Origin: Cerasicoccus sp. TK19100
GTDB taxonomy: Bacteria > Verrucomicrobiota > Verrucomicrobiia > Opitutales > Cerasicoccaceae
Length of the DNA stretch: 64,000 nt
NCBI RefSeq assembly: GCF_027257155.1
Contig: NZ_JAPWDU010000006.1
Location: forward strand, 434,001-498,000
Reading direction: 5' to 3'
The notes beneath the pieces are model-generated. The model saw only the letters and a program-made list of their open reading frames with translations, was not told the origin of the DNA and did not search any database. Shown one piece after another: positions 1-64,000 of this stretch; positions within the stretch are counted from its first letter, which is position 1, and each line of letters begins with the position of its first letter. The translations under genes were made by a program, and so were the position numbers.

Positions 1-30
1 TGCCCGGGCAGGGCGGTGAATAGCCGGCGT

Positions 31-291
31 TTAGGCGCTGGCTTTGGCCTCAAACTTGGGCAAAAGGTAGTTTCCGCAACTCTCGAGCGAGGCCAGCTCG
101 GGATAGTCGTCTTCCGGCACTTCGATGCCATGCTGCTTGCGCAGCTCCATCACGATATCGAGGAAATCCATGGAGTCCAGATCGAGCTGGTCGCGGAGGC
201 GTACCTCGGGCTTGATGTCGCTGAGGTCCTCGTCGGGCGCAATCTCGGCGATAATGTCCAGCACAATCTGCTTTACGTCGTCTTTGGTCAT
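31..291 (-). CDS. acyl carrier protein
   Basis: An 86-residue acidic helical protein with the phosphopantetheine attachment motif DLDSMD; Ser40 would carry the prosthetic group. The usual AcpP motif is DSLD, and the C-terminal tail (YPELASLESCGNYLL) differs from housekeeping AcpP. It lies 30 bases downstream of a ketoacyl-ACP synthase on the same strand, so the two are probably cotranscribed and work as a dedicated condensing-enzyme/carrier pair in the cytoplasm. Whether this is primary fatty acid synthesis or a specialised acyl product cannot be decided, because the operon continues beyond the left window edge. Confidence 0.9.
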   Translation of the reverse strand: MTKDDVKQIVLDIIAEIAPDEDLSDIKPEVRLRDQLDLDSMDFLDIVMELRKQHGIEVPEDDYPELASLESCGNYLLPKFEAKASA

Positions 292-321
292 TGGATGGAT
301 AAACTAATATATGGTAGCGGA

Positions 322-1566
322 TCAGTCAACGAACCGCTTTACAATCAAGGCAGAATTAATTCCGAGCATACCGAAAGAGTTGTTCAGGATTGTGTCAACC
401 TTTTCAACGGATTTTGGCTCGTTGAGGACGAGGTTGTCCATCGCACACTCCGGGTCCAGATCGGTTACGTTAATCGTGGGATGGACTTGGTTGTCGTTGA
501 AGCTGGGCAAATTGCCTGCCAGTTCAAGCGCTCCGGCGGCACCCATAGCGTGCCCGATAAAGCTCTTCGTGTTGTTTACGTAAGTCGTTGGGCAGTCGGC
601 AAATACCTCGCGCACGGCCTTGATCTCCTGGATGTCGCCGAGCGGTGTGGCGGTGGCGTGCGTGCTGACGATATCGATGTCCTGCGGGGTGATGCCAGCG
701 CGTTTGATCGCGGCGCGCATGCACTGGGCCTGACGCTCGGGATTGGGCAACACGGCGTCCGTCGCATCGGAATTAATGTGCCAGCCGACGATTTCGCAAA
801 TGATATTCGCGCCGCGGGCTTGCGCATCACTCAGGCGCTCAAGGACATACACCGCGCCGCCTTCGGAGACGACGATACCGTTGCGGGATTTGTCAAACGG
901 GCGGGAGGCCATGTTGGGGTCCTCGTGTTCGCCAAGTGCGCCCTGGCTCTTGAAGCCTGCGAAAATGCCAAATGTGTGGATGGACTCGCTGACGCCGCCC
1001 GCCAGTGCGAGGTCGACCTCGCCCAGCATGAGCATCTGCGCGCCCTGGATGAGGCCGGCGTTGCCCGCCGCGCAAGCCGCGCCAATGGTGTAGTGCGGTC
1101 CGTGGATGCCCATGTTCATGGTTACCTCGCCCGCCGGGTTGTTGGCCACGGTGCGCGGGTTGTGGTGATGCGTCCAGTACTTGGTGTCGTAGTCGAACTG
1201 CGAAATATTATAGACCTCGTTTTCGGTCTCGACGTTACCGTGCTCAGTGGTGCCGATGTAAACGCCGACGCGGGCCTTGTCGACGTCGTCCCAGTCGAGG
1301 CCGGAGTCTGCCACCGCTTCGCGCGAACAGTAAATGGCGATGGAGCCGGCGCGAGTGCCGTTGCGGACTTCCTTGCGCTTTTGGTATTTCTGCGGGTCGT
1401 AGTCGCAGACGCCGGCGTTAACCTCGCCCATGTAGCGCATAGGGATGCGCTGCACACGGGCCTTGCCGGCGAGCAGGTTGGCGCGGTATTCGGACAGGCT
1501 GTTGCCATTCGGCGAGGTGAGGCCGAGTCCGGTGATGACGATGCGCTGGGTGGGGTCGCGTTCCAT
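322..1566 (-). CDS. beta-ketoacyl-ACP synthase (FabF-like)
   Basis: A 414-residue thiolase-fold condensing enzyme that would perform decarboxylative Claisen condensation of an acyl group with malonyl-ACP. The nucleophile is Cys165 in GAACAAGNAG, His303 lies in STHATATPLGD and His339 in SFIGHAMGAAGALE, giving the complete Cys-His-His triad; Lys334 is also present. The active-site context ACAAGN departs from the ACATG of housekeeping FabF, and residues 119-140 hold an unusual His/Tyr-rich stretch. With its own downstream ACP (30-base gap) it looks like a specialised KS/ACP pair, although FabF proper is possible. Start is the ATG before ERDPTQRIVITG, where the family's first strand begins. Confidence 0.88.
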   Translation of the reverse strand: MERDPTQRIVITGLGLTSPNGNSLSEYRANLLAGKARVQRIPMRYMGEVNAGVCDYDPQKYQKRKEVRNGTRAGSIAIYCSREAVADSGLDWDDVDKARVGVYIGTTEHGNVETENEVYNISQFDYDTKYWTHHHNPRTVANNPAGEVTMNMGIHGPHYTIGAACAAGNAGLIQGAQMLMLGEVDLALAGGVSESIHTFGIFAGFKSQGALGEHEDPNMASRPFDKSRNGIVVSEGGAVYVLERLSDAQARGANIICEIVGWHINSDATDAVLPNPERQAQCMRAAIKRAGITPQDIDIVSTHATATPLGDIQEIKAVREVFADCPTTYVNNTKSFIGHAMGAAGALELAGNLPSFNDNQVHPTINVTDLDPECAMDNLVLNEPKSVEKVDTILNNSFGMLGINSALIVKRFVD

Positions 1567-1616
1567 GGGTGCTTCAGAAAAACAATCTAGGCTTACGGCT
1601 TAGTCGAGCCGCGGAA

Positions 1617-1650
1617 AGAAAAAAATGGCCCTCTACGTCGGTCGAGGGCG
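1617..1650 (-). terminator. second hairpin upstream of the ketoacyl synthase
   Basis: GCCCTC (1628-1633) pairs with GAGGGC (1644-1649); read leftward it is followed by CATTTTTTTC. It lies just after the stronger terminator at 1673-1703 and 50-80 bases before the ketoacyl synthase start, so it is either a back-up terminator or part of that gene's leader. Confidence 0.45.
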
Positions 1651-1672
1651 TGCAAACGTGGCTAATTTGATC

Positions 1673-1703
1673 AAAAAACGCTGCCAGGATGGGTCTGGCA
1701 GCG
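1673..1703 (-). terminator. intrinsic terminator of the glycine-rich protein gene
   Basis: A perfect 9-bp stem, CGCTGCCAG with CTGGCAGCG, and a 7-base loop, followed on the minus strand by six T. It lies 29 bases beyond the stop codon at 1732. Confidence 0.85.
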
Positions 1704-1731
1704 CTTGGGGAAAAAGGTGCTCGTGCCGCAA

Positions 1732-2910
1732 TCAAGGCACGGTGGCGCGGGCCTGCACGGCGCTAAAGCCGGGGCTGAAGGTGATATTGGCCACCCACAC
1801 CGCGCTGGAGAAATCGCCCGAGACATAAGTGGCGTCGACCCAGCTGGCGGCACCGTATTTGTGTACCACACGGACTTGCACGACGCCGGAAATGGGGAAA
1901 TCCACCGTTTGCAGCGCCACCTGGACTGGGCCGTTGTTCTCGATGCTCACGTCGGCGCTCGCTTGCAGGGGGGACTCCGGGTCGCTGGGCGCGGCGGCAC
2001 CGTCGATGCTCGTCACGATGACCTTGGGGGCGTCACTGGCGGGCCAGATGATGGGAAACTCCAGCGGGGCAATCGCGACAGTATCCGGCGCGAGCTGGAT
2101 GCCGGTGTCCAAGGTGTTGGCCTCGATGCGAAGGCGGCCGTAGCCATCGGAGTTGCCCGGAGAGACCGCGCTGAGGCTGCCAATGCCGGCTACCTCGTCG
2201 GCAATCAGGCGAATCGCGCCGCCACTGCCGTTGTTGCGTCTGCTGCCATCGCTTGGAGAGCCGCCACCGTCGGCATTGATCAGGCCATCAATGGTGATTG
2301 TGCCCGGGGTGGCGATCAAGATGGCACCGCCGCCTCCGCCGCCGGTTAAGTTATAAAATCCGTCCATGCCGCCGCCGGAGCCGCCGATGAGCGGGATGAT
2401 CTGCGGGTTGCCGTAAGTCTGGCCGTAGGTGCCCTTGCTGGCAGTGCCAGCGCCACCGGGGCCGTAGCCAAAGCCGTTGCCCTCGGGGCCGAAGGCACCG
2501 CCGCGGAAACCGCCGGGGCCCGCCTTGGTAGGCGTTAGCCGGCCAATGGAGTCGGTGGTGCCGTCATCACCGGTCAGGTCGAGCGTGCCGCTGATGGTGA
2601 CATCGCCTTCGACGAGCCAGACGACGGGTGCCTTGGTCGGGTGGTTGGCGAAGCTCACGGTCACATCCTCGGGGATGTCGACCGAGGTGTATTTAAAGAC
2701 GACGGCCCATTGCTCGGAGTCGTAAACGCCGTTGCCCGCGTTGCCGGAGTTGGGGGTGTCCCAGGTGGCGTTGGTGGCCAGGGAGAGGTCGATCACGATG
2801 TCGGACGTGGGCGTGAGTGCGCCGTCCGTGCCGTCGGATGGCACGGTGATTGCCTGGGCGCTACCGGCCAGACAGGTGAAGAGTAGAGCAGTGCTTAGCG
2901 TTGCTTTCAT
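1732..2910 (-). CDS. secreted glycine-rich protein
   Basis: About 392 residues from the ATG before KATLSTALLFTCLAGSAQA, a clear signal peptide with cleavage after AQA; the reading frame is open further upstream but that part lacks sense. Residues roughly 130-230 of the mature protein are very Gly-rich (runs such as GGSGGGMDG and TGGGGGGAI) with TITIDGLINADGG between, a pattern seen in exported beta-helical or adhesin-like proteins. The C-terminal 100 residues are beta-rich without a PEP-CTERM or LPXTG signal. It starts 7 bases after the stop of the SREVS-repeat gene, so the two are probably cotranscribed. Molecular function is not recognisable. Confidence 0.75.
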   Translation of the reverse strand: MKATLSTALLFTCLAGSAQAITVPSDGTDGALTPTSDIVIDLSLATNATWDTPNSGNAGNGVYDSEQWAVVFKYTSVDIPEDVTVSFANHPTKAPVVWLVEGDVTISGTLDLTGDDGTTDSIGRLTPTKAGPGGFRGGAFGPEGNGFGYGPGGAGTASKGTYGQTYGNPQIIPLIGGSGGGMDGFYNLTGGGGGGAILIATPGTITIDGLINADGGGSPSDGSRRNNGSGGAIRLIADEVAGIGSLSAVSPGNSDGYGRLRIEANTLDTGIQLAPDTVAIAPLEFPIIWPASDAPKVIVTSIDGAAAPSDPESPLQASADVSIENNGPVQVALQTVDFPISGVVQVRVVHKYGAASWVDATYVSGDFSSAVWVANITFSPGFSAVQARATVP

Positions 2911-2917
2911 GGTTGGT

Positions 2918-3766
2918 TTAGGATTCCGGGATGTCGTTGTAAATGGATACCTCGTGCGAGACGGTCTCGACGGAGTAGAACGGCGCACCGGCGTTATAGA
3001 TGCTGACCTCGCGCGAAATGACTTGCGGGTAGCCGAGGATGGCCGGGCGTTCGCCATTGAAAATCGATACCTCGTGGCTGAGCGCTTCCGTGGTAAAAGG
3101 CGGTTCGTTGACGTTAAACAGGCTCACTTCGCGCGAATAGACCTGCGGGTATCCGGCGATGGCGGGCTGGCCGCCGTTAAAAATAGATTGCTCGCGACTG
3201 AAGACGGATAGGTCGCCCGCGCCAAAGTTAAACAGCGAATACTCCCGCGACAGTGAGTAGTAGGCCGAGTAGGGCGCGCCGAAATTCATCAGGCTGACTT
3301 CGCGCGAGTAAAACTGCGGGATCAAATCGTCGTCCAGGCCGTAAAGTAGGATGTAGGCCTCGAGATTGGTCATGCCGGCAAAGAGCGGGCTTTCCTCCAG
3401 GGCGTCGGCGGGGTCGAGCGGGTTCAGGTAGGGGCGGAGCAACTCGTAAACGTCGTCCATGCCGTCGCCATCGGTGTCTTGCGGGGCAAAGATGCTGATG
3501 GGCAGGCCACGGAAAAACCAGTCAGCGTCGACGCCCGCGCGGTCCATGACGAAGACCGGTGCTGGGCTGCCCAGTGCCATGTCGATCGTCTCAAACTCGC
3601 CGAGTGCCTCGCTGAACTGGAGGCCGTAGTAGTAATCAGATTGGTTCTCCAGGGTTACGGTAACTTCGTTACCCGACAGGGAAATATCAATGGCCGCTGC
3701 CGACGATTCCCCCAACGCACACATGCCGAGCACTGGCAGTAGCATTGCCTTCCGTAGTAGTAACAT
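2918..3766 (-). CDS. exported protein with seven SREVS-type repeats
   Basis: 282 residues. An N-terminal signal peptide ends near SSAAA. Residues 94-122 contain a calcium-binding thrombospondin-3-like stretch (DTDGDGMDDVYE, NPLDPAD). From residue 154 to the C-terminus there are seven copies of S-(R/H)-E-(V/Y/Q)-S-(L/I)-(F/Y/M)-N, spaced 17-21 residues, several followed by a Gly/Pro-rich turn and GYPQV. I do not recognise a function; the repeats suggest short beta-strand hairpins in an extracellular stalk or small repeat domain. It precedes the glycine-rich secreted protein gene with a 7-base gap. Confidence 0.75.
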   Translation of the reverse strand: MLLLRKAMLLPVLGMCALGESSAAAIDISLSGNEVTVTLENQSDYYYGLQFSEALGEFETIDMALGSPAPVFVMDRAGVDADWFFRGLPISIFAPQDTDGDGMDDVYELLRPYLNPLDPADALEESPLFAGMTNLEAYILLYGLDDDLIPQFYSREVSLMNFGAPYSAYYSLSREYSLFNFGAGDLSVFSREQSIFNGGQPAIAGYPQVYSREVSLFNVNEPPFTTEALSHEVSIFNGERPAILGYPQVISREVSIYNAGAPFYSVETVSHEVSIYNDIPES

Positions 3767-3947
3767 TGGTTTCTACATATATTTATTTAGAAATATGCGG
3801 CAAGCGTATCTAGGTTCGCCCTGGGGCTTTTAACAGTTTTTTCGTATTTGGCCGCCATGAAGAAAATACGATACAAGCGGCCGCACTAAAAATTGGGTAA
3901 AAGCCAGCTTGTAACGGATTGCTGCTTTCGGCTAGGGTGGCACGCTG

Positions 3948-4961
3948 ATGGATGACTCCCGCTGCGCTACGTTGACCAGCACCGCACCTGAGCCGCGTGT
4001 TCAGCCCGGTGAGGCCCGGGTGTGCTTCGTGATCGTCTTCTTTGGCCAATGGCCGCGCTGGATTGACTATTTTCTGCTCTCCTGTCAGCAGAATCCGCAA
4101 TTCCACTGGCGGATATTTACCGACTGCCCAATCGACCGGGAGTTGCCAGCGAATGTCATCGTAAGCAGCATTGATCAGAATGAAGTGGAGCGGTTGATCC
4201 AAGAGCGCATTCTGCCGGAATTTACGTTATCTTCGGCCTACAAGCTCTGCGATATCAAGCCGGCCTATGGCGAAATATTCGCCGAGCACCTGCGCGATTA
4301 CGAGTTTTGGGGATACACGGATTTGGACATCATTCTGGGCAATCTCGGCGATTTCTTTACGCCGAATATCCTGAATCGCCACGACGTCCTGACCGCGTGC
4401 ACCCATTTGGTGGCCGGGCACTGCACCATCCTGCGCAATGAAACGCGGTTCAACCGGCTCTTTCGCGAGTGCACAATTTACAAACAGAAATTCCTGCTCC
4501 CGGACTACCGGAAGTTTGACGAGGGAGACTTTTCCGACCACGTCAAAGCGGAGCACGCCAGGCAGAATCTGCGCTTCTATGAGCGGGACATTATCCGCGA
4601 AGATGCGATGATCTGGTGGTCCGGCAGGCCGCGTTTTCTCATCTCCTGGTCTCAGGGTCGTCTGGTGGATGTTTTCTCGTTCAAGGAAATTGCCTACTTC
4701 CACTTTATCCACAGCAAGCGGCATGAGTATTTTCAATTTTCCCCACTTCCAAACGAAGTCCGACGGCTAATTATTGATCGCAATGGTTGCTTTGCGCTGA
4801 GGGGTGTGGGCGCTTACGTCCGCTTTTTAAAGTCCTTTTTCGTGACGTTGGCCTTCACGCTCCCCTGGTATGTGGTCAGTGTGCTGGAGAGGGTGATGCC
4901 GCCGAGCCTGCATGCCAAATTTAAGCGAATGATCGGCATGAAGGGTATGCCCAAATTTTAG
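3948..4961 (+). CDS. DUF6625-like putative glycosyltransferase
   Basis: 337 residues. The N-terminal half has the look of a GT-A sugar transferase: VCFVIVFFGQWPRWID (residues 25-40) as first strand, KLCDIKPAYG (99-108), and GYTDLDIILG with DLD at 125-127, the position of a metal-binding DxD. Later HFIHSKR resembles the conserved histidine region of these proteins. Residues about 285-312 are hydrophobic (SFFVTLAFTLPWYVVSVL), so it may be membrane-attached at the cytoplasmic face. By family resemblance it would add sugars to a surface glycan or protein. It stands alone, transcribed away from the secreted-protein pair. Acceptor and donor are unknown. Confidence 0.7.
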   Translation: MDDSRCATLTSTAPEPRVQPGEARVCFVIVFFGQWPRWIDYFLLSCQQNPQFHWRIFTDCPIDRELPANVIVSSIDQNEVERLIQERILPEFTLSSAYKLCDIKPAYGEIFAEHLRDYEFWGYTDLDIILGNLGDFFTPNILNRHDVLTACTHLVAGHCTILRNETRFNRLFRECTIYKQKFLLPDYRKFDEGDFSDHVKAEHARQNLRFYERDIIREDAMIWWSGRPRFLISWSQGRLVDVFSFKEIAYFHFIHSKRHEYFQFSPLPNEVRRLIIDRNGCFALRGVGAYVRFLKSFFVTLAFTLPWYVVSVLERVMPPSLHAKFKRMIGMKGMPKF

Positions 4962-5138
4962 GCATTGTTTGGGCATTCGAAATCTTGATTGTGCGAGAGT
5001 GAATCGATGTCGGTAAGCGGCCAATTGTGGGCAAGCATATCGCAGCAGGAAGAAATTTAGGAGTTGGTCGAGAAATCTCTGCAAATCGCATAACAAACGG
5101 CTTGCCAGTATTTTAACGAATGATATTTATTGGTGCAC

Positions 5139-5708
5139 ATGATAAAGCTACTACCGGTTTTGTTAACTGCTGCGACGATCACTACTGCGCAAGCATCCCT
5201 CTCGATTCAATTTGACGTAACTGGGCCGACGACGCTCGCTTACGAATTATCGGGCACGACGGTGGCCCCCGCCGGGCAACCCGAGAACGAGGGCTATATC
5301 ATCTTTATCGATATCACAGGCCCGGTTCAGGCATCTTACATCGACATCACCGGTGATGCGCGCATCGGCAACACCAATGGCGTCAATACGTCTTACGTTG
5401 GCTTTCCTTCCGCTGTCTATGACAAGCCTTTGCAATTGCGCTTCGTCAATTACATTCAGGACGGCGAAGCGGCATCCGGCAGTGGCGAAGTCACGTTTAA
5501 TGTACCGCATGGGCTGACTAACTCGATGTTTATCGACGGCGTAACCGGCATTTACCTCGGCACCAATGGCACCTCTCCGAATGCGACTGATGGCGTGTTC
5601 CAGGGGTATGCGTCCGCGCTGGTCCCCGAGCCCGCCACCTACGCCGGCATTCTTGGACTCGGCGTGCTGGCTGTTGCCATGGTTGCCCGTCGCCGCAAGC
5701 GCGCGTAA
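5139..5708 (+). CDS. PEP-CTERM sorting domain protein
   Basis: About 189 residues starting at the ATG of MIKLLPVLLTAATI; TTG and GTG codons just upstream are in frame but less likely. The signal peptide ends near AQAS. The body is beta-rich (QFDVTGPTTLAYEL, YIDITGDARIG). The C-terminus is VPEPATYAGILGLGVLAVA then RRRKRA, the classic tripartite exosortase-recognition tail. The protein should be exported and processed by an exosortase/EpsH system encoded elsewhere. The specific role is unknown. Confidence 0.85.
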   Translation: MIKLLPVLLTAATITTAQASLSIQFDVTGPTTLAYELSGTTVAPAGQPENEGYIIFIDITGPVQASYIDITGDARIGNTNGVNTSYVGFPSAVYDKPLQLRFVNYIQDGEAASGSGEVTFNVPHGLTNSMFIDGVTGIYLGTNGTSPNATDGVFQGYASALVPEPATYAGILGLGVLAVAMVARRRKRA

Positions 5709-5741
5709 GCCGAAAAGCGACCTCCATCTTTTTCGGAAAAG

Positions 5742-5779
5742 CATAACCCGGTGTTTCGACAACACCGGGTTATGTTTTT
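5742..5779 (+). terminator. strong intrinsic terminator
   Basis: A perfect 14-bp stem, CATAACCCGGTGTT against AACACCGGGTTATG, with loop TCGAC and a TTTTT tail, 33 bases after the PEP-CTERM gene. Confidence 0.93.
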
Positions 5780-5936
5780 CATCCGCGCAGCCCTGGTGGT
5801 GAAGTCCACGCTAGGGGATATCTTGACTCAATTACAGCAGATGTGCGGCCCAAACATGACGCTGTTGTTTAGCCAATCATTTGGCGGTGATTGCCCAAAC
5901 GCCGGGCATGTTATTTGAGTTCGATTGGGCGTATTT

Positions 5937-6683
5937 CTACTCAGCCACTTCAGGAGCGAATTCGATTTCGGTGAGTGGAAAGTAGTATTGGATGTGGCGG
6001 TCTTGGGCGTAGTGCGGATTTACGTACATGCAGAGCAGAAGTTTGTCCTCTTGTGGTTTGCGCGCCCAGGGAGAGACGTAGATTTTAAACGATTGGATGT
6101 CTGACGGGGTTGTCAGTTGGTAGTAACGCTTATCTATCAACTCAGCGGCTTCAAATGCCAAGCTGCCGTCGCTATCTCGCGTTTCGATGGAGCGACCGCG
6201 CCACCAATCGCGTCCATCGCGATTATCCGGCTGGATGACTATGGGGTAGCAGCGGCCCATGTTAACTTGGTGGCTGTCGACAAGGCCTTTGGGGATGTTA
6301 ACGCTCATGCGGGAGATTTCTATCTCGAGATATTTGCCCTCTTCTCGATAGCGACCAACGATGTGCGTTGCGATTCCGGTGTCTGTCTTATTCGTGTAGC
6401 GAAACTCCGCCCACTGGTTAGCATCGGGTTGCGGATTCGCCGCCTTGAGCTGTTCTTGGACGTAAATTTGATCGGTCGAGGACAGGTCCGCGAGGGGGAA
6501 TTCGAAGTAGCGGCCATCATCGCGTTTTAAATAGACGTTTTCACCGCGCATTTCGACGTAGCGCGCTTGCATGGTCCGTCCTTGCTGGTCAGTCCATTCG
6601 CGGAAATCCACCCAGGCATGGGCGAGCGTCGCCGATATCAGCCAAAAGAACGCCCAGCAGGCAAGCTTCTGCGCCGAGCTCAC
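5937..6683 (-). CDS. secreted SHD1-domain protein
   Basis: 248 residues with an N-terminal signal peptide (KLACWAFFWLISATLAHA). Residues 25-75 (FREWTDQQGRTMQARY ... FPLADLSSTDQIYV) match the SHD1 fold, a small SH3-like domain common in exported planctomycete and verrucomicrobial proteins. The remaining 170 residues carry no motif I recognise. Its ATG overlaps the stop of glgB by 4 bases (ATGA), so it is translationally coupled to the branching enzyme; whether that reflects a shared role is unclear because this protein is exported and GlgB is cytoplasmic. Confidence 0.8.
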   Translation of the reverse strand: MSSAQKLACWAFFWLISATLAHAWVDFREWTDQQGRTMQARYVEMRGENVYLKRDDGRYFEFPLADLSSTDQIYVQEQLKAANPQPDANQWAEFRYTNKTDTGIATHIVGRYREEGKYLEIEISRMSVNIPKGLVDSHQVNMGRCYPIVIQPDNRDGRDWWRGRSIETRDSDGSLAFEAAELIDKRYYQLTTPSDIQSFKIYVSPWARKPQEDKLLLCMYVNPHYAQDRHIQYYFPLTEIEFAPEVAE

Positions 6684-8893
6684 TTCCCCTCGTATTTGAA
6701 CACGAGCACCGAGTGGCCGGGGAGGACGACTTCGATGCTGTGTTCCTGGCCGTCGTATTCGCCGGGGGTGGAGTTGACGCCGCCGCCGTTGCCGGAGCCT
6801 TCGCCGCCGTAAACGTCTGCATTGCTGTTGATAACTTCCTTCCAGTGGCCGTCGAAGGGGACGCCGAAGCGGAAGCGATCACGGTGCACGGGCGTGAAGT
6901 TTGCGATGACGACAAACGTATCCTGCGCCTTGCCGCTGCGTCGGAGAAAAATCGAGAGGGACTCTTCCCAGTAGCCGTCGCCATTGACCCACTCAAAGCC
7001 AGCGGGGTCGAGGTCATGCGCGGCGAGGCTGGGATACTTGTGGTAGAGCGCGTTGAGGTCGCGCACGAGCAGCTTAACGCCCTCGTGGTCCATGTATTGC
7101 AGGAGCTCCCACTGGAGCTGGCCGTCGTATTTCCACTCGCTGGATTGCCCAAACTCACAGCCCATGAAGAGGCACTTTTTGCCGGGCCAGAGCCACATCC
7201 AGGTGTAAAGGCAGCGCAGGTCGGCGGCCTTCTTGGCCATCTCGAACCCGGCACCCATCTTGATGATCATGGAGCCCTTGCCGTGGACGACCTCATCGTG
7301 GCTGAACACCGTGATGAACTGCTCGGAATACTGGTAGAGCATGCCGAAGGTCAGCTCGCCATGGTGGTATTTGCGGTGGATGGGCTCGTGGGAAAGGTAT
7401 TGGAGGGTGTCGTGCATCCAGCCCATGTTCCACTTGAGGTCGAAGCCGAGACCGCCGTCCTTGGTGGGCTTAGTCACGCCGCCAAAGGAGGTCGATTCTT
7501 CGGCGATCATCAGCACGCCCGGGTGGTATTGGTGGACGAGGTCATTGACCTGCCGCAGAAATTCGATGGCACCGATGTTTTCGTTACCACCGTATTCGTT
7601 GGGAATCCATTCGCCCTCCTCGCGGGAGTAGTCCAGGTAAAGCATGGAGGCGACGGCGTCCACGCGCAGGCCGTCGATGTGAAAACGCTCACACCACGCC
7701 AAGGCGCTGCCAATCAGGAAGTTGCGCACTTCGTGGCGGCTGTAGTTAAAAATGAGCGTGCCCCAGTCCATGTGCTCGCCGAGGCGCGGGTCCTCGTGTT
7801 CGTAAAGGCAGGTGCCGTCAAACTGCGCCAGGGCAAAGGCGTCTTTGGGGAAGTGCGCGGGGACCCAGTCGATGAGCACGCCGATGCCGTGGCGGTGCAG
7901 GTAATCGACGAGATACATGAAGTCCTGCGGCGCACCAAAACGGTGGGTCGGCGCAAAAAAGCCCGTTACCTGGTAGCCCCAGGAACCGTCGAAGGGGTGC
8001 TCGGCCAGCGGCATGAACTCGACGTGGGTGAAGCCCATTTCGAGCACATAGCGGGTCAGATCGGCCGCCATTTCACGGTAGTTGAGCGGGCGGTTGCCGT
8101 CCTCCGGCACGCGTCGCCATGAGCCCAGGTGGACTTCATACACGGAGATTGGCTGCGTCTTCCAGTCGCGACCGGCGCGCTGGTTCATCCACTCGTTGTC
8201 TTTCCACTCGAAGTCGTTGACGTCCCACACGATGGAGGCGTTGTGCGGAGGAGATTCAAAATATTCGCCGTAGGGGTCGCTCTTGAGGCGGTGGCTGCCG
8301 TCGGCACCGATGAGTTCGTATTTGTATTTCGTGCCTACACCGATGCCGGGCAGGAAGAGCTCCCACACGCCGGAGCTGCCGAGGCGTCGCATCGGGTGGC
8401 GTCGGCCGTCCCAGTGGTTAAACTCGCCGACTACGGAGACGCGCTTGGCGCTGGGTGCCCACACGGCAAACGAAGTGCCCTGCACGCCGTCGTAGTGTTT
8501 AATGTGGGAGCCAAGCTTTTGATAAATGTGGTGATGGTTGCCCTGGCCGAAGAGAAAGGCGTCGTCCTCGCTGAGGGTGGGCAGGAAGCAGTAGGGGTCC
8601 CAGATTTGGAAAATCTCGCCATTGGCGTTTTCCATGCGGATGCGGTAGTCGAAGGACTCGGTGCGCCCATCGATTATGCCCTCGAAGAGGCCGTCGCGGC
8701 AGAGCTTTTTCAGGCGGAAGCGTTCATCGGTCTGCACATCGACGATGTCGCAGGTGACAGCCTCGGGCTGAAAGGTGCGGGCGATTAGCGTTTTCTTGCC
8801 GCCTTGCTTAACGACGTGCAGGCCCAAGACGTCGTGGGGCGCATCGTGCCGGGCGGTAATGACGGAATCGAGTTCGGCCTGGGATATGATCAC
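6680..8893 (-). CDS. glgB: 1,4-alpha-glucan branching enzyme
   Basis: 737 residues, the full GlgB length. It cuts alpha-1,4 glucan chains and re-attaches them as alpha-1,6 branches during glycogen synthesis. Order: N-terminal carbohydrate-binding module (1-110), CBM48 (about 125-220, FAVWAPSAKRVSVVGEFNHW), GH13 catalytic barrel and C-terminal beta domain. Catalytic residues are all present: Asp412 in GLRVDAV, Glu465 in MIAEES and Asp533 in FSHDEVVHGKGS. The start is GTG. It is first in a two-gene unit with the SHD1 protein. No other glycogen gene is nearby. Confidence 0.97.
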   Translation of the reverse strand: MIISQAELDSVITARHDAPHDVLGLHVVKQGGKKTLIARTFQPEAVTCDIVDVQTDERFRLKKLCRDGLFEGIIDGRTESFDYRIRMENANGEIFQIWDPYCFLPTLSEDDAFLFGQGNHHHIYQKLGSHIKHYDGVQGTSFAVWAPSAKRVSVVGEFNHWDGRRHPMRRLGSSGVWELFLPGIGVGTKYKYELIGADGSHRLKSDPYGEYFESPPHNASIVWDVNDFEWKDNEWMNQRAGRDWKTQPISVYEVHLGSWRRVPEDGNRPLNYREMAADLTRYVLEMGFTHVEFMPLAEHPFDGSWGYQVTGFFAPTHRFGAPQDFMYLVDYLHRHGIGVLIDWVPAHFPKDAFALAQFDGTCLYEHEDPRLGEHMDWGTLIFNYSRHEVRNFLIGSALAWCERFHIDGLRVDAVASMLYLDYSREEGEWIPNEYGGNENIGAIEFLRQVNDLVHQYHPGVLMIAEESTSFGGVTKPTKDGGLGFDLKWNMGWMHDTLQYLSHEPIHRKYHHGELTFGMLYQYSEQFITVFSHDEVVHGKGSMIIKMGAGFEMAKKAADLRCLYTWMWLWPGKKCLFMGCEFGQSSEWKYDGQLQWELLQYMDHEGVKLLVRDLNALYHKYPSLAAHDLDPAGFEWVNGDGYWEESLSIFLRRSGKAQDTFVVIANFTPVHRDRFRFGVPFDGHWKEVINSNADVYGGEGSGNGGGVNSTPGEYDGQEHSIEVVLPGHSVLVFKYEGK

Positions 8894-9007
8894 GGAATTA
8901 ATCCTTAGTGGGGTTGGCGTTAATGTAAAGTTTCATTCATGCACAATACCATGTCAATGCGGGCTTTACGATTGATCATTTGGTAATTCGTGATTATAGT
9001 CTGTCTT

Positions 9008-9553
9008 ATGAAGTTCTTTGCCACCGCCATAGCCTGCCTGTTCCTTGTTTCTGCCGCTCACGCCGTCGATCGCGACTGGCAAACGGTGTCCGTCAACGAT
9101 GGCAAACTCACCATTAAAATGCCGGGCAAGCCTACCGTCACCACCAAGAGCGACAGCTCGATCGTGGGCGACGTCACCAGCAAAATTTACAAGGTCAATG
9201 TGCCCGAAGACGGCAACGTGACTGTCGACTGCTCCGACCTGCCCGGTGCCGCGCTCTTCTTTGCTGGCAAGGACACCATCTTCGGCAACGCCAAGGGAAA
9301 ATTTCTCGCCGGCGCCTTTGGCAAACAGCTTTCGTGGGAGAGCGTCACCAACGGCGGACAAACCGGTATGAAGCTGATGTTTCAAACCCCGCCCATGGAC
9401 GGCAAGCCCGGCTACGACGGTGAGGCGCGCTTTTTTCTGGTCGGCGATTACCTTTACGTGATCTCGGTGACGGACGTCGTCGGCGATGACCTGGATATGC
9501 AGAAAGAGGTCTTTCCCTCCCTTACGTTTGCCGACTCCGGATCGAATGACTGA
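9008..9553 (+). CDS. secreted protein of unknown function
   Basis: About 181 residues from the ATG of MKFFATAIACLFLVSAAHA, a typical signal peptide; in-frame ATG codons 18 bases upstream would spoil it. The mature part (DWQTVSVNDGKLTIKMPGKP ... GYDGEARFFLVGDYLYVISV) is reminiscent of small periplasmic proteins that begin with a 'fsv.fP.kP' strand and end with a strand reporting on a processed peptide (PsbP/DUF1795-like), but the match is by eye only. It is transcribed divergently from glgB with 114 bases between. Confidence 0.75.
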   Translation: MKFFATAIACLFLVSAAHAVDRDWQTVSVNDGKLTIKMPGKPTVTTKSDSSIVGDVTSKIYKVNVPEDGNVTVDCSDLPGAALFFAGKDTIFGNAKGKFLAGAFGKQLSWESVTNGGQTGMKLMFQTPPMDGKPGYDGEARFFLVGDYLYVISVTDVVGDDLDMQKEVFPSLTFADSGSND

Positions 9554-9618
9554 GGGTAGGGACGTACTTTTAACAGAAGGCAGCAAAGAAAGCAAAGCGT
9601 AGGGCAAACATTTTAAAC

Positions 9619-9687
9619 TCACGCAAAGACCCAGAGACCCAAAGATTTTTTTGTTTATATACTTTGGGTCTCTGGGTCTTTGCGTGA
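9619..9687. repeat. perfect 26-bp inverted repeat
   Basis: Arms 9619-9644 and 9662-9687 are exact reverse complements (core ACGCAAAGACCCAGAGACCC) around a 17-base T-rich loop. The arms contain CGCAAAGAC-type words. It lies between convergently unrelated + strand genes and could fold as a very stable hairpin in RNA; with T-runs in the loop rather than after the stem it is not a classic terminator. Probably a REP/MITE-like element. Confidence 0.85.
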
Positions 9688-9786
9688 AATCCACCGTCTT
9701 GCTAGCTTTGCTCTCTTCTGTTCAAAAAAAATACGTCGGTTTTGGCTTCCCGTTCTTCCCGATCTTCTTGTTAAATCCCGGCCATT

Positions 9787-10083
9787 ATGCCGCCAAACGA
9801 CGACATTGCCGACCTCCGCGCTCGCGCCTGGGTGGGAGACGCCGTGCTCGCGCTTTATGCGCGGGAGTGGATTCTCGCCCGCGAGGACATTAAACCCGCC
9901 GACCGCTCCGAGGAATTTATCCGCATGACTGCCAACGACTTCCTGGGTTGCGTGGGCGAGCCCACCAAGGTCGAGGCTGGCATTGGCGACATTTACCGTA
10001 ACGAGGGCCTGCAGGCCGCGTTCGCCTATATCGAGCAGACCTTGCTGCCGCTTTACTTAAAGCAGCGCAATAACCGCCGATAG
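9787..10083 (+). CDS. RNase III-like domain protein (shortened)
   Basis: 98 residues. ARAWVGDAVLALYAREWIL (residues 12-30) resembles the LGDAVL signature helix of RNase III and of Mini-ribonuclease III, with the catalytic-position Asp retained; VEAGIGDIYRNEGLQAAF followed by IEQTLLPLY resembles the C-terminal 'fEAliGAiYldgGleaa..fi' helices. The central helices of a normal RNase III domain (about 130 residues) are largely missing and there is no dsRNA-binding domain. It may be a compact MrnC-like protein for 23S rRNA processing or an inactive dimerising relative. Start ATG is the only sensible choice. Confidence 0.65.
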   Translation: MPPNDDIADLRARAWVGDAVLALYAREWILAREDIKPADRSEEFIRMTANDFLGCVGEPTKVEAGIGDIYRNEGLQAAFAYIEQTLLPLYLKQRNNRR

Positions 10084-10246
10084 AGAAATTTCACTGTCCA
10101 TTTCCCACCGTTGAAAACCCGAATCCAAGGCGGTAAGCTGGCTCCAGCGCGGGGCGATCAAACGAGTTTCGTTACGTTGTTACATGCGCGTGAATTCGTG
10201 CTGGCTTTCTGCGATTTGCGGCCTTTACTACCAGAGGCTTTCCCTG

Positions 10247-12163
10247 ATGAGCGACCAAATTAAGCATGAGTGCGGCATTGCGATCGTTCGGCTGCTCAAG
10301 CCGTTGAGTTATTATCGCGACCAATACGACGACCTTCTTTACGGTTTCCAGAAGCTATTTTTGCTGATGGAAAAGCAACACAACCGAGGGCAGGACGGCG
10401 CCGGCATCGGCTGCGTGAAGCTGAACATGCCCCCCGGTGAGCAGTTCATGGAGCGCGAGCGCGACAACGGCCGCAACCCAATCGCCAACGTGGTGAAGAA
10501 GATCATGAAGGGCTACAATAAGCAGCTCAACAGCACGATCTTCCCGGAATTCCCCGAGACCTTTAAGAAGAACTTTCCCTTCGGCGGAGAGGTCCTGATG
10601 GGCCACCTGCGCTACGGCACCTCCGGCGGCTACGACAAGAGCGTCTGCCAGCCATACTTCCGCCGTAGCCCCTGGCCGACGCGCAACCTCATGCTCGCAG
10701 GTAACTTCAACATGACCAACGTTGAAGACCTCAATGCGAAGCTGATCGCCCGCGGCGCGCATCCGATCTTCAACACCGATACCCAAACCGTCCTCGAAGA
10801 GATCGGCTATCATCTCGACGAAGAGCACCAGCGCCTTTACCACGAGTTGCGCGACAGTGGTGTGCCCAGCGATCAGATTGCGGGTATCATCAGCGAGCGC
10901 ATGGACCTGGTCAATATCCTCGCCGACGCCTCGCACGACTGGGACGGCGGTTACACGCTGGCAGGCCTCGTCGGCAACGGCGACTGCTTTGTCACCCGTG
11001 ACCCGCTGGGCATCCGCCCGGCTTACTATTTTGCCAACGAAGACGTCGTCGCCTTCGCCTCCGAGCGCGTGGCGCTGATGACGATCTTTGACCAGCATGA
11101 GGGAGATGTGAAGGAGATCGCGCCCGGCAGCGCAGTCGTGGTCAAGGCCAACGGCTCGCTCCACATCGGCCAGGTCCGTGAACCCGCGCCCGATCCGGCT
11201 CCGTGCTCCTTTGAGCGCATCTATTTCTCCCGTGGTAACGACCCGGAAATCTACCGCGAGCGCAAGGCCCTGGGTGGTGCGTTGGCTGGCCAGATCATTG
11301 ACGCCATCGACGGCGACTTCGGGCACAGCGTGTTTAGCTTCATCCCGAACACCGCCGAGACGGCCTACTATGGCCTCATGGACGAGCTCCGTGTGCAGCG
11401 TCGCGAGCAGGTGAAAAGGCAGCTCCTCGCCGCTCACGCCAAGGGTGAGTTCAACGAAGCCCTGCTGGACGAGCTCATCATGGGCAACTGGCCGCGTGGC
11501 GAAAAAATCGCCCATAAGGACATCAAGATCCGCACATTCATCAGCCAGGAGTCCAACCGCATCCAGCTGGCCTCGCACGTTTACGACATCACCTACGGGC
11601 AGATCGAAAGCGGCGTCGACCACTTGGTCTGCATTGATGACTCCATCGTTCGCGGCACCACGCTCAAGCGCTCCATCCTGCGCATCCTTTCGCGCACCGA
11701 GCCGAAGTCGATTGTCATTGCCTCCACGGCACCGCAGATTCGCTACCCGGACTGCTACGGCATCGACATGTCCGAGATGGGCAAGTTTATCGCCTTCCAG
11801 GCCACCATCGCGCTGCTCAAGGAGTCTGGCGCGACGGAGTTGATTAACGAAGTTTACCGCGACTGCCGCGCCCAGGCCGACAAGCCCGTCGAGCAAATGG
11901 TCAACCACGTGAAGCGCCTCTACGACCACTTCACGCCCGAGCAAATTTCCGCCAAGATCGCCGAGTTGGTCTCCCCGCCTAATGGCGACTGGAACGGCGA
12001 AGTGAAGGTGATTTACCAGACCATTGAGAACCTCCACGCGAGCTGCCCGAACAACCACGGCGACTGGTATTTCACCGGCAATTACCCGACTCCTGGCGGT
12101 TATGGCGTGCTTAACCGCGCGTTCATCAACTACTTCGAAAAGCGGGAAGGGCGTAGCTACTAG
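10247..12163 (+). CDS. purF: amidophosphoribosyltransferase, long form
   Basis: About 638 residues from ATG of MSDQIKHECGIA. It catalyses the first committed step of purine synthesis, using glutamine and PRPP to make phosphoribosylamine. The Ntn glutaminase nucleophile would be Cys9 after removal of the short propeptide; HNRGQDGAGIG follows. The PRPP-binding loop is CIDDSIVRGTTLKRS. Ordinary PurF has about 470-510 residues; this one carries extra segments around residues 60-100 and in the C-terminal half, as in the long PurF-like proteins of Bacteroidetes. purD is in the window (36.5 kb) but not linked. The frame is open 63 bases further upstream, but that extension would bury the essential cysteine. 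Confidence 0.92.
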   Translation: MSDQIKHECGIAIVRLLKPLSYYRDQYDDLLYGFQKLFLLMEKQHNRGQDGAGIGCVKLNMPPGEQFMERERDNGRNPIANVVKKIMKGYNKQLNSTIFPEFPETFKKNFPFGGEVLMGHLRYGTSGGYDKSVCQPYFRRSPWPTRNLMLAGNFNMTNVEDLNAKLIARGAHPIFNTDTQTVLEEIGYHLDEEHQRLYHELRDSGVPSDQIAGIISERMDLVNILADASHDWDGGYTLAGLVGNGDCFVTRDPLGIRPAYYFANEDVVAFASERVALMTIFDQHEGDVKEIAPGSAVVVKANGSLHIGQVREPAPDPAPCSFERIYFSRGNDPEIYRERKALGGALAGQIIDAIDGDFGHSVFSFIPNTAETAYYGLMDELRVQRREQVKRQLLAAHAKGEFNEALLDELIMGNWPRGEKIAHKDIKIRTFISQESNRIQLASHVYDITYGQIESGVDHLVCIDDSIVRGTTLKRSILRILSRTEPKSIVIASTAPQIRYPDCYGIDMSEMGKFIAFQATIALLKESGATELINEVYRDCRAQADKPVEQMVNHVKRLYDHFTPEQISAKIAELVSPPNGDWNGEVKVIYQTIENLHASCPNNHGDWYFTGNYPTPGGYGVLNRAFINYFEKREGRSY

Positions 12164-12187
12164 CCAGCGAGGGATGACGTCGGATGG

Positions 12188-12346
12188 CGGATCGCGAATT
12201 TCCACATTCGCTTATAAACCATCTATTAAAATAGTTTCGTCATCCAGCCATGCGAATCGAAGGCCACTCCAGAGCGTAAATTTCAGATGGTGTATAAGCG
12301 AATGTGGAAATTCGCGATCCGCCTCCGCTAACGCTCCGTCGCGATC
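12188..12346. repeat. REP/MITE-like inverted repeat, copy A
   Basis: Arms 12188-12225 and 12285-12322 are complementary over 38 bases with one mismatch; the arm core is CGCGAATTTCCACATTCGCT. The right arm is followed by CCGCTAACGCTCCGTCGCGA, which also recurs (reverse orientation) at 48770-48791. The same core, with G replacing A, recurs at 39163-39197 and 48803-48886, so this is a dispersed family. It separates the purF stop from a convergent serine hydrolase gene. Confidence 0.85.
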
Positions 12347-12379
12347 TGCTATCCACCGCTAACGTTCCGCTATCCACCG

Positions 12380-13555
12380 CTATCTTCCGCGTCGCCGCCA
12401 AACCAACGCGCCCAGCAGCACGCCGCCAAACATCAGTGCGTAGTGTGCCGGCTCAGGGATGAGCAGGGGGGCGATGTCGCGGAAGATGTCCGTGGGGATG
12501 TGCTCGCCGGAGAGCAGGTTTGTTAAAATGACGACGGTTTGGTCGGTGTCTTTGTCGTAAAGGGCCAGTGCCTGATAGCCAAGGTAGTCGCCGGTGTGGC
12601 CCAGGAAGCCGTCGATCTCGCCAATGCCGAGGCCGTAGGCGTCATACTCGGGGCCGTCGCCGCCACCGGATAGGTCGATCATTTGCAGGCGCTCGGCCTG
12701 AATCTCGGGTGAGAGCAGCGTGCCGTAGGCGAGGGCCTCGGCCCAGATGCGGAGATCCTCCATGTCGGCAACCATAGCGCCGGAGCCGGCGGATGAGCTC
12801 GGGCTGGACGTGGTAATGTCCTCGTAGCCAACCTCCGAGTCGAACACGCCGTAGCCGCGCGAAAACGGATCGGGAATGTCGACCGTGACCGGGTAAAGGG
12901 TGTTGTCCAGGCCGAGCGGGGCCAGGACGTTGGTGTTGATTTCATGTGCGAGTGTGTTGCCCGTGACCTGCTCGATGACCATGCCCAGGGCGACGGTGTT
13001 CGTGTTGGAATACTGCCACTGTGCGCCGGGGGCGAAGTTGGCCCCGTTGCGATCGGCGACATCGACCAGCTCCTGCGGAGCCCACTCGCGGGTGAGGTCA
13101 TTAAAGAGCTCGTTTACGAAGGCACCGTCTGCCGTGTAGTTGTAGATGCCGCTGGTCATGTTGGCGAGCTGGCGTAGCGTGGCGCTGCCGTTTTCAATGG
13201 TCGGCAAATATTTGCTGATCGGGTCGTCCAGACTGACCTGCCCGTTATCCACCAACTGCAGCAGACGGGTGACGGTGAACGACTTGGTGACGCTGCCGAT
13301 GCGGGTGTGGTCACTGGTGGTGATTGGCGCACTGGTGTCGAGGTTGCCCACGCCACGCGCAAAGGTGGTGATCGCTGAATCGCCCTGCCAGACGCCGACG
13401 ATCATGCCGGGCACGCCCTGGGCATCCTGATGAGCCGCAGCGATGTCGTAGATATCGGAGGCCAGATCGGCTTGAGCCAGCGTGGGAAGGATCAGCAAAG
13501 GTGTGAGCCGAATTAGGGAAGTGAGCGTCATTGTAGAATTGATCGATAGGGCCAT
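12380..13555 (-). CDS. PEP-CTERM beta-lactamase-family serine hydrolase
   Basis: 391 residues. A signal peptide (TSLIRLTPLLILPTLAQA) is followed by a class C beta-lactamase/D-alanyl-D-alanine carboxypeptidase fold: SxxK nucleophile motif SVTK (about residue 88), YxN motif YSN in QWQYSNTNT, and HTG in FLGHTGDYLG. The C-terminus IPEPAHYALMFGGVLLGALV plus RRRGR is a PEP-CTERM sorting tail, so the enzyme should be anchored or released outside the cytoplasm. The substrate may be peptidoglycan-derived or an ester; it is not evidence of antibiotic resistance. An internal ATG 24 bases later is an equally good start. Confidence 0.9.
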   Translation of the reverse strand: MALSINSTMTLTSLIRLTPLLILPTLAQADLASDIYDIAAAHQDAQGVPGMIVGVWQGDSAITTFARGVGNLDTSAPITTSDHTRIGSVTKSFTVTRLLQLVDNGQVSLDDPISKYLPTIENGSATLRQLANMTSGIYNYTADGAFVNELFNDLTREWAPQELVDVADRNGANFAPGAQWQYSNTNTVALGMVIEQVTGNTLAHEINTNVLAPLGLDNTLYPVTVDIPDPFSRGYGVFDSEVGYEDITTSSPSSSAGSGAMVADMEDLRIWAEALAYGTLLSPEIQAERLQMIDLSGGGDGPEYDAYGLGIGEIDGFLGHTGDYLGYQALALYDKDTDQTVVILTNLLSGEHIPTDIFRDIAPLLIPEPAHYALMFGGVLLGALVWRRRGR

Positions 13556-13613
13556 TGGTTAATTTTGCAATTCTGTCTTGGACAATTGATCGCGAAAATT
13601 TATTCCTTGGATT

Positions 13614-13994
13614 ATGGAAATTCTCGGTTTGCTCATGATGGTTGTGCTGTTCCTCGTCGCCCTGTGGGCGATTACGCTTTGCCTGCGCCTGGGCGCGAGC
13701 TGGGCGGGGATTCCGAAAAAGGAGAACACCATCGGCCGGGCGCTGATCGCGATGATCATCAGCTGGTTCGTGCTGGGCTTGCTCGGCGGGGGCGGCTCGA
13801 TCGTGCCCGTCGTGGGGAACATCGTCGGCATGCTGATCAGCCTGATCATCAACGGCGCGATCATCGGGTGGGTCTACGGCGTTACTTTTGGCAAGGGCGT
13901 GCAGATCTACGCGCTGGCGCTGGTGGCGCAGATCGTATTGTTCGTTGTGGCCATTTTCATTCTGGGCTTGCTCGGGGTGAGCCTGGCCGCATAA
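13614..13994 (+). CDS. small integral membrane protein
   Basis: 126 residues with four hydrophobic segments (about 3-24, 43-58, 63-88 and 98-122) and one short polar loop (GIPKKENTIGR). No family recognised. It is transcribed divergently from the serine hydrolase with 58 bases between and upstream of the HNH gene, without obvious coupling to either. Confidence 0.7.
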   Translation: MEILGLLMMVVLFLVALWAITLCLRLGASWAGIPKKENTIGRALIAMIISWFVLGLLGGGGSIVPVVGNIVGMLISLIINGAIIGWVYGVTFGKGVQIYALALVAQIVLFVVAIFILGLLGVSLAA

Positions 13995-14058
13995 TTTGCG
14001 GCTTCCGCTTTTGCTGGCGCACTTTGCGTCGCAAAGCGTTTTTTGAAATCTTTTCTCT

Positions 14059-14087
14059 TTGACTTGTTCACAACTTGTGAATAACTC
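14059..14087 (+). promoter_or_regulatory. promoter with dyad and DnaA-box-like site
   Basis: TTGACT (14059-14064) and TAACTC (14082-14087) are 17 bases apart, fitting a sigma-70 type promoter with a weak -10. Between them lies the perfect dyad TTCACAACTTGTGAA (14067-14081). The reverse strand of 14076-14084 reads TTATTCACA, an exact match to the DnaA-box consensus. The start codon of the HNH gene follows 11 bases after the -10, implying a very short or leaderless transcript. Confidence 0.4.
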
Positions 14088-14098
14088 TCGGTCAGCCC

Positions 14099-14692
14099 AT
14101 GTCGGAGAACTTTCCATCGAAGCGAGTGCTGGTCTTGAACCGCCTCTGGCAGCCGGTCAACATCGTTGGCGTTCGGCGGGCATTTTCATTGCTCATGCAG
14201 GAGCATGCGCAAGCGCTGGACAACACCAGCGGCAACTTCCAAATGCTCGACGCCGCGCAATGGATCGAGTTCTCCCTGGACAATCCGCCGGAGTCGGAGT
14301 TTGACGCAATTCACACCGTCAAAATGCGCCTGCGCATACCGTCGGTGATGTTGCTGCGTGAATACGACCGCGTGCCCAGCAAGGAAGTAAAGTTTAACCG
14401 CCGCAACATCTTTGAGCGTGACGACCATGTCTGCCAATACTGCGGCCACAATTACCACGAGCGCGACCTCAACCTCGACCACGTCATCCCGCGTGACCAA
14501 GGCGGCCGCACGACCTGGGAAAACATCGTGACCTCCTGCATTCGCTGCAATACGCAGAAGGCGAACCGGATGCCGCACCAGGCTGGCATGCGCCTGCTCA
14601 AGAAGCCCGCCCGGCCCAAATGGCGTCCGTTCGTAAGCCTCGTCGACGAGCAGGACCCCGAGCCCGAGTGGCAGCACTTCATCGGCAAATAG
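14099..14692 (+). CDS. HNH endonuclease family protein
   Basis: 197 residues. The N-terminal 90 residues (VLNRLWQPVNIVGVRRAFSL) are typical of free-standing bacterial HNH proteins. The nuclease motif spans residues 100-160: zinc-binding CQYCG, then LDHVIPRDQGG with the catalytic His, then NIVTSCIRCNTQK with the second zinc Cys pair. It is not inside an intron or next to restriction genes. The biological substrate is unknown; such chromosomal HNH proteins are widespread and possibly serve repair or DNA uptake defence. Confidence 0.9.
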   Translation: MSENFPSKRVLVLNRLWQPVNIVGVRRAFSLLMQEHAQALDNTSGNFQMLDAAQWIEFSLDNPPESEFDAIHTVKMRLRIPSVMLLREYDRVPSKEVKFNRRNIFERDDHVCQYCGHNYHERDLNLDHVIPRDQGGRTTWENIVTSCIRCNTQKANRMPHQAGMRLLKKPARPKWRPFVSLVDEQDPEPEWQHFIGK

Positions 14693-14769
14693 CCCAGCCA
14701 GCGTACCGCTGGACCGATTGATTTGCCCATTGGGCAAATGGCGGTGGGGCAGGGAGTTGGCCCGCGAAT

Positions 14770-14913
14770 AAGGTGGCGCGGATCGTCCCCGATCCGCAAG
14801 GACTGAGGGGCAGAGCGAAGGTTCGAGTTATGCCTGGTTTCGCCCATGCGCGCGCTCGAACTGATGATCTTGATTGCCGCTGCTTGCGGATCGGGGACGA
14901 TCCGCGCTACCTT
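14770..14913. repeat. inverted repeat element with palindromic arms
   Basis: Arms 14770-14800 and 14883-14913 are complementary over 31 bases with one mismatch. Each arm contains GCGGATCGTCCCCGATCCGC, itself a near-perfect hairpin. The 82-base interior has no reading frame of note. It fills the gap between the HNH and FAH genes and looks like a non-autonomous REP or MITE-type element. Confidence 0.8.
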
Positions 14914-14978
14914 TTTGTATTGTGGTCGTTGTCTGAATTACGTTGCTCCGGCGCGCCGGATCGCGCTAGGTCTAGTGT

Positions 14979-15782
14979 ATGAAAATCGTTCGCGTGCGCA
15001 CCCAGGGAAATCGCGTTGTTTACGGCGCGTTGCAAGATGGCGGGTCGATCCTCAAGCTAGAGGGCGACATTTATGGGGACTTCGAGGTCTCCGGTGAGGC
15101 CGTCAGTGGCGACATCCTGGCTCCGGTTGCGCCGACAGGTATTTTTTGCATTGGTCTGAATTACCGCGCCCACGCTGAGGAGACCGGTGCCCAGATACCG
15201 GAGCACCCGGTCCTTTTCATGAAGGGGATCAACGCCGCGAACGACCCCGGCGCGCCGATCGTTCTGCCGCGCCACCTTAAGAGCACCAAGGTCGACTACG
15301 AGTGCGAGCTCGCGGTGGTCATTGGCAAGGCCGCAAAGAATGTTCAAAAGGCCGATGCGCTGCGCTACGTGCTGGGCTATACCTGCGCGAACGACGTTTC
15401 TGCGCGCGATTGGCAAAAACACGGCGGTGGCGGCCAGTGGTGCCGTGGCAAAACCTTCGACAGCTTTTGTCCGCTCGGCCCGGTGCTGGTCACGCCCGAC
15501 GAACTCGGCGACCCCAACGCCTTGCAAATCTCGACGACGATTAATGGCGAGCAACTGCAAAATTCCAACACGGCCGACATGATCTTCGACGTGCCGACGC
15601 TGATCGAATTCCTCAGCGGCAGCACGACTTTGCTCCCCGGCACCGTAATCCTCACGGGCACGCCGGCGGGCGTTGGCATGGGCCGCGACCCTTACCGCTG
15701 GCTCCAGCCCGGCGACGAGTGCACCGTGGAAATCGAAAAAATCGGGCAGTTGACGAATCCCGTCGTGGTGGAGGAAGTTTAA
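14979..15782 (+). CDS. fumarylacetoacetate hydrolase family protein
   Basis: 267 residues with the single FAH domain: IFCIGLNYRAHAEE, PVLFMKG, VDYECELAVVIGK (metal-binding acidic residues), YTCANDVSARDWQK and GTPAGVGMGR. Family members hydrolyse or decarboxylate acylpyruvates and related 2-oxo acids using a divalent cation in the cytoplasm. The exact substrate (acylpyruvase, oxaloacetate decarboxylase or 2,4-diketo-sugar acid hydrolase) cannot be assigned. It is followed 62 bases later by a HAD phosphatase. Confidence 0.92.
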   Translation: MKIVRVRTQGNRVVYGALQDGGSILKLEGDIYGDFEVSGEAVSGDILAPVAPTGIFCIGLNYRAHAEETGAQIPEHPVLFMKGINAANDPGAPIVLPRHLKSTKVDYECELAVVIGKAAKNVQKADALRYVLGYTCANDVSARDWQKHGGGGQWCRGKTFDSFCPLGPVLVTPDELGDPNALQISTTINGEQLQNSNTADMIFDVPTLIEFLSGSTTLLPGTVILTGTPAGVGMGRDPYRWLQPGDECTVEIEKIGQLTNPVVVEEV

Positions 15783-15844
15783 AGCTCTGGTAACGAATTT
15801 TCCCCAGCCTTGCCTTAAGGCGCGGGCCTTGCTTTAGGTTTCCC

Positions 15845-16522
15845 ATGCGATCCGATGTAAAAACGGTTTTCTTCGATTTGGACGGCACGCTGATCGACCA
15901 CTTTACGTGCATTTACCGCTGCTACGAGTATGCGGTGGGTAAGATGGGGCTGCCGCCAGTCAGCTATGATAAGGTGCGCGCGACGGTGGGCGGCTCAGTG
16001 CGGATCACCATGGGGAAGCTCGTGGGCGTCGATCGCGCGGAGGAGGGCGAGACGCTTTTCCGTGAACGCTTTGAGGAGATCATGCTCGAGGATTTGCATC
16101 CGCTGCCGGGCGTAGAGTCGCTCTTGCATCAGCTGCACGAGCAGGGCGTGCAATGCGCGGTGTTCACCAACAAGCATGGCCCGAGCTCGCGCAAGATTAT
16201 GGCCCATCTTGGCTACGATGCCTATTTGAAAAAGACGATTGGCACCTACGACACGCCCTGGCGCAAGCCGGAGCCGGAGTTTAGCCAATACGCGCTAGAG
16301 CAGATGGACGCCGACCCGGCCACTTCGATCATGATCGGCGATTCGCCGTTTGACGTGCTGGCGGGCAAGGCTGGTGGCATGCGCACCTATGTCGTTGCCA
16401 CGGGCAGCCACTCGGTGGAGGAGCTGGAGGCCAACGACCCGCCCACCGATGGCGTTTTCCGCGACATGGTCCACCTCGCCGAGGAAGTCTTTGGCTTGGC
16501 GGTGGAGGAGGTTGCTGGCTAG
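15845..16522 (+). CDS. HAD-family hydrolase (phosphoglycolate phosphatase-like)
   Basis: 225 residues with all HAD motifs: FFDLDGTLID (nucleophile Asp), VFTNKHG (motif II), KPEPEF (Lys motif III) and MIGDSPFDVLAG (motif IV). The alpha-helical cap lies at residues 15-90, as in subfamily I phosphoglycolate phosphatases. It probably removes phosphate from a small cytoplasmic metabolite. It follows the FAH gene at 62 bases. Confidence 0.9.
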   Translation: MRSDVKTVFFDLDGTLIDHFTCIYRCYEYAVGKMGLPPVSYDKVRATVGGSVRITMGKLVGVDRAEEGETLFRERFEEIMLEDLHPLPGVESLLHQLHEQGVQCAVFTNKHGPSSRKIMAHLGYDAYLKKTIGTYDTPWRKPEPEFSQYALEQMDADPATSIMIGDSPFDVLAGKAGGMRTYVVATGSHSVEELEANDPPTDGVFRDMVHLAEEVFGLAVEEVAG

Positions 16523-16668
16523 CTCCGCGTTCCTATAGAGTTAGAGTTCCCCCTAGCAGCGGCGATTATTACTGCGATTACTCATGCTGATGAAAAGTCC
16601 GCGCGTCGACGAATTCGTCCGGTTCGCCTTGACCTTTGACCTGGGTGGGCAAACCTTGGGCGGCTTAG

Positions 16669-17352
16669 ATGGAGCGCTTATCAATAGTAATTCTTATTCT
16701 CATCGCGGCGATGGGGGTAACCGCCTGCAAGCCGAAACCCGAGGTCAAGACTTACACGATCCCCAAGGAGCAAACGGCCGCGCGCCCAACGATGGCGGCT
16801 GGCGCGCCCGCGGATTCACCGACGATACCAGCCCCTGGCGGTGCGACGGGCCCGATGATGAGCGGCCCCATGGCGGGCGGTGGCTCGATGACTGCGACCC
16901 CTGGCATGGTCGCGCAGGTGAGCGGTTTTCAAACGCCAGCCTGGCAAGCGCCCGCCGACTGGCAGGCGAAGGACCCCGGCTCCGTCCGAAAGGGCTCGTG
17001 GGACGTCGTCGGCGCAGGTGGCTCGGCGGATGTATCCATCACGGTCTTCCCGGGCGACGTCGGCGGTGATCTGGCCAACGTCAACCGCTGGCGCCAGCAG
17101 TTGGGCTTGCCCGCGGTGGATAACGCCGGTCTACAGCCCGCGCTCACCCACAAAGATTTTGCCGGCGGGCACGGCCACATCGTCCACTTGGTCGGGCAGA
17201 ATGGCCAATCGATTTTAGGTGCCATTTTGCCGCGAGGCGGTGCCACCTGGTTCTTTAAAATGCAAGGCGACTCCGCGCTGGTGGAAAGCCAACTGGTGCC
17301 CTTTGACGCCTTTTTGGAAACGGTCGATTTCTCGGCCACTGAGACTCCCTGA
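16669..17352 (+). CDS. putative lipoprotein upstream of ccsBA
   Basis: 227 residues with a lipoprotein signal (MERLSIVILILIAAMGVTAC; Cys20 is the lipid site). A Pro/Ala/Gly-rich linker (25-85) precedes a beta-rich domain (VSGFQTPAWQAPADWQAKDP ... GATWFFKMQGDSALVESQLV). The last codon overlaps the ccsBA start by one base, so the two are cotranslated. A role near cytochrome c assembly is suggested only by context. Confidence 0.82.
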   Translation: MERLSIVILILIAAMGVTACKPKPEVKTYTIPKEQTAARPTMAAGAPADSPTIPAPGGATGPMMSGPMAGGGSMTATPGMVAQVSGFQTPAWQAPADWQAKDPGSVRKGSWDVVGAGGSADVSITVFPGDVGGDLANVNRWRQQLGLPAVDNAGLQPALTHKDFAGGHGHIVHLVGQNGQSILGAILPRGGATWFFKMQGDSALVESQLVPFDAFLETVDFSATETP

Positions 17353-20300
17353 TGAATCCTGTATTTCGTTTTTTTAGTTCCCTTGGGCTGACGGTGGCGC
17401 TGCTCGCGCTGTCGATCGTGCTGGTCTTTTTCGGAACGCTGGACCAAGTCCAGTGGGGCATCAACCACACGCAAAAGCTCTACTTCGAGAGTTGGGTGGT
17501 GATGTCGCCAGTGGTCTCGCTGATCAAGGTTTTCACCTCGCAGCAGTTCGATCCGGACCTGGCGCATATCACGTTTCCGCTGCCGGGTGGTTTCACACTC
17601 GGGGCGCTGTTGCTCATCAACCTGAGCTGCTCGCATTTCCGTTATTTCAAGGCGAGCTGGAAGAAGTCCGGCATCGCCGTGTTGCACCTCGGCGTGCTGT
17701 TGCTGATCGTCAGTGGCTTCACCACGAGCATGCTGCAGGAGGAAAGCCAAATGCGGATGGACGAGGGCGGGGCACCGGTCAATTACTCCACCGATTTCCG
17801 CGCGGCCGAGATCGTGCTGATCGATAAGTCCGCCGCCGACTCCGATACGGTCACCGCCATCCCGTTTAAGCTGGCCCTCGACGAGGACACGATCGCGCTG
17901 CCCAACGGCTTTACGCTGAACATCATCGCCGCCGTCCAAAACGGGGGCATGGGCATCCGCAATAATTTGCTCAACGACTACCAGAGCTTTGTCATACAAA
18001 GTGAGCAGCCCGGCGCGCCCAAAATGAGCGAAGAGCAGTTCCGCCAGGTCAATGGCACCATCGCGGGGCTGCGCGATCCGAACGTCGTGATGATCGGCAT
18101 GGACGGCACGCCATTGGTCAACGCTGCCGACCTGAATATGCAGGGCTTTGCGCCGCGCATGGACGGCATCGTCATTCAGCACCCACCGACCTTTAAAGAG
18201 GATGAGGCGAACATGGCCGCCGCCGCCGTGCAGGTCGTCGCCCCCAATGGCGAGGCGCTCGGCACGTGGTTGCTCAGTGCGGGGATCGGGCCGGAGTTTC
18301 CGGCGCAGGGCTTTGAATACGAGGGCAAGCGCTACGACCTCGGTCTGCGTTTCGAGCGCACGTATTTCCCGTTCACGCTGCAACTGATCGACTTTAAGCA
18401 CGACCGCTACCCGGGTACCAACATCCCGAAAAATTTCTCTAGTGATGTGATCATCAACAATCCGCAGACCGGCGAAAACCGCCCGACGCTGATCTACATG
18501 AACAACCCGCTGCGCTACGAGGGCTACACGTTTTTCCAAGCCAGCTTTGCCAACGAAGACACGACCTCGATCCTGCAAGTGGTGAGCAACGCGACTTGGT
18601 GGCTGCCGTATTTGGCGATCACCTTGGTCGGGCTGGGGATGACCATGCAGTTTGGCCTGAGTCTGATGACTTTCGCCAACCGCAAGTCGGCCAAGAAGGC
18701 CAAAGAAAGCAGTGACGCGACCACGCCGAGTGGCGGCGTACTCGTGCCGGGTATTTTCCTGGCGATCGGTTTGCTGATCACCGGTGCCGGATTTTTCCAG
18801 AAGCCGAAGTCGGACTTTGCAGTGCAAAGCTTTGCCGAGCTGCCGGTGCAGAGCGGTGGCCGTATCTTGCCGCTGGACTCCGTGGCGATCAACTCGCTGC
18901 GCATTATTCAGGGCCGCCAAAATGTCCGCCTGGATGACGGCCGGAAGCTGACCGCCAGCGAGTGGCTGCTTGATCTGGCTTACAAGCCGGAGCTGGCCGA
19001 CGATTACCCGGTCTTCCGCATCGTCAACGCCGAGGTGCTTGCGCTCTATGGCTGGCAGCAAACGGATCGCAAATATTTCTCGTGGAATGAGCTGAGCCCG
19101 GAGTTTTCGATGCTCGCCGAAATGGCGCGCCAAGTCCCCGATGAGGAAACGCAGCGTACGCCGTTCCACAAGGCGCTGATCAAGCTGACGAACGCCTTGA
19201 CCATGTATAACGCGCTGGGCCACTCGCTGGACCCCGGTGCCGATTATCAGGCGTGGGAGGAAGTCGCCGGCCCCGGCAGCGAAGCGTTGCGCCAGCGTGA
19301 GCAGGGTCAGCCGTTTGACGAAGCCGCGCTGACGCCCTTCATCGTGATGGCCGATTATTACATGCGCCTCGCGCAAACGGCGGATCTCGGCGTGACCGCG
19401 CCGCCGGCGGGCAGCGGGAGCAACGACTGGCTAAACATCGGCGAGGGAATGTTTACGACGATTCAAAGCGGCGAGCTGAGTGACGTGGTCAAGGGCTACG
19501 GCGCGTTGGGGGTTGCCTACCGCGAAGGGCAGCCCGAGGCATTTGCGCAAACGCTGGCCGAGATGAAGGCCGAGCTCGCCTTGCAATCCAGCGCCAGCCG
19601 TGTGCAGTTCGAAGAGCTGTTTAACGTCATGCAGCCGTTCTATTATACGATTATTATCTACGTGATGATTTTCTTCCTGGTTTGCGTTAGCTGGCTTAAG
19701 TGGTCGGCACCGCTTCAGCGTGCGGCGTTTTGGCTGATGGTGCTGGCACTGGTGGTGCACACTTTTGGGCTCTTTGCGCGCATGTATATTCAAGGGCGGC
19801 CACCGGTGACGAATCTCTACTCGTCGGCGATTTTCGTTGGCTGGGTGTCGATCATCCTGGGCGTGATTCTGGAGCGGATTTACCGCAACGGCGTGGGTAG
19901 CTTTGTCGCGTCGCTGATTGGCTTTGTGACGCTGATCATCGCGCATAACCTCGCGCTGACCGGCGACACGCTGGAAATGATGCGTGCCGTGCTCGATGAC
20001 AACTTCTGGCTGGCAACGCACGTGGTGATCATCACAGCGGGCTACGGCGCGGTCTTCCTGGCCGGCGCGCTGGGGCTGATTTACATTGTGCGCGGACTGA
20101 TGACGCCGGGGCTCGAGAAATCCACCGCCAAGACGCTCTACGGCATGAGCTACGGCATCACCTGCTTTGGGCTGCTGTTCAGTTTTGTCGGCACGATGTT
20201 GGGCGGCGTTTGGGCCGACCAGAGTTGGGGCCGTTTTTGGGGCTGGGACCCGAAGGAAAATGGCGCGTTGATCATCGTGCTTTGGGGTGCGCTGATGCTG

Positions 20301-20549
20301 CACGCACGCTGGGGCGGTTTGGTCAAAGAGCGCGGCTTCATGGTGCTCGCCGTGGGGGGCAATATCGTGACGGCGTGGAGCTGGTTCGGGACGAATTTGC
20401 TCGGCATCGGCCTGCACTCCTATGGGTTCCTGAGCGCGGCCTTCACTTGGCTAACGATCTTCTGGGTGAGCCAGCTGTTCTTCATCGCCATTGGCTTGAT
20501 TCCGCTGAAATACTGGTCAAGCTACAGCCGATGGAAAAAACAATCCTGA
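17352..20549 (+). CDS. ccsA: fused ResB-CcsA cytochrome c biogenesis protein
   Basis: 1065 residues. The N-terminal third resembles ResB/Ccs1 (membrane segments near 8-30, 75-95 and 110-130, a large periplasmic region, and a segment near 415-435). The C-terminal third is CcsA with several membrane segments and the haem-handling WWD motif WGRFWGWDPKENGALI. System II proteins carry haem across the membrane and attach it to CXXCH apocytochromes. A middle periplasmic domain (AELPVQSGGRILPLDS) is present, as in the Bacteroidetes-type fusions. It overlaps a lipoprotein gene on each side, indicating an operon. A diheme cytochrome fusion gene lies just downstream. Confidence 0.93.
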   Translation: MNPVFRFFSSLGLTVALLALSIVLVFFGTLDQVQWGINHTQKLYFESWVVMSPVVSLIKVFTSQQFDPDLAHITFPLPGGFTLGALLLINLSCSHFRYFKASWKKSGIAVLHLGVLLLIVSGFTTSMLQEESQMRMDEGGAPVNYSTDFRAAEIVLIDKSAADSDTVTAIPFKLALDEDTIALPNGFTLNIIAAVQNGGMGIRNNLLNDYQSFVIQSEQPGAPKMSEEQFRQVNGTIAGLRDPNVVMIGMDGTPLVNAADLNMQGFAPRMDGIVIQHPPTFKEDEANMAAAAVQVVAPNGEALGTWLLSAGIGPEFPAQGFEYEGKRYDLGLRFERTYFPFTLQLIDFKHDRYPGTNIPKNFSSDVIINNPQTGENRPTLIYMNNPLRYEGYTFFQASFANEDTTSILQVVSNATWWLPYLAITLVGLGMTMQFGLSLMTFANRKSAKKAKESSDATTPSGGVLVPGIFLAIGLLITGAGFFQKPKSDFAVQSFAELPVQSGGRILPLDSVAINSLRIIQGRQNVRLDDGRKLTASEWLLDLAYKPELADDYPVFRIVNAEVLALYGWQQTDRKYFSWNELSPEFSMLAEMARQVPDEETQRTPFHKALIKLTNALTMYNALGHSLDPGADYQAWEEVAGPGSEALRQREQGQPFDEAALTPFIVMADYYMRLAQTADLGVTAPPAGSGSNDWLNIGEGMFTTIQSGELSDVVKGYGALGVAYREGQPEAFAQTLAEMKAELALQSSASRVQFEELFNVMQPFYYTIIIYVMIFFLVCVSWLKWSAPLQRAAFWLMVLALVVHTFGLFARMYIQGRPPVTNLYSSAIFVGWVSIILGVILERIYRNGVGSFVASLIGFVTLIIAHNLALTGDTLEMMRAVLDDNFWLATHVVIITAGYGAVFLAGALGLIYIVRGLMTPGLEKSTAKTLYGMSYGITCFGLLFSFVGTMLGGVWADQSWGRFWGWDPKENGALIIVLWGALMLHARWGGLVKERGFMVLAVGGNIVTAWSWFGTNLLGIGLHSYGFLSAAFTWLTIFWVSQLFFIAIGLIPLKYWSSYSRWKKQS

Positions 20550-20689
20550 TCGTCCTTACGGTCATCGCCGCCCTTGGTTTGACCGCTTGCGAATCGTCAT
20601 CTGCAACTACTGATAATAGCCAATCAGAAGAGGTTCTCAAAATGCAACAAAAGCGCGAACAATATCAACCACAGGCCCCGGGTAACTGA
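20531..20689 (+). CDS. very small lipoprotein
   Basis: 52 residues: MEKTILIVLTVIAALGLTAC is a lipoprotein signal peptide with Cys20, followed by a 32-residue polar tail (KMQQKREQYQPQ). The ATG lies inside the end of ccsBA (19-base overlap in another frame). The short reading frame is supported by the clean lipobox and the operon position. Function unknown. Confidence 0.65.
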   Translation: MEKTILIVLTVIAALGLTACESSSATTDNSQSEEVLKMQQKREQYQPQAPGN

Positions 20690-20703
20690 GAACACATTAT
20701 CTT

Positions 20704-20913
20704 ATGAAAAAGATTCATATTACGTTCATCATTAGCTCTTTATTGGGCGCTTTTTTATTCGCTGGCTGCGAGAGTAAGCCGCTGACCCCTCGGGAGAAGC
20801 AGATTTACGAAAATGAGAAAGCTGAACTGGGTTACGAAAATCAGCAACAGCTTGAAGAAGTCGAGTATGAGCAAGGTTACGTCCCGACTGGCGATCCGCA
20901 GATCGATCCGTAA
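20704..20913 (+). CDS. small lipoprotein
   Basis: 69 residues with a lipobox (LFAGC, Cys22) and a Glu/Gln-rich tail (REKQIYENEKAELGYENQQQ). It lies 14 bases after the previous small lipoprotein and before a strong terminator, so it ends the ccsBA transcription unit. The acidic helical tail may form a coiled coil. Function unknown. Confidence 0.72.
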   Translation: MKKIHITFIISSLLGAFLFAGCESKPLTPREKQIYENEKAELGYENQQQLEEVEYEQGYVPTGDPQIDP

Positions 20914-20935
20914 AAATTTTGACTGGAAAAACGAG

Positions 20936-20964
20936 AAACCTAGGTAAAATTGCCTAGGTTTTTT
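20936..20964 (+). terminator. intrinsic terminator of the ccsBA unit
   Basis: Stem AAACCTAGG with CCTAGGTTT, 8-base loop, then TTT. It lies 22 bases after the lipoprotein stop. Confidence 0.88.
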
Positions 20965-21074
20965 GGTGAAACCACATCACTGCTTTGCTAACTAGCCACT
21001 GTTTTAAACAAAATTTGTAACAAACGACATTTTTTATAAAAAAAAACGTGCAAAGCCCTAATATTTTCCGGAAC

Positions 21075-21099
21075 ATGTCGTATATATTATTGACGACAT
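21075..21099. promoter_or_regulatory. operator-like dyad overlapping a -10 element
   Basis: TGTCGT (21076-21081) and ACGACA (21093-21098) form an inverted repeat with an 11-base AT spacer that contains TATATT, a plausible -10. A dimeric regulator bound here would block transcription of the triplet leader. The arrangement is suggestive only; no -35 is convincing. Confidence 0.35.
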
Positions 21100-21195
21100 A
21101 AGTGTTGGGTAAAACCAACCTTTCAGTCAGTAGTAGCAGTAGTAGTAGTAGTAGCAGCCAGTCCCCGTCCCTTAGCAGGGCGGGGACTATTTTTT
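21095..21195 (+). ncRNA. Ser-triplet leader or small RNA
   Basis: Three elements follow in order: a small hairpin GTTGG/CCAAC (21104-21119), ten in-frame AGT/AGC triplets (21129-21158), and an intrinsic terminator whose stem AGTCCCCG-CCC pairs with GGG-CGGGGACT (21160-21188) before six T. A frame from GTG 21102 reads Met-Leu-Gly-Lys-Thr-Asn-Leu-Ser-Val then ten Ser, which is the logic of an amino-acid attenuator (Ser codons just before a terminator). The GTG has no ribosome-binding site, so a non-coding RNA of about 100 bases with an unpaired (AGU)n segment is equally possible. The gene downstream is not a serine biosynthesis gene. Confidence 0.5.
21160..21195 (+). terminator. intrinsic terminator after the Ser-triplet tract
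   Basis: An 11-bp GC-rich stem with a single bulged T at 21168, loop TTAGCA, followed by ATTTTTT. It lies about 100 bases before the start of the dehydrogenase, so it either ends a small RNA or works as an attenuator. Confidence 0.88.
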
Positions 21196-21298
21196 GCCCA
21201 GTTGCTGTGTGCCTTGGATATTGCCAAAGGTCAGAAAAATTGACGACTTGCTGTGTTTATTGTGGAATAATTATTCCTATCGCTGACACTTAAGTAAC

Positions 21299-23932
21299 AT
21301 GGCACGAATTTTACTAGCTATCCTCTGCATGCTGAGCTCTACCTCGATCAGCGCGAATATTCAGCAAGCAGATACGGATCTACCATTTGATAATGTAAGT
21401 GCTTACTCCTTGGAAAATGCCTTTCCGGGTTTGAGTTTTTCTGACCCGATTACGATTACCACAGTGCCTGGAGAGAGTGATCGTGTATTTATTGGAGAGA
21501 AAGGGGGGATGTTGTGGGTGATCCCGGATTTGAATGCGCCTGTGCTCGAAAAACAGCAATTCCTCTCTTTAAAGTATATACAGAATGCTTGGGAATCTGG
21601 ATTACTCGGCGTGGCGTTTCACCCGGATTTCGCTAGCAACGGCTACTTTTACGTCTATTATACGCCTCATGAGTTCATTGATGGTGTACGGATTCGCTAC
21701 AACCGGCTTTCGCGTTTTCAAGTCTCTGCGGATGATCCGAATGTCGCGGATCCGACCAGCGAATTGATTCTAATTAATCAACTGGACAAAGATATTTTCC
21801 ATAATGCGGGAGACGTGCATTTTGGCAGCGATGGCTACCTCTACTTCACCAATGGAGATGGAGGAGATGCCAATGACAGCTACGATGTCGCTCAGCGGCT
21901 TGATTTGGACTATTTCGCCGGCTTGTTTCGCATTGATGTTGACCGGCTGCCCGGAAACCTGGAGCCCAACAGTCACCCGAGCGTGGTGCTAAATCCTGAG
22001 ACTGGGAAAGCCAATTATGCTATTCCGGCGGACAATCCCTGGGTTGGTGCCACCAGCTTTAATGGCAGTCCGGTGAATGCCGAAGAGGTGATCATGGAGT
22101 ATTTCGCAATAGGTCTGCGCAATCCGTTTCGATTTTGGATCGATGACACTTCGGGGAATATATGGATTGGCGATGTCGGGCAATACGCCCAAGAAGAGGT
22201 TGATATTTCGCGGGGCGGCGAAAATTTCGGCTGGGCCTACCGGGAAGGCCTGATTGATGGGTTTAAGAGCGATCAACAGCCCGAGGGCTTCGTCGAAACA
22301 CCTCCCATCCATGTTTATCCACGCAATGAGGGTCGTGCGATTATAGGTGGGCTGGTTTACCGCGAAGATTTTTATCCTGAACTAGCGGGTGCCTACGTGT
22401 TTGGGGACTACGTTTCAGGGCGTATTTGGGCGCTGCGTTACAATGGAGAATCGGTTTCCCGTGAGCTGCTTACGCAACAAACTTCGCTGACTGAATTTGA
22501 TCTGCATCCACAAACAGGTGAGATCTTAGTCAGCATTCGTGATAGTGGCGAGATTATGAAATTGGTCCGCAATGATGAGTTAGCAGCCTTACCGGAGACG
22601 CTCTCGGAAACAGGTGCTTTTACCTCACTGCAGGATATGACGCCCGCTGCCGGAGTTATCCCGTATGAGCCGAATGTCAGCTTTTGGTCCGACCATGCCA
22701 TCAAACAGCGTTGGTTTGCGTTGAGTGGTGAGGAGCCCTTTGACTATTCGCTCGATGAGGGCTGGACGGCACCCACTGGCGCGATTTGGGCCAAGCACTT
22801 CGAACTGGAACTGGAGCGGGGTAATCCAGACTCGCGAAAACGCATCGAAACGCGCTTTCTGGTAAAAACCGAAGCCGGCGCTTATGGTGTATCTTACCAG
22901 TGGAACGAGGCGGGAACCGAAGCCACCCTAGCGAGTGCCGATGGCGTGGATATTGCCTTGGATATCGTTGATGAGCACGGGTTTGAAAAAACGCAAACGT
23001 GGCGCATTCCCAGCCGGTCTGAGTGCATGCAGTGCCACAGTGCGGTATCCGGTTTTGCGCTGAGCTTTAATGCACGGCAGCTAAACCGCTCCGATGAGTT
23101 TGCGGGGCAGTACCAAAACGTGTTGGCTGGGCTGACTGCCATGGGGTATTTGGCTGGAGGGCCAGACAGCGAGGAGGTCAAATACATCCCAGCTTTTGCG
23201 ACCAAAACAGACGAATCGCAGAGTTTGGAATTTCGAGCGAGAAGCTACTTGGCGGTCAATTGCGCACAATGCCACCAGCCCGGTGGTGCCGCGATATCGG
23301 ATATTGATTTGCGCCCGCATCGCAGTTTGCGAGGGACGGGGATGATCAACGCTTTGCCCGGCAACGACGCTGGAGGCAATGGCGATCCGGACAACCGCGT
23401 TATCGTTCCGGGGGACCCCGACCACTCTGTGCTGCTGCAGCGACTTTGTGCCTGCAACGGCTTTACCCGAATGCCCCCTCTGGCGACTTTCGAAATCGAT
23501 GATGAGGGCGTGGCGCTGATCCGTGATTGGATTTTATCGCTAGCCGGATATGAATCCTACCATGAGTGGATTGAGAATTATTTCAGCCTAACAGCGCCTG
23601 AATCCGCTGCAGATGTCGATGCTGATGGCGATGGCTTTTCGAATGAATTTGAGCATCTCGCTGGCACGAATCCGAACCGATTTGCGGATGCCTGGCAGCC
23701 AACATTCCAGATGGACGGTGATCAGTTGCAACTCCAGTATCAAACTGTTCGCAACTTACCGCTGTTGATTGAAGCTTCGAATGATCTCGTTGATTGGCAA
23801 CTTTGGGAGCAGGGACCGCAGTCTCTGCTTTCGACCGAGGGCGGAGCCACCATGGTTCATGATCTCGAGTTGGAGAGTCCGCTTTTTTTGCGGTTTGTAT
23901 TTCCTGGAATTCCAGATTCCACCGAAGACTAG
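21299..23932 (+). CDS. PQQ-type sugar dehydrogenase fused to diheme cytochrome
   Basis: 877 residues with a signal peptide (ILLAILCMLSSTSISA). Residues about 35-430 are a glucose/sorbosone dehydrogenase propeller (GLLGVAFHPDF, HNAGDVHFGSDGYLYF, GLRNPFRFW, GENFGWAYREG). Residues about 450-750 are a diheme cytochrome region like the SO2930/HNE_0200 family, with haem sites CMQCH and CAQCH and a possible Met ligand in RMPPL. A thrombospondin-3-like stretch (DVDADGDGFSNEFE) and a beta domain follow. It would oxidise a sugar or polyol in the periplasm and pass electrons to its own haems. Haem attachment would depend on CcsBA, encoded just upstream. Confidence 0.88.
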   Translation: MARILLAILCMLSSTSISANIQQADTDLPFDNVSAYSLENAFPGLSFSDPITITTVPGESDRVFIGEKGGMLWVIPDLNAPVLEKQQFLSLKYIQNAWESGLLGVAFHPDFASNGYFYVYYTPHEFIDGVRIRYNRLSRFQVSADDPNVADPTSELILINQLDKDIFHNAGDVHFGSDGYLYFTNGDGGDANDSYDVAQRLDLDYFAGLFRIDVDRLPGNLEPNSHPSVVLNPETGKANYAIPADNPWVGATSFNGSPVNAEEVIMEYFAIGLRNPFRFWIDDTSGNIWIGDVGQYAQEEVDISRGGENFGWAYREGLIDGFKSDQQPEGFVETPPIHVYPRNEGRAIIGGLVYREDFYPELAGAYVFGDYVSGRIWALRYNGESVSRELLTQQTSLTEFDLHPQTGEILVSIRDSGEIMKLVRNDELAALPETLSETGAFTSLQDMTPAAGVIPYEPNVSFWSDHAIKQRWFALSGEEPFDYSLDEGWTAPTGAIWAKHFELELERGNPDSRKRIETRFLVKTEAGAYGVSYQWNEAGTEATLASADGVDIALDIVDEHGFEKTQTWRIPSRSECMQCHSAVSGFALSFNARQLNRSDEFAGQYQNVLAGLTAMGYLAGGPDSEEVKYIPAFATKTDESQSLEFRARSYLAVNCAQCHQPGGAAISDIDLRPHRSLRGTGMINALPGNDAGGNGDPDNRVIVPGDPDHSVLLQRLCACNGFTRMPPLATFEIDDEGVALIRDWILSLAGYESYHEWIENYFSLTAPESAADVDADGDGFSNEFEHLAGTNPNRFADAWQPTFQMDGDQLQLQYQTVRNLPLLIEASNDLVDWQLWEQGPQSLLSTEGGATMVHDLELESPLFLRFVFPGIPDSTED

Positions 23933-24043
23933 TAAAGCAGGCGTTTCGCGAGAGTTTACGGCCTAGTGCTTGCCCGAAAAGGGCAGTAATTCCGCAGCGA
24001 ATGGTTGCATGCGGGGCGGTGGCGGTTCAGGTTGGTGGTTGGT

Positions 24044-25417
24044 ATGCCGCGTAATGATCAACCTTCGCTGTTTCAATCTGACGAGCCTAAAACGGGTGCG
24101 CAGGTTGGGGGGACTCCGGCGAAAGCAAAGGCGCATCAGCCGCTGGCGGTTAGGATGCGGCCGCGGAATTTATCCGAAGTTATTGGGCAGGAGCACTTGT
24201 TGGGCGAGGATTGCCTGCTGCCGCGGTTGATCAAGGCGGATTCCTTCGGCAGTCTGCTGTTTTACGGTCCCCCGGGCTGTGGTAAGACGACGATGGCCGA
24301 GGTGATTGCGGAAGAAACTGGTAGCCATTGCGTGCGTTTAAATGCCGTGCTGTCGAACGTGGCCGAGCTGCGCGACGTGCTTCGGATGGCCCGCTATCAG
24401 CCCGATCAGCGAACGATACTTTTCATCGACGAAATTCACCGTTTCAACAAGGCGCAGCAAGACCTGCTCTTGCCCGATGTCGAGGCCGGACACGTGCGCC
24501 TGATTGGGGCGACGACTCATAACCCTGGCTTTTATGTCATTCCGCCCTTGCTTTCGCGGAGCCATCTATTCCGGCTGGAACCGCTGCCCGAAGACGCGGT
24601 GGTCAAGGTGCTGCGACGGGCGCTGGAGGACGAGGAGCGCGGGCTCGGCAAAACCCATTGCACGGCACCGGACGAGGTGTTAATCGGCCTGGCGCGCCTG
24701 TGTGATGGCGATACCCGTCGCGCGCTCAATGCGCTGGAGACATTGGTGCTCAGCAAGCCGATGGGGAGCAAGGCGACCACGGAGGATTTAAAGGTCTTCG
24801 CCCGGGAACGGCAGATTCGTTACGACAACAACGAGGACGAGCACTACGACACGATTTCTGCCTACATCAAGAGCATGCGCGGGGGCGATCCCGACGCGGC
24901 GCTTTACTGGTTGGCTAAGATGCTGGCCGGCGGCGAAGATCCGCGGTTCATTGCCCGGCGGCTCGTGATTTTGGCCAGCGAGGATATTGGCATGGCGGAC
25001 TCTCGTGCGCTGCCGCTGGCGGTGTCGGCGTTTCAGGCTTGTGAGTTTATCGGCATGCCTGAGTGTGAGCTGAACCTTGCTCACGTGACGGTGTTTTTGG
25101 CCTGCGCGCCCAAGAGCAACTCGACCACGATGGCGATCAGCGCGGCCAAGCAAGCGATCCGCAACGGGCCTCTGCAAGCCGTGCCAATGTGGCTCCGCGA
25201 TGCCCATACGAAGCTCAATAAGCAGCTTGGGCAGGGCGAGGGGTATCGCTATAGCCACGATTACCCGGAAGCCGTTTCCGGACAGGAATACATGATCGAG
25301 CCTCAAACTTTTTACCGGCCTAAGAAGTCCGGTGCCGAGACCGCTATTGGCGAACGGCTGGCACAGTGGCGGACCATTAAGGCCGAGATCCAGCGCAGTG
25401 AGGGAGGTCAGGAGTGA
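24044..25417 (+). CDS. rarA: replication-associated recombination protein A
   Basis: About 457 residues from the ATG of MPRNDQPSLFQSD; the frame is open 39 bases further upstream. It is an AAA+ ATPase of the RarA/MgsA/WRNIP1 family acting at stalled replication forks. Motifs: LAVRMRPRNLSEVIGQEHLL, Walker A GPPGCGKTT, Walker B LFIDEIHRF, sensor GATTHNP, arginine finger region LLSRSHLF, and the C-terminal tetramerisation domain with SMRGGDPDAALYWLAKML. Full length for the family (E. coli about 447). Confidence 0.97.
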   Translation: MPRNDQPSLFQSDEPKTGAQVGGTPAKAKAHQPLAVRMRPRNLSEVIGQEHLLGEDCLLPRLIKADSFGSLLFYGPPGCGKTTMAEVIAEETGSHCVRLNAVLSNVAELRDVLRMARYQPDQRTILFIDEIHRFNKAQQDLLLPDVEAGHVRLIGATTHNPGFYVIPPLLSRSHLFRLEPLPEDAVVKVLRRALEDEERGLGKTHCTAPDEVLIGLARLCDGDTRRALNALETLVLSKPMGSKATTEDLKVFARERQIRYDNNEDEHYDTISAYIKSMRGGDPDAALYWLAKMLAGGEDPRFIARRLVILASEDIGMADSRALPLAVSAFQACEFIGMPECELNLAHVTVFLACAPKSNSTTMAISAAKQAIRNGPLQAVPMWLRDAHTKLNKQLGQGEGYRYSHDYPEAVSGQEYMIEPQTFYRPKKSGAETAIGERLAQWRTIKAEIQRSEGGQE

Positions 25418-25498
25418 AAGTGCTCTAACTGTGGGCTGTTGACCCGTGTGGGAACTTGTCGCTTGAGCATTGGTCCTTAGTGGCTTAGAAATTAGTTC

Positions 25499-26041
25499 AT
25501 GAAATTTGCAGAAAACCTTCGATATGGTCTGGCGCTGTTGTTGCTGATGGCGACCGGAGCGCTGCATGGGCAAGTGGCAGAGGGGCAAAAGCTCGAGCCG
25601 GAGCTTGGCCTATACTTGGATATCAATGAAGAGGAGTGGGGGGCCGCCCAGCTCAACTTGCGCATCGTGAATAACAATTTCCAGGCATATTTCATGGACG
25701 CCGAAGGTCTTCTGGTACCGCCACCGGTGGATAAGCTGATCGTTCACTATTCAAATTTTGTGCGGAAATCCAACGCCAACATGACCATCACCCTTGAGCC
25801 CAGCGGCCTGATGATGACGTCTCCGCGCGTTATCTCGCCGCCATATCGCTATCAGGTGCGTCTGTTTTTAAAGAAGACCGTGAACCCTGATGCCTACTAC
25901 AAGGATAGCTACGAGGAGAAGGAGTTTATCGGCATGCATATTTTAGATCAATTAGGCGGCGACAAGCTGGAGCTGACGTCGGTTACTCCGACCAGCGTGG
26001 AAGTGGAGACACCTGCCGAGGAAGAGAAAGCGGCAAACTAA
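25499..26041 (+). CDS. secreted protein of unknown function
   Basis: 180 residues. The signal peptide LRYGLALLLLMATGALHG is followed by a beta-rich domain (LGLYLDINEEEWGAAQLNLR, PYRYQVRLFLKK) and an acidic tail (VEVETPAEEEKAAN). No family recognised. It begins 81 bases after rarA and ends 3 bases before the holin-like gene, so those two are likely cotranscribed. Confidence 0.78.
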   Translation: MKFAENLRYGLALLLLMATGALHGQVAEGQKLEPELGLYLDINEEEWGAAQLNLRIVNNNFQAYFMDAEGLLVPPPVDKLIVHYSNFVRKSNANMTITLEPSGLMMTSPRVISPPYRYQVRLFLKKTVNPDAYYKDSYEEKEFIGMHILDQLGGDKLELTSVTPTSVEVETPAEEEKAAN

Positions 26042-26044
26042 GGC

Positions 26045-26494
26045 ATGGCCGAACCGAAAGCGAATAATTGGCTGGCCTGGCTGCGATCCTGGGTGCTCAT
26101 TGCGCTAGGCGTGTTGCTGGCAGCTTGGACGAGTGACGGCATTAGCTTTCGCAGCGATGGCTCCTTGGTCATGGGCGTGTTGCTGATCAGCGTGCTCAAT
26201 GTCTTCTTGCGGCCGATTCTGCTGCTCTTTGCGTTGCCCTTTGTGGTGCTGACGCTCGGGCTGGGCATCTTTCTGATCAACGCCTTGCTGTTCTGGCTCG
26301 CAAGCAGCATTGTGCCCGGCTTCGAAGTGGCGGGCTTTGGCTCGGCGCTGTGGGGCGCATTTGTCGTGAGCTTCACCAACTGGCTGGCCACGGCTTTGCT
26401 CGGTGGACCGCGCAATGTGCGCGTACGCGTAAATCGCGGCCAATCCGGCGGTAAGGGTCCGGATCGCCGCGATGATGACGTGATCGACGTTTAG
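26045..26494 (+). CDS. phage holin family (4-TM) membrane protein
   Basis: 149 residues with membrane segments near 12-29, 40-57, 58-80 and 95-118, including NVFLRPILLLFALPF and LGLGIFLINALLFWLAS, the pattern of the 'phage holin family 4' (YvlD-like) chromosomal membrane proteins. The C-terminus is a basic then acidic tail. Despite the family name there is no phage here; these proteins are common housekeeping or envelope-stress membrane proteins. Its stop overlaps the LysR stop by 4 bases, tail to tail. Confidence 0.85.
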   Translation: MAEPKANNWLAWLRSWVLIALGVLLAAWTSDGISFRSDGSLVMGVLLISVLNVFLRPILLLFALPFVVLTLGLGIFLINALLFWLASSIVPGFEVAGFGSALWGAFVVSFTNWLATALLGGPRNVRVRVNRGQSGGKGPDRRDDDVIDV

Positions 26495-27393
26495 TCCACG
26501 TGTTTGTGGATCAGGTCCTTGGTCGTCAGAAGCTTGACGAACTTCTTCATCGCCGGAGTCAATACGCGGCCTTTGCGGTGGACGATTGCCAGGGGGCGTG
26601 TCACCTTCTTGCCGCGTAGGGAGACGGAGGCGAGCAGGCCTTGCTTGACCTCTTGCAAGACCGTGGTCGAGGGCACGAGCGCGATGCCGGCATCGATTTC
26701 CACGGCGCGCTTAACGGTCTCAATGTTGTCGAATTCCATGACGGGATCGATATCGAGCTTGTTGTCGCGGAAGAGTTGATCGGTGGCCTTGCGGGTTGGG
26801 ATGTCCTGATCGAAGCCGATAAATTTGTGGTTTTCGAGCTCCTTGAGGTCGACGGATTTTTGCTTGGCCAGCGGGCTGCTTGGCGAACAAATAACCACGA
26901 GTTGGTCTTCTTGGAAGGGGATGGTTTCGAGCTGGCGCATTTTTTGCGGATAAGCAACGAGACCGAAGTCCACCGCATTGTGCAGGATGTCTTCGTAAAC
27001 GAGGTTGGCGCGGCGGTATTCCACGCGGACGTTGACGTCGGGAAACTCTTGCAGAAACTCTTTCACGTAGGGGGGCAGCTCGTGCAGGCCAATCGAATAA
27101 ATCGTGGAGATGTGGATGGTGCCGCTGATGACCTTCTTCATCTCCTGCAGCTCGCTCATCAGCTTTTCATAAAGATGGAGCAGCTCCTTGGACGATTCGT
27201 AAAGCTTCGCGCCTTCGCGGGTGAGATGGAATTGCTTTTGACTGCGGTCCACGATTAGCGCATTAAAATGCTTTTCCATCGCGCGCAATTGCTGGCTGAC
27301 GGCCGACTGGGTAATGCCATTTAATTTAGCAGCCTTCGAAAAACTCTGACTTTCAACGAGATCAGAAAAGATTTTCAGATTTTCAATATGCAT
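26491..27393 (-). CDS. LysR-family transcriptional regulator
   Basis: About 300 residues from the ATG of MHIENLKIFSDLVE. An N-terminal winged helix (FSKAAKLNGITQSAVSQQLR) is followed by a linker helix and a type-2 periplasmic-binding-like effector domain (GTIHISTIYSIGLHELPP, VICSPSSPLA). LysR regulators usually act on a divergent gene; here that would be the YggS-family gene 73 bases away, whose upstream region (27394-27465) is AT-rich. The inducer is unknown. Resemblance is closest to CysL/CysB-type activators, by eye. Confidence 0.92.
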   Translation of the reverse strand: MHIENLKIFSDLVESQSFSKAAKLNGITQSAVSQQLRAMEKHFNALIVDRSQKQFHLTREGAKLYESSKELLHLYEKLMSELQEMKKVISGTIHISTIYSIGLHELPPYVKEFLQEFPDVNVRVEYRRANLVYEDILHNAVDFGLVAYPQKMRQLETIPFQEDQLVVICSPSSPLAKQKSVDLKELENHKFIGFDQDIPTRKATDQLFRDNKLDIDPVMEFDNIETVKRAVEIDAGIALVPSTTVLQEVKQGLLASVSLRGKKVTRPLAIVHRKGRVLTPAMKKFVKLLTTKDLIHKHVD

Positions 27394-27465
27394 AATAAAA
27401 CCTAATATCACAATTGCTAATTGGATTGCAACCTAAAAAATAGATAAACTTATCGCCTTTTCGAA

Positions 27466-28152
27466 GTGATTACCTACGAGCAGTTTTACGAAAATCATCA
27501 ACGCGTGCTGGAGCGGGTTTTAGCCGCTTGCGCGCGTGCCGAACGGGACCCGGCGACAGTCAAAGTGCTGCCGGTGACGAAGACTCACCCCATCGATGCC
27601 GCGCTCTACGCCGGCCGGGCGGGCTACACCGCAGTCGGTGAAAACCGGGTGCAGGAGGCTGTGGACAAGATGACGACGGATGCTGGCGTGCAGTGGGAAC
27701 TCATTGGCCACTTGCAGTCCAACAAGGCAAAACTAGCCGCGGAGAAATTTCACCGCGTGCAGTCCGTCGATAGCGCTAAGCTGGCGAAGAAATTAGCCAC
27801 CGCTGCCAGTGAGCAGGGGCGCGTGCTGCCGATTCTGCTACAGGTGAACGCGGGGGATGATCCGGCGAAGTTCGGTCTCGGCTGTGAGGAAACTCCGGCG
27901 GTGCTGGAGCTTGTTCTTGGTCTGGAGTCGCTCCAAGTGGACGGCTTGATGACCATTGCTCCCCTGTCGGATGATCCGGATGTCGCCCGAAAATGCTTCG
28001 AGCGGTTGCGGGATTTGCGGGATCAGTTGGAGGCGCGTTTCGGCGTCAACTTGCCCGAATTATCGATGGGCATGAGTGGCGACTTAGAGGCGGCTGTAGC
28101 CTCAGGAAGCACGATGCTGCGCGTTGGCAGCGCTTTTTTTGGAGCGCGCTGA
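27466..28152 (+). CDS. YggS-family PLP homeostasis protein
   Basis: 228 residues, GTG start. It is a fold-type III PLP protein: LPVTKTHPID holds the PLP lysine, and VGENRVQEA, WELIGHLQSNKAK, VDGLMTIAPL and LSMGMSGDLEAAV are family signatures. YggS/PLPBP binds PLP without a known reaction and buffers the cofactor and amino-acid pools. It usually sits beside yggT or proC; here it stands alone, divergent from the LysR gene. Confidence 0.95.
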   Translation: MITYEQFYENHQRVLERVLAACARAERDPATVKVLPVTKTHPIDAALYAGRAGYTAVGENRVQEAVDKMTTDAGVQWELIGHLQSNKAKLAAEKFHRVQSVDSAKLAKKLATAASEQGRVLPILLQVNAGDDPAKFGLGCEETPAVLELVLGLESLQVDGLMTIAPLSDDPDVARKCFERLRDLRDQLEARFGVNLPELSMGMSGDLEAAVASGSTMLRVGSAFFGAR

Positions 28153-28305
28153 ATTGTCGCGCCATAGGTCGGCCAGTGCAGTGTCCAAGAGATTTTCGGC
28201 CACGCGGCGCATTGCCTCGGCAGAGTCTGCAGGCGCAATCTTGCTAAGCTCTGGGCTGTCGCCGATGATATGGACCTTAGTCGAATGATGGGTAGATGTT
28301 TCCAT
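28102..28305 (-). CDS. small hypothetical protein
   Basis: 67 residues, Ala/Ser-rich with one good amphipathic helix (AEAMRRVAENLLDTALADLW). It overlaps the 3-prime end of the YggS gene by 51 bases in antisense, which weakens the call, but it is the third reading frame in a leftward series with the DHp-like gene and the pyrophosphatase. No family recognised. Confidence 0.35.
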   Translation of the reverse strand: METSTHHSTKVHIIGDSPELSKIAPADSAEAMRRVAENLLDTALADLWRDNSARSKKSAANAQHRAS

Positions 28306-28355
28306 GTATGACTACATGTATAATCGGAACCAATGATTCGCCTTTAAGCGAAAAG

Positions 28356-28574
28356 TTACGGTGCCTTGGGAAAACCGAGATTCTCGCGCAGATCACGCAC
28401 GATGCTCTCCAGCCTATCGGTGCCCTGTTGGATCTGCTGGATGCTTTTTTCGGTCTGGGATTCGTCCTGGGTACGCTTGAGGATCTCGCAGTGGCCCCGG
28501 ATCAGGAATATCTGACCATTGAGGTCATGCACTAGCGAGCGGAAGGAGTTTTCCTCATTATCCGACAGATTCAT
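28356..28574 (-). CDS. orphan HisKA/DHp-like domain protein
   Basis: 72 residues, almost entirely helical. SLVHDLNGQIFLIRGHCEIL resembles the H-box helix of histidine kinases (HDLNNxLxxIxGxAELL) with the His and Asp in place; a second helix (IQQIQQGTDRLESIVRDLRE) would complete a two-helix dimerisation hairpin. There is no ATPase domain and no receiver. It starts 36 bases after the pyrophosphatase stop, so probably cotranscribed. It might be a stand-alone phosphotransfer or dimerisation module, or a remnant. Confidence 0.65.
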   Translation of the reverse strand: MNLSDNEENSFRSLVHDLNGQIFLIRGHCEILKRTQDESQTEKSIQQIQQGTDRLESIVRDLRENLGFPKAP

Positions 28575-28610
28575 GGGGGTTACGATGGGTGTTATTGCGC
28601 GTTGTGCAAC

Positions 28611-30284
28611 TCAAACCGCTTCCACACCCATGCTGTCCAGCAGGCTGCTGATGTAGGGGATCAACTGCTTCTTTCGCGATACAATGCTCGGCAGGTCGAA
28701 AATCGTGCGATGATGTTCGATATGCGTGAAGTTGATGCTCGCGATGATTTCGCTGTCGCCCGCAGTGACGAGCAGGGAATTTTGCTGATTGATGTCGGTG
28801 ACGAGCAGGCAGGAGAAATCCAAGCCCTGGCTTTCGAGGTAGCTCTCCAGGGCAGCCTGAATGGCATCATGGTGCTTCCAGAAATTTTCGTAGCCGAGCT
28901 CCTCAATCTGTGAAACCGAGTATTTAATGCCGCCCTGCTCATACTGCTTGCAGTCGGTCTCAATGACGCGATCAGGCGAGGAAGTCAGGATAATTGAGCC
29001 AGAGTTGAAGACAATGTCGCACATTTCCTCCACGCTGACACCGGAAATTTCAGACAGCCAAGGCAGCAGTTCGGCATCTTTGGGCGTGGAAGTGGGGCTC
29101 TGCAAATTGAGCGTGTCGGAGACCAGGCCAGCCATCATAACGCCCGCGATCTCTGGCGAGGGGGTGATGTTTGCGGCTCGGAACATGCTCGCAATGATGC
29201 TGCTGGTCGAGCCGATGATTTCGTTGCGAAAGTAGATTGGCTGTGCAGTAGCTGGGTTAGCAAGGCGGTGGTGGTCAATGACTTCGACAATGTTGACATC
29301 GCCCGCGCCATTGACGGCCTGGCCTAGCTCGTTGTGATCAACCAGCACCAGGCGTGTTGGCACCGGCTTGAGCAAGTCAGTCTTGGAAAAGAGGCCGATG
29401 AGCTTCTTTTTCTCGTCAACAACGCAGAAAATAGGGGCACTCAAGGTGGCAATTTTGCGCTTCACCGTGAGGACTTTTTCATCGGCGGAAAAGGTGGGCA
29501 CTTCGCGATCGATCATCGGTGCCACCAGGGTGGCGGTTCGAATGATCCACGAGGTGGTGGCAGAGTCAGCCTCGCTGACGATCAGGGAGACGCCGCGATC
29601 CGTGGCAAACTCCACGACTTCCTTGTCCACTTCGAGGCCGCCGGTGATCACGACGAGCCGCGCGCCGCTCTGGATGGCCTTCTGTTGGATATCATAACGG
29701 TCGCCTACGACGACGATGCTTTCCTTGAAGGAGACGCCTTCGCTCTCGGTAAACACGCCGAAGGAGCGGATGTCCATCGCGCCGACGCGCACGTAGAGAT
29801 CTTCGACTTGCTCGGGGTCAACGACGTTGAGCACCTCGGCCTTGAGCGCGCAGATGATGTTTCCGATCGAGGTGTATACGTGGCGCATTTTGCGCGGCTC
29901 TTTGGGCTTGGGGATGAAAAATTCGCCCAGTGAAAAGATGGAAACCTGCCCGGCGAGCATGCCCGCTTCATCAATAACCGGCAGTGAGCGAATGTCGTGT
30001 TCGTCGATGATCTCGAGGGCTTCGGCACAGGTGGCCTTGTCATCGATGCGGAAAATTTTGCGGCGCATGATGTCATGCACGCGGGGGGTCACATCGCCAA
30101 TAAAGAGAGGAAGCGGTTGGTTGAAGCGCTTGAGGATGGCATCGATCCGGGCGTTGGAATTGCCACAGCGGGCCGCAACATAGCCTTTTTCGCCAGTGGC
30201 TTCCTTGTACGAGGCGTAGGCAATCGCCGAGCAAATCGCGTCGGCGTCCGGATTTTTGTGACCAATGATGTATGTGGGGATCAT
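28611..30284 (-). CDS. Mn-dependent inorganic pyrophosphatase with CBS and DRTGG domains
   Basis: 557 residues. DHH-family catalytic motifs: IGHKNPDADAICSA near the N-terminus, LVDHNELGQAV, and VIDHHRL. Between them are two CBS repeats (about 70-130 and 245-310) flanking a DRTGG domain (about 135-240), the layout of CBS-PPases that hydrolyse pyrophosphate and are tuned by adenine nucleotides. The C-terminal DHHA2 domain closes the active site. It is cytoplasmic. It leads a leftward unit with the DHp-like protein. Confidence 0.93.
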   Translation of the reverse strand: MIPTYIIGHKNPDADAICSAIAYASYKEATGEKGYVAARCGNSNARIDAILKRFNQPLPLFIGDVTPRVHDIMRRKIFRIDDKATCAEALEIIDEHDIRSLPVIDEAGMLAGQVSIFSLGEFFIPKPKEPRKMRHVYTSIGNIICALKAEVLNVVDPEQVEDLYVRVGAMDIRSFGVFTESEGVSFKESIVVVGDRYDIQQKAIQSGARLVVITGGLEVDKEVVEFATDRGVSLIVSEADSATTSWIIRTATLVAPMIDREVPTFSADEKVLTVKRKIATLSAPIFCVVDEKKKLIGLFSKTDLLKPVPTRLVLVDHNELGQAVNGAGDVNIVEVIDHHRLANPATAQPIYFRNEIIGSTSSIIASMFRAANITPSPEIAGVMMAGLVSDTLNLQSPTSTPKDAELLPWLSEISGVSVEEMCDIVFNSGSIILTSSPDRVIETDCKQYEQGGIKYSVSQIEELGYENFWKHHDAIQAALESYLESQGLDFSCLLVTDINQQNSLLVTAGDSEIIASINFTHIEHHRTIFDLPSIVSRKKQLIPYISSLLDSMGVEAV

Positions 30285-30430
30285 GTAAAGCGTTCGGGTA
30301 ATGTTAACTTAGCAAATTACCAACCTATTTGTCGAATGCGAGACTGAAAGGCAGAAATGGAAGAAAATGAATGAAAACGCGCGAATTCTACCAAACGCGT
30401 CATGGCTGAAATCTACTGACGTAGGGCATG

Positions 30431-30459
30431 AAAAAAGCCGGAGCGTGGTGCTCCGGCTT
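30431..30459 (-). terminator. intrinsic terminator of the pseudopilin gene
   Basis: A perfect 10-bp stem AAGCCGGAGC/GCTCCGGCTT with loop GTGGT (read leftward, followed by T-run complementary to AAAAAA at 30431-30436), 30 bases after the stop. Confidence 0.92.
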
Positions 30460-30488
30460 GAGAAAAATAGGATCTTTCGATTCTCGGC

Positions 30489-31241
30489 TTAGCTACCTCC
30501 TCCGCCGGGAGCAGGGTATGGCTTGGAGTTCGAGGTGGTCTTGATCGCCTGGCTGATGTCGCTGGTGGGGGTGCCGGGAGTCTCGGAGGCCGAGCCGGAA
30601 ACCAGTTGGTTTTCCGTGTCGGAGATGTTCGTGTAGAAGGTCACGTGGCCGTCCATGAATGCGATGTGACCACCTTCACCGGTCCAGGGGGAGGTGTTGC
30701 TCCACTTACCGCTGCTGTCCAGACCCTTGGTCCAGATCAACGGGGTGGTGGAGGTCGGTGCATTCGGGCTCAGTGCGACTGCTACGGAGTAGCTCGGGTC
30801 GTTATCACCAATGCTGCCCCAAGTTTCGTTACGGGTGAAGCCGCCGGTGTCGGTGCGCACACCGATGAAGCCAGGAACTGTATCCATCGCGGCAACGTCT
30901 TCGTCTGAAGCGAGGAACCACAGGGAAGCGTCACTCAGGTCGACATTGTAGGCCAGAACTTCGGCGAATGCCTTGGGGCTGTTCGCTGCATTCTTGGTGG
31001 TTGGTGGTGAGAATGTGCCATCGGCAATGGACTTGGTGCGACCGCCGCTGGTTGCGAAATTGTTAAAGCCAAGCGCGATCTGGCGCATGTTGCTGGAGGA
31101 CTTGGCTTGGTCGGCCTTGGTGCGAACGCTGCCCACTGCGGGGATCAGAATTGCGGCCAGAATGCCGATAATAGCGATAACCGTGAGGAGTTCAACAAGG
31201 GTGAAGCCTTTACGGCTGATTTCTTTACGAGATAGTGTCAT
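30489..31241 (-). CDS. type II pseudopilin with prepilin N-terminus
   Basis: 250 residues. RKGFTLVELLTVIAIIGIL is the prepilin peptidase site and membrane helix, cleaved after Gly12 with Glu at +5. The body contains MRQIALGFNNFA and, near the C-terminus, GGHIAFMDGHVTFY, the hallmark of the H-x9-DG pseudopilin-like proteins expanded in Planctomycetes and Verrucomicrobia. It would be assembled or exported via a type II/IV machinery not encoded here. It is monocistronic with its own terminator. Confidence 0.92.
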   Translation of the reverse strand: MTLSRKEISRKGFTLVELLTVIAIIGILAAILIPAVGSVRTKADQAKSSSNMRQIALGFNNFATSGGRTKSIADGTFSPPTTKNAANSPKAFAEVLAYNVDLSDASLWFLASDEDVAAMDTVPGFIGVRTDTGGFTRNETWGSIGDNDPSYSVAVALSPNAPTSTTPLIWTKGLDSSGKWSNTSPWTGEGGHIAFMDGHVTFYTNISDTENQLVSGSASETPGTPTSDISQAIKTTSNSKPYPAPGGGGS

Positions 31242-31291
31242 GTTCCGGGTGTCGGGTTAGGATTGAGACGCAAATGATTAAACCTGCGCCT

Positions 31292-31297
31292 ATTATA
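31292..31297 (-). promoter_or_regulatory. candidate -10 element of the pseudopilin gene
   Basis: The minus strand reads TATAAT exactly, 51 bases before the ATG, within an AT-rich upstream region. No good -35 is visible at 16-18 bases, so the call rests on the -10 alone. Confidence 0.35.
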
Positions 31298-31395
31298 TAT
31301 TTCAGGTTATGATATGAATATCACTTTCTGGCTGCTGAAAAGCAAATTTTCTCGCCAAAGTGCGATATTTTCAAGGGTTTAGCTCTTTTCTTGAT

Positions 31396-32667
31396 CTAAT
31401 AGGGGAGGGGAAATTTTTCGGAAAGTTCCAATGCGATTGCTTTGGCTTGAGCGATTTTTTCTTCGCTTTCCGGGTCGCTGAGGACCAGGTCTATCGCCTC
31501 TACAATCTTCACCATTTCCGCTTCCTTCATGCCACGGGAGGTGACGGCGGGTGCGCCGAGTCGTAACCCACTGGTTTGGAAGGGGCTACGCGTTTCGCCG
31601 GGAACGGTGTTGCGGTTGGTGGTGATGTTGGCCTTGTCCAGCGCGATCTGGGCGACCTTACCGGTCAGGTCCGGATGCGATGGGCGAAGATCAACTAGCA
31701 TTAAGTGATTATCGGTGCCATCGCTCGTAAGTTTATAGCCTTTTTCCGTCAACGCTTTGGCCATCGCGGCGGCGTTGGCCTTAACTTGCTTGGCGTATTC
31801 CTTGAAGGCCGGTTTGGCGGCTTCCTGGAAGCAAACGGCTTTGGCCGCGATAATGTGCATCAGCGGGCCACCCTGGCCACCGGGGAACACGGCGCTGTCG
31901 ATTTTTTTAGCAAACTCTTCGTTGCACATGATCAGGCCGCCACGCGGGCCGCGCAGGGTCTTGTGCGTGGTGGTGGTGACGAAGTCTGCGATGCCAACCG
32001 GTGACGGGTGCTCACCGGCGGCGACGAGGCCGGCGATGTGCGCGATGTCGGCCAGCAGGAGTGCGCCAACGCTCTTGGCGATCTCACCCATGCGCGCGAA
32101 GTCGATGATGCGCGGGTAGGCAGATGCGCCCACGGTGATCATTTTGGGCTTTTCCTTCTCCGCCTGGGCGGCGAGGCCATCGTAGTCGATGCGGCCGTCT
32201 TCCGGGCTCACGAAATAGTGGACGACGTCATACAGCTTGCCGGAGAAGTTGGCCGGGTTGCCGTGGGTCAGGTGACCGCCGTCGGAGAGGTTCATCGTCA
32301 AAATCTTGTCGCCGGGCTGAAGCGTGGCGGCATAGACGGCGAAATTGGCCTGGCTGCCGGAGTGCGGCTGCACGTTGGCGTGGTCGGCACCGAAGAGGGC
32401 CTTGGCGCGGTCGATCGCGATCTGCTCGACGACATCGACGAACTCGCAGCCGCCGTAGTAGCGCTTGCCCGGGTAGCCCTCGGCGTACTTGTTGGTCAGC
32501 ACGCTGCCAGCGGCTTCAATGACGGCGGGCAGGGTAAAGTTTTCCGAGGCGATGAGCTCGATATGGCTCTGCTGACGGGCGCGTTCTTGCTCCATGGCAG
32601 CGAAGATATCGGGATCGAGCTGCGCGAGCGGGGTGGCGTCTAAGGCGGAAGTTGCTTCGGTAATCAT
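31396..32667 (-). CDS. glyA: serine hydroxymethyltransferase
   Basis: About 423 residues from the ATG of [16 protein letters not shown]; upstream in-frame sequence is not family-like. It interconverts serine and glycine with transfer of a one-carbon unit to tetrahydrofolate. Signatures: [40 protein letters not shown] and the PLP lysine in [13 protein letters not shown]. It is the last gene of a leftward cluster (phosphatase, rpiB, unknown, PH-domain protein, glyA), 87 bases after the PH-domain gene. Confidence 0.97.
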
Positions 32668-32754
32668 GGTCAAAGTTCTAAGTTGATGCATTTTGCGCCA
32701 TTCGCAAAGGAAAATCCGGGTTTCCTGCATAACTTTCCGGGTTGCGCCAATGCC

Positions 32755-33297
32755 TCACAATTCCCGGGCCGCATCGATCTCGGCCAACATGTCGCGGACT
32801 TCGGTTGCGTTCTTTACGCCGGGGATGCTGATGGCATTGACGCTTGTGGTGGTAAGCTTGAGGGTGTCGATGCCGTGACGCCTCATCAGCCAGCCGTTGA
32901 CGACGGAGTAGTCGACAATCGCGCGGAAGTGAATTTTCCGGTCCAAGCGCATGCCCAGATTATCTTTGATGTGTAGGAATGGCCCCACCACGCTCAGCTC
33001 GATTTCATCTGCGCGGCGAGCCGCCGATCTGCGGATCAAAACAAAGTAAATGGCCAGGGCTAGCGCCAGCCCAAGCATTATCCAGAATGCGATGGATGCG
33101 CCTAAGTGCAGTGCTATTTTCCAGTAGGTAGGTTCTACGATGTCGCGAACTCCCTCAGTACCGCGACTTAGGCCAATCAGGCCACTAAACATGACGAATA
33201 GCCAACAAATGAAGCTAAGCCCGAGACTATTCAGATACCGACGTAGTCGATCGCGGTCGATCTCGATGGTAATGTTTTCAGGATAGCGGTCTTTCAT
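32755..33297 (-). CDS. membrane PH-domain-like protein
   Basis: 180 residues. Two membrane segments (about 26-46 and 66-90) precede a soluble part (DEIELSVVGPFLHIKDNL, IVDYSVVNGWLMRRHGIDTL, ATEVRDMLAEID) that looks like the bacterial PH domain found in YdbS/YdbT-type membrane proteins, ending in the usual helix. Function unknown; such proteins are cytoplasmic-membrane located. It sits 64 bases after the unknown gene and 87 before glyA. Confidence 0.72.
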   Translation of the reverse strand: MKDRYPENITIEIDRDRLRRYLNSLGLSFICWLFVMFSGLIGLSRGTEGVRDIVEPTYWKIALHLGASIAFWIMLGLALALAIYFVLIRRSAARRADEIELSVVGPFLHIKDNLGMRLDRKIHFRAIVDYSVVNGWLMRRHGIDTLKLTTTSVNAISIPGVKNATEVRDMLAEIDAAREL

Positions 33298-33361
33298 GGT
33301 CTGATTATCCCCGATCTTAGACCATCACGCTATGGTAATTGAGGGCTTCGTTTGTAACGCT

Positions 33362-34465
33362 TCAAAGCCGACAACGCGGTTTCTGCGAATTACCGTAAAA
33401 GGGGTGCAGCGCGGCGTCGCCGTTCAGTTGGAAGGGGGCGAGAGCGGCCTGGAGGCGAGAAATGGTTTCCGGGCCCGGATCGAACAACAGCAGGTCCACG
33501 TAGGTATTGAGCATGCCGGTAGCGCCGCCGAGGCAGATGCCGCGCTGATCGGGCTGCAGGGCTTGTTCCAAGGCATCTTCAATTTCGCCGCGCTTGGTGG
33601 CCTCTTCACCGCGGGGCAGGTGGGTGCTCGGGAAGCAGACAAAGGCAAACTCCGCGCCAAGCTCGGCAATGGGGTCGTCGGCCATTTGGCCTTCTTCGCC
33701 GAGGTATTCGTTGATCAGCTTCATGTGGCGTGTGCTGCCGGCGATGGTGTCAGCCCGCAGAAAGCGGTCGCTGGGCTCGGGCAGTTGATACACCTGATAG
33801 CTGCCGTGTGGGGCGGCGTCTTCCCACTTTGCGCGGATTTTTTCCACCTCATCACGCAGCTCGTGCATGGGCACGGAGTTGGCCAGGCGGTCGTTGCGGA
33901 TGTGGATCTCGCCAATGTGGTTTTCCACCGCGTCCTCCCCGAGGGCCTCGTCGAGCATGATGAAGGTGATCTGGTAGGCAGCTTTTTCGGGCAGCTCTTC
34001 AAAGGACGGATGCCAGGCGCTCAGGTTGATGATCTGGTTGTCGCGCTGCGGGTGGGCGGAAACCCAGGTTTCGCCGGCCTTGATGGTGAGGTCCTTGATG
34101 TTAATGCCGGTCTCGGCGCTGATCGTATGCGAGGGTTGGCGCGAGGCGTAAAAGGTCCACCCGGGCAGCTTGGGTGCCTGCGCCAGCCAGTAATCGCTCA
34201 GCAGGCGCTTGTGGGCGTTGCCCTCCGGTGAGAGGGTAAACGAATGCCCGCCTTGCTCCTTGGGGCCAGGGCCAAAGACCCACGCCATGCCCGGGAGTAG
34301 CTGGTTGACCTTAGCGCTGACTTCTTTGGCCAGCTCGGGGCAGCGCTTGTCCTCGATGGTGTCGTAGAAACGTTGCGCCTCAGCGGCATACCACTGCCAG
34401 AAGGCCGTGACCCGCTGGTTAAACGGGATGATTTGGGGCGGCTTGGATTTCCGGCGGAAGAACAT
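33362..34465 (-). CDS. hypothetical cytoplasmic protein
   Basis: 367 residues, no signal peptide or membrane segment, mixed alpha/beta with many Trp and Pro (AFWQWYAAEAQRFYD, PGWTFYASRQP). No motif I can name; a general resemblance to proteins scored with DUF695-type domains is possible but unproven. It begins 35 bases after rpiB and probably belongs to the same transcript. Confidence 0.75.
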   Translation of the reverse strand: MFFRRKSKPPQIIPFNQRVTAFWQWYAAEAQRFYDTIEDKRCPELAKEVSAKVNQLLPGMAWVFGPGPKEQGGHSFTLSPEGNAHKRLLSDYWLAQAPKLPGWTFYASRQPSHTISAETGINIKDLTIKAGETWVSAHPQRDNQIINLSAWHPSFEELPEKAAYQITFIMLDEALGEDAVENHIGEIHIRNDRLANSVPMHELRDEVEKIRAKWEDAAPHGSYQVYQLPEPSDRFLRADTIAGSTRHMKLINEYLGEEGQMADDPIAELGAEFAFVCFPSTHLPRGEEATKRGEIEDALEQALQPDQRGICLGGATGMLNTYVDLLLFDPGPETISRLQAALAPFQLNGDAALHPFYGNSQKPRCRL

Positions 34466-34500
34466 GGTGGCTCGTTCTATCGGTCCAGAATGAGCGCCGA

Positions 34501-34947
34501 TTAATCTTCGGCTTCGATGGCGGCGATCTTCTGAATGCGCCGTTCGTGGCGTTCACCCGGCTCTTGCGGGGTGTTGATGAAGATACGCGTCATTTTCGCG
34601 GCCATGTAGGGCGTATCGTATTTTTGCCCAAAGCAAATGATGTTGGCGTCGTTGTGGCGGCGGCTGAACTCGGCCGCGTCCTCATTGTGGCAGACTGCGG
34701 CGCGCACGCCGTGAACCTTGTTCGCGCTGATGCTGATGCCAATGCCGGTCGTGCAGATGAGCACACCGTAGTCAACGGTCTTGCCGGCGACGTCCTTAGC
34801 GACGGCTTCACCGAAGTCCGGGTAGTCAACGCTGGCGGTGCTGTCCGTGCCACGGTCGACGATTTCGTGGCCGTCTTCAGTCAGGGAGGCGATGAGCGCG
34901 CTTTTTAGCTCGAATCCGCCGTGATCGGAACCAATGGAAATTTTCAT
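34501..34947 (-). CDS. rpiB: ribose 5-phosphate isomerase B
   Basis: 148 residues. It interconverts ribose 5-phosphate and ribulose 5-phosphate (some members act on allose 6-phosphate). Conserved: IGSDHGG at the N-terminus, catalytic Cys65 in ICTTGIGISISANK, HNEDAAEFSRRHNDANI. The usual context CGTG is CTTG here. It follows the LMW phosphatase gene by 2 bases, hence is cotranslated; this pair is also adjacent in Bacillus (ywlE-ywlF). Confidence 0.95.
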   Translation of the reverse strand: MKISIGSDHGGFELKSALIASLTEDGHEIVDRGTDSTASVDYPDFGEAVAKDVAGKTVDYGVLICTTGIGISISANKVHGVRAAVCHNEDAAEFSRRHNDANIICFGQKYDTPYMAAKMTRIFINTPQEPGERHERRIQKIAAIEAED

Positions 34948-34949
34948 GT

Positions 34950-35444
34950 CTAGGAATTGTAGTAGGGAGGATATTGCTCGCGGAGAAATTGCAGCAGGCT
35001 CGGGATGGCTTCGACCATGGAGTCGCGGCAGAGCTCATACTCCGGCAAATTGCGGCCGTAGGGGTCCGGGATTTCGATGGAGGCATCCTTGGGCATGAGT
35101 TCCCGAAACAGATATAAATGCTTCGGCACGTGCTCAAAGTGCACCTCGATCAGCGCGCGGTGAGTCTGCGTCATGCAAAACACGGCAAAGGCCTTATCGA
35201 GCAGTTCCTGGCTGATTTGCTGGCTGCTGTGGTCCTGCAGGTCCAGACCCACGCTCTTGAGCGCCTTGACTGAGTTCTGCGAAGCCGGATCGCCATCGTA
35301 GGCGGAAATCCCGGCCGAGGCGACTTTTAGCTGATTCAGCGGTGCATCCTCTGCGGCCAGAGCATGCGCCAACAGGCGCTCTCCCATCGGACTGCGGCAG
35401 ATGTTGGCGGTGCAAACGACAATGATGTGGTCGCGCTCGGGCAT
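34950..35444 (-). CDS. low-molecular-weight protein tyrosine phosphatase
   Basis: 164 residues. The P-loop CTANICRS gives C-x5-R (Cys11, Arg17), and the general acid is in IPDPYG near residue 120. In YwlE-type arginine phosphatases the fifth loop residue is Thr; here it is Ile15, as in classical LMW-PTPs, which points to phosphotyrosine rather than phosphoarginine. It heads the leftward cluster with rpiB 2 bases on. Substrates may be bacterial tyrosine kinases or sugar-pathway proteins. Confidence 0.9.
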   Translation of the reverse strand: MPERDHIIVVCTANICRSPMGERLLAHALAAEDAPLNQLKVASAGISAYDGDPASQNSVKALKSVGLDLQDHSSQQISQELLDKAFAVFCMTQTHRALIEVHFEHVPKHLYLFRELMPKDASIEIPDPYGRNLPEYELCRDSMVEAIPSLLQFLREQYPPYYNS

Positions 35445-35524
35445 ATGGCATAAAACTTATACCGCCCCGCGCGATCCATGCACGAAAAAACGTTAGCGAA
35501 GTTGCACCGGGTGTCTGGTCCCCT

Positions 35525-36325
35525 TTATTCCGCGACGGTTTGGCGCTTGGCGCGGCGGCGCCAGAAGAGGAACCCGCCCAGCATGGCCAGCCCGATCGCG
35601 GCGATTTCGCTAGGCTCAGGAATGGCGGTGACGGTTAAACTGAGGTTGTCCACGGTTCCGATGGCAGAATTAAATTTGCCGAACCCAATGTAGTTGATCG
35701 TTGGGTTAGTCCCATAGGTATGTGTGGTGCGGATAGCCCCAACTTCGTCGACATACCAAGTCGCCCGCCAATTTGGCTGCGTGGTGTCTAATTGGACGTG
35801 TAGCGTAACGAAGCCAAAAAGATCCGGATCGGGATTGTAATTTTGACCGCCAGCCGTGCCTGGTCCGGTGAAGGTTTGAATCGGGTCGGTGCCAGTTCGG
35901 TCCGCCCGTTGTAGCATCCAGGCGGTGCTGCCAGAGTCAAAAATTCTTTGGGAAGCATTAGCACTCTGGGTGAATGCTATAGCCATCCAGTCACTGCCGC
36001 CTGCAGTTGGATCTACCTGTAATGACAGGTCGTAGATGAAGCCATTTTGCGGAGTGAATGGCAAAAATGCCGAACCGTCGTTCGTGAGCGCGTTGGAGCC
36101 ATCGGCTTTCCAACTAACGTCCGCGTTCCAGTTGGCGTTGGATGTTCCGTGGTTGGCACCGAGAATTACACCGGTATTGGCAACGGGCGCTGTGGTGTTC
36201 AGTGCCGTAGCGCTGCTGCCGGAGAACGAGTCTTGGTAGAGGAAAACGGCATGTGCCGCAGTCGCGTATGCAAAAAACGCTGAACTTATTGTAATACAGC
36301 GAATAGCGAGGTGTGGTGATAGCAT
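35525..36325 (-). CDS. PEP-CTERM protein with LamG-like body
   Basis: 266 residues. A signal peptide (ending near TAAHA) is followed by a single beta-sandwich-like domain (LYQDSFSG at the start, FIYDLSLQVDP, DWMAIAFTQ, LHVQLDTTQPNWRATWYVDE, VDNLSLTVT at the end), a plan common in PEP-CTERM surface proteins. The tail is IPEPSEIAAIGLAMLGGFLF plus WRRRAKRQ. It shares architecture with the PEP-CTERM gene at 58.2 kb. Exosortase is not in the window. Confidence 0.88.
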   Translation of the reverse strand: MLSPHLAIRCITISSAFFAYATAAHAVFLYQDSFSGSSATALNTTAPVANTGVILGANHGTSNANWNADVSWKADGSNALTNDGSAFLPFTPQNGFIYDLSLQVDPTAGGSDWMAIAFTQSANASQRIFDSGSTAWMLQRADRTGTDPIQTFTGPGTAGGQNYNPDPDLFGFVTLHVQLDTTQPNWRATWYVDEVGAIRTTHTYGTNPTINYIGFGKFNSAIGTVDNLSLTVTAIPEPSEIAAIGLAMLGGFLFWRRRAKRQTVAE

Positions 36326-36453
36326 GCCCTGGCTATTGTCTCTATTGTTTTGGCGCGGTCAATCAGCTTTATGGGCTGAAAAATCTATATAAGAATAAAT
36401 TAAAAATGTACATGTTTGTAGGGTAAAAGCTTATTGGCATTAGGCTGAATAGC

Positions 36454-37731
36454 TCATGCTTCACGCGCCAATTGGCGCCAAGCGATGTCCTTGCGGTAGT
36501 AGGCGTCCTTCCAGGTTACCTTGTCCACCGCTTGGTAAACGTCTTCCTTGGCCTGTTGGAGGGTGGGGGCGTTGGCGACGACGCCGAGCACACGGCCACC
36601 GGCAGTAACGATCTCACCCGCGTCGTTTTTCTTGGTGCCGGCGTGGACAATGGACACGTTGTCTGGCAGTTCGGTAGGCAGCGAAATGACGTCGCCCTTG
36701 TGATAGGCGTTCGGGTAACCGCCGGCCGCCATGACGACGATCATCGAATACTCGTCCTTCACGCGGACGGTTTCAGGCTTCAACTGGCCTTTCGCACAGT
36801 CGAGGATTAGCTGCACGGGGTCTTGCTCCAGCAGTGGTAGGAGAATTTGGCACTCGGGGTCGCCGAAGCGGACGTTGAACTCGACCACCTTGGGCTGGCC
36901 ATCAGGCAGCACCATGATGCCGATGTAAAGCGTGCCGCGATAGTCGATGCCGTCTTCCTTGAGCGCCTTGAGGGTAGGGACGATGATTTCGTCGCGGACC
37001 TTTTGCTCCACGGCGTCGTCAACCACGGCTGCCGGGGCGTAGGCACCCATGCCTCCGGTGTTGAGGCCGGTGTCGCCCTCGCCAGCGCGCTTGTGGTCTT
37101 GGCTGGCGGGTAGCATCACGTAGTCTTCGCCGGAGACCATGAGCATGATCGAGGCCTCTTCGCCGTCCATGAACTCCTCCACGAGGATCTCGTGACCGGC
37201 TTCGCCAAAGGTGTTCTTGATCAGCATTTCGTGGGCAACTTGCTCGGCGTCGGTGAAGTTATCAACGATCAACACGCCTTTGCCGGCCGCGAGGCCGTCG
37301 GCCTTGATGACGAGCGGGTATTCGGCGTTGCGCAGGTAGGTGAGCGCCTTGGAAAAGTCCTTAAATTTCTCGCCCCAAGCCGTGGGGATCTTGTTATTGA
37401 TCAAAAATTCCTTAGTGTAGGTCTTGCTGGCCTCCAGGCGGGCACCGTCCAGATTGGGGCCATAAACGTCAAAGCCCGCCTCGCGGAGCTTGTCTGCCGC
37501 GCCAGCGGCGAGCGGTGCCTCGGGGCCGACGATGACCAAGTCTGCCGCGACTTCCTTGGCCAGGGCGACAATGGCCTCGGCATCGTTGACGTCGACCGGG
37601 CGGCAATCAGCGTCCAGCGACATGCCGCCATTGCCGGGCGCGGCGATAATTTCGTCCACCAGGGGGCTTTTCTTGCAGGCGATGACGAGGGAATGCTCGC
37701 GGCCGCCAGAACCGATGACCAATACTTTCAT
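36454..37731 (-). CDS. purD: phosphoribosylamine-glycine ligase
   Basis: 425 residues from the ATG of MKVLVIGSGGREHSL; the reading frame extends another 246 codons upstream, but that part is the antisense of the sulfatase gene. PurD joins phosphoribosylamine, the product of PurF, to glycine with ATP. ATP-grasp signatures: APGNGGMS, GPEAPLAAG, PLVIKADGLAAGKGV, DHKRAGEGDTGLNTGGMGAY and FNVRFGDPECQ. It is divergent from the sulfatase. Confidence 0.97.
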   Translation of the reverse strand: MKVLVIGSGGREHSLVIACKKSPLVDEIIAAPGNGGMSLDADCRPVDVNDAEAIVALAKEVAADLVIVGPEAPLAAGAADKLREAGFDVYGPNLDGARLEASKTYTKEFLINNKIPTAWGEKFKDFSKALTYLRNAEYPLVIKADGLAAGKGVLIVDNFTDAEQVAHEMLIKNTFGEAGHEILVEEFMDGEEASIMLMVSGEDYVMLPASQDHKRAGEGDTGLNTGGMGAYAPAAVVDDAVEQKVRDEIIVPTLKALKEDGIDYRGTLYIGIMVLPDGQPKVVEFNVRFGDPECQILLPLLEQDPVQLILDCAKGQLKPETVRVKDEYSMIVVMAAGGYPNAYHKGDVISLPTELPDNVSIVHAGTKKNDAGEIVTAGGRVLGVVANAPTLQQAKEDVYQAVDKVTWKDAYYRKDIAWRQLAREA

Positions 37732-37842
37732 GCGCCGAAGAAAACTACGGGCGCCCCTCCGCGCAACCCCGAAAGCAAAATCCTGCCCGGGTGTTTTTGC
37801 TAAGTGCTTGATCTTTTTTCCCGGGTGCCTCCCAATAATCGC

Positions 37843-39162
37843 GTGAAGAAACCCAACGTCATATGGTTTGTTTGTGATCAAATGCGTGGCCAGGCTACCG
37901 GCTACAACGGTGATCCCAACGTGTTTACTCCCAACCTCGACAACATGGCCATCTGCGGTGCTGCCTTCCCGCAAGCGGTTTCCGGCTACCCGTTGTGCTG
38001 CCCGTTTCGCGCAAGCATGCTCACTGGCCGCTACGCGCACAACCACTCGGTGAAGATCCACGAGGACAAGCTGGAGACTTCCTATCAGACCATTGCCGAC
38101 GTTTTCAATGAGCACGACTACGAGACCATTTACCTCGGCAAATGGCACTTGGCGGGTATGAAAGAGCGTGAAGGGCGCACTGTGCTGCGCACTGTTGCGC
38201 GCGAAGACCGCTTCCGCTTCGACACCTGGATCGGCTACGAAAATAACAACAGCCAGTGGGACCTCTACCTCCACGGGCACGAGGGAGATGAAGAAATTCC
38301 CCACTTTAAACTGATCGATTACGAGACCGACGCCCTCACCGATATGGCGCTGGAGCGCATCAAGGCGCGCAAGGATTCCGACAAACCGTTTTTCATGGTG
38401 GTCTCGGTCCAGCCACCGCATGTGCCTTGCCTCGCGCCGCCGGAGCACCGCCGCTACCAGGCGCAGCAATTGGAGCTGCGCCCCAATGTGTCCGCGAAAG
38501 AAGAAGACAAGGCACGCTTCGATTTATCCGGCTACTACGCGCAGATCGAAAACATCGATCACAACGTCGGCCGCATCATAGAGACGCTTCGTGTGGAAGA
38601 AATGATCGACGACACGCACGTCATTTTCTTCTCCGACCACGGAGACCAGATGGGCAGCCAAGGTGCCTTTGGTAAATGCGTGCCCTATGAGGAGTCGGCC
38701 CGCGTGCCATTTCTGATCGGCGGTGGCCAGCCCATGAATTACTACGGCCTAGCCGGCAAGAAAGACTGCCTGATCAACCACGTGGACATTGCTCCGACGA
38801 CGCTCGGTATCTGCGGCATCGAAACGCCGGACTGGATGGAGGGCTTCGACTACTCCCACCGTCGCACCGGCAAGGAGCACGCTGACCGTGTCCACAAAGA
38901 GCCCGACAGCGCATTTCTACAACTCATCGGCGACCGAGAAAGCGGCTATGCCTGGCGTTGCGTGATCACCCGCGACGGTTGGAAATACGCCGCCGCCCGC
39001 GGTCGAAACCATTGGCTGATGTACGATCTAAACAACGATCCCTACGAGCAAACCAACCTGGCCTTCAACACGTGGTACTACCAGAAGCGCTGCGAGCTCA
39101 AAGCCCTGCTCCAGGACTGGATCGACAAAACCGGCGACGACTTCGAGCTGCCCGAAGACTGA
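37843..39162 (+). CDS. sulfatase (no signal peptide)
   Basis: About 440 residues with the start taken as the GTG of MKKPNVIWFVCDQ; GTG codons at 37804 and 37825 are alternatives. The type I sulfatase motif C-x-P-x-R appears as CCPFRASMLTG, whose first Cys would be converted to formylglycine. Metal-binding residues: CDQMRG at the N-terminus and SDHGDQMG. There is no signal peptide, so a cytoplasmic sulfate ester or phosphonate substrate is suggested. It stands alone, divergent from purD. Confidence 0.9.
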   Translation: MKKPNVIWFVCDQMRGQATGYNGDPNVFTPNLDNMAICGAAFPQAVSGYPLCCPFRASMLTGRYAHNHSVKIHEDKLETSYQTIADVFNEHDYETIYLGKWHLAGMKEREGRTVLRTVAREDRFRFDTWIGYENNNSQWDLYLHGHEGDEEIPHFKLIDYETDALTDMALERIKARKDSDKPFFMVVSVQPPHVPCLAPPEHRRYQAQQLELRPNVSAKEEDKARFDLSGYYAQIENIDHNVGRIIETLRVEEMIDDTHVIFFSDHGDQMGSQGAFGKCVPYEESARVPFLIGGGQPMNYYGLAGKKDCLINHVDIAPTTLGICGIETPDWMEGFDYSHRRTGKEHADRVHKEPDSAFLQLIGDRESGYAWRCVITRDGWKYAAARGRNHWLMYDLNNDPYEQTNLAFNTWYYQKRCELKALLQDWIDKTGDDFELPED

Positions 39163-39197
39163 CGGATCGCGAACTTCCACGTTCGCTAAAATCCATC
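39163..39197. repeat. single arm of the dispersed REP family, copy B
   Basis: Begins within the sulfatase stop context and reads ATCGCGAACTTCCACGTTCG then CTAAAATCCATCT; it aligns with the left arm of copy A at 12188 with three or four differences. No partner arm is found in the next 200 bases, so it is a solo arm. Confidence 0.7.
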
Positions 39198-39352
39198 TGA
39201 CTTGAGGTAGCACGGAGCGTTCTTGCCCCGCAAGCCACCGCTGTTTGAAATGTCAGTTCGTTAAAGCCGGTTTGGCGGAAGGCGCGTTTCGCGAACCGTC
39301 CCTTTCATTGCCTCAAACCTTGCAGAACGAGACGCTCTGCGCTACCTTTTGC

Positions 39353-40174
39353 TTAAGGTCGTTGGCACCGCGGGCACCAGCAACTCGTGCGGCCGCCGAT
39401 TGCTTTGCGTTGCAAAGCTTCGTCGTCTTTCGGGCAGTGGCCGCCGTCGCGCCAGCGATGCCAGAAGAGCCAGCTTTCGGGGATGTTGACGTTTAAGTCC
39501 GCGGGCAGCTCGCCGCCGACACCCGCAATGGCGCACAAGGCGTCGGCGGAAACCTCGCGAACTTTGCGATACAGAGTTTCTTTTTGCTCGGAGGTCAGCT
39601 TGCCGCTTTTTATCTCCGGATGGAGCTGGGCGCGCCAGAGTATTTCGTCCGCCATCCAGTTGCCAATGCCGGGGAAACGCTCCTGCATGAGCAGCACTGC
39701 CTTGAGAGGTGACTTCGCTCGCCGCTGAAGAAACGCATTCATTACATCTGGCGTAAACGCATCGGACAAAATCGCGGGCGGCAGCTCAGTCCACCACGCG
39801 GGCGGCTCTTGGCCGATGTGCAGCCTTAGCAGGCCAAATTGACGCGGGTCGCGAAAGACCAAGGTGCGCGAGGCCTGACGCAAAACGAAGTGATCCCACT
39901 TGCCACGCTCTGGTTGCTTTGCAACGCAAAGTAACTTGCCCGTCATGCCGAGATGCAGCCCCAGCCACCGCCCGCCGGAAAACTGAAACAGCATCTGCTT
40001 AGCCTGCGCGAAGGACGCACGCAGCGTGGCACCGGTCAGCGCTTCGGTGATTTCCTTGGCTGAATTCTCACGATAAATACGCGCCTTGGGGTTGCACTCA
40101 ACCAGCTTAATTTTGCCGCCGATGCCGGGATCCCACTGTTGGCGGAAATATTCAACTTCGGCGAGTTCAGGCAT
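39353..40174 (-). CDS. DNA-formamidopyrimidine glycosylase (Fpg/Nei family)
   Basis: 273 residues. Catalytic Pro2 and Glu3 in MPELAEVE, lysine loop LGMTGKLL, helix-two-turn-helix PGIGNWMADEILWRA and C-terminal zinc finger. It excises oxidised bases and nicks the strand. The zinc finger is unusual: the first half is GHCPKDD with only one Cys, whereas the second half CWCPRCQ keeps its pair (a variant also met in related bacteria). Whether it is Fpg (8-oxoG) or Nei (pyrimidines) is not decidable. Leftward, 97 bases from sulP's stop side. Confidence 0.92.
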   Translation of the reverse strand: MPELAEVEYFRQQWDPGIGGKIKLVECNPKARIYRENSAKEITEALTGATLRASFAQAKQMLFQFSGGRWLGLHLGMTGKLLCVAKQPERGKWDHFVLRQASRTLVFRDPRQFGLLRLHIGQEPPAWWTELPPAILSDAFTPDVMNAFLQRRAKSPLKAVLLMQERFPGIGNWMADEILWRAQLHPEIKSGKLTSEQKETLYRKVREVSADALCAIAGVGGELPADLNVNIPESWLFWHRWRDGGHCPKDDEALQRKAIGGRTSCWCPRCQRP

Positions 40175-40181
40175 GTCGTGG

Positions 40182-40275
40182 TAAATGCAAAATTATAAAT
40201 TCAAAATGCAAAATTAATATACGGCTAAGTTGCTTCGGTCTTTTTGAATTTTGCATTTTTCATTTTGAATTTACT
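40182..40275. repeat. imperfect AT-rich inverted repeat
   Basis: The left part (40182-40217) has TAAATTCAAAATGCAAAATT and the right part (40241-40273) the complementary TTTTGAATTTTGCATTTTTC. Together they could fold into a long AT hairpin between fpg and the sulP stop codon. The word AAATTCAAAATGCAAAATT occurs as dispersed repeats in many genomes. It may act as the sulP terminator. Confidence 0.6.
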
Positions 40276-42217
40276 CCTCGCCCACCTTTTTGCGCTTGTT
40301 CGGGTTGACGTAGATTTTGATGTCCACTTCCTGGTCCCCGAGAATTTCCTGCGCGCGGCCGAGGGCCATGGCGGTCGAGAGGGTGGGGTTCGTGGTGTTG
40401 TCGGGGAAGACATTTTTGGGGTTCAGCGTTTTCAGGACGCCGGAGTTGGTCAGCGTGCGCATGCATTCCTCGCGGCACTCGCTCAGGATCAGGATGCGGT
40501 CGCGCTCGTTCATGTAGCCGACTAGCTCCTCGATGGCCATCGTCGAAGTGGCGTCGAGGTGACGGGCGTTACGCATTTTGAGGACAACGATTTTCAAGTT
40601 GTCGCGCTCGGCGACGCGGCGCATTTGCTCGTCGAAAATTTCCGCCGCGCCGAAGAACAAATCTCCCTCGACGTGGACGATGGACACTTCTGCGTTCTTG
40701 GGTTTGTCGTCGCGCATTTGGGAGAGGCCGCCCTCGTCGTCGAAGCCAAACTCAGACAGCTCTGGCGTCGCCGCCTTGCGGAGGAAGAGGATGATGCTCA
40801 GTGCCGCGCCCATGTAGATGGCGGTATCGAGCGGCACGAGCAGACCCGCGATGCAGGTGGTGTAAAATACTGCGGCGTCGCTACGCGTTGCTTTGGTAAC
40901 GATCTTGATCGCGTGGCGATTGAAGAGGCCAATGCCGATGAATATAACCAACACCGCGAGCACCGATTGCGGGATGTATTTGATAAACGGCCCGAGCACA
41001 AACGCGCCGACGCCGACCATGATGCCGTTCATCAAGGAGGCGACGGGGGTTTTGCCGCCGCTGCTCCACGAGAGCTGCGATCGCGTCAGTGAACCGGAGG
41101 CGGGCATGCCGCCGAAGAAACCGCAGGCAATGTTGGCCGCGCCGATGGAGAACATTTCCTGATTGCCGTCCAGCTTTTCGCCGGAGCGCGCGGCGAGGCT
41201 CTTGCCGATGCTGGTGCCCTCTAGCACGCAGAGCAGGGCGATAGCCAGGGCCACATTGGCCAGCCGCGCGATGTCGTCGAAGTTCAGGTTGGGCACGGTG
41301 ACAGGCCAGTTACTGGCGTCGATCGGCTGGAGCCAGCGAATGTCTTCGCCCGACCACAGAACGCTGTCGTGCTCATCAATGACGGGGCTGGTATCCGCCA
41401 TTTCTTCCTCCAGGCGAATCTGAGCGGTGTCGGCAAATTGGTAAGTCGGGTCGGTGACCATGGTCGCGATCACGGCTATGGCGGACACGGAAATCATGGT
41501 GATGGCCACATTGGGCAGCGTCTTAAATTTCTTTTGCAGTCCGAGGTAAAGCGCCGCCGTAATCGCGCTGAGGATAGCCGATTCCACATGCAGCTCGGGC
41601 AGGTGTTTGACGGTCGTGATCAGCTTTTCAAAGAAGGTCGTGGCGCTTTCTTTTTCTTCCGGCGAGAACTGAATCCCCAGCGCATTTTTGGCCTGGCCGA
41701 CGATGATCAGCAACGAGGCCGCCGTGATGTAGCCCGTGACGACCGTTCGCGAAATATACTGAATCACGTTGGCCACGCGCATGTAGGCACCCACCACAAG
41801 GAAGAAGCCGATCATCAGTAGCAGCAGTGGAAGAGTCGCCGCACGGGCCTCGGGCTCGATGATCGCCAGTGCCGCCATGGCCGAGGCAAAGGTGACCGCC
41901 GTGGCGTTAGTCGGCCCTAGCGTGATGAACCGCGAGCCGGCAAAAAACGACGCCACAATCGCCGCCACCGCTGAGCCGTAAATCCCGTAGGAGATCGGCA
42001 GGCCGGCGATCAATGCATAGGCCATGCCTTGCGGAAACGCGAGCAGCGCGACGTTGAGCCCGGCGCGGAAATCTCCTCCAGCAGATGCGCCGTTGTAGCC
42101 GCGCAGGTGATGCCGCAGCGGAAAGAAGTCCAACTGGTTCGCCTGTTTTAGCCAGCGCAGCGTCGCTTTGATTCGGTCAACGTTCAGGTTCAAGCCTTTA
42201 TGGAAACGGCAAATCAA
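40271..42217 (-). CDS. SulP-family anion transporter with STAS domain
   Basis: 648 residues. About 12-14 membrane segments from residue 60 to 500 with SulP signatures (NVALLAFPQGMAYALIAGLP, GPTNATAVTF, GSRFITLGPT, FGGMPASGSLTRS) and a C-terminal STAS domain (VSIVHVEGDLFFGAAEI ... LDATSTMAIEEL). It would import sulfate, bicarbonate or another anion with Na+ or H+. An extra soluble insertion of about 40 residues (ADTAQIRLEEEMADTSPVID) occurs near residue 270. It has no obvious partner gene. Confidence 0.92.
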   Translation of the reverse strand: MICRFHKGLNLNVDRIKATLRWLKQANQLDFFPLRHHLRGYNGASAGGDFRAGLNVALLAFPQGMAYALIAGLPISYGIYGSAVAAIVASFFAGSRFITLGPTNATAVTFASAMAALAIIEPEARAATLPLLLLMIGFFLVVGAYMRVANVIQYISRTVVTGYITAASLLIIVGQAKNALGIQFSPEEKESATTFFEKLITTVKHLPELHVESAILSAITAALYLGLQKKFKTLPNVAITMISVSAIAVIATMVTDPTYQFADTAQIRLEEEMADTSPVIDEHDSVLWSGEDIRWLQPIDASNWPVTVPNLNFDDIARLANVALAIALLCVLEGTSIGKSLAARSGEKLDGNQEMFSIGAANIACGFFGGMPASGSLTRSQLSWSSGGKTPVASLMNGIMVGVGAFVLGPFIKYIPQSVLAVLVIFIGIGLFNRHAIKIVTKATRSDAAVFYTTCIAGLLVPLDTAIYMGAALSIILFLRKAATPELSEFGFDDEGGLSQMRDDKPKNAEVSIVHVEGDLFFGAAEIFDEQMRRVAERDNLKIVVLKMRNARHLDATSTMAIEELVGYMNERDRILILSECREECMRTLTNSGVLKTLNPKNVFPDNTTNPTLSTAMALGRAQEILGDQEVDIKIYVNPNKRKKVGEE

Positions 42218-42300
42218 TCGAGTGAAAAGTTTTTTCTAACTCCTATCGCTTATTCAGTTGAGAGTTGCGAATTTAGAGCAGAGGCCCTTGCTTTGAGCGT

Positions 42301-42612
42301 ATGAACAACCGCTCCGACATTTTTAAAGAGAAACTCGCCAAGGACCCAAATAATAGCCTCTTCCGCTACAGTTTGGGACAGGCGCTCTTTGATGAAAAAC
42401 AATATGACGAGGCCGAGGAACATCTGCAGTTTTGTGTGGCCAGCCGGGAAGACTGGATGATGCCACGGATTCTCCTGGGCAAGTGTCTCGTGGAAAAAGG
42501 TGATGACGCCGCTGCGAAGGCGATCCTTGCGGATGCGCTGAAGTTGGCGGAAATCCAGAACCACGAGGATCCTGCCACCGAGCTGCGCGCGATTCTGGCG
42601 GACCTCGATTAA
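42301..42612 (+). CDS. small TPR-repeat protein
   Basis: 103 residues made of roughly two to three TPR helices: NNSLFRYSLGQALFDEKQYD and ASREDWMMPRILLGKCLVEK. No signal peptide, so cytoplasmic protein-protein interaction. It ends 9 bases before the glycosyltransferase gene, suggesting one transcript, and is divergent from sulP with 83 bases between. Confidence 0.85.
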   Translation: MNNRSDIFKEKLAKDPNNSLFRYSLGQALFDEKQYDEAEEHLQFCVASREDWMMPRILLGKCLVEKGDDAAAKAILADALKLAEIQNHEDPATELRAILADLD

Positions 42613-42621
42613 CGCCGCCCG

Positions 42622-43878
42622 ATGCGCGTTATCCTCACCAGCCACGGCTCGACGGGCGACATCGTGCCAATGATCGCGCTGGGCCGCGCCTTGCTTGATG
42701 CCGGGCACGACACGGTGTTCGTGGCCTCGGATTTGTTTCAGGGCCTGATTGAGGGCGCTGGTGTGCCGTTCCACGAAGCTCCGCCGAGCTGGACCACCGA
42801 CGATGGCCGCGACGCGATGAAGCAACTGGCCCGCGTCAAGCAGCCGCTCAAGCAACTGAAGCGCATTTATGAATTCGGTCTCGGCCACTACGAGGAGTAT
42901 TTTAACGTGCTGGAGAAGCTAACCAAGGGCGCGGACCTGCTGGTATCCTCTTATTTATACCCGTGTCTGCAGCCGCTGGCCGAGCGAAATGGAGCGAAGT
43001 TTGCCGTGGCCACCTTTGCGCATAATTCGGTGCCGACGACTGAGAATGCGCCGCTGCCCGGGCTGGAGTTTCCCTTCCTGCCGGGTGCCATGGGGCGGCT
43101 TTGGCGAGACACTTGGTGGCGCATTGCCGACGCCTCGGTCCGCCGCACGCTCAACGGCGTGATCGGTGATCTACTCAAGGCGCGCGGCTACCCGACGGGC
43201 TGGAGCTTCTTTCGTGAGCCCGCGCCGCTGGCGCTCGTGACGGTGTCCCAAGCCTTGTTCGGACCGCCGCGGGAGACGCTCGATCCGCGCTTTGTCTTTG
43301 CCGGATACTTCCGCTATCAAACGGAGCCCGACGCCGCGCAGGCCGCCGAGATTGATGCCTTTTGCGAGGGGGAACTCGTGCCCGTGCTCAACTTTGGCAG
43401 CGTCACCTGGGACAGTGCGGTGGAGGAATTTCAGACGTTACTGGCGCGATGGCCTGCGGGCAAAAAGCTGATTGTGCAAAGCGGCTGGGCTGGCTTTGCG
43501 CAGACGCCGGGCCATGAGCGGCAGGACATTAAAATCATCGGCCAGGCCAACCACGACATGCTCTTTGCGCGGGCCTCGGTGATCATCCACCACGGTGGCG
43601 CGGGGACGACGGCATCGGCCCTCCATGCCGGGAGGCCGCAGATCATCATCCCGCAGATTGCGGACCAGCATTTCTGGGCGCGCGAATGCGCTGGCATCGG
43701 TTTGGCCAAAATCGGGCGCGGCAAAGTCTGGCCGTTTCAGCTCGCAGAGTGGGTTGCCGAGGTGGAGTCGTCCGCCAGCTATCGCAGTAATGCGCAGAAG
43801 GCGGCGGAGAAACTTCGCCGCGAAAACGGCCCGATGCGCGCCGTGGAAATCCTTGAGGATTATCTGGCTGGTGATTAG
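42622..43878 (+). CDS. GT1-family (UGT/MGT-like) glycosyltransferase
   Basis: 418 residues, GT-B fold. N-terminal MRVILTSHGSTGDIVPMIAL (glycine-rich acceptor-side loop) and C-terminal donor site with GSVTW, HHGGAGTTASALHAGRPQII and ADQHFWARECAGIGLA, as in UGT/macrolide glycosyltransferases and sterol or carotenoid glucosyltransferases. The likely task is glycosylation of a small lipophilic acceptor. It follows a small TPR protein by 9 bases. No pathway neighbours allow the acceptor to be named. Confidence 0.9.
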   Translation: MRVILTSHGSTGDIVPMIALGRALLDAGHDTVFVASDLFQGLIEGAGVPFHEAPPSWTTDDGRDAMKQLARVKQPLKQLKRIYEFGLGHYEEYFNVLEKLTKGADLLVSSYLYPCLQPLAERNGAKFAVATFAHNSVPTTENAPLPGLEFPFLPGAMGRLWRDTWWRIADASVRRTLNGVIGDLLKARGYPTGWSFFREPAPLALVTVSQALFGPPRETLDPRFVFAGYFRYQTEPDAAQAAEIDAFCEGELVPVLNFGSVTWDSAVEEFQTLLARWPAGKKLIVQSGWAGFAQTPGHERQDIKIIGQANHDMLFARASVIIHHGGAGTTASALHAGRPQIIIPQIADQHFWARECAGIGLAKIGRGKVWPFQLAEWVAEVESSASYRSNAQKAAEKLRRENGPMRAVEILEDYLAGD

Positions 43879-43955
43879 CAACAGCGATTAGCATCAAACC
43901 CGTGCCTAATAAATATTGCTTGCGCTGAACGTATTAAGCGCCGATAAAAGCGCGC

Positions 43956-44264
43956 GTGCCTCTAGACGCCCCTACCAAAGAAGCGCTCGTCAATCGTTAT
44001 TGGCGCGCGAACCTCACCATCACGCTCGGCCTGCTGTTTATCTGGGCCTTTGTCAGCTTCGGCTGCGGCATTTTGTTTGCCGATGTGCTGGACGACATCC
44101 ATCTGTTCGGCTCGGGTTATCCGCTCGGGTTCTGGTTCGCGCAGCAGGGCTCGATCATTGTCTTTGTTTTCCTGATCCTCATCTACGCGATCGCGATGAA
44201 TGCGCTCGACCGTAAGCACAAGCGCGAGATGGACGAGTTTAAGGCGAAGGGAGGCCAGGCGTGA
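43956..44264 (+). CDS. DUF4212 symporter small subunit
   Basis: 102 residues, GTG start, two membrane segments (about 20-45 and 65-90), RYWRANLTITLGLLFIWAF near the N-terminus and MNALDRKHKREMDEF at the C-terminus, the DUF4212 pattern. It always accompanies a VC_2705-type sodium:solute symporter; here the symporter start overlaps its stop by 4 bases. Confidence 0.92.
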   Translation: MPLDAPTKEALVNRYWRANLTITLGLLFIWAFVSFGCGILFADVLDDIHLFGSGYPLGFWFAQQGSIIVFVFLILIYAIAMNALDRKHKREMDEFKAKGGQA

Positions 44265-46162
44265 GCGTTCAAGTTTGGACCTACATTTTCGTTGGCCTGA
44301 GTTTCTCGCTCTATCTGGGCATTGCCTGGTGGGCGCGCGTGGCCGACACCAAGGGCTTTTACGTCGCTGGGCAGGGCGTGCCCGCCGCCGCCAACGGCAT
44401 GGCGACGGCGGCCGACTGGATGTCTGCCGCGTCGTTTATTTCCATGGCTGGCCTGGTCTCGACCATGGGCTACTCCGGCGGCGTTTACCTGATGGGGTGG
44501 ACCGGCGGTTACGTGCTTTTGGCGCTGCTCATCGCGCCGTACTTGCGCAAGTTCGGGCACTTCACGGTGCCGGATTTCGTGGGGGACCGCTTCGGCACCA
44601 GCTTCGCCAAGGGCAAGCCCGACACCATGATGGCGCGCATTCTTTCCAACCCCGCACGTGTTGTGGCGGTGGTCTGCGCGCTGTTCGTGAGCTTTACTTA
44701 TGTGGCCGGGCAAATGCGCGGCGTGGGCCTCGTCTTCAGCCGCTTCCTGGAGGTCGATATCAACATCGGCGTCGTGATCGGAATGGTTATCGTGTTTGTT
44801 TACGCGACCCTCGGCGGCATGAAGGGCATTACCTGGACGCAGGTTGCGCAGTTCTGGGTGCTGATCACGGCCTTCCTCGTGCCGACGATTGCCATCTCGC
44901 TCAAGCTGACCGGCCAGGCGATCCCGCAGATCGGCCTCGGTTCGGAGCTGGTCGATGGCGGCATGATGCTGCTCGACAAGCTTGACGGCCTGCACAAAGA
45001 GCTCGGCTTTTCCAGTTACACCGAGCCCTTCCAGGGCAAGTGGGACAAGGCTAACGTCTTCATGGTCGCTCTCGTGCTGATGGCGGGCACCGCCGGCCTG
45101 CCACACGTGATCGTGCGCTTCTACACAGTGAAGTCTCCCGCCGCCGCGCGCTGGAGCGGCTTCTGGGCGCTGCTGTTCATTTCCGGCCTCTACCTGAGCG
45201 CCCCGGCGCTGGCGGGCTTTGCGCGCTACTACATGATCAACACCCTCAACGGCGCGACCGAGCAGGACATCCCCAAGTGGTTCACCAGTTGGGAGGAAAC
45301 CGGCCTGATCCTCTGGGTGGACGACGGCGACGGCAAACTCCACTTTTCCAACAAGGAGGACAATGAAATCTTCCGGCAAGGGCCCACGCTTAACGACAGC
45401 GAGCTGATGACCATTGTCAAAAACCACCAGCTCTACCTCGACACCAAGGACTCCGCCGATCCCCGCGGTCAGGACGGCCGCGCCATCCTCCGCGACATGG
45501 GCCTGAGTGGGCCGGATAAGGACATCATCGTGCTCGCCACGCCCGAAATGGCCGAACTGTCCAACTGGATTATTGCGTTCATTGCGGCCGGTGGTCTGGC
45601 GGCGGCGCTGTCCACGGCTAGTGGTCTGCTGCTCGTGATTTCATCTTCTGTCGCGCACGACTTATATTACCGCATCATCAACCCGAAGGCGTCGGAAAAA
45701 CAACGCCTCACCGTGGGTCGTGCCTTCATCGGCTTGGCCGTCGTGGTGGCGGGCATCTTTGGCATCTACCCGCCTGGCTTCGTGGGTGAGGTGGTCGCCT
45801 TTGCGTTTGGTCTGGCATCGGCGAGCTTCTTCCCGGTCATCCTGCTGGGCATCTTTAACCGGCGCGTCAGCACGACCCCCGCCGTGTTCGGCATGATCGC
45901 GGGCATGGGCTTCACGATGTTCTACATCATCGCAGTGAAATACTTCGGCATGGCGCAATGGACCTTCTGGGGCCTGAGCGATCACGGCATCCAACCCGCG
46001 GCCATTGGCGCCATCGGCATGGTGATCAACTTCATCGTCGCGATCGCGCTGTCGTTCGTCTGCGAAAAGCCCGGCCCGGAAATCCAGGCCCTGATCGACT
46101 CCGTCCGCGAACCCGAAGACGCCGAAGCCCCCATGAATATCGAAGACGCCCCGGAGCATTAA
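44261..46162 (+). CDS. VC_2705-type sodium:solute symporter
   Basis: 633 residues, GTG start overlapping the DUF4212 stop (GTGA). Thirteen or so membrane segments of the SSS family (FYVAGQGVPAAANGMATAADW, LGGMKGITWTQVAQFW, GLASASFFPVILLGIF). A soluble stretch at about residues 340-425 (GDGKLHFSNKEDNEIFRQGP) is typical of this subgroup. With DUF4212 it would carry a small monocarboxylate such as acetate, pyruvate or propionate with Na+. The substrate is inferred from relatives only. Confidence 0.93.
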   Translation: MSVQVWTYIFVGLSFSLYLGIAWWARVADTKGFYVAGQGVPAAANGMATAADWMSAASFISMAGLVSTMGYSGGVYLMGWTGGYVLLALLIAPYLRKFGHFTVPDFVGDRFGTSFAKGKPDTMMARILSNPARVVAVVCALFVSFTYVAGQMRGVGLVFSRFLEVDINIGVVIGMVIVFVYATLGGMKGITWTQVAQFWVLITAFLVPTIAISLKLTGQAIPQIGLGSELVDGGMMLLDKLDGLHKELGFSSYTEPFQGKWDKANVFMVALVLMAGTAGLPHVIVRFYTVKSPAAARWSGFWALLFISGLYLSAPALAGFARYYMINTLNGATEQDIPKWFTSWEETGLILWVDDGDGKLHFSNKEDNEIFRQGPTLNDSELMTIVKNHQLYLDTKDSADPRGQDGRAILRDMGLSGPDKDIIVLATPEMAELSNWIIAFIAAGGLAAALSTASGLLLVISSSVAHDLYYRIINPKASEKQRLTVGRAFIGLAVVVAGIFGIYPPGFVGEVVAFAFGLASASFFPVILLGIFNRRVSTTPAVFGMIAGMGFTMFYIIAVKYFGMAQWTFWGLSDHGIQPAAIGAIGMVINFIVAIALSFVCEKPGPEIQALIDSVREPEDAEAPMNIEDAPEH

Positions 46163-46196
46163 TGCTCCGCTGGGCGGGCTTCAGCCTGTGACGGAT

Positions 46197-46412
46197 TTAC
46201 AAGTCCGAAGGTTTGAGCCCGGTGCGTTTCGCAATTCTGGCTAACATCCTTGGGCCTATTTCCTCGCCATCGTGGAATGCAAAAACGTAGGGCTCCCAGC
46301 CTTCGCGAACCAGAACTCGATGCGAGCCGGTAGCTTCTCGCTTCTGCTTCCACCCGATTTTCATGAGAGCTTTGAAAACCTTTTTTGCCTTGGTCGATCC
46401 CCACTGACTCAT
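46197..46412 (-). CDS. hicA: HicA-family toxin
   Basis: 71 residues with the dsRBD-like HicA fold: KVFKALMKIGWKQKREATGS, then SHRVL with the catalytic His, and a C-terminal FAFHDGEEIGPRMLARIAKR. HicA is an mRNA-cleaving toxin. The gene lies downstream of hicB with a 4-base ATGA overlap, the less common antitoxin-first order. It is close to the symporter stop, convergent with it. Confidence 0.9.
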   Translation of the reverse strand: MSQWGSTKAKKVFKALMKIGWKQKREATGSHRVLVREGWEPYVFAFHDGEEIGPRMLARIAKRTGLKPSDL

Positions 46413-46609
46413 GACGCCAGCGAGAATAGGCTGTCCAGTTCGGGGATCTTTTCACCGTGGTCGATGCGATCAGCAATGACGCGCAGCGCGAGCGCCTCAG
46501 CCTTGCCAATCGCTTCTTCTTGCGAGGAACCATAGGCCATTACGCCCGGAAGCTCCATGACTTCGGCAATCCAGCGCCCGTCGTCTTCCTGTTCCAATTC
46601 GATCTTCAT
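46409..46609 (-). CDS. hicB: HicB-family antitoxin
   Basis: 66 residues with the HicB partial RNase H-like fold: MKIELEQEDDGRWIAEVMEL, PGVMAYGSSQEEAIGKAEAL. The DNA-binding tail of many HicB proteins is absent or very short (HGEKIPELDSLFSLAS), so autoregulation may depend on the HicAB complex or another factor. It precedes and overlaps hicA. Confidence 0.9.
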   Translation of the reverse strand: MKIELEQEDDGRWIAEVMELPGVMAYGSSQEEAIGKAEALALRVIADRIDHGEKIPELDSLFSLAS

Positions 46610-46719
46610 AGTGGAGAACGTATGGAATATTTTCGGTGTGTCGATTCAGAACGTTTCAAGTGAGCCGCGAGTCACACACGGAGCGCTGGGGAACGTTGGC
46701 TCTACTGGTTGTGTTGGAT

Positions 46720-47712
46720 TTATTTTCCACGTGCTACATCGATGAGATGTTGAATATGCGCATCCAACTGCGCGGCTGATTCATCGATTTCAGCTCGAAT
46801 CTTTTCGGTCTGCTTTAGGAAGTCGCAATACTTCTTTAGTGCCTTATGTTTTACAGATTCTTTGGTAAGGGATTTGTGCCGCCTGCGCCAAGAATTGATA
46901 GGATCGGACTTGATCGTCCAAGGGTAGTTTTGAGCAATCCACTCAACATAAGGTCCGATACACTTCTCCGGACAACCATTTCGGATGGCGAACTTTTTTC
47001 CCTCTTCGGAAAACGCGAATGGCCATGCCTGCGCGTTCACGACTACTTCGTCCCTGCTCATCTTTTCAGGACTGTCAGTTGCTAGGAAATCGATGCATCG
47101 ATCCGTAGAATCAATAGTGGATTTCATATCGAGTGATAGATCCTCTATCAGCGCACCATCTAAAGACTCAGATACTAACGAGAGTCTTTCGTATGCCTTA
47201 TAGAATACCTCACGGCTATTTTTAAGTCCGTCTTTTCCTATATACTTTCTAGCTCGATGGGAGATATTGTCGCGGCTACTCCATGAGAACCATGTTGGCT
47301 GGAAAGAGGTAAGAACTTGGCAAACGCACTGAAAGTAGAAAATCGCTAACGAATGCAAAATACCCTCGTGGCGTAGCCCTTTATGGTAAGCGGTGTTCCT
47401 GAATTGATGAAGGTATAATACAGAATCGTGTAATTCTTGACTAATCATGCCAAACTTACAGGCAGCATGGACCTTAGAAGCGAAATTTTGGCTAAGGGCT
47501 CGTTCTAATATTTTTGGATCATTCTTCGGTTTACTGATGCGCCCCCACATCTCATTTTCGCTGGCTTTGTCTTGTGCGTATTTGTGAAGTGTCAGCTCTG
47601 CGACGTTGTCTATTAACATCAGAGCGAAGCGATCAAAATTTCGGTCGTTAACAGCCAACTGATCAAGTGCGAGATCTAGTTGATCGATGTTATCCGCGAG
47701 GAATTGGTTCAT
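46720..47712 (-). CDS. HEPN-like protein of unknown function
   Basis: 330 residues, helical, no signal peptide. QFRNTAYHKG has Arg105-Asn106 and His110, an R-x4-H motif in the style of HEPN nucleases (RNxxxH), preceded by long helices (NFDRFALMLIDNVAELTLHKYAQD). The C-terminus is a Lys-rich coiled coil. Codon use is more AT-rich than neighbouring genes, consistent with recent acquisition. It lies beside hicBA, so an abortive-infection or toxin role is a reasonable guess, not shown. Confidence 0.7.
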   Translation of the reverse strand: MNQFLADNIDQLDLALDQLAVNDRNFDRFALMLIDNVAELTLHKYAQDKASENEMWGRISKPKNDPKILERALSQNFASKVHAACKFGMISQELHDSVLYLHQFRNTAYHKGLRHEGILHSLAIFYFQCVCQVLTSFQPTWFSWSSRDNISHRARKYIGKDGLKNSREVFYKAYERLSLVSESLDGALIEDLSLDMKSTIDSTDRCIDFLATDSPEKMSRDEVVVNAQAWPFAFSEEGKKFAIRNGCPEKCIGPYVEWIAQNYPWTIKSDPINSWRRRHKSLTKESVKHKALKKYCDFLKQTEKIRAEIDESAAQLDAHIQHLIDVARGK

Positions 47713-48318
47713 CTCTTTAATCCAACATTCTTAATCGTTGCACCATAAAACTTGCGAACTGAGCAGAGATTCGATGCTTATCATCTATCCAAATTGGCTG
47801 AAGGCCACTTGTTCGTCAAGGTTGTAGGGTGATACAGGCCAGTTCTAATTCACAAATTTCAATGGGTCAGTTCGTGTCTTTATCTTAGGTGACGCAACGC
47901 GGAGTCGGCATGACTCGGCTGAGCAGTGACTCGCGAACCTTACGTGGAAGGAGAGGCAAAGCACCGGTGTTTCGTGACGCAACACAGATGGGGTTTGAGA
48001 GCATTATCCCCGTAGGCTTTGGAAGAAGCGTCGGCGACGCTTCCCGGGATTGTCGGCGATACTTCGAGTGATAGTCGGCGACGCTTGGTCGCGCAGTGGG
48101 CGATACTTCATGTGCCCTTGGGCGGCTAGTTTGACCGCGCTGTTGCTGCGATTATACTGTCAGAAAACAGTCGGCAGGGCAAGCGGAGAGGGCACCGAAT
48201 TGCAGAAAAAACGCGGCGATGCGTCCGATGGGGATTGGCTCGCGGTTGCATGGGGTTGGCGATCCCGCTAAGCGGGATTGCTCTGCGGTGGAGGTGGTGG
48301 GTGGCAAGCTGGGGCGCG
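47713..48318. other. intergenic region with repeats, no convincing gene
   Basis: Six hundred bases between the HEPN-like gene and DUF2721. It holds two copies of GTGACGCAAC (47890, 47974), the 22-bp tandem repeat listed separately, and a dyad ATCCCGCTAAGCGGGAT at 48262-48278. Small frames here lack coding character. It looks like the degraded border of an inserted segment. Confidence 0.6.
48030..48117. repeat. four-copy 22-bp degenerate tandem repeat
   Basis: Four head-to-tail units at 48030, 48052, 48074 and 48096, each beginning GTCGGCGA or GTGGGCGA then CGCTT or TACTT, with an 8-9 base variable tail. The conserved part is about 13 bases, odd and even units alternating CGCTT/TACTT. No spacer of constant length or cas genes, so not CRISPR. 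Confidence 0.75.
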
Positions 48319-48726
48319 CTAGCGCTTGCGTGATTTGCCGTCCGGGCGGCATTTTTCGAGGACGACTTTTAGGGCGTTGCCGGCCAGGAGGACCTCGCGC
48401 AGGCAGACGCTGAGCGAGGCGAAGAGCAAGAGGATGCTCAGGCCAAAGAGCGCTTCGCCGAGCATTTGCAGCTCGGTGTGGACGGCGAGGATCGACATCA
48501 GACAACTCAGTAGCGAGAGGATGCCCAGAGCCTGCATCCATTTGATCAGTGTCAGGCGCAGCTCGAGGTTGTCGATTTGGCGGCGCAGGGATTCGTCGTC
48601 GTGTTCGATGAGCTGCCCGGCGAGGTCACGCACGATCTTCGCCAGCGCCAGAAAGCGGTTGGTGTACGCCAGCATCAGCAGCGATACCGCCGGGAAGAGA
48701 ATGGCTGGTGTGGTGACTTCGATCAT
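48319..48726 (-). CDS. DUF2721 membrane protein
   Basis: 135 residues with membrane segments at about 6-22, 66-84 and 90-112 and the DUF2721 helix FLALAKIVRDLAGQLIEHDD between. Function unknown; widespread small membrane protein. ATG start in front of IEVTTPAILFPAVSLLMLAY. Confidence 0.88.
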   Translation of the reverse strand: MIEVTTPAILFPAVSLLMLAYTNRFLALAKIVRDLAGQLIEHDDESLRRQIDNLELRLTLIKWMQALGILSLLSCLMSILAVHTELQMLGEALFGLSILLLFASLSVCLREVLLAGNALKVVLEKCRPDGKSRKR

Positions 48727-48769
48727 GGGTGGTGCGGCGGTGGTGATGGTGGCGGAAGTGGAGTAGTGG

Positions 48770-48892
48770 ATCGCGACGGAGCGTTAGCGGAGATGGCGAA
48801 GCAACTTCCACGTTCGCATACTATCTATCTCTTATCATTTCGTTTATAAAAGTCGTTGATTATAAGCGAACGTGGAAGTTCGCGTTCCTTCT
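48770..48892. repeat. REP/MITE-like inverted repeat, copy C
   Basis: Arms AACTTCCACGTTCGC (48803-48817) and GCGAACGTGGAAGTT (48866-48880) are perfect complements. The adjoining segment 48770-48791 is the reverse complement of CCGCTAACGCTCCGTCGCGATC, the sequence next to copy A at 12325. So copies A and C are the same element in opposite orientation. Confidence 0.82.
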
Positions 48893-48911
48893 TTGGAACC
48901 ACTTTCCGCCA

Positions 48912-49088
48912 CTACGCCTTCGGCTTCTTCTTGAAAAAACGCATCACGGCGTAGCCGAGCAGGGCGAGGAACGTCACCGCGAACACTGCGCTGGCTGTCG
49001 TGCGGTCGGGGCCGAGGATTTCCACGCAGAGCAGGATCAACAGCACCGCGCCGATCAGACTGAGCACGATTTTAGCGGCGTCGCCCAT
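48912..49088 (-). CDS. small membrane protein (58 residues)
   Basis: ATG to TAG gives MGDAAKIVLSLIGAVLLILL, then CVEILGPDRTTASAVFAVTF, LALLGYAVMR and a basic FFKKKPKA tail: two membrane helices (about 6-21 and 33-48) with a short GPDRT turn. It lies 7 bases upstream of nothing but 8 bases after the ispF stop, reading in the same direction, so it may be the last gene of the ispD-ispF unit. No family recognised. Confidence 0.6.
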   Translation of the reverse strand: MGDAAKIVLSLIGAVLLILLCVEILGPDRTTASAVFAVTFLALLGYAVMRFFKKKPKA

Positions 49089-49095
49089 CGCAGGG

Positions 49096-49584
49096 TTAGT
49101 CCTTTTTGATCAGCATGCACACGGCGTGCGCGGCGATGCCGGCGCAGCGACCGAGGTCACCGATCTTTTCGTTGGTTGTGGCCTTGAGGCCGACTTCGGT
49201 GGGCTCTATTTGCAGGCTCTCGGCGAGCACGGCCTTCATCTTGTCGAGATGCGGCGCGATCTTGGGCTCCTCGGCGATGAGGGCGATGTCGACATTGCCC
49301 ACGCGGTAGCCGCGCTGGTCGGCCTCGGCCACGGCGCGGCGAAGGATGTCCTGCGAGTCCATGCCTTTGCAGGCCGGATCGTCGTTCGGGAAAAAGTGGC
49401 CGATGTCGGCGAGGCCGAGGGCGCCGAGCACGGCGTCGGCCAAGGCATGGGTCAGGCAGTCGGCGTCGGAATGGCCGTCGAGCCCTTTATCGTGCGGAAT
49501 TTCCACGCCGCCGAGCACGAGGCGGCGGGCGAGGGCGAAGCGGTGGATGTCGTAGCCGAGGCCAATGCGAAATGGTAAACTCAT
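49096..49584 (-). CDS. ispF: 2-C-methyl-D-erythritol 2,4-cyclodiphosphate synthase
   Basis: 162 residues with RIGLGYDIHRFA (metal-binding Asp and His), GLDGHSDADCLTHAL, DIGHFFPNDDP and KATTNEKIGDLGRCAGIAAHA. It closes the cyclic diphosphate ring in the MEP isoprenoid pathway. It overlaps ispD by 4 bases downstream of it, the usual order. Confidence 0.97.
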   Translation of the reverse strand: MSLPFRIGLGYDIHRFALARRLVLGGVEIPHDKGLDGHSDADCLTHALADAVLGALGLADIGHFFPNDDPACKGMDSQDILRRAVAEADQRGYRVGNVDIALIAEEPKIAPHLDKMKAVLAESLQIEPTEVGLKATTNEKIGDLGRCAGIAAHAVCMLIKKD

Positions 49585-50294
49585 GAATCTTTTTGTTGAA
49601 GGAGGAACTCGAGGTAAGGCAGATCGGCGGGCGTCGTCAACTTCGGGTTCGGGTGTGGGTTCTCGACCAAGGTGACTTTGTGGCCCTCGCGGCTGACGGC
49701 GGCAGTGTCGTCGGTGACGGATTCGTTGTCGAGCCGCAACCGGCGATAAGCCTCAAGGATGGACTCGCGGTGAAAGACCTGCGGCGTCTCCATGGCCCAG
49801 AGGTTGGAGCGCGGCACGTCTTTGAGGTTGCGGCGGGTCGTCTTGCGCTGGGAGCCAGCGGCGCGCTTGATGGTGTCGGCAACGCGGTGGGCGAGCACGG
49901 CGGCTTTGTCTTGGACGACGGCATCGTAAAGCGCCTGGATGTTGTCCGGGCGGATCATCGGGCGGGCGCAGTCGTGGATGAACACGTAGTCGACGAGCAG
50001 GGAAACGGCGCTCAGGCCGTTGAAAACGGAGTCCTGCCGCTCTTTGCCGCCAGGAACCCAATCAATGTTCCAGTGCTCGATATCGCTTTCGCCAAGGGCT
50101 TTGGCCAGTGCGATGCGCTGCTCTTTGTCGCGGTACACAATGACGGCGTGGTCGATGAGCCCGCTGTCGGCAAAAGCCTTGATGGAATGCCAGAAGACCG
50201 GCCGCCCACCAAGCTGGGTCAACACCTTGTCGGACACCTGACCGCGCATTCGCGTGCCGCTCCCGGCGCAAAGAAATATCGCTGCGTTTGCCAT
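49581..50294 (-). CDS. ispD: 2-C-methyl-D-erythritol 4-phosphate cytidylyltransferase
   Basis: 237 residues. NTP-transferase signature FLCAGSGTRMRGQVSDKVLT, then VFIHDCARPMIRPDNI, and NLWAMETPQVFHRE near the C-terminus. It converts MEP to CDP-ME with CTP. Its stop overlaps the ispF start by 4 bases, so the two enzymes, two steps apart in the pathway, are made together. Confidence 0.96.
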   Translation of the reverse strand: MANAAIFLCAGSGTRMRGQVSDKVLTQLGGRPVFWHSIKAFADSGLIDHAVIVYRDKEQRIALAKALGESDIEHWNIDWVPGGKERQDSVFNGLSAVSLLVDYVFIHDCARPMIRPDNIQALYDAVVQDKAAVLAHRVADTIKRAAGSQRKTTRRNLKDVPRSNLWAMETPQVFHRESILEAYRRLRLDNESVTDDTAAVSREGHKVTLVENPHPNPKLTTPADLPYLEFLLQQKDS

Positions 50295-50578
50295 AATGTA
50301 ATTTAAGGAAAACGCAGTAGCATGCCATGGGCCACCTCAAGGGCAACTCTTTAACCGAGAAAGGGGCGGGTCTGGCAGAGGCGTGATTTATTTGTATTGG
50401 TGGCGGCCGGTATCCCTACCGGCCAGAGGCGAGTTCGAATAGATTGAATCGGTCCGCGCTGAGCTTTATCCGCAAATGGTGGCTTATTGAAAACAATTTG
50501 CTTTCAGCCTAAATCCTGCCCGGTGGGGATCACCGCTTAGCGGGACAGGCACTGGCCGCTACCTTAGTGGATTGCTCT
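50295..50578. other. intergenic region with short hairpins
   Basis: No gene. It contains a perfect hairpin GGCCGGTA-TCCC-TACCGGCC at 50405-50424 and a weaker GC-rich repeat (ATCACCGCTTAGCGGGAC, 50529-50546) resembling the dyad at 48262. Together these look like REP-type sequences. Confidence 0.5.
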
Positions 50579-51361
50579 TCAATCACTGAACTTCTCGTCG
50601 AACAGCTCGTCCATGTAGGCGAAGGCGCGCTTGGCGGAGAGGGCGTTGTATTCGGCTTTGCCGGGCATGTTAGCGTGCGGGTCGGTGAAGGAGTGAACGG
50701 TGTTGCTGAACTGCACGAGCTGCCAGTCGACGTCGGTTTCCATCATCGCGGCAACGAATGCCTGCACGTCACTTTGCGGCACAAAGGGATCGTCCGCGCC
50801 GTGGAGCACGAGTACGCTGCCTTGGATGTTGCCGGAGTCGACCGCGAGCGTCGGGGAGGCGAGGTCACCGTGGAAGGAGACAACCGCGTCGAGGTCGGCA
50901 CCGCTGCGGGCGAGCTCCAGCACCGTGCCGCCACCGAAGCAAAAGCCAATGGCCGCCGTCTGGCTTTTGTTGATCGGCGCTTCTTGCGCGAGCAGCACAT
51001 TGAGCGCTTTCTGAGCACGGGCCCGCATCATGTCGCGGTCGGCGCGGACCGTGCCAGCGGCCTTACCGGCTTCGGACGAATTTTGCGGACGCACATCGAC
51101 GCCATACATGTCGGCCACGAAAAAGACGTAATCGTCGTCAGCGAGTTTTTTAGCCTTCTCGATGGAGGCGTCGGTCACACCCATCCAGTTGGGGACCATC
51201 AGCACGGCGGGCGCGGGTTCATCGATGTCGTCATCGTAAACGAGCACGCCCTCGAACTGCACGCCGTCGAGCGTGTAGGGCACTTTCTTTTCGATGATTT
51301 CGGCCGAGGCAACTTGCGTGACGAGCAGTGCGGCGAGGGTGAGCGCGAGTAGTGTTTTCAT
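50579..51361 (-). CDS. secreted dienelactone hydrolase family protein
   Basis: About 260 residues from the ATG of MKTLLALTLAALLVTQVASA, a signal peptide with cleavage after ASA. The alpha/beta-hydrolase core has AIGFCFGGG with Cys as nucleophile (the DLH mark), VVSFHGDL and HSFTDPHA with the His. DLH proteins hydrolyse lactones or act as small esterases. The export signal suggests a periplasmic esterase. It is followed leftward by nothing closer than the intergenic region before ispD. Confidence 0.9.
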   Translation of the reverse strand: MKTLLALTLAALLVTQVASAEIIEKKVPYTLDGVQFEGVLVYDDDIDEPAPAVLMVPNWMGVTDASIEKAKKLADDDYVFFVADMYGVDVRPQNSSEAGKAAGTVRADRDMMRARAQKALNVLLAQEAPINKSQTAAIGFCFGGGTVLELARSGADLDAVVSFHGDLASPTLAVDSGNIQGSVLVLHGADDPFVPQSDVQAFVAAMMETDVDWQLVQFSNTVHSFTDPHANMPGKAEYNALSAKRAFAYMDELFDEKFSD

Positions 51362-51409
51362 GCTGTTACCTTGAATGCGCATTGGGGAAATTTCAAACCC
51401 GCGCGCGCA

Positions 51410-52378
51410 TTACTTGGTCGGCTCGGTCGCGTCCTTGAGCGGCGGCTCGGGATCGCGCTTCTGCCAGTAGCGGCCCATGAGTGCGTCCATATCCTCGCGC
51501 ATAATCTGCCCGCGTCGCAGGCCGAAAACGTATTTTCCGATCAGGCGCGTTAGCCAAAACATCGCCAGAAACAGCCCCAGCGGGAAGATAATCGTGTCGA
51601 ACAAATACGCGGCGCTGACGGTAATGACGTTCCAAAAAAGCTCGGTGGTGCGCGCCAATAAATACTGGGTCAGCACGCCAGTGGCCTGCTTTATTTTGGT
51701 AGCCTTGGTGATGATCCCCTCGGCTTGCTCTATTTCGTCATAGCGGCGGTTGAGCTCGGCGTTGACCAGAGCCAGGTTGCCCTCGGCTTCGATCAGGCGG
51801 CTCTCGGTGATTTGCTGGGAAAGTTGACTGCCGCCCCACACGGCCAGCGGGGCAATCAAGTAAGCGGCGATGGCGAGGATCGCGCCGAAGAAGGCGGTGT
51901 CGCGCAATACCCGGGCGATGGCGCGGCGCTTAGGCATGAACCACGCGGCGATGAAATAAAACAACAGCGACCCGAGCGCGAGCAGCAGCAGCCATTGGTC
52001 GAGGTATTGCGAGACCTCCAGCAGCATACGCGTCATGACAATGATCATCGTCGCCCACAAAACGATTTGCCACGCAAAGTCCACGTAGTCGTAAACGCCC
52101 TGCACGACATCGCCCACTTCGAGGCCAAAGCCGACGCCGAGCTCGCTGCCTTCGATGATGGCGAGCACACTTTTGACGCCGGTCAGGATTAGGAACAGGC
52201 GCGAGGCCTTGTCAAAGGACTCGTCGAGGTATTGCTGATTGGCGTAGTCCATGTGCCCCAGCGCGCGGTCGTTGATCCAGCTGTCCAGCGGGCCGCGCAG
52301 GATCATCGCCATGAGCGTGAAGAGGATGGCGATAATCGCCAGTCGGGAAATGAGTGTTACACGGGCATTGCTCGCCAT
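51410..52378 (-). CDS. multi-pass membrane protein, unknown
   Basis: 322 residues with membrane segments near 8-25, 100-118, 128-146, 155-178 and 245-275. A periplasmic or cytoplasmic coil (SRLIEAEGNLALVNAELN) lies between the last two. The C-terminal 40 residues are basic then acidic. No family recognised. It is 48 bases upstream of the dienelactone hydrolase on the same strand, so they may share a transcript. Confidence 0.75.
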   Translation of the reverse strand: MASNARVTLISRLAIIAILFTLMAMILRGPLDSWINDRALGHMDYANQQYLDESFDKASRLFLILTGVKSVLAIIEGSELGVGFGLEVGDVVQGVYDYVDFAWQIVLWATMIIVMTRMLLEVSQYLDQWLLLLALGSLLFYFIAAWFMPKRRAIARVLRDTAFFGAILAIAAYLIAPLAVWGGSQLSQQITESRLIEAEGNLALVNAELNRRYDEIEQAEGIITKATKIKQATGVLTQYLLARTTELFWNVITVSAAYLFDTIIFPLGLFLAMFWLTRLIGKYVFGLRRGQIMREDMDALMGRYWQKRDPEPPLKDATEPTK

Positions 52379-52434
52379 AAGTCAGTCTTCATTAAGACTG
52401 CGTCCGGCGACAAGTGTTCATTTCGTCAGCTTTT

Positions 52435-52860
52435 TTACAACTTCTCGCCGAGAAAAGGGATCGACTTGCGGCGGATGTATAGCACGACGGTGCTTGAAAC
52501 CCAGGCAATGCATCCAAGCGCAAACAAGCTGCCGTCCTCGTGGCCGCCAGGGTAGTCAAAGGCGATGCCGAGTGGGCCGAGGTGTGCGCCGATGGCCCCG
52601 GTCAATGTGGCAATGGCCAGCACCGCACCCAGCCAGGCAAAGCGCGGCCAAAGCAGGCAGACGCCCGCAATGAGCTCTACGACCCCCGAACCGTAGCGCC
52701 CAACGGCACCTAGCCCTACCGTGTCGAATATATACACGGTAATCGCGGCACCCGTGAATTTAAAGTACAGCGTTTGCAGGAGGATGGCGGCGGGAATTAC
52801 TTGGCAAATCCAGCTAATGATGAGGGCGGGTTTAGAGAGGGCGGAGGTGGATGCGTTCAT
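52435..52860 (-). CDS. DoxX-like membrane protein
   Basis: About 141 residues from the ATG of MNASTSALSKPALIISW. Four membrane segments; LLQTLYFKFTGA near the start and GVVELIAGVCLLWPRFAWLGA are the DoxX family marks. Upstream in-frame sequence (87 codons) overlaps the divergent YHS gene and is unlikely to be used. DoxX proteins are membrane oxidoreductase-linked subunits of diverse role. Confidence 0.85.
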   Translation of the reverse strand: MNASTSALSKPALIISWICQVIPAAILLQTLYFKFTGAAITVYIFDTVGLGAVGRYGSGVVELIAGVCLLWPRFAWLGAVLAIATLTGAIGAHLGPLGIAFDYPGGHEDGSLFALGCIAWVSSTVVLYIRRKSIPFLGEKL

Positions 52861-52962
52861 GGGGTCTCTGTCGCACCAGCGCTGAAATGCTTGCAGCAAA
52901 AAATGAATGCTGGTGGAAATAAATTTTGTCAGGATTCGTATCATGCCTCGTCGAAGCAGGGC

Positions 52963-53481
52963 ATGAAAGCATTTCGCACGGTTCTCTTTTTCCTGACTGC
53001 GGCCTTTATCCTGAGCATGGCTCACGCAGAGTCCGACTCTGCAACGCAAAGTAACTCTCCAGCGCAAAGTTCCTGGTCCGCGCAAAAGCGTCAGGCTGAG
53101 TTTAACCTGGAGTCGGGGCAACTCGGCATCGAGGGTTATGACCCGGTGGCCTACTTTAGCGGGGAGCCCAAGGAGGGTAAAAAGCAGCTTAGCTCCGACT
53201 ACCGGGGGGTGACGTATCGCTTCGCCAATACGGCAAACAAGGCTGCCTTTGATGCCGACCCGGCTAAATACGAACCGGCGTTCGGTGGCTGGTGTGCCTG
53301 GGCGATGGCCGACGACGGCAGCAAAGTGAAGATCAACCCCAAGACCTACAAGATCGTCGATGGCCGGTTGTTTTTATACTACAACGGCTTCTGGGGCAAC
53401 ACGCTCAAGGATTGGAATCAGGGCGATGAAGATGCGCTGGTGGAGACGGCGGACGACAATTGGCGGAGCGCGACGAAGTAA
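52963..53481 (+). CDS. secreted YHS-domain protein
   Basis: About 172 residues from the ATG of MKAFRTVLFFLTAAFILSMA, a signal peptide ending at AHAE. The mature protein has a low-complexity linker (SDSATQSNSPAQSSWSAQ) and a YHS-like metal-binding domain: LGIEGYDPVAYFSGEPKEG, YRFANTANKAAFDADPAKYE, FGGWCAWAMADG-type end. YHS domains bind metal or haem-protein partners. It is divergent from DoxX with 102 bases between, a recurrent partnership in some marine bacteria. Confidence 0.9.
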   Translation: MKAFRTVLFFLTAAFILSMAHAESDSATQSNSPAQSSWSAQKRQAEFNLESGQLGIEGYDPVAYFSGEPKEGKKQLSSDYRGVTYRFANTANKAAFDADPAKYEPAFGGWCAWAMADDGSKVKINPKTYKIVDGRLFLYYNGFWGNTLKDWNQGDEDALVETADDNWRSATK

Positions 53482-53568
53482 GTCGCGGTAACGTAAGTCG
53501 GTCTCTTTAGAGGCCGACATGCATGTGGAACCAATATGCGGATGGCTGAAGCCAACCGCGCACGCTAA

Positions 53569-54555
53569 TTACCTAGTAAACGCGTAGACGAAAATATTCA
53601 CGCCAAGCTGCGTGTAAAAGCGGTGGGCGTAGTCGCTGATCTCGGGCGTATAATAGTAGCGAAACACGCGCCAGTCGCCGCCAGGCTCTTGCACCCAGGC
53701 GGGCATGGCTTCCTGCTGGGTGTAGATGACGTCGGTGCGGCCATCTTCGCGGATGGCTTCAAAACGTGTGCCCGTATAAGCCGCCTCGGACAGGCGCTCG
53801 GACAAACCTTCGGCTCCTTCGCGAATGCGAAAGCCGATAAAGGTGGTCCACTGGTCCATTTCGTTCTGACCCCAGCCCATGGCGAGGATTGGCATGCAAA
53901 GCACGGCCAGGCGTCCGTTGACGTCGAGCCCCATCGCGGAGTAAGTGCCCTGCGGCCACTTTTCGTTGACCACGAAATCGCGCACGGTTTCGGGCAGGAC
54001 GGCGGCATCGGGCAGGCCCGCGTGAAACGCGCGGAATAGCGAGTGGTCGCGGGGCAGGGCGCGAAAGCGTTCGCCGGGGTAAATGTCGCGGAAGACGGCC
54101 TCGATCTCGGGGCTCACGCGCCACTCGGCAAAGCTGTGGCTCTGGCTGTAGGCGGGGTTGGATTCGCGAAGAAAGTCGGCATTGATCCCGGCGTCGATGT
54201 AGAGAAAACCGCCACGGTCGAGGAAGCCCTTGAGGTTGTCTTTTTCTTCCTCGGTGAGCTCCCAGTCGGGCCGGTCGCCGAAGTTGACGTAGCATATCGG
54301 GTGCTGTAGCAGCTTGGGGTCCGCGAAAGATTCGATGAAAACCGGGTCCAGACTGATATCGAACGTGGTCGAGTCGTTGATGGTCTCAATCAGCGTGGGG
54401 AGCGCATCCGGGTAATTACGCTGAAGCAGCGGCCCCTGCACGAGCTGAGTCACCGAAAAGCTGGACATATTCGGTGTCTTGACCACTGCCATCAGCGGCG
54501 CAGCCAGGATCAGGGTGGCGATAACGATGATTTGGAAAGCGTTGCGCATGAACAA
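53569..54555 (-). CDS. secreted DUF4159-domain protein
   Basis: 328 residues with an N-terminal membrane or signal segment (AFQIIVIATLILAAPLMA). The DUF4159 region is recognisable as ALPTLIETINDSTTFDISLD, LQHPICYVNFGDRPDWELTEEE and LKGFLDRGGFLYIDAG. These proteins often sit beside BatA/MoxR or aerotolerance-type operons, but here it is alone. Function unknown. Confidence 0.88.
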   Translation of the reverse strand: MFMRNAFQIIVIATLILAAPLMAVVKTPNMSSFSVTQLVQGPLLQRNYPDALPTLIETINDSTTFDISLDPVFIESFADPKLLQHPICYVNFGDRPDWELTEEEKDNLKGFLDRGGFLYIDAGINADFLRESNPAYSQSHSFAEWRVSPEIEAVFRDIYPGERFRALPRDHSLFRAFHAGLPDAAVLPETVRDFVVNEKWPQGTYSAMGLDVNGRLAVLCMPILAMGWGQNEMDQWTTFIGFRIREGAEGLSERLSEAAYTGTRFEAIREDGRTDVIYTQQEAMPAWVQEPGGDWRVFRYYYTPEISDYAHRFYTQLGVNIFVYAFTR

Positions 54556-54672
54556 ACGTCGGTTAATCTACGCATTTCGCGAATGAGCGCGACTGTTTTC
54601 GATAAACTTTCTTTTGACGTATTTACTCAATTGAAGTTCCGAATCTCTCTGAGGAAAAACGAATGTCGTCAC

Positions 54673-57645
54673 TTATTCCAGGTATGCTTCAATCCGAATA
54701 AAGTATTCAGTTCCGTTGCCAGGTGGGGTGAAGCTAACATCGATGTAATCTTGGGATCTTGGACTGATGTTTGTCTCGGTTAGTTCAATCCAAGAGTCTT
54801 TTTTCATATCGTGGCTGTAGAGCACTCGATATTTCCGATTGGAGATGTCACGACTAGTCTTAACGCGAAGACTTATCTGACCATTCGTATTTGAAATATA
54901 TTCATCATCGACCATGAAGTAACTGCGAGGATCGAGTGGATTGCTGCCTGCAACGTATTCACTGTAATCCAATACTCCATCGCCATCGCTATCCGTTGTC
55001 CCGTCGGAGACTGAGGTGGATCCTAAATGAACAATTTCCCATCCATCCATTATGTTGTCGCTGTCTGAATCGATGGATTGATAACTAAAGAGGCCATTGA
55101 TAATCTTATCGAATGTAAGGCGTTCAAAGTCTGCATCCCAGCCGTCAAATACCCAGCCTGGGTTTGTTGTAAAAACCGGAACGTACGCATCAGCCCCATA
55201 CTGGACCTGCTGGTTTATCTCGCCCCCACCAGTGCGAATCGCTTTATTGCTTAGATTGAAGGTGACAAATAATGGTTGAACCACAAGGTCATAGATGTAA
55301 GCGCTGCCGCTCGAAATTGCGTAATCATCATCATTGGGAGAGCCAATGATTGTAGTATCGCCGCAGATGCTAACAGATTGACCAAAATTATCATTCTTTG
55401 CAGCGTCACTTGCCATTAGCTTGGTTTTTTCTGACCAGATGTCGTTGTTGCGAATGAACATATATGCGCTACCGCTATCATTGCCATCTTGATACGATCC
55501 TACGACCACGATGTCGCCGCTGATACTCACCGATTGCCCGAAGCGATCATCCAGCATACCATCGCTTGGTTCTAGCTTAGCTTGTTCAGTCCAAGTGTCG
55601 GCATTACGGACATAAATGTAGGCGCTGCCAGAATCCTTCCAAGGCGCGCTAATTACTGCGGTGTCACCGCTAATACTCACTGAATAGCCAAAGGAGCTGA
55701 CTACCGGATTCCCATTAGACTCAGCCCGATCGCTTTGTATTAATTCTGCCTGCTGGGTCCAGATGTTATCCTTACGAACAAATACGTAAGCAATACCTTT
55801 ACCACTGGGCGCTCCTACAATAATGGTATCATCATTTATACCCACTGCGCGGCCAAAAGACGATGACGCTGAGCCACTGGAATTTAGCACTGCCTGCTCA
55901 GTCCATTTCCCTTGGCTATCCCTCACATATACGCTAGCATTGAGAAGACTTCCGATAACGGCAGTATTTCCGCTGATACCTACACAATCACCAAAGCCAG
56001 TTTGCCATTCCAGCTGATCCGAGGGGGTGATTTTCGCCTGTTCTGTCCAGACTCCATTATTACGCACAAAAATGTAGGCACAGCCAGTGGAATCGTGCCC
56101 GGGAGCGCCAATGATTGCGGTATCTCCACTGATATCAATCGAGTAGCCAAATTTGTCACCTTTTTCAGTATCGCTGGCGTTAAGCCTGGCTTCCTCGACC
56201 CAGTCTACAACATTTCTAACGTAGACGTAAACGCTGCCGCCAACCACATCTACAGTATTGTCATCCCTGATTGCGCCAACAATTGAAGTGTTTCCACTGA
56301 TGCTTACTGAGTAACCTGAAGTAGCAATATAGCGCTTGCTACCGGGCACCTTCGTTTCGCTGATTGTTGCCATCGTGGGTTCCACATAATTGGCTGTGAT
56401 GCTCAGATTGTTTGTAATGTTGCTGTAATCTTGGCCCCATCCGGCAAAGAGCTTTTCTCCGGTGAGAGATAGTGCAGGCGCAATAGCAGTGCCGCCCTCT
56501 GGAATCTTTTGAGTAAGATCACCAGCAGCGAGCGTCCCATAATCACCAAGATCGAAAGTTACGTTGTGCTTTGCCAGATATTCGGCGGTAATTGTCATGT
56601 CGCTCGTTACGACATCAAAGTCCTTATCCCATCCATTAAAATGCCAATCTGCTTGGGGTAGTAATTTAGGTTCAATGGCGCTACCAAGACCTATTACTTG
56701 CTGTGTCAACTCGCCATCTGCCAGCACACTTTTATCATCTAAGTCGAAGACGACGGAGTATGGTGATTCGTCATCATGAATGGTAATTACTTTTGTGTCG
56801 GTGCTATGCTCGACAGTGGTTGCGCTGATCGTAACTTCTCGAGCGCCTTGCGCGACATTATCATCTTCAACACTGACAGAAAACTCGACCGATTTCTGGC
56901 CCGCCGGAATTGTAACCATTGCCGGGAGATTTAGCAGTGGGTCGGCAGAGAGGATAACATCGAGATCGTCGCGTGGCGTAATATCGATACTTATAGTTGC
57001 TGGGTTGATGCCGTGGCCTTCGAGTATATCGTCGATCGCGATCGTGAGGATTGGGTCTTCCAAGATCGCATCGATACGAATGTTGTCCCAATCACGATCT
57101 TTATCGGGAGTGCCATACGATTCAAACTGTTGGAATTTAATTTGTAAGTTCGTTCCGAAATCAAAATTAGGATCGTAAGTATTGCGAATCTCTTCACGTT
57201 TAGCGGTTAAATCAATTGTGTATGAGGTGAGGCTGGTAACCTTTAGCTCTGCCCCACTGATTATTGTATACCATGTCGATCCATCTATGCTTATAGATAC
57301 ACCATCACCCTTGTATTTACCTGAGAAGGTGATAGGCAGTTCGTTTTCTACATCTTCGGTATTGGCCTGTTGAAAACTCAATTCGGCAGATATCACCTTA
57401 GATAGATCAACCGTGAGTACTGATTCGTTAAGAGAGTCAGTGGTATGGTAGCTATCCATGCGTAATCGTCCATCAACTATTTGTATGCGTCCGACATTAA
57501 TATCTGCATAGTGACGCCATTTTTCATAGTCGATACCATCTGAAAAGTCTTCCACGTAAATGGTTTCGGCTAGGGAATCGGATATGGATAGCCCGAAAAT
57601 AAATACCAATTGGAGGTAGCTAAAAATTATCAACCGCATGTGCAT
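54673..57645 (-). CDS. large secreted FG-GAP propeller protein (paralogue 1)
   Basis: About 990 residues from the second Met pair (MHMRLIIFSYLQLVF); an upstream ATG adds 18 residues. After the signal peptide and a jelly-roll-like domain (VEDFSDGIDYEKWRHY) come a Calx-beta-like domain (TIAIDDILEGHGINPATI), two InlB/Listeria-Bacteroides-type repeats (FDLGDYGTLAAGDLTQKI and GWGQDYSNIT) and seven FG-GAP repeats of about 50 residues (FGYSVSISGDTAVI...). The last 150 residues have a thrombospondin-3 stretch (DSDGDGVLDYSEY) and a terminal beta domain (KYRVLYSHDMKKDSWIELTE). A single seven-bladed propeller is expected. Low GC compared with housekeeping genes. Confidence 0.88.
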   Translation of the reverse strand: MHMRLIIFSYLQLVFIFGLSISDSLAETIYVEDFSDGIDYEKWRHYADINVGRIQIVDGRLRMDSYHTTDSLNESVLTVDLSKVISAELSFQQANTEDVENELPITFSGKYKGDGVSISIDGSTWYTIISGAELKVTSLTSYTIDLTAKREEIRNTYDPNFDFGTNLQIKFQQFESYGTPDKDRDWDNIRIDAILEDPILTIAIDDILEGHGINPATISIDITPRDDLDVILSADPLLNLPAMVTIPAGQKSVEFSVSVEDDNVAQGAREVTISATTVEHSTDTKVITIHDDESPYSVVFDLDDKSVLADGELTQQVIGLGSAIEPKLLPQADWHFNGWDKDFDVVTSDMTITAEYLAKHNVTFDLGDYGTLAAGDLTQKIPEGGTAIAPALSLTGEKLFAGWGQDYSNITNNLSITANYVEPTMATISETKVPGSKRYIATSGYSVSISGNTSIVGAIRDDNTVDVVGGSVYVYVRNVVDWVEEARLNASDTEKGDKFGYSIDISGDTAIIGAPGHDSTGCAYIFVRNNGVWTEQAKITPSDQLEWQTGFGDCVGISGNTAVIGSLLNASVYVRDSQGKWTEQAVLNSSGSASSSFGRAVGINDDTIIVGAPSGKGIAYVFVRKDNIWTQQAELIQSDRAESNGNPVVSSFGYSVSISGDTAVISAPWKDSGSAYIYVRNADTWTEQAKLEPSDGMLDDRFGQSVSISGDIVVVGSYQDGNDSGSAYMFIRNNDIWSEKTKLMASDAAKNDNFGQSVSICGDTTIIGSPNDDDYAISSGSAYIYDLVVQPLFVTFNLSNKAIRTGGGEINQQVQYGADAYVPVFTTNPGWVFDGWDADFERLTFDKIINGLFSYQSIDSDSDNIMDGWEIVHLGSTSVSDGTTDSDGDGVLDYSEYVAGSNPLDPRSYFMVDDEYISNTNGQISLRVKTSRDISNRKYRVLYSHDMKKDSWIELTETNISPRSQDYIDVSFTPPGNGTEYFIRIEAYLE

Positions 57646-58237
57646 AATTATATGATGATCTGGGAATACATACCGTCTCATATTAGTATTGTCAGTCAAG
57701 TGTGTTTACTCCGCTTGATGGCTGCCCCGATAAGCCACGACTGCGCCATCTCGAATCGAAAATTCTGGCGATACTAGTAAAGACTGGCTGTGTTTAATTT
57801 TATCTTTTCTATGTCTGGTCCCACCTTGACGTCGGTTTGCAGGGTGAAATGAGCCCATATTTTTTGGTGGTGATTGACTGGGAAACGTTGCACTTCTTGT
57901 TGAAAAACACTTATCACTCGGTGATCGGAATATGAGTCTCTGGATACCTCGCTCTGTGGAGATGATGCTCGAGGTGACGGTGTAGTAATGCTTTTCAATA
58001 TTTCCGATGCTGTATCAGGGCAGAAATTAACGACTTAAATGCATTCAACCATATTCCGAGTCTGCTCAGTGTCACTTAGGCTTCTAGAACATAGAGCAAT
58101 ATCTATCAAGTAACATAAGGCCGGGAAGTTGGAGCGTTGATTGAAGTGAACTCTGACAAAAGTCGAATTTAGCACAAGAAACCCCGGCCAATGTTGACCG
58201 GGGTTTGCTAAAGAAGTTCGTTGCGGAGTGCGTGGTT
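57646..58237. other. intergenic region
   Basis: About 590 bases between the FG-GAP protein and the PEP-CTERM gene. A short leftward frame at 57774-57998 has no coding character. The only clear element is the repeated terminator hairpin at 58179-58206. Confidence 0.55.
58179..58206 (-). terminator. repeated terminator hairpin, copy 1
   Basis: AAACCCCGG (58179-58187) pairs with CCGGGGTTT (58198-58206), loop CCAATGTTGA-type. It is 31 bases beyond the stop of the PEP-CTERM gene (58238) and nearly identical to the hairpins at 59120 and 60377. Confidence 0.85.
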
Positions 58238-59032
58238 TTACCGACGACGCCGATAAACCGCGAGCGTCAGCGCGCCCAAACCGGCGAGCAGTGCGTAGGT
58301 TTGGGGCTCGGGGACTTGTTCCAATGTGATGGATTGGATCGTGCCAGAGACGTTGTTTGAGGCGGAGACACCTACCCAGCCAATCGATGTCGGGTTGCCG
58401 CTGGTGTATGTGTAGGTGCTGCCGATCGCACCGCCGTTGAGGTCGAGCTGGGTGTCGTTGTAAAACGCATCCACGGTCCACTGGGCCACGGTGGTGTCTA
58501 GAACGAGCTTATACTCGAAGTCTGTCACGTCGAAGCCGCCTTGCGAAATGAGGTCGGAACTGGCGGCTCCGCCAGCGCGGACATTGATCTCGCCATTGTT
58601 GCGCATGAATGCCCAGGGCTGCCCTTCGCTAGTGCCGGTTTGGTAAAGGCCGGAATTGCTGGAAGTGGGAAAGTTCTCCGCAAAGCCAAAACCAATCCAA
58701 GTGGTGCCAACGGTAGAGTTGAGTGTGTAGTGAACGGTGAGCTCGTAGATGCCGGGGTTGGTGTCAAAGTAGTTTGCGCCCAATTCGATGCCCGCCATGC
58801 CATTGAGGGAAGACAAGGAGCCGTAGCCGGCGGCACCGTCGGTAATCTGCCAGCCGTAGCCCGGGCTGCCGGAATAGCCTACCCAGTCGTTGGGCCCGGT
58901 TGTTGGGGTGCGTCCGTTGAGGGCACCAGTCACGTCAGTCCCGAAATCGTCGAATACGAGAACGGTTGCGGTGGCGCTCGTGGCAGCAGCCAGCAAAAGC
59001 GTTGAAGTCAGCAAGGGGATCGAAAGCTTCAT
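58238..59032 (-). CDS. PEP-CTERM protein with LamG-like body
   Basis: About 264 residues from the ATG of MKLSIPLLTSTLLLAAAT; ATGs 9 and 36 bases upstream are alternatives. A signal peptide ending near TATA precedes a beta-sandwich domain (TVLVFDDFGTDVTGALNGR, WIGFGFAENFP, DFEYKLVLDTTVAQWTVDA). The tail is VPEPQTYALLAGLGALTLAV plus YRRRR, an exosortase signal. Overall plan matches the PEP-CTERM gene at 35.5 kb. Confidence 0.9.
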   Translation of the reverse strand: MKLSIPLLTSTLLLAAATSATATVLVFDDFGTDVTGALNGRTPTTGPNDWVGYSGSPGYGWQITDGAAGYGSLSSLNGMAGIELGANYFDTNPGIYELTVHYTLNSTVGTTWIGFGFAENFPTSSNSGLYQTGTSEGQPWAFMRNNGEINVRAGGAASSDLISQGGFDVTDFEYKLVLDTTVAQWTVDAFYNDTQLDLNGGAIGSTYTYTSGNPTSIGWVGVSASNNVSGTIQSITLEQVPEPQTYALLAGLGALTLAVYRRRR

Positions 59033-59119
59033 AGGGTTCATCATGATCTCGAACGGGTGGTTCGTCAATTTTAGACAAAGGAAATTTGCGCAATCGGTCT
59101 TTACCTGATCAGTAATGAA

Positions 59120-59146
59120 AAACCCCGGCCAGCGCTGACCGGGGTT
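59120..59146 (-). terminator. repeated terminator hairpin, copy 2
   Basis: AAACCCCGG (59120-59128) pairs with CCGGGGTT (59139-59146); the loop is CCAGCGCTGA. It lies 17 bases after the outer-membrane protein stop at 59163. Confidence 0.85.
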
Positions 59147-59162
59147 CTTGGCAAGAAGATAC

Positions 59163-60092
59163 TTAGAATTTCCAAACTGCGTCCAGCGTGATGCGGTTTT
59201 GCATCAGGTTGTGGCTGGTTTGGGTCAGAGGAATTTCAAAAGCGGCACCGAGCTCTATCGATTCCATCGGGGTGATGCGGAAGCCAATGGCACCGGTGAC
59301 AATGGCACTGTAAACATTGGAGTTAGACGCCCCGAAATTGACCAGATCACCGCCCTCGAAGTTAACGATGGCTGGGACTGCGCCACCAGCTTGCGGGCTG
59401 AAGCGTGATGCGCCATTGCCGGGATTAATCACTTGAAGGTAATTCACTTCGACCAAAGGGTGAAACATGTCGAAGAAGCTATAGCTGGCGTGTGCGCTGG
59501 TGAAGAATGAGCTGCTACCGTTGCTATTTGTCGAAATGATGAAGCCGGTTTCGGTACTTAGCTGAAAGTCGTCCCAGGATTTCAGCACGCCAACCGATGG
59601 GGTTATCGAGTAGTATTTGCCGCCTTGCCACACGTCAGTGTTACCAGTGGGAAGCTCTAGGATTGCTTGGCCGCTGACAACCAACTCTTCAGCCGGATCG
59701 TAGATGAATGCGTACTTTAAACCGGCTGCCAGGTTGGCGAAACCACTGGCGTTGACGAGGGTGTTATCGGGGTTGAATACGATATAGCCATCTTTTGCAG
59801 CAACCAGTGAGAGGCGCTCGTTAAGGGCGAGTTCTGCCTGTACCGCGTATAGTTGGAAATTGCCTCCCAAGGGCACATCGCCGAGTTGGGTGCTGATCGA
59901 GCTCGGCATGTTTTGGTAGAGGAAGATTGGGTGAATCTGTGTTTGGGGAAGGGCGGAGTCGAAGTAAACTGGGTTGGTAATTGGGCGAATTGTGTTCGCG
60001 AATGCCGCCTCTTCAGCATTGGAGATGTTGGTTGCAAAAAGGCCGCAGATGGCAGCCATGGCTACTTTATTGGAGTATGCTATTTTACGCAT
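59163..60092 (-). CDS. putative outer-membrane beta-barrel protein
   Basis: 309 residues with a signal peptide (VAMAAICGLFATNISNA) and a body of alternating hydrophobic/aromatic strands (GFANLAAGLKYAFIYD, FFTSAHASYSFFDMFH, ELGAAFEIPLTQTS), ending in VWKF with the terminal aromatic residue expected of an outer-membrane barrel. The pattern resembles 'phenol MetA'/transporter-type porins. Cargo unknown. Confidence 0.78.
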   Translation of the reverse strand: MRKIAYSNKVAMAAICGLFATNISNAEEAAFANTIRPITNPVYFDSALPQTQIHPIFLYQNMPSSISTQLGDVPLGGNFQLYAVQAELALNERLSLVAAKDGYIVFNPDNTLVNASGFANLAAGLKYAFIYDPAEELVVSGQAILELPTGNTDVWQGGKYYSITPSVGVLKSWDDFQLSTETGFIISTNSNGSSSFFTSAHASYSFFDMFHPLVEVNYLQVINPGNGASRFSPQAGGAVPAIVNFEGGDLVNFGASNSNVYSAIVTGAIGFRITPMESIELGAAFEIPLTQTSHNLMQNRITLDAVWKF

Positions 60093-60463
60093 TATTAGTC
60101 AGACTTGAGTTAGGTTTTCTTTTATTCGTTTTGGGTTGGTTCGTAGTCAGGCGGGCTATTTAAGCCATAGTAACAATCGTCTTTCGGACACTGGGATTTA
60201 GTTCCTATATAGCGCATTTTTGATATTATTTTTGCGCAATGTGAAAGGTGGCCCATGGCCGACAGGGCTGATCGCTAAAGGAAATGGGGTCTTTCAGGCT
60301 TGATTGCTTCTTGGGAAGGCTATGTGCCTTAAAAGGACTGGTTCATTCAGTCCTGGATGAAAAAGCGGGCACAGAAAAACCCCGGCCATTGCTGACCGGG
60401 GTTTGAAATGCGATGGTTGTGAACCGTGGGCTTAGCCCTTGGTGGCTTCGTCGAGGACGCCTC
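60093..60463. other. intergenic region
   Basis: About 370 bases with only the third repeated terminator hairpin (60377-60404) and the presumed promoter of the barrel protein, an AT-rich stretch near 60110-60240. No open frame. Confidence 0.55.
60377..60404 (-). terminator. repeated terminator hairpin, copy 3
   Basis: AAACCCCGG (60377-60385) pairs with CCGGGGTTT (60396-60404), loop CCATTGCTGA. It is 59 bases beyond the stop of the double-propeller gene. Confidence 0.82.
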
Positions 60464-63400
60464 TTATTCAAGGAATGCGTCAATACGGACGAAATAAAGC
60501 GCGCCTTCTCCGGGGAGATCCAAGGTGACTTGAGTTTCGTTCCCGCTGCTGGGCGCCGTCACTGATCCAGGCACTTCGATCCATGAGCCGGGGGACATGT
60601 CCGGGCTGTAGAGCACGCGGTAGCGGCGGTTGGCCAGGTCGTCATTGGAATTAAAGCTCAGCGTGATTCGGCGATCCTGCGCACTAAACTCCTGCTGCTT
60701 GACTTTGAAGTAGTCAGTGCGGCTTGCTGGATCACTCCCCGCGAGGAATTCGTCATAGTCCGATTGTCCATCGCCATCCGTGTCGATCGCGCCATCGGTG
60801 TTGTTGATCGCGCCGAGGTGGACAATTTCCCAGCCATCCGGGATGTTGTCGCCGTCGGCGTCCGTAGCGTCATAGCTGAAGAGCCCGTTGATGGACAGAT
60901 CTGTTATCACCTTGCTAAAGTCGGTATCCCAGCCATCGAAGACCCAGCCGGCATTAGGGGTGAGGGCAGGTGCGTTGGCTGCGGTTCCGACGACGACGAG
61001 TTGGCTGAGCTCGCCGCCGCCAGTGCGAAGGGCTTTGTCGGCCAAGCTGAACGTGACATCGACGGGCGGGACAGCCAGATCATAAATATAAGCACTGCCG
61101 CCAGCTGTTCCTCCATAGATTGCCCCAATGATCGCAGTATCGCCACTGATGCTAACGCTGTTGCCAAAAAGGTCGCCCACCTCAGCATCACTGGCGGTTA
61201 ACTTAGCTTGCTGGGTCCATACTTCATTACTTCTGCTAAATACATAACTGCTACCACTATCGCCTCCTGCGTCATCGTTAGTAAGCGCCCCGACTATAGC
61301 CTTGTCTCCGCTGATGGACACGCTAACACCGAAAGCGTCTCCTCGCCCGGCATTACTGGCGGTTAGCTTAGCTTGCTCCGTCCATACGTCATTGGTTCGG
61401 GTAAAGACATAGGCGCTGCCGCTTTCGCTTACAATGCCGTTGCCATTCACCGCCCCTATAATGACTGTATCGCCACTGATGCTCACGCTGCGGCCAAAAA
61501 GGTCGCCAGTCTCAGCATCACTGGCGGTTAGCTTCGCTTGTTCGGTCCAGATACCATTGTTTCGGACAAAAATATAGGCGCTACCACTAGAGTTGCCTGC
61601 GTCATCGTCATTGAATGCTCCGATTATGATCGTATCACCGCTGATGGACACACTAACACCGAAAGCGTCGTATGTCGCGGCGTCACTAGCGGTGAGCATG
61701 GCTTGCTCAGTCCAATTTTCATTGGATCTGATATAGACGTATACACTGCCGATATCCGACAGCGTGTGACTTCCATAGTCTGCACCAACAATCGCTGTGT
61801 TGCCACTAATGCTCACGCTGCTACCGAAATAATCACCGGATTCTGCATTACTGGCGGTTAGCTTCGCTTGTTCGGTCCAGATACCATTTCTTCTGGTGTA
61901 AACATATGCGCAACCGAAGTTATTGTTTGTGTCACTGCCTTTAGCGGATCCGATTATTGCGGTATCGCCACTGATGCTAACACTTCTGCCGAAATAAGCT
62001 TCCGCTGATGTATTACTGGCGGTGAGCTTAGCTTGCTCGGTCCATGCGCCATTGGTTTTGCTGAATATATAGGCGCTGCCGGAATTGTTGCCTGCATCGT
62101 CGTCGCCCCAGGCTCCTACTATAGCGGTATCGCCACTGATATTTACGCTTTCGCCGAAAGAATCTCCAGTTGTACCATCGTAGGCAGTCAATTTTGTCTC
62201 GAGGGTTCCGGCTCGATCTACTTCCAGGTAGGTAGCGGTAATGATTTTATCGCTATTTACGTCGTTGAGGCTTTCATCCCAGCCAGCGAATGCCCAGCCA
62301 TTGGCCACAGAAATTTCGGGAGGAATCGCCGTGTGGCCATCAGTCACCGTTTGAACTAGCTGACCAGAAAGGAGCGCGCCATGTTCACCCAGATTAAAGG
62401 TCACGTCATGGATAGGTATATACTCTGCGGTGACGGATAAATTTTTGCTAACCGAAGAGAAATCTAGGTCCCATCCTACGAAATACCAACCTTCAGAAGC
62501 AGCGATAATCGGTTCTTCTGCTGGCCCTTCAGTGTAGATCAATTGAACAAGCTCGCCACCTCCTGTTCTTTGTCCTTTTCCATCGAGATCAAAAGTTATC
62601 GTTATTGGCTCAACGGCCAAATCATAGATGTAGGCGCTGCCGCTAGAGGGTCCCAAATCATCGTCCTGTTCCGCTCCGATTATTGCCGTATTCCCGCTGA
62701 TGCCCACGCTATACCCGAAATAATCTGTACTAGCGGCATCGCTCGCAGTGAGCTTGGCTTGCTCCGTCCACACTCCATTGCTTCTGGTGTAGTAATAGGC
62801 GCTGCCGCTATTGCTTCCGGCATCGGCGTTTCCATATGCGCCGACAACTGCCGAGTCGCCACTGATGCTCACACTGAGACCAAAAAAATCTATGGATGCG
62901 GCGTCACTTGCAGTTAGTTTGGCTTGTTCGATCCACACACCATTCTCGCGTTTGAAAACATAGGCGCTGCCGCTACTGCCGCCTGCATCGTCATCCCTAT
63001 ATGCCCCGATGATCGCGGTATCGCCACTGATGCTCACGCTGCGCCCAAAATAATCTCCTGGTGCGGTGTCACTTGCAGTTAGTTTTGCTTGCTCGATCCA
63101 CACACCATTCGTCTTGGTATAGACATAAGCTTGGCCCCCATCATTTCCTGCAATAAAGTCTTCAGGAGCCCCTACGATTGCCGTGTTGCCACTGATGCTA
63201 ACACTGGTTCCGAAATAATGGTCTGTGGCGGCATCACTGGCGGTTAGCTTGGCCTGCTCAGTCCAAATGTCGCCACTTCTTGTAAAGACATAAGCACTGC
63301 CACTGTTTTCGCCAGCATCATCATCCGCGTATGCTCCGATGATCGCAGTGTCGCCGCTAATGCTTACACACCATCCGAAAAGATCATCAGCTGCAGCATC

Positions 63401-64000
63401 ACTGGCGGTTAGTTTGGCTTGTTCGGTCCATACGCCATTGGTTCTCGTAAAGACATAGGCGCACCCACTAATGTATCCTCCGATTACGTGATAGTATGCT
63501 CCAATGACTGCCGTATCGCCGCTGATGGTAACGCTATTGCCGAAATACTCAGCAGTTGATATATCACTGGCGGTTAGTTTGGCTTGCTCAGCCCATATGC
63601 CATCAGTCCTGATATAGATATAAGCGCTTCCGCTATCGGATACTGTATTGTCGTCACGCATCGCCCCAATGATTGCTGTGTCTCCAGAGATGCACACACT
63701 ACTGCCGTAGCGATCATCACTGGCGCCATCATTCGCGGTTAATTTATCCTCGAGTATGCCCGCAATCTCTGCGTCCAAATACTGCGCGGTTATGGTGATG
63801 TCTCCACTGATTTCGTTCAGGCTCTGATCCCAGCCTTGAAATGCCCAGCCATCCGTAACCGAAATATCGGGAGGAACTGCTGAGCCCAGATCGCGAACCG
63901 TCTGCACCAACTGGCCGGCAGCTAAGGAGCCGTGTTCACCTAGGTCAAAGCTTACCGTATGTCCAGGTAGGTATTGTGCGGTGATGACTGTATCTTCAGT
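60464..64000 (-). CDS. giant FG-GAP double-propeller protein (partial)
   Basis: Reading frame open to the right window edge, so the start lies outside; at least 1178 residues are visible. From the visible N-side: an InlB-like repeat (GWAFQGWDQSLNEISGDITI), seven FG-GAP repeats, a linker with two InlB-like repeats (FDLDGKGQRTGGGELVQLIY; FNLGEHGALLSGQLVQTV), seven more FG-GAP repeats, another InlB-like repeat, a thrombospondin-3 stretch (DTDGDGQSDYDEF) and a terminal beta domain ending YFVRIDAFLE. Each FG-GAP unit is near 50 residues with the core FGxSVSISGDTAIIGA. It is the larger paralogue of the gene at 54.7 kb. Confidence 0.9.
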   Translation of the reverse strand, partial: TEDTVITAQYLPGHTVSFDLGEHGSLAAGQLVQTVRDLGSAVPPDISVTDGWAFQGWDQSLNEISGDITITAQYLDAEIAGILEDKLTANDGASDDRYGSSVCISGDTAIIGAMRDDNTVSDSGSAYIYIRTDGIWAEQAKLTASDISTAEYFGNSVTISGDTAVIGAYYHVIGGYISGCAYVFTRTNGVWTEQAKLTASDAAADDLFGWCVSISGDTAIIGAYADDDAGENSGSAYVFTRSGDIWTEQAKLTASDAATDHYFGTSVSISGNTAIVGAPEDFIAGNDGGQAYVYTKTNGVWIEQAKLTASDTAPGDYFGRSVSISGDTAIIGAYRDDDAGGSSGSAYVFKRENGVWIEQAKLTASDAASIDFFGLSVSISGDSAVVGAYGNADAGSNSGSAYYYTRSNGVWTEQAKLTASDAASTDYFGYSVGISGNTAIIGAEQDDDLGPSSGSAYIYDLAVEPITITFDLDGKGQRTGGGELVQLIYTEGPAEEPIIAASEGWYFVGWDLDFSSVSKNLSVTAEYIPIHDVTFNLGEHGALLSGQLVQTVTDGHTAIPPEISVANGWAFAGWDESLNDVNSDKIITATYLEVDRAGTLETKLTAYDGTTGDSFGESVNISGDTAIVGAWGDDDAGNNSGSAYIFSKTNGAWTEQAKLTASNTSAEAYFGRSVSISGDTAIIGSAKGSDTNNNFGCAYVYTRRNGIWTEQAKLTASNAESGDYFGSSVSISGNTAIVGADYGSHTLSDIGSVYVYIRSNENWTEQAMLTASDAATYDAFGVSVSISGDTIIIGAFNDDDAGNSSGSAYIFVRNNGIWTEQAKLTASDAETGDLFGRSVSISGDTVIIGAVNGNGIVSESGSAYVFTRTNDVWTEQAKLTASNAGRGDAFGVSVSISGDKAIVGALTNDDAGGDSGSSYVFSRSNEVWTQQAKLTASDAEVGDLFGNSVSISGDTAIIGAIYGGTAGGSAYIYDLAVPPVDVTFSLADKALRTGGGELSQLVVVGTAANAPALTPNAGWVFDGWDTDFSKVITDLSINGLFSYDATDADGDNIPDGWEIVHLGAINNTDGAIDTDGDGQSDYDEFLAGSDPASRTDYFKVKQQEFSAQDRRITLSFNSNDDLANRRYRVLYSPDMSPGSWIEVPGSVTAPSSGNETQVTLDLPGEGALYFVRIDAFLE

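Follow-up and report, generated by a model that had tools for sequence, protein, structure and literature searches.

The enterobacterial sRNAs RybB and MicA are Hfq-dependent and pair through short, single seeds. They are described as short RNAs with a GGAAC −35-like box whose targets are envelope-protein mRNAs (PMC1804206). FoxI and FoxJ of Fusobacterium nucleatum, a host said to lack both Hfq and ProQ, are reported as sigma-E-controlled sRNAs that repress envelope proteins by means of a C-stretch seed (PMC11005410). LhrC of Listeria monocytogenes carries redundant copies of a short pairing motif, is induced by envelope stress and pairs with a surface-protein target without Hfq (PMC4132741). 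In Helicobacter pylori, the sRNA RepG exerts its control via a simple-sequence repeat, the length of which translates into graded control (PMC8295292), and in Bacteroides thetaiotaomicron FopS and GibS are described together with RbpB as sRNAs of bacteria that have RRM-1 proteins (PMC11697453).

sRNA regulation in the Verrucomicrobiota is little recorded; one review tabulates 8 distinct sRNAs for the PVC group as a whole (PMC9029176). Our searches of the open-access literature found no paper on an sRNA in Cerasicoccus (subscription papers and preprints lay outside the search), none that by its title was on the subject of PEP-CTERM and sRNAs, and none that combined the RNA recognition motif, Verrucomicrobia and Hfq. 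Here we analyse a locus in a 64,000-nucleotide stretch of Cerasicoccus sp. TK19100 DNA (the window) that appears to encode an sRNA with a trinucleotide-repeat seed.

Layout and fold of the RNA locus

A preliminary description of this DNA, made from its letters, had pointed out a dyad with TATATT inside, a short hairpin, ten consecutive AGY triplets and a terminator of 11 pairs. All of these are present in the window, and they are listed here with the neighbouring features of the locus.

21038–21046, plus strand: A-tract, a possible UP element 5′ of the promoter-like box; seven A columns are invariant in the four-species alignment
21070–21074, plus strand: GGAAC, a −35-like box of sigma-E/ECF type, invariant in 4/4 species
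21076–21098, no strand assigned: dyad TGTCGT-N11-ACGACA enclosing TATATT, with arms at 21076–21081 and 21093–21098
21093–21097, plus strand: ACGAC, a putative −10-like box 18 nt 3′ of GGAAC
21099–21195, plus strand: candidate sRNA of ~90–100 nt, a conserved block in 4/4 Cerasicoccus genomes; the 5′ end is predicted at about 21097–21104
21100–21123, plus strand: hairpin 1, with 8 pairs, all cells paired in four species and two pairs varying on one side
21129–21158, plus strand: (AGY)10 tract, the proposed multiplied seed, read directly from the sequence
21160–21195, plus strand: hairpin 2 and T6, an intrinsic terminator in the window genome; 11 pairs, with one compensatory change in C. arenae

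The stem of hairpin 2 occupies 21160–21188, where its 11 pairs are accompanied by one bulged base, and is followed by an A and by T6 at 21190–21195. The minimum-energy fold of 21091–21196 reaches −35.3 kcal/mol (z = −3.9), and 0/200 shuffles were equally stable; the other folds of this study were computed in the same way. Within the 5.07-Mb, 97%-complete window assembly, (AGY)7 occurs at a single place (4 overlapping matches). An Rfam cmscan of 20600–21500 with E values up to 5 returned 9 weak matches, all well under the gathering score. Scanning 20500–21400 for terminators gave 2 sites, against 0.8 expected from shuffles: hairpin 2 of the RNA gene and one site on the other strand, at 20961–20936. 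The latter, a palindromic stem AAACCTAGGTAA/TTGCCTAGGTTT followed by a T-run (20936–20961), lies between a lipoprotein-like ORF and the RNA gene and is probably the terminator of the upstream operon.

Conservation in Cerasicoccus

Among 54 genomes of the order, the element was found in 4/4 Cerasicoccus genomes, at one locus. These are the window genome (G000) and, as identified by scanning named genomes with a portion of the element, those of C. frondis (G001), C. arenae (G002) and C. maritimus (G003). The three other copies are 95, 87 and 89% identical to the window element, the 89% match spanning 98/141 bases. The fifth match of the search, 30 bases in G007, comprises the AGY run only, located after an AcrB-type gene and before a different hairpin. 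Conservation extends from approximately GGAAC to the end of hairpin 2, while the flanks diverge with the exception of the A-tract, and the number of triplets in the four species is 10, 10, 11 and 15. In the four-row alignment every cell of the 19 pairs is paired, compared with 35–55% pairing when partners are slid. Covariation is weak in so small a set of four sequences (the one compensatory pair in hairpin 2 and two one-sided ones in hairpin 1), and 130/500 shuffles are its equal.

Loss of tract and terminator from close relatives had been named as one observation that would speak against the element. Tract and hairpin are retained in 4/4 species, whereas a T-run 3′ of hairpin 2 occurs in 1/4, the window genome; the other three read ATCTGTG or CTCTGTT. 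The dyad is likewise perfect in the window genome only. The other three species have ACGATA (or ACGATA then C) as its 3′ arm, and the support for the operator role first proposed for the dyad ends at TCGT-N11-ACGA, the part common to all four.

The genes next to the element had been suggested as a further check, and the two sides give different answers.

17352–20549, plus strand: ResB/CcsA fusion gene, upstream (Pfam PF05140, PF01578); a similar ORF of 1065–1072 aa lies upstream in 4/4 species
20704–20913, plus strand: small lipoprotein-like ORF of 69 aa, upstream; lipoprotein by eye, no Pfam match
21299–23932, plus strand: GSDH-type dehydrogenase, downstream (Pfam PF07995); this neighbour is not conserved

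G000, G001 and G003 have the 69-aa ORF called at the corresponding position; in G002 it is not called. ResB/CcsA is a constant upstream neighbour, but the downstream gene varies: two species have the GSDH-type gene, C. arenae has an ORF on the opposite strand, and C. maritimus has one that by eye resembles a response regulator. One could regard the element as a leader or cis element of whichever gene follows, with its hairpin acting as a partial terminator at least where the T-run is absent. The absence of a T-run in three species would suit such a role, as would a downstream gene that shares the element's strand in G000, G001 and G003; the gene itself, however, varies by species and lies on the other strand in G002, and we consider a cis role quite unlikely.

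Leader peptide or RNA

In one frame the ten triplets read as ten Ser codons, and the preliminary description had placed an amino-acid attenuator first, in which translation of these codons controls the terminator for the downstream gene. The arrangement in the window genome fits this idea, as the GTG-started Ser run, part of a 63-codon ORF, stands before the terminator, and C. frondis has the same GTG frame. The frame is free of stops in 4/4 species; its start is not conserved. In C. arenae, 2 extra bases in hairpin 1 leave the hairpin paired and leave no ATG, GTG, TTG or CTG ahead of the triplets in the frame of the Ser codons. C. maritimus has GCG in place of the GTG, and the remaining starts are a TTG at −24 and an ATG within the promoter-like block. 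Of what had been proposed for comparison among relatives, the triplets are kept (10–15) and the start of the Ser frame is lost in C. arenae.

An observation that could be counted in favor of translation is that the Ser frame of C. maritimus (L052) stays open for 316 codons and joins the response-regulator-like ORF downstream. This joined frame is probably due to chance, and it is the sole place where the tract could form part of a protein. As to the ribosome-binding site reported missing from the GTG, none is evident, but its absence says little, because Shine-Dalgarno-like k-mers are not among the most enriched at starts of this genome. The 25 most enriched 6-mers at starts (window and L241–L259) include none that is Shine-Dalgarno-like, and TAACCC, TAACCT, GCCTAA and similar 6-mers are found instead. 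The downstream dehydrogenase had been called unrelated to Ser metabolism, with which its Pfam family agrees, and no downstream gene of a matching pathway is conserved. With the hairpins kept, start codons lost and a downstream gene that is neither conserved nor Ser-related, an attenuator is very unlikely. Judged by its four sequences, the locus evolves as an RNA and not as a Ser-rich leader: it behaves as an independent, conserved non-coding RNA gene in 4/4 genomes, in which the hairpins are retained and the leader frame is not.

Promoter-like box and other AGY elements

All four Cerasicoccus RNA genes carry GGAAC-N18-ACGAY. Nine AGY elements were compared, and GGAAC lies 42–60 nt 5′ of the repeat run in 7/9 (chance in a 40-nt stretch, ~2.8%), being absent from copies L350 (G000) and L351 (G002). 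WCKA follows GGAAC after 18 nt in 7/7 elements with GGAAC, a pattern derived from the same elements in which it was counted. Given this circularity and the homology among several of the nine, the GGAAC/WCKA pattern is a lead and not a proof. The sigma-E promoters of rybB and micA are given as −35 GGAACTTTT and −10 GTCAAA (PMC1804206). The −10-like box of the AGY elements differs from GTCAAA, a rybB/micA consensus that may not be that of this phylum. We infer that a sigma-E/ECF-like promoter may drive the RNA gene.

A second kind of AGY element has its run directly before a terminator of the type ACCGGCTCAGCC, after an acetyl-CoA hydrolase gene (assigned by Pfam for the C. frondis copy and by eye for G000 and G003), and a further copy of this type follows another gene in G003. 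The four copies with AGY run and terminator are L350 (G000:C4:355807), L349, L352 and L348, 3/4 of them after an acetyl-CoA hydrolase gene, and GGAAC-N18-WCKA occurs just upstream in 3/4, L350 being the one without it. The element linked to acetyl-CoA hydrolase is possibly a second sRNA with the same seed. Additionally, the cobalamin adenosyltransferase genes of C. frondis (L042, PF01923) and C. maritimus (L043) have a sense (AGU)n ~27 nt ahead of their start, possibly as a cis site or decoy. The combination of AGY run and hairpin is also found outside Cerasicoccus, in G007 of a related genus, where runs L053, L223 and L226 stand directly before G+C-rich hairpins, one of them immediately downstream of an AcrB-type gene.

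The complement of the tract at gene starts

Matches to CTACTACTA in the four Cerasicoccus genomes number 117. Of these, 21 belong to the RNA gene and 7 repeat a locus already counted, so that 89 places remain; a single script classified every one of them, counting a start region for ORFs of at least 100 aa. Start regions accounted for 21/89 places on the ACU strand and 2/89 on the opposite strand. Five starts explained by coding were then removed from the ACU strand, 4 of pseudopilin genes and 1 of a glycosyltransferase-like gene (the bases encode Tyr at the upstream gene's end). The 16/89 that remain exceed the 2 of the opposite strand, which was not purged likewise (p = 4e-4), as well as the 3.7% of random positions and the 5.1% of A+T-rich 9-mers that fall at starts (p = 2e-7 and 1e-5). 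By genome, these starts are 2/20 in the window genome, 3/32 in C. frondis, 7/14 in C. arenae and 4/23 in C. maritimus. Complementary sites at starts thus exceed chance, owing to C. arenae and C. maritimus; taken singly, the window genome and C. frondis barely surpass random positions.

Most of the proteins with ACU starts begin, by eye, with a signal peptide or membrane segment, L175 being among the exceptions. The PEP-CTERM motif is present at the end of 7/17 of these genes (the 16 and L143, which the script had rejected) versus 10/360 unselected genes from stretches of G000 and G002 (p = 1.5e-6).

Two lines of inquiry were set aside. In the unselected 6-mer test (nineteen 20-kb stretches and the window) ACU was not distinctive: ACU 6-mers at unselected starts were only ~2.5-fold over the genome rate, and AAU 6-mers were similar (1.9–2.7). 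A conserved pseudopilin target, with ACTACTACTACC at orthologous starts in three species, was dropped because these bases code for DYYYR, close to the C-terminal end of the pseudopilin encoded upstream. DNA of the ACTACTACTACC site also precedes the G006 homologue.

The pattern CTACTACTA-N0-22-ATG was counted over the 54 genomes. Because coding ATGs dominate this count, hits outside the genus were classified by locus for six genomes only (G004–G009). Start regions accounted for 0/22 matches in the related genus g3 (G005, G007, G008, G009), 3/5 in G006 of a sister genus and 2/7 in G004. A seven-triplet AGY run stands before a terminator in G004; in G006 the search for AGY runs of at least six triplets found none, despite the ACU starts. 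Separately, the leader of L056 (G000), a secreted enzyme that is glycoside-hydrolase-like by eye, contains a hairpin TTGGATG-CTACTACTA-CATCCAA with the ACU repeat exactly in its loop; the ACU site begins 28 nt 5′ of the start codon.

PEP-CTERM genes examined directly

PEP-CTERM genes were collected by Pfam family: 44 from C. arenae, 45 from C. maritimus and 31 from the control G005, which belongs to a related genus and in which searches for the element and for an AGY run of six came back empty. The start regions read were 40, 34 and 31, respectively; 2 from C. maritimus and 1 from C. arenae were in the sample owing to a known ACU site. An ACU heptamer is present at 5/40 starts in C. arenae, 6/34 in C. 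maritimus and 0/31 in G005. The resulting 11/74 compares with 4/350 non-PEP genes of G000 and G002 (p = 1.8e-6) and with 0/31 in G005 (p = 0.017); counting all unread PEP-CTERM genes as misses, it becomes 11/89 vs 4/350 (p = 9e-6). Signal-like non-PEP starts in Cerasicoccus (G000, G002) have the heptamer in 1/128 cases.

When no motif was preset and 8-mers present in at least 4 of these 74 regions were ranked by over-representation, ACTACTAC, TACTACTA and CTACTACT, the three ACU phases, came out on top, each in 6–7 genes vs 0.12–0.14 expected and each outranking the start-codon 8-mers. The ranking of 7-mers puts ATGAAAA first and ACU phases second, third and sixth. The longest match to the tract is 2–6 nt in 63 genes and 7–11 nt in 11, as against 3–6 nt in 31/31 genes of G005. 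Leaders hold 4 of the 11 longest matches; the other 7 fall within first codons (Leu, Thr, Tyr), so the ACU signal could be partly protein-driven. Composition may also explain part of the difference from G005, as the G+C content of start regions is 38% in Cerasicoccus vs 43% in G005.

The window has three PEP-CTERM-type genes, one of which is a predicted target; the two others have no such match.

5139–5708, plus strand: PEP-CTERM-type gene, predicted target; GCTACTAC at 5147–5154, an 8-nt perfect complement of the tract, covers the third to sixth codons

These counts bear on the possibility that the tract is a neutral microsatellite beside a terminator, a product of slippage with no function, and that the ACU repeats come from signal-peptide codons and A+T-rich leaders. 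The varying triplet number (10–15), the mild rise of ACU 6-mers at unselected starts and the 7/11 longest matches that lie within codons would all be expected from it. It does not explain why the promoter-like block and both hairpins are conserved alongside the tract, or why heptamers are found at 0/31 PEP-CTERM starts in G005 and 1/128 signal-like non-PEP starts, with 4/11 of the longest matches in leaders. We regard a functionless repeat as unlikely.

Hfq and RRM proteins

The distal face of Hfq takes (ARN)n. Hfq (PF17209) was found in 0/54 genomes of the order, in a search that a strongly diverged Hfq could escape and that was positive in 5/14 control genomes. An Hfq-dependent (ARN)n sRNA was dropped for this reason. 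RRM_1 proteins are present in 46/54 genomes of the order, and an RRM protein may be its RNA chaperone. The leaders of the Cerasicoccus RRM genes L084, L085 and L091 share a strongly conserved stretch with a CGCCGGA...TCCGGCG stem ahead of a probable GTG start, and this region is a candidate regulatory leader.

YAG is a motif preferred by some eukaryotic RRMs, and every triplet of the tract is a YAG. The RNA could be a sponge, its run of YAG sites titrating an RRM-type protein away from mRNAs as CsrB does with CsrA. The wide occurrence of RRM_1 proteins where Hfq was found in 0/54 genomes is in keeping with this, and so are the AGY runs in the leader of the cobalamin adenosyltransferase gene and before terminators. 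A sponge gives no account, however, of why it is ACU rather than YAG that is enriched at starts (16 vs 2 of 89), and there is no YAG run at the RRM gene start in the 16 of 20 loci where the RRM frame was read; this explanation seems rather unlikely. A review and a Porphyromonas RRM paper yielded no motif data for use here (PMC12119571).

A base-pairing sRNA as the best explanation

As the best reading of the locus we favor, with a probability of about 0.6, an sRNA that regulates the envelope by base pairing through a multiplied trinucleotide seed. The alternative offered in the preliminary description, an sRNA whose single-stranded (AGU)n segment binds targets, gains sequence-level support from the conservation of the element and from the ACU enrichment at starts. 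Indeed, the exact complement of the tract is unusually common at the starts of exported-protein messages, which suggests that the AGU-repeat RNA regulates the cell surface. Conservation of the element, its RNA-type evolution and the enrichment of its complement at starts are computed results. Against this reading are the ACU starts of G006, the codon-borne sites and the signal itself, which is thin in the window genome and C. frondis.

For the course of regulation, we infer transcription, pairing, repression and envelope-stress (sigma-E) control as follows. A sigma-E/ECF-like promoter would produce, under envelope stress, an RNA of ~100 nt made up of a 5′ hairpin, an (AGY)10-15 tract left mostly single-stranded and a G+C-rich 3′ hairpin; in the window genome, this last hairpin would end transcription. 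The tract, a seed presumably multiplied by triplet slippage, could offer many registers for pairing with ACU repeats of 7–11 nt in the ribosome-binding and first-codon region of exported-protein mRNAs, chiefly those of PEP-CTERM proteins. Such pairing would block translation of the mRNAs with ACU starts. It may be chaperone-free or rely on another protein, such as the RRM proteins present, since Hfq was not found in the order. A broader hypothesis, which we hold tentatively and consider doubtful, is a trinucleotide code in which (AGU)n seeds from several loci, under a common sigma-E-like box, would silence mRNAs with (ACU)n starts, slippage easing the evolution of seed length and avidity.

What the locus provides is an sRNA open to testing. 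Its predicted regulon consists of PEP-CTERM and other exported proteins, envelope stress is its predicted inducer, and its seed, a long trinucleotide microsatellite, is out of the ordinary. If this reading is true, it would represent an sRNA network working without Hfq, and a repeat serving as a multi-register seed, whose regulon targets may join by gaining an ACU heptamer.

Comparison with known sRNA systems

Most likely, the Cerasicoccus RNA works like FoxI/FoxJ, RybB/MicA and LhrC, and we claim membership in none of these families. With FoxI and FoxJ it would share a simple low-complexity seed, envelope or exported targets and a genome in which no Hfq was found. It differs from them in its seed of 10–15 tandem AGY triplets, in its predicted PEP-CTERM and other exported targets, in a sigma-E dependence that is putative for Cerasicoccus and in its phylum. 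The likeness to RybB and MicA lies in a short RNA, a GGAAC box and predicted envelope targets, with no claim of sequence homology; unlike the Cerasicoccus RNA, these two target OMPs. FopS and GibS are further removed, as the seed and targets of the Cerasicoccus RNA are different and it has no Rfam match near threshold. In RepG regulation the variable repeat is in the leader of the target mRNA, whereas in Cerasicoccus the long repeat is in the sRNA itself and a graded effect is only putative. Like LhrC, the Cerasicoccus RNA repeats one short pairing motif, but where LhrC has three CU-rich sites, it has a tandem trinucleotide array.
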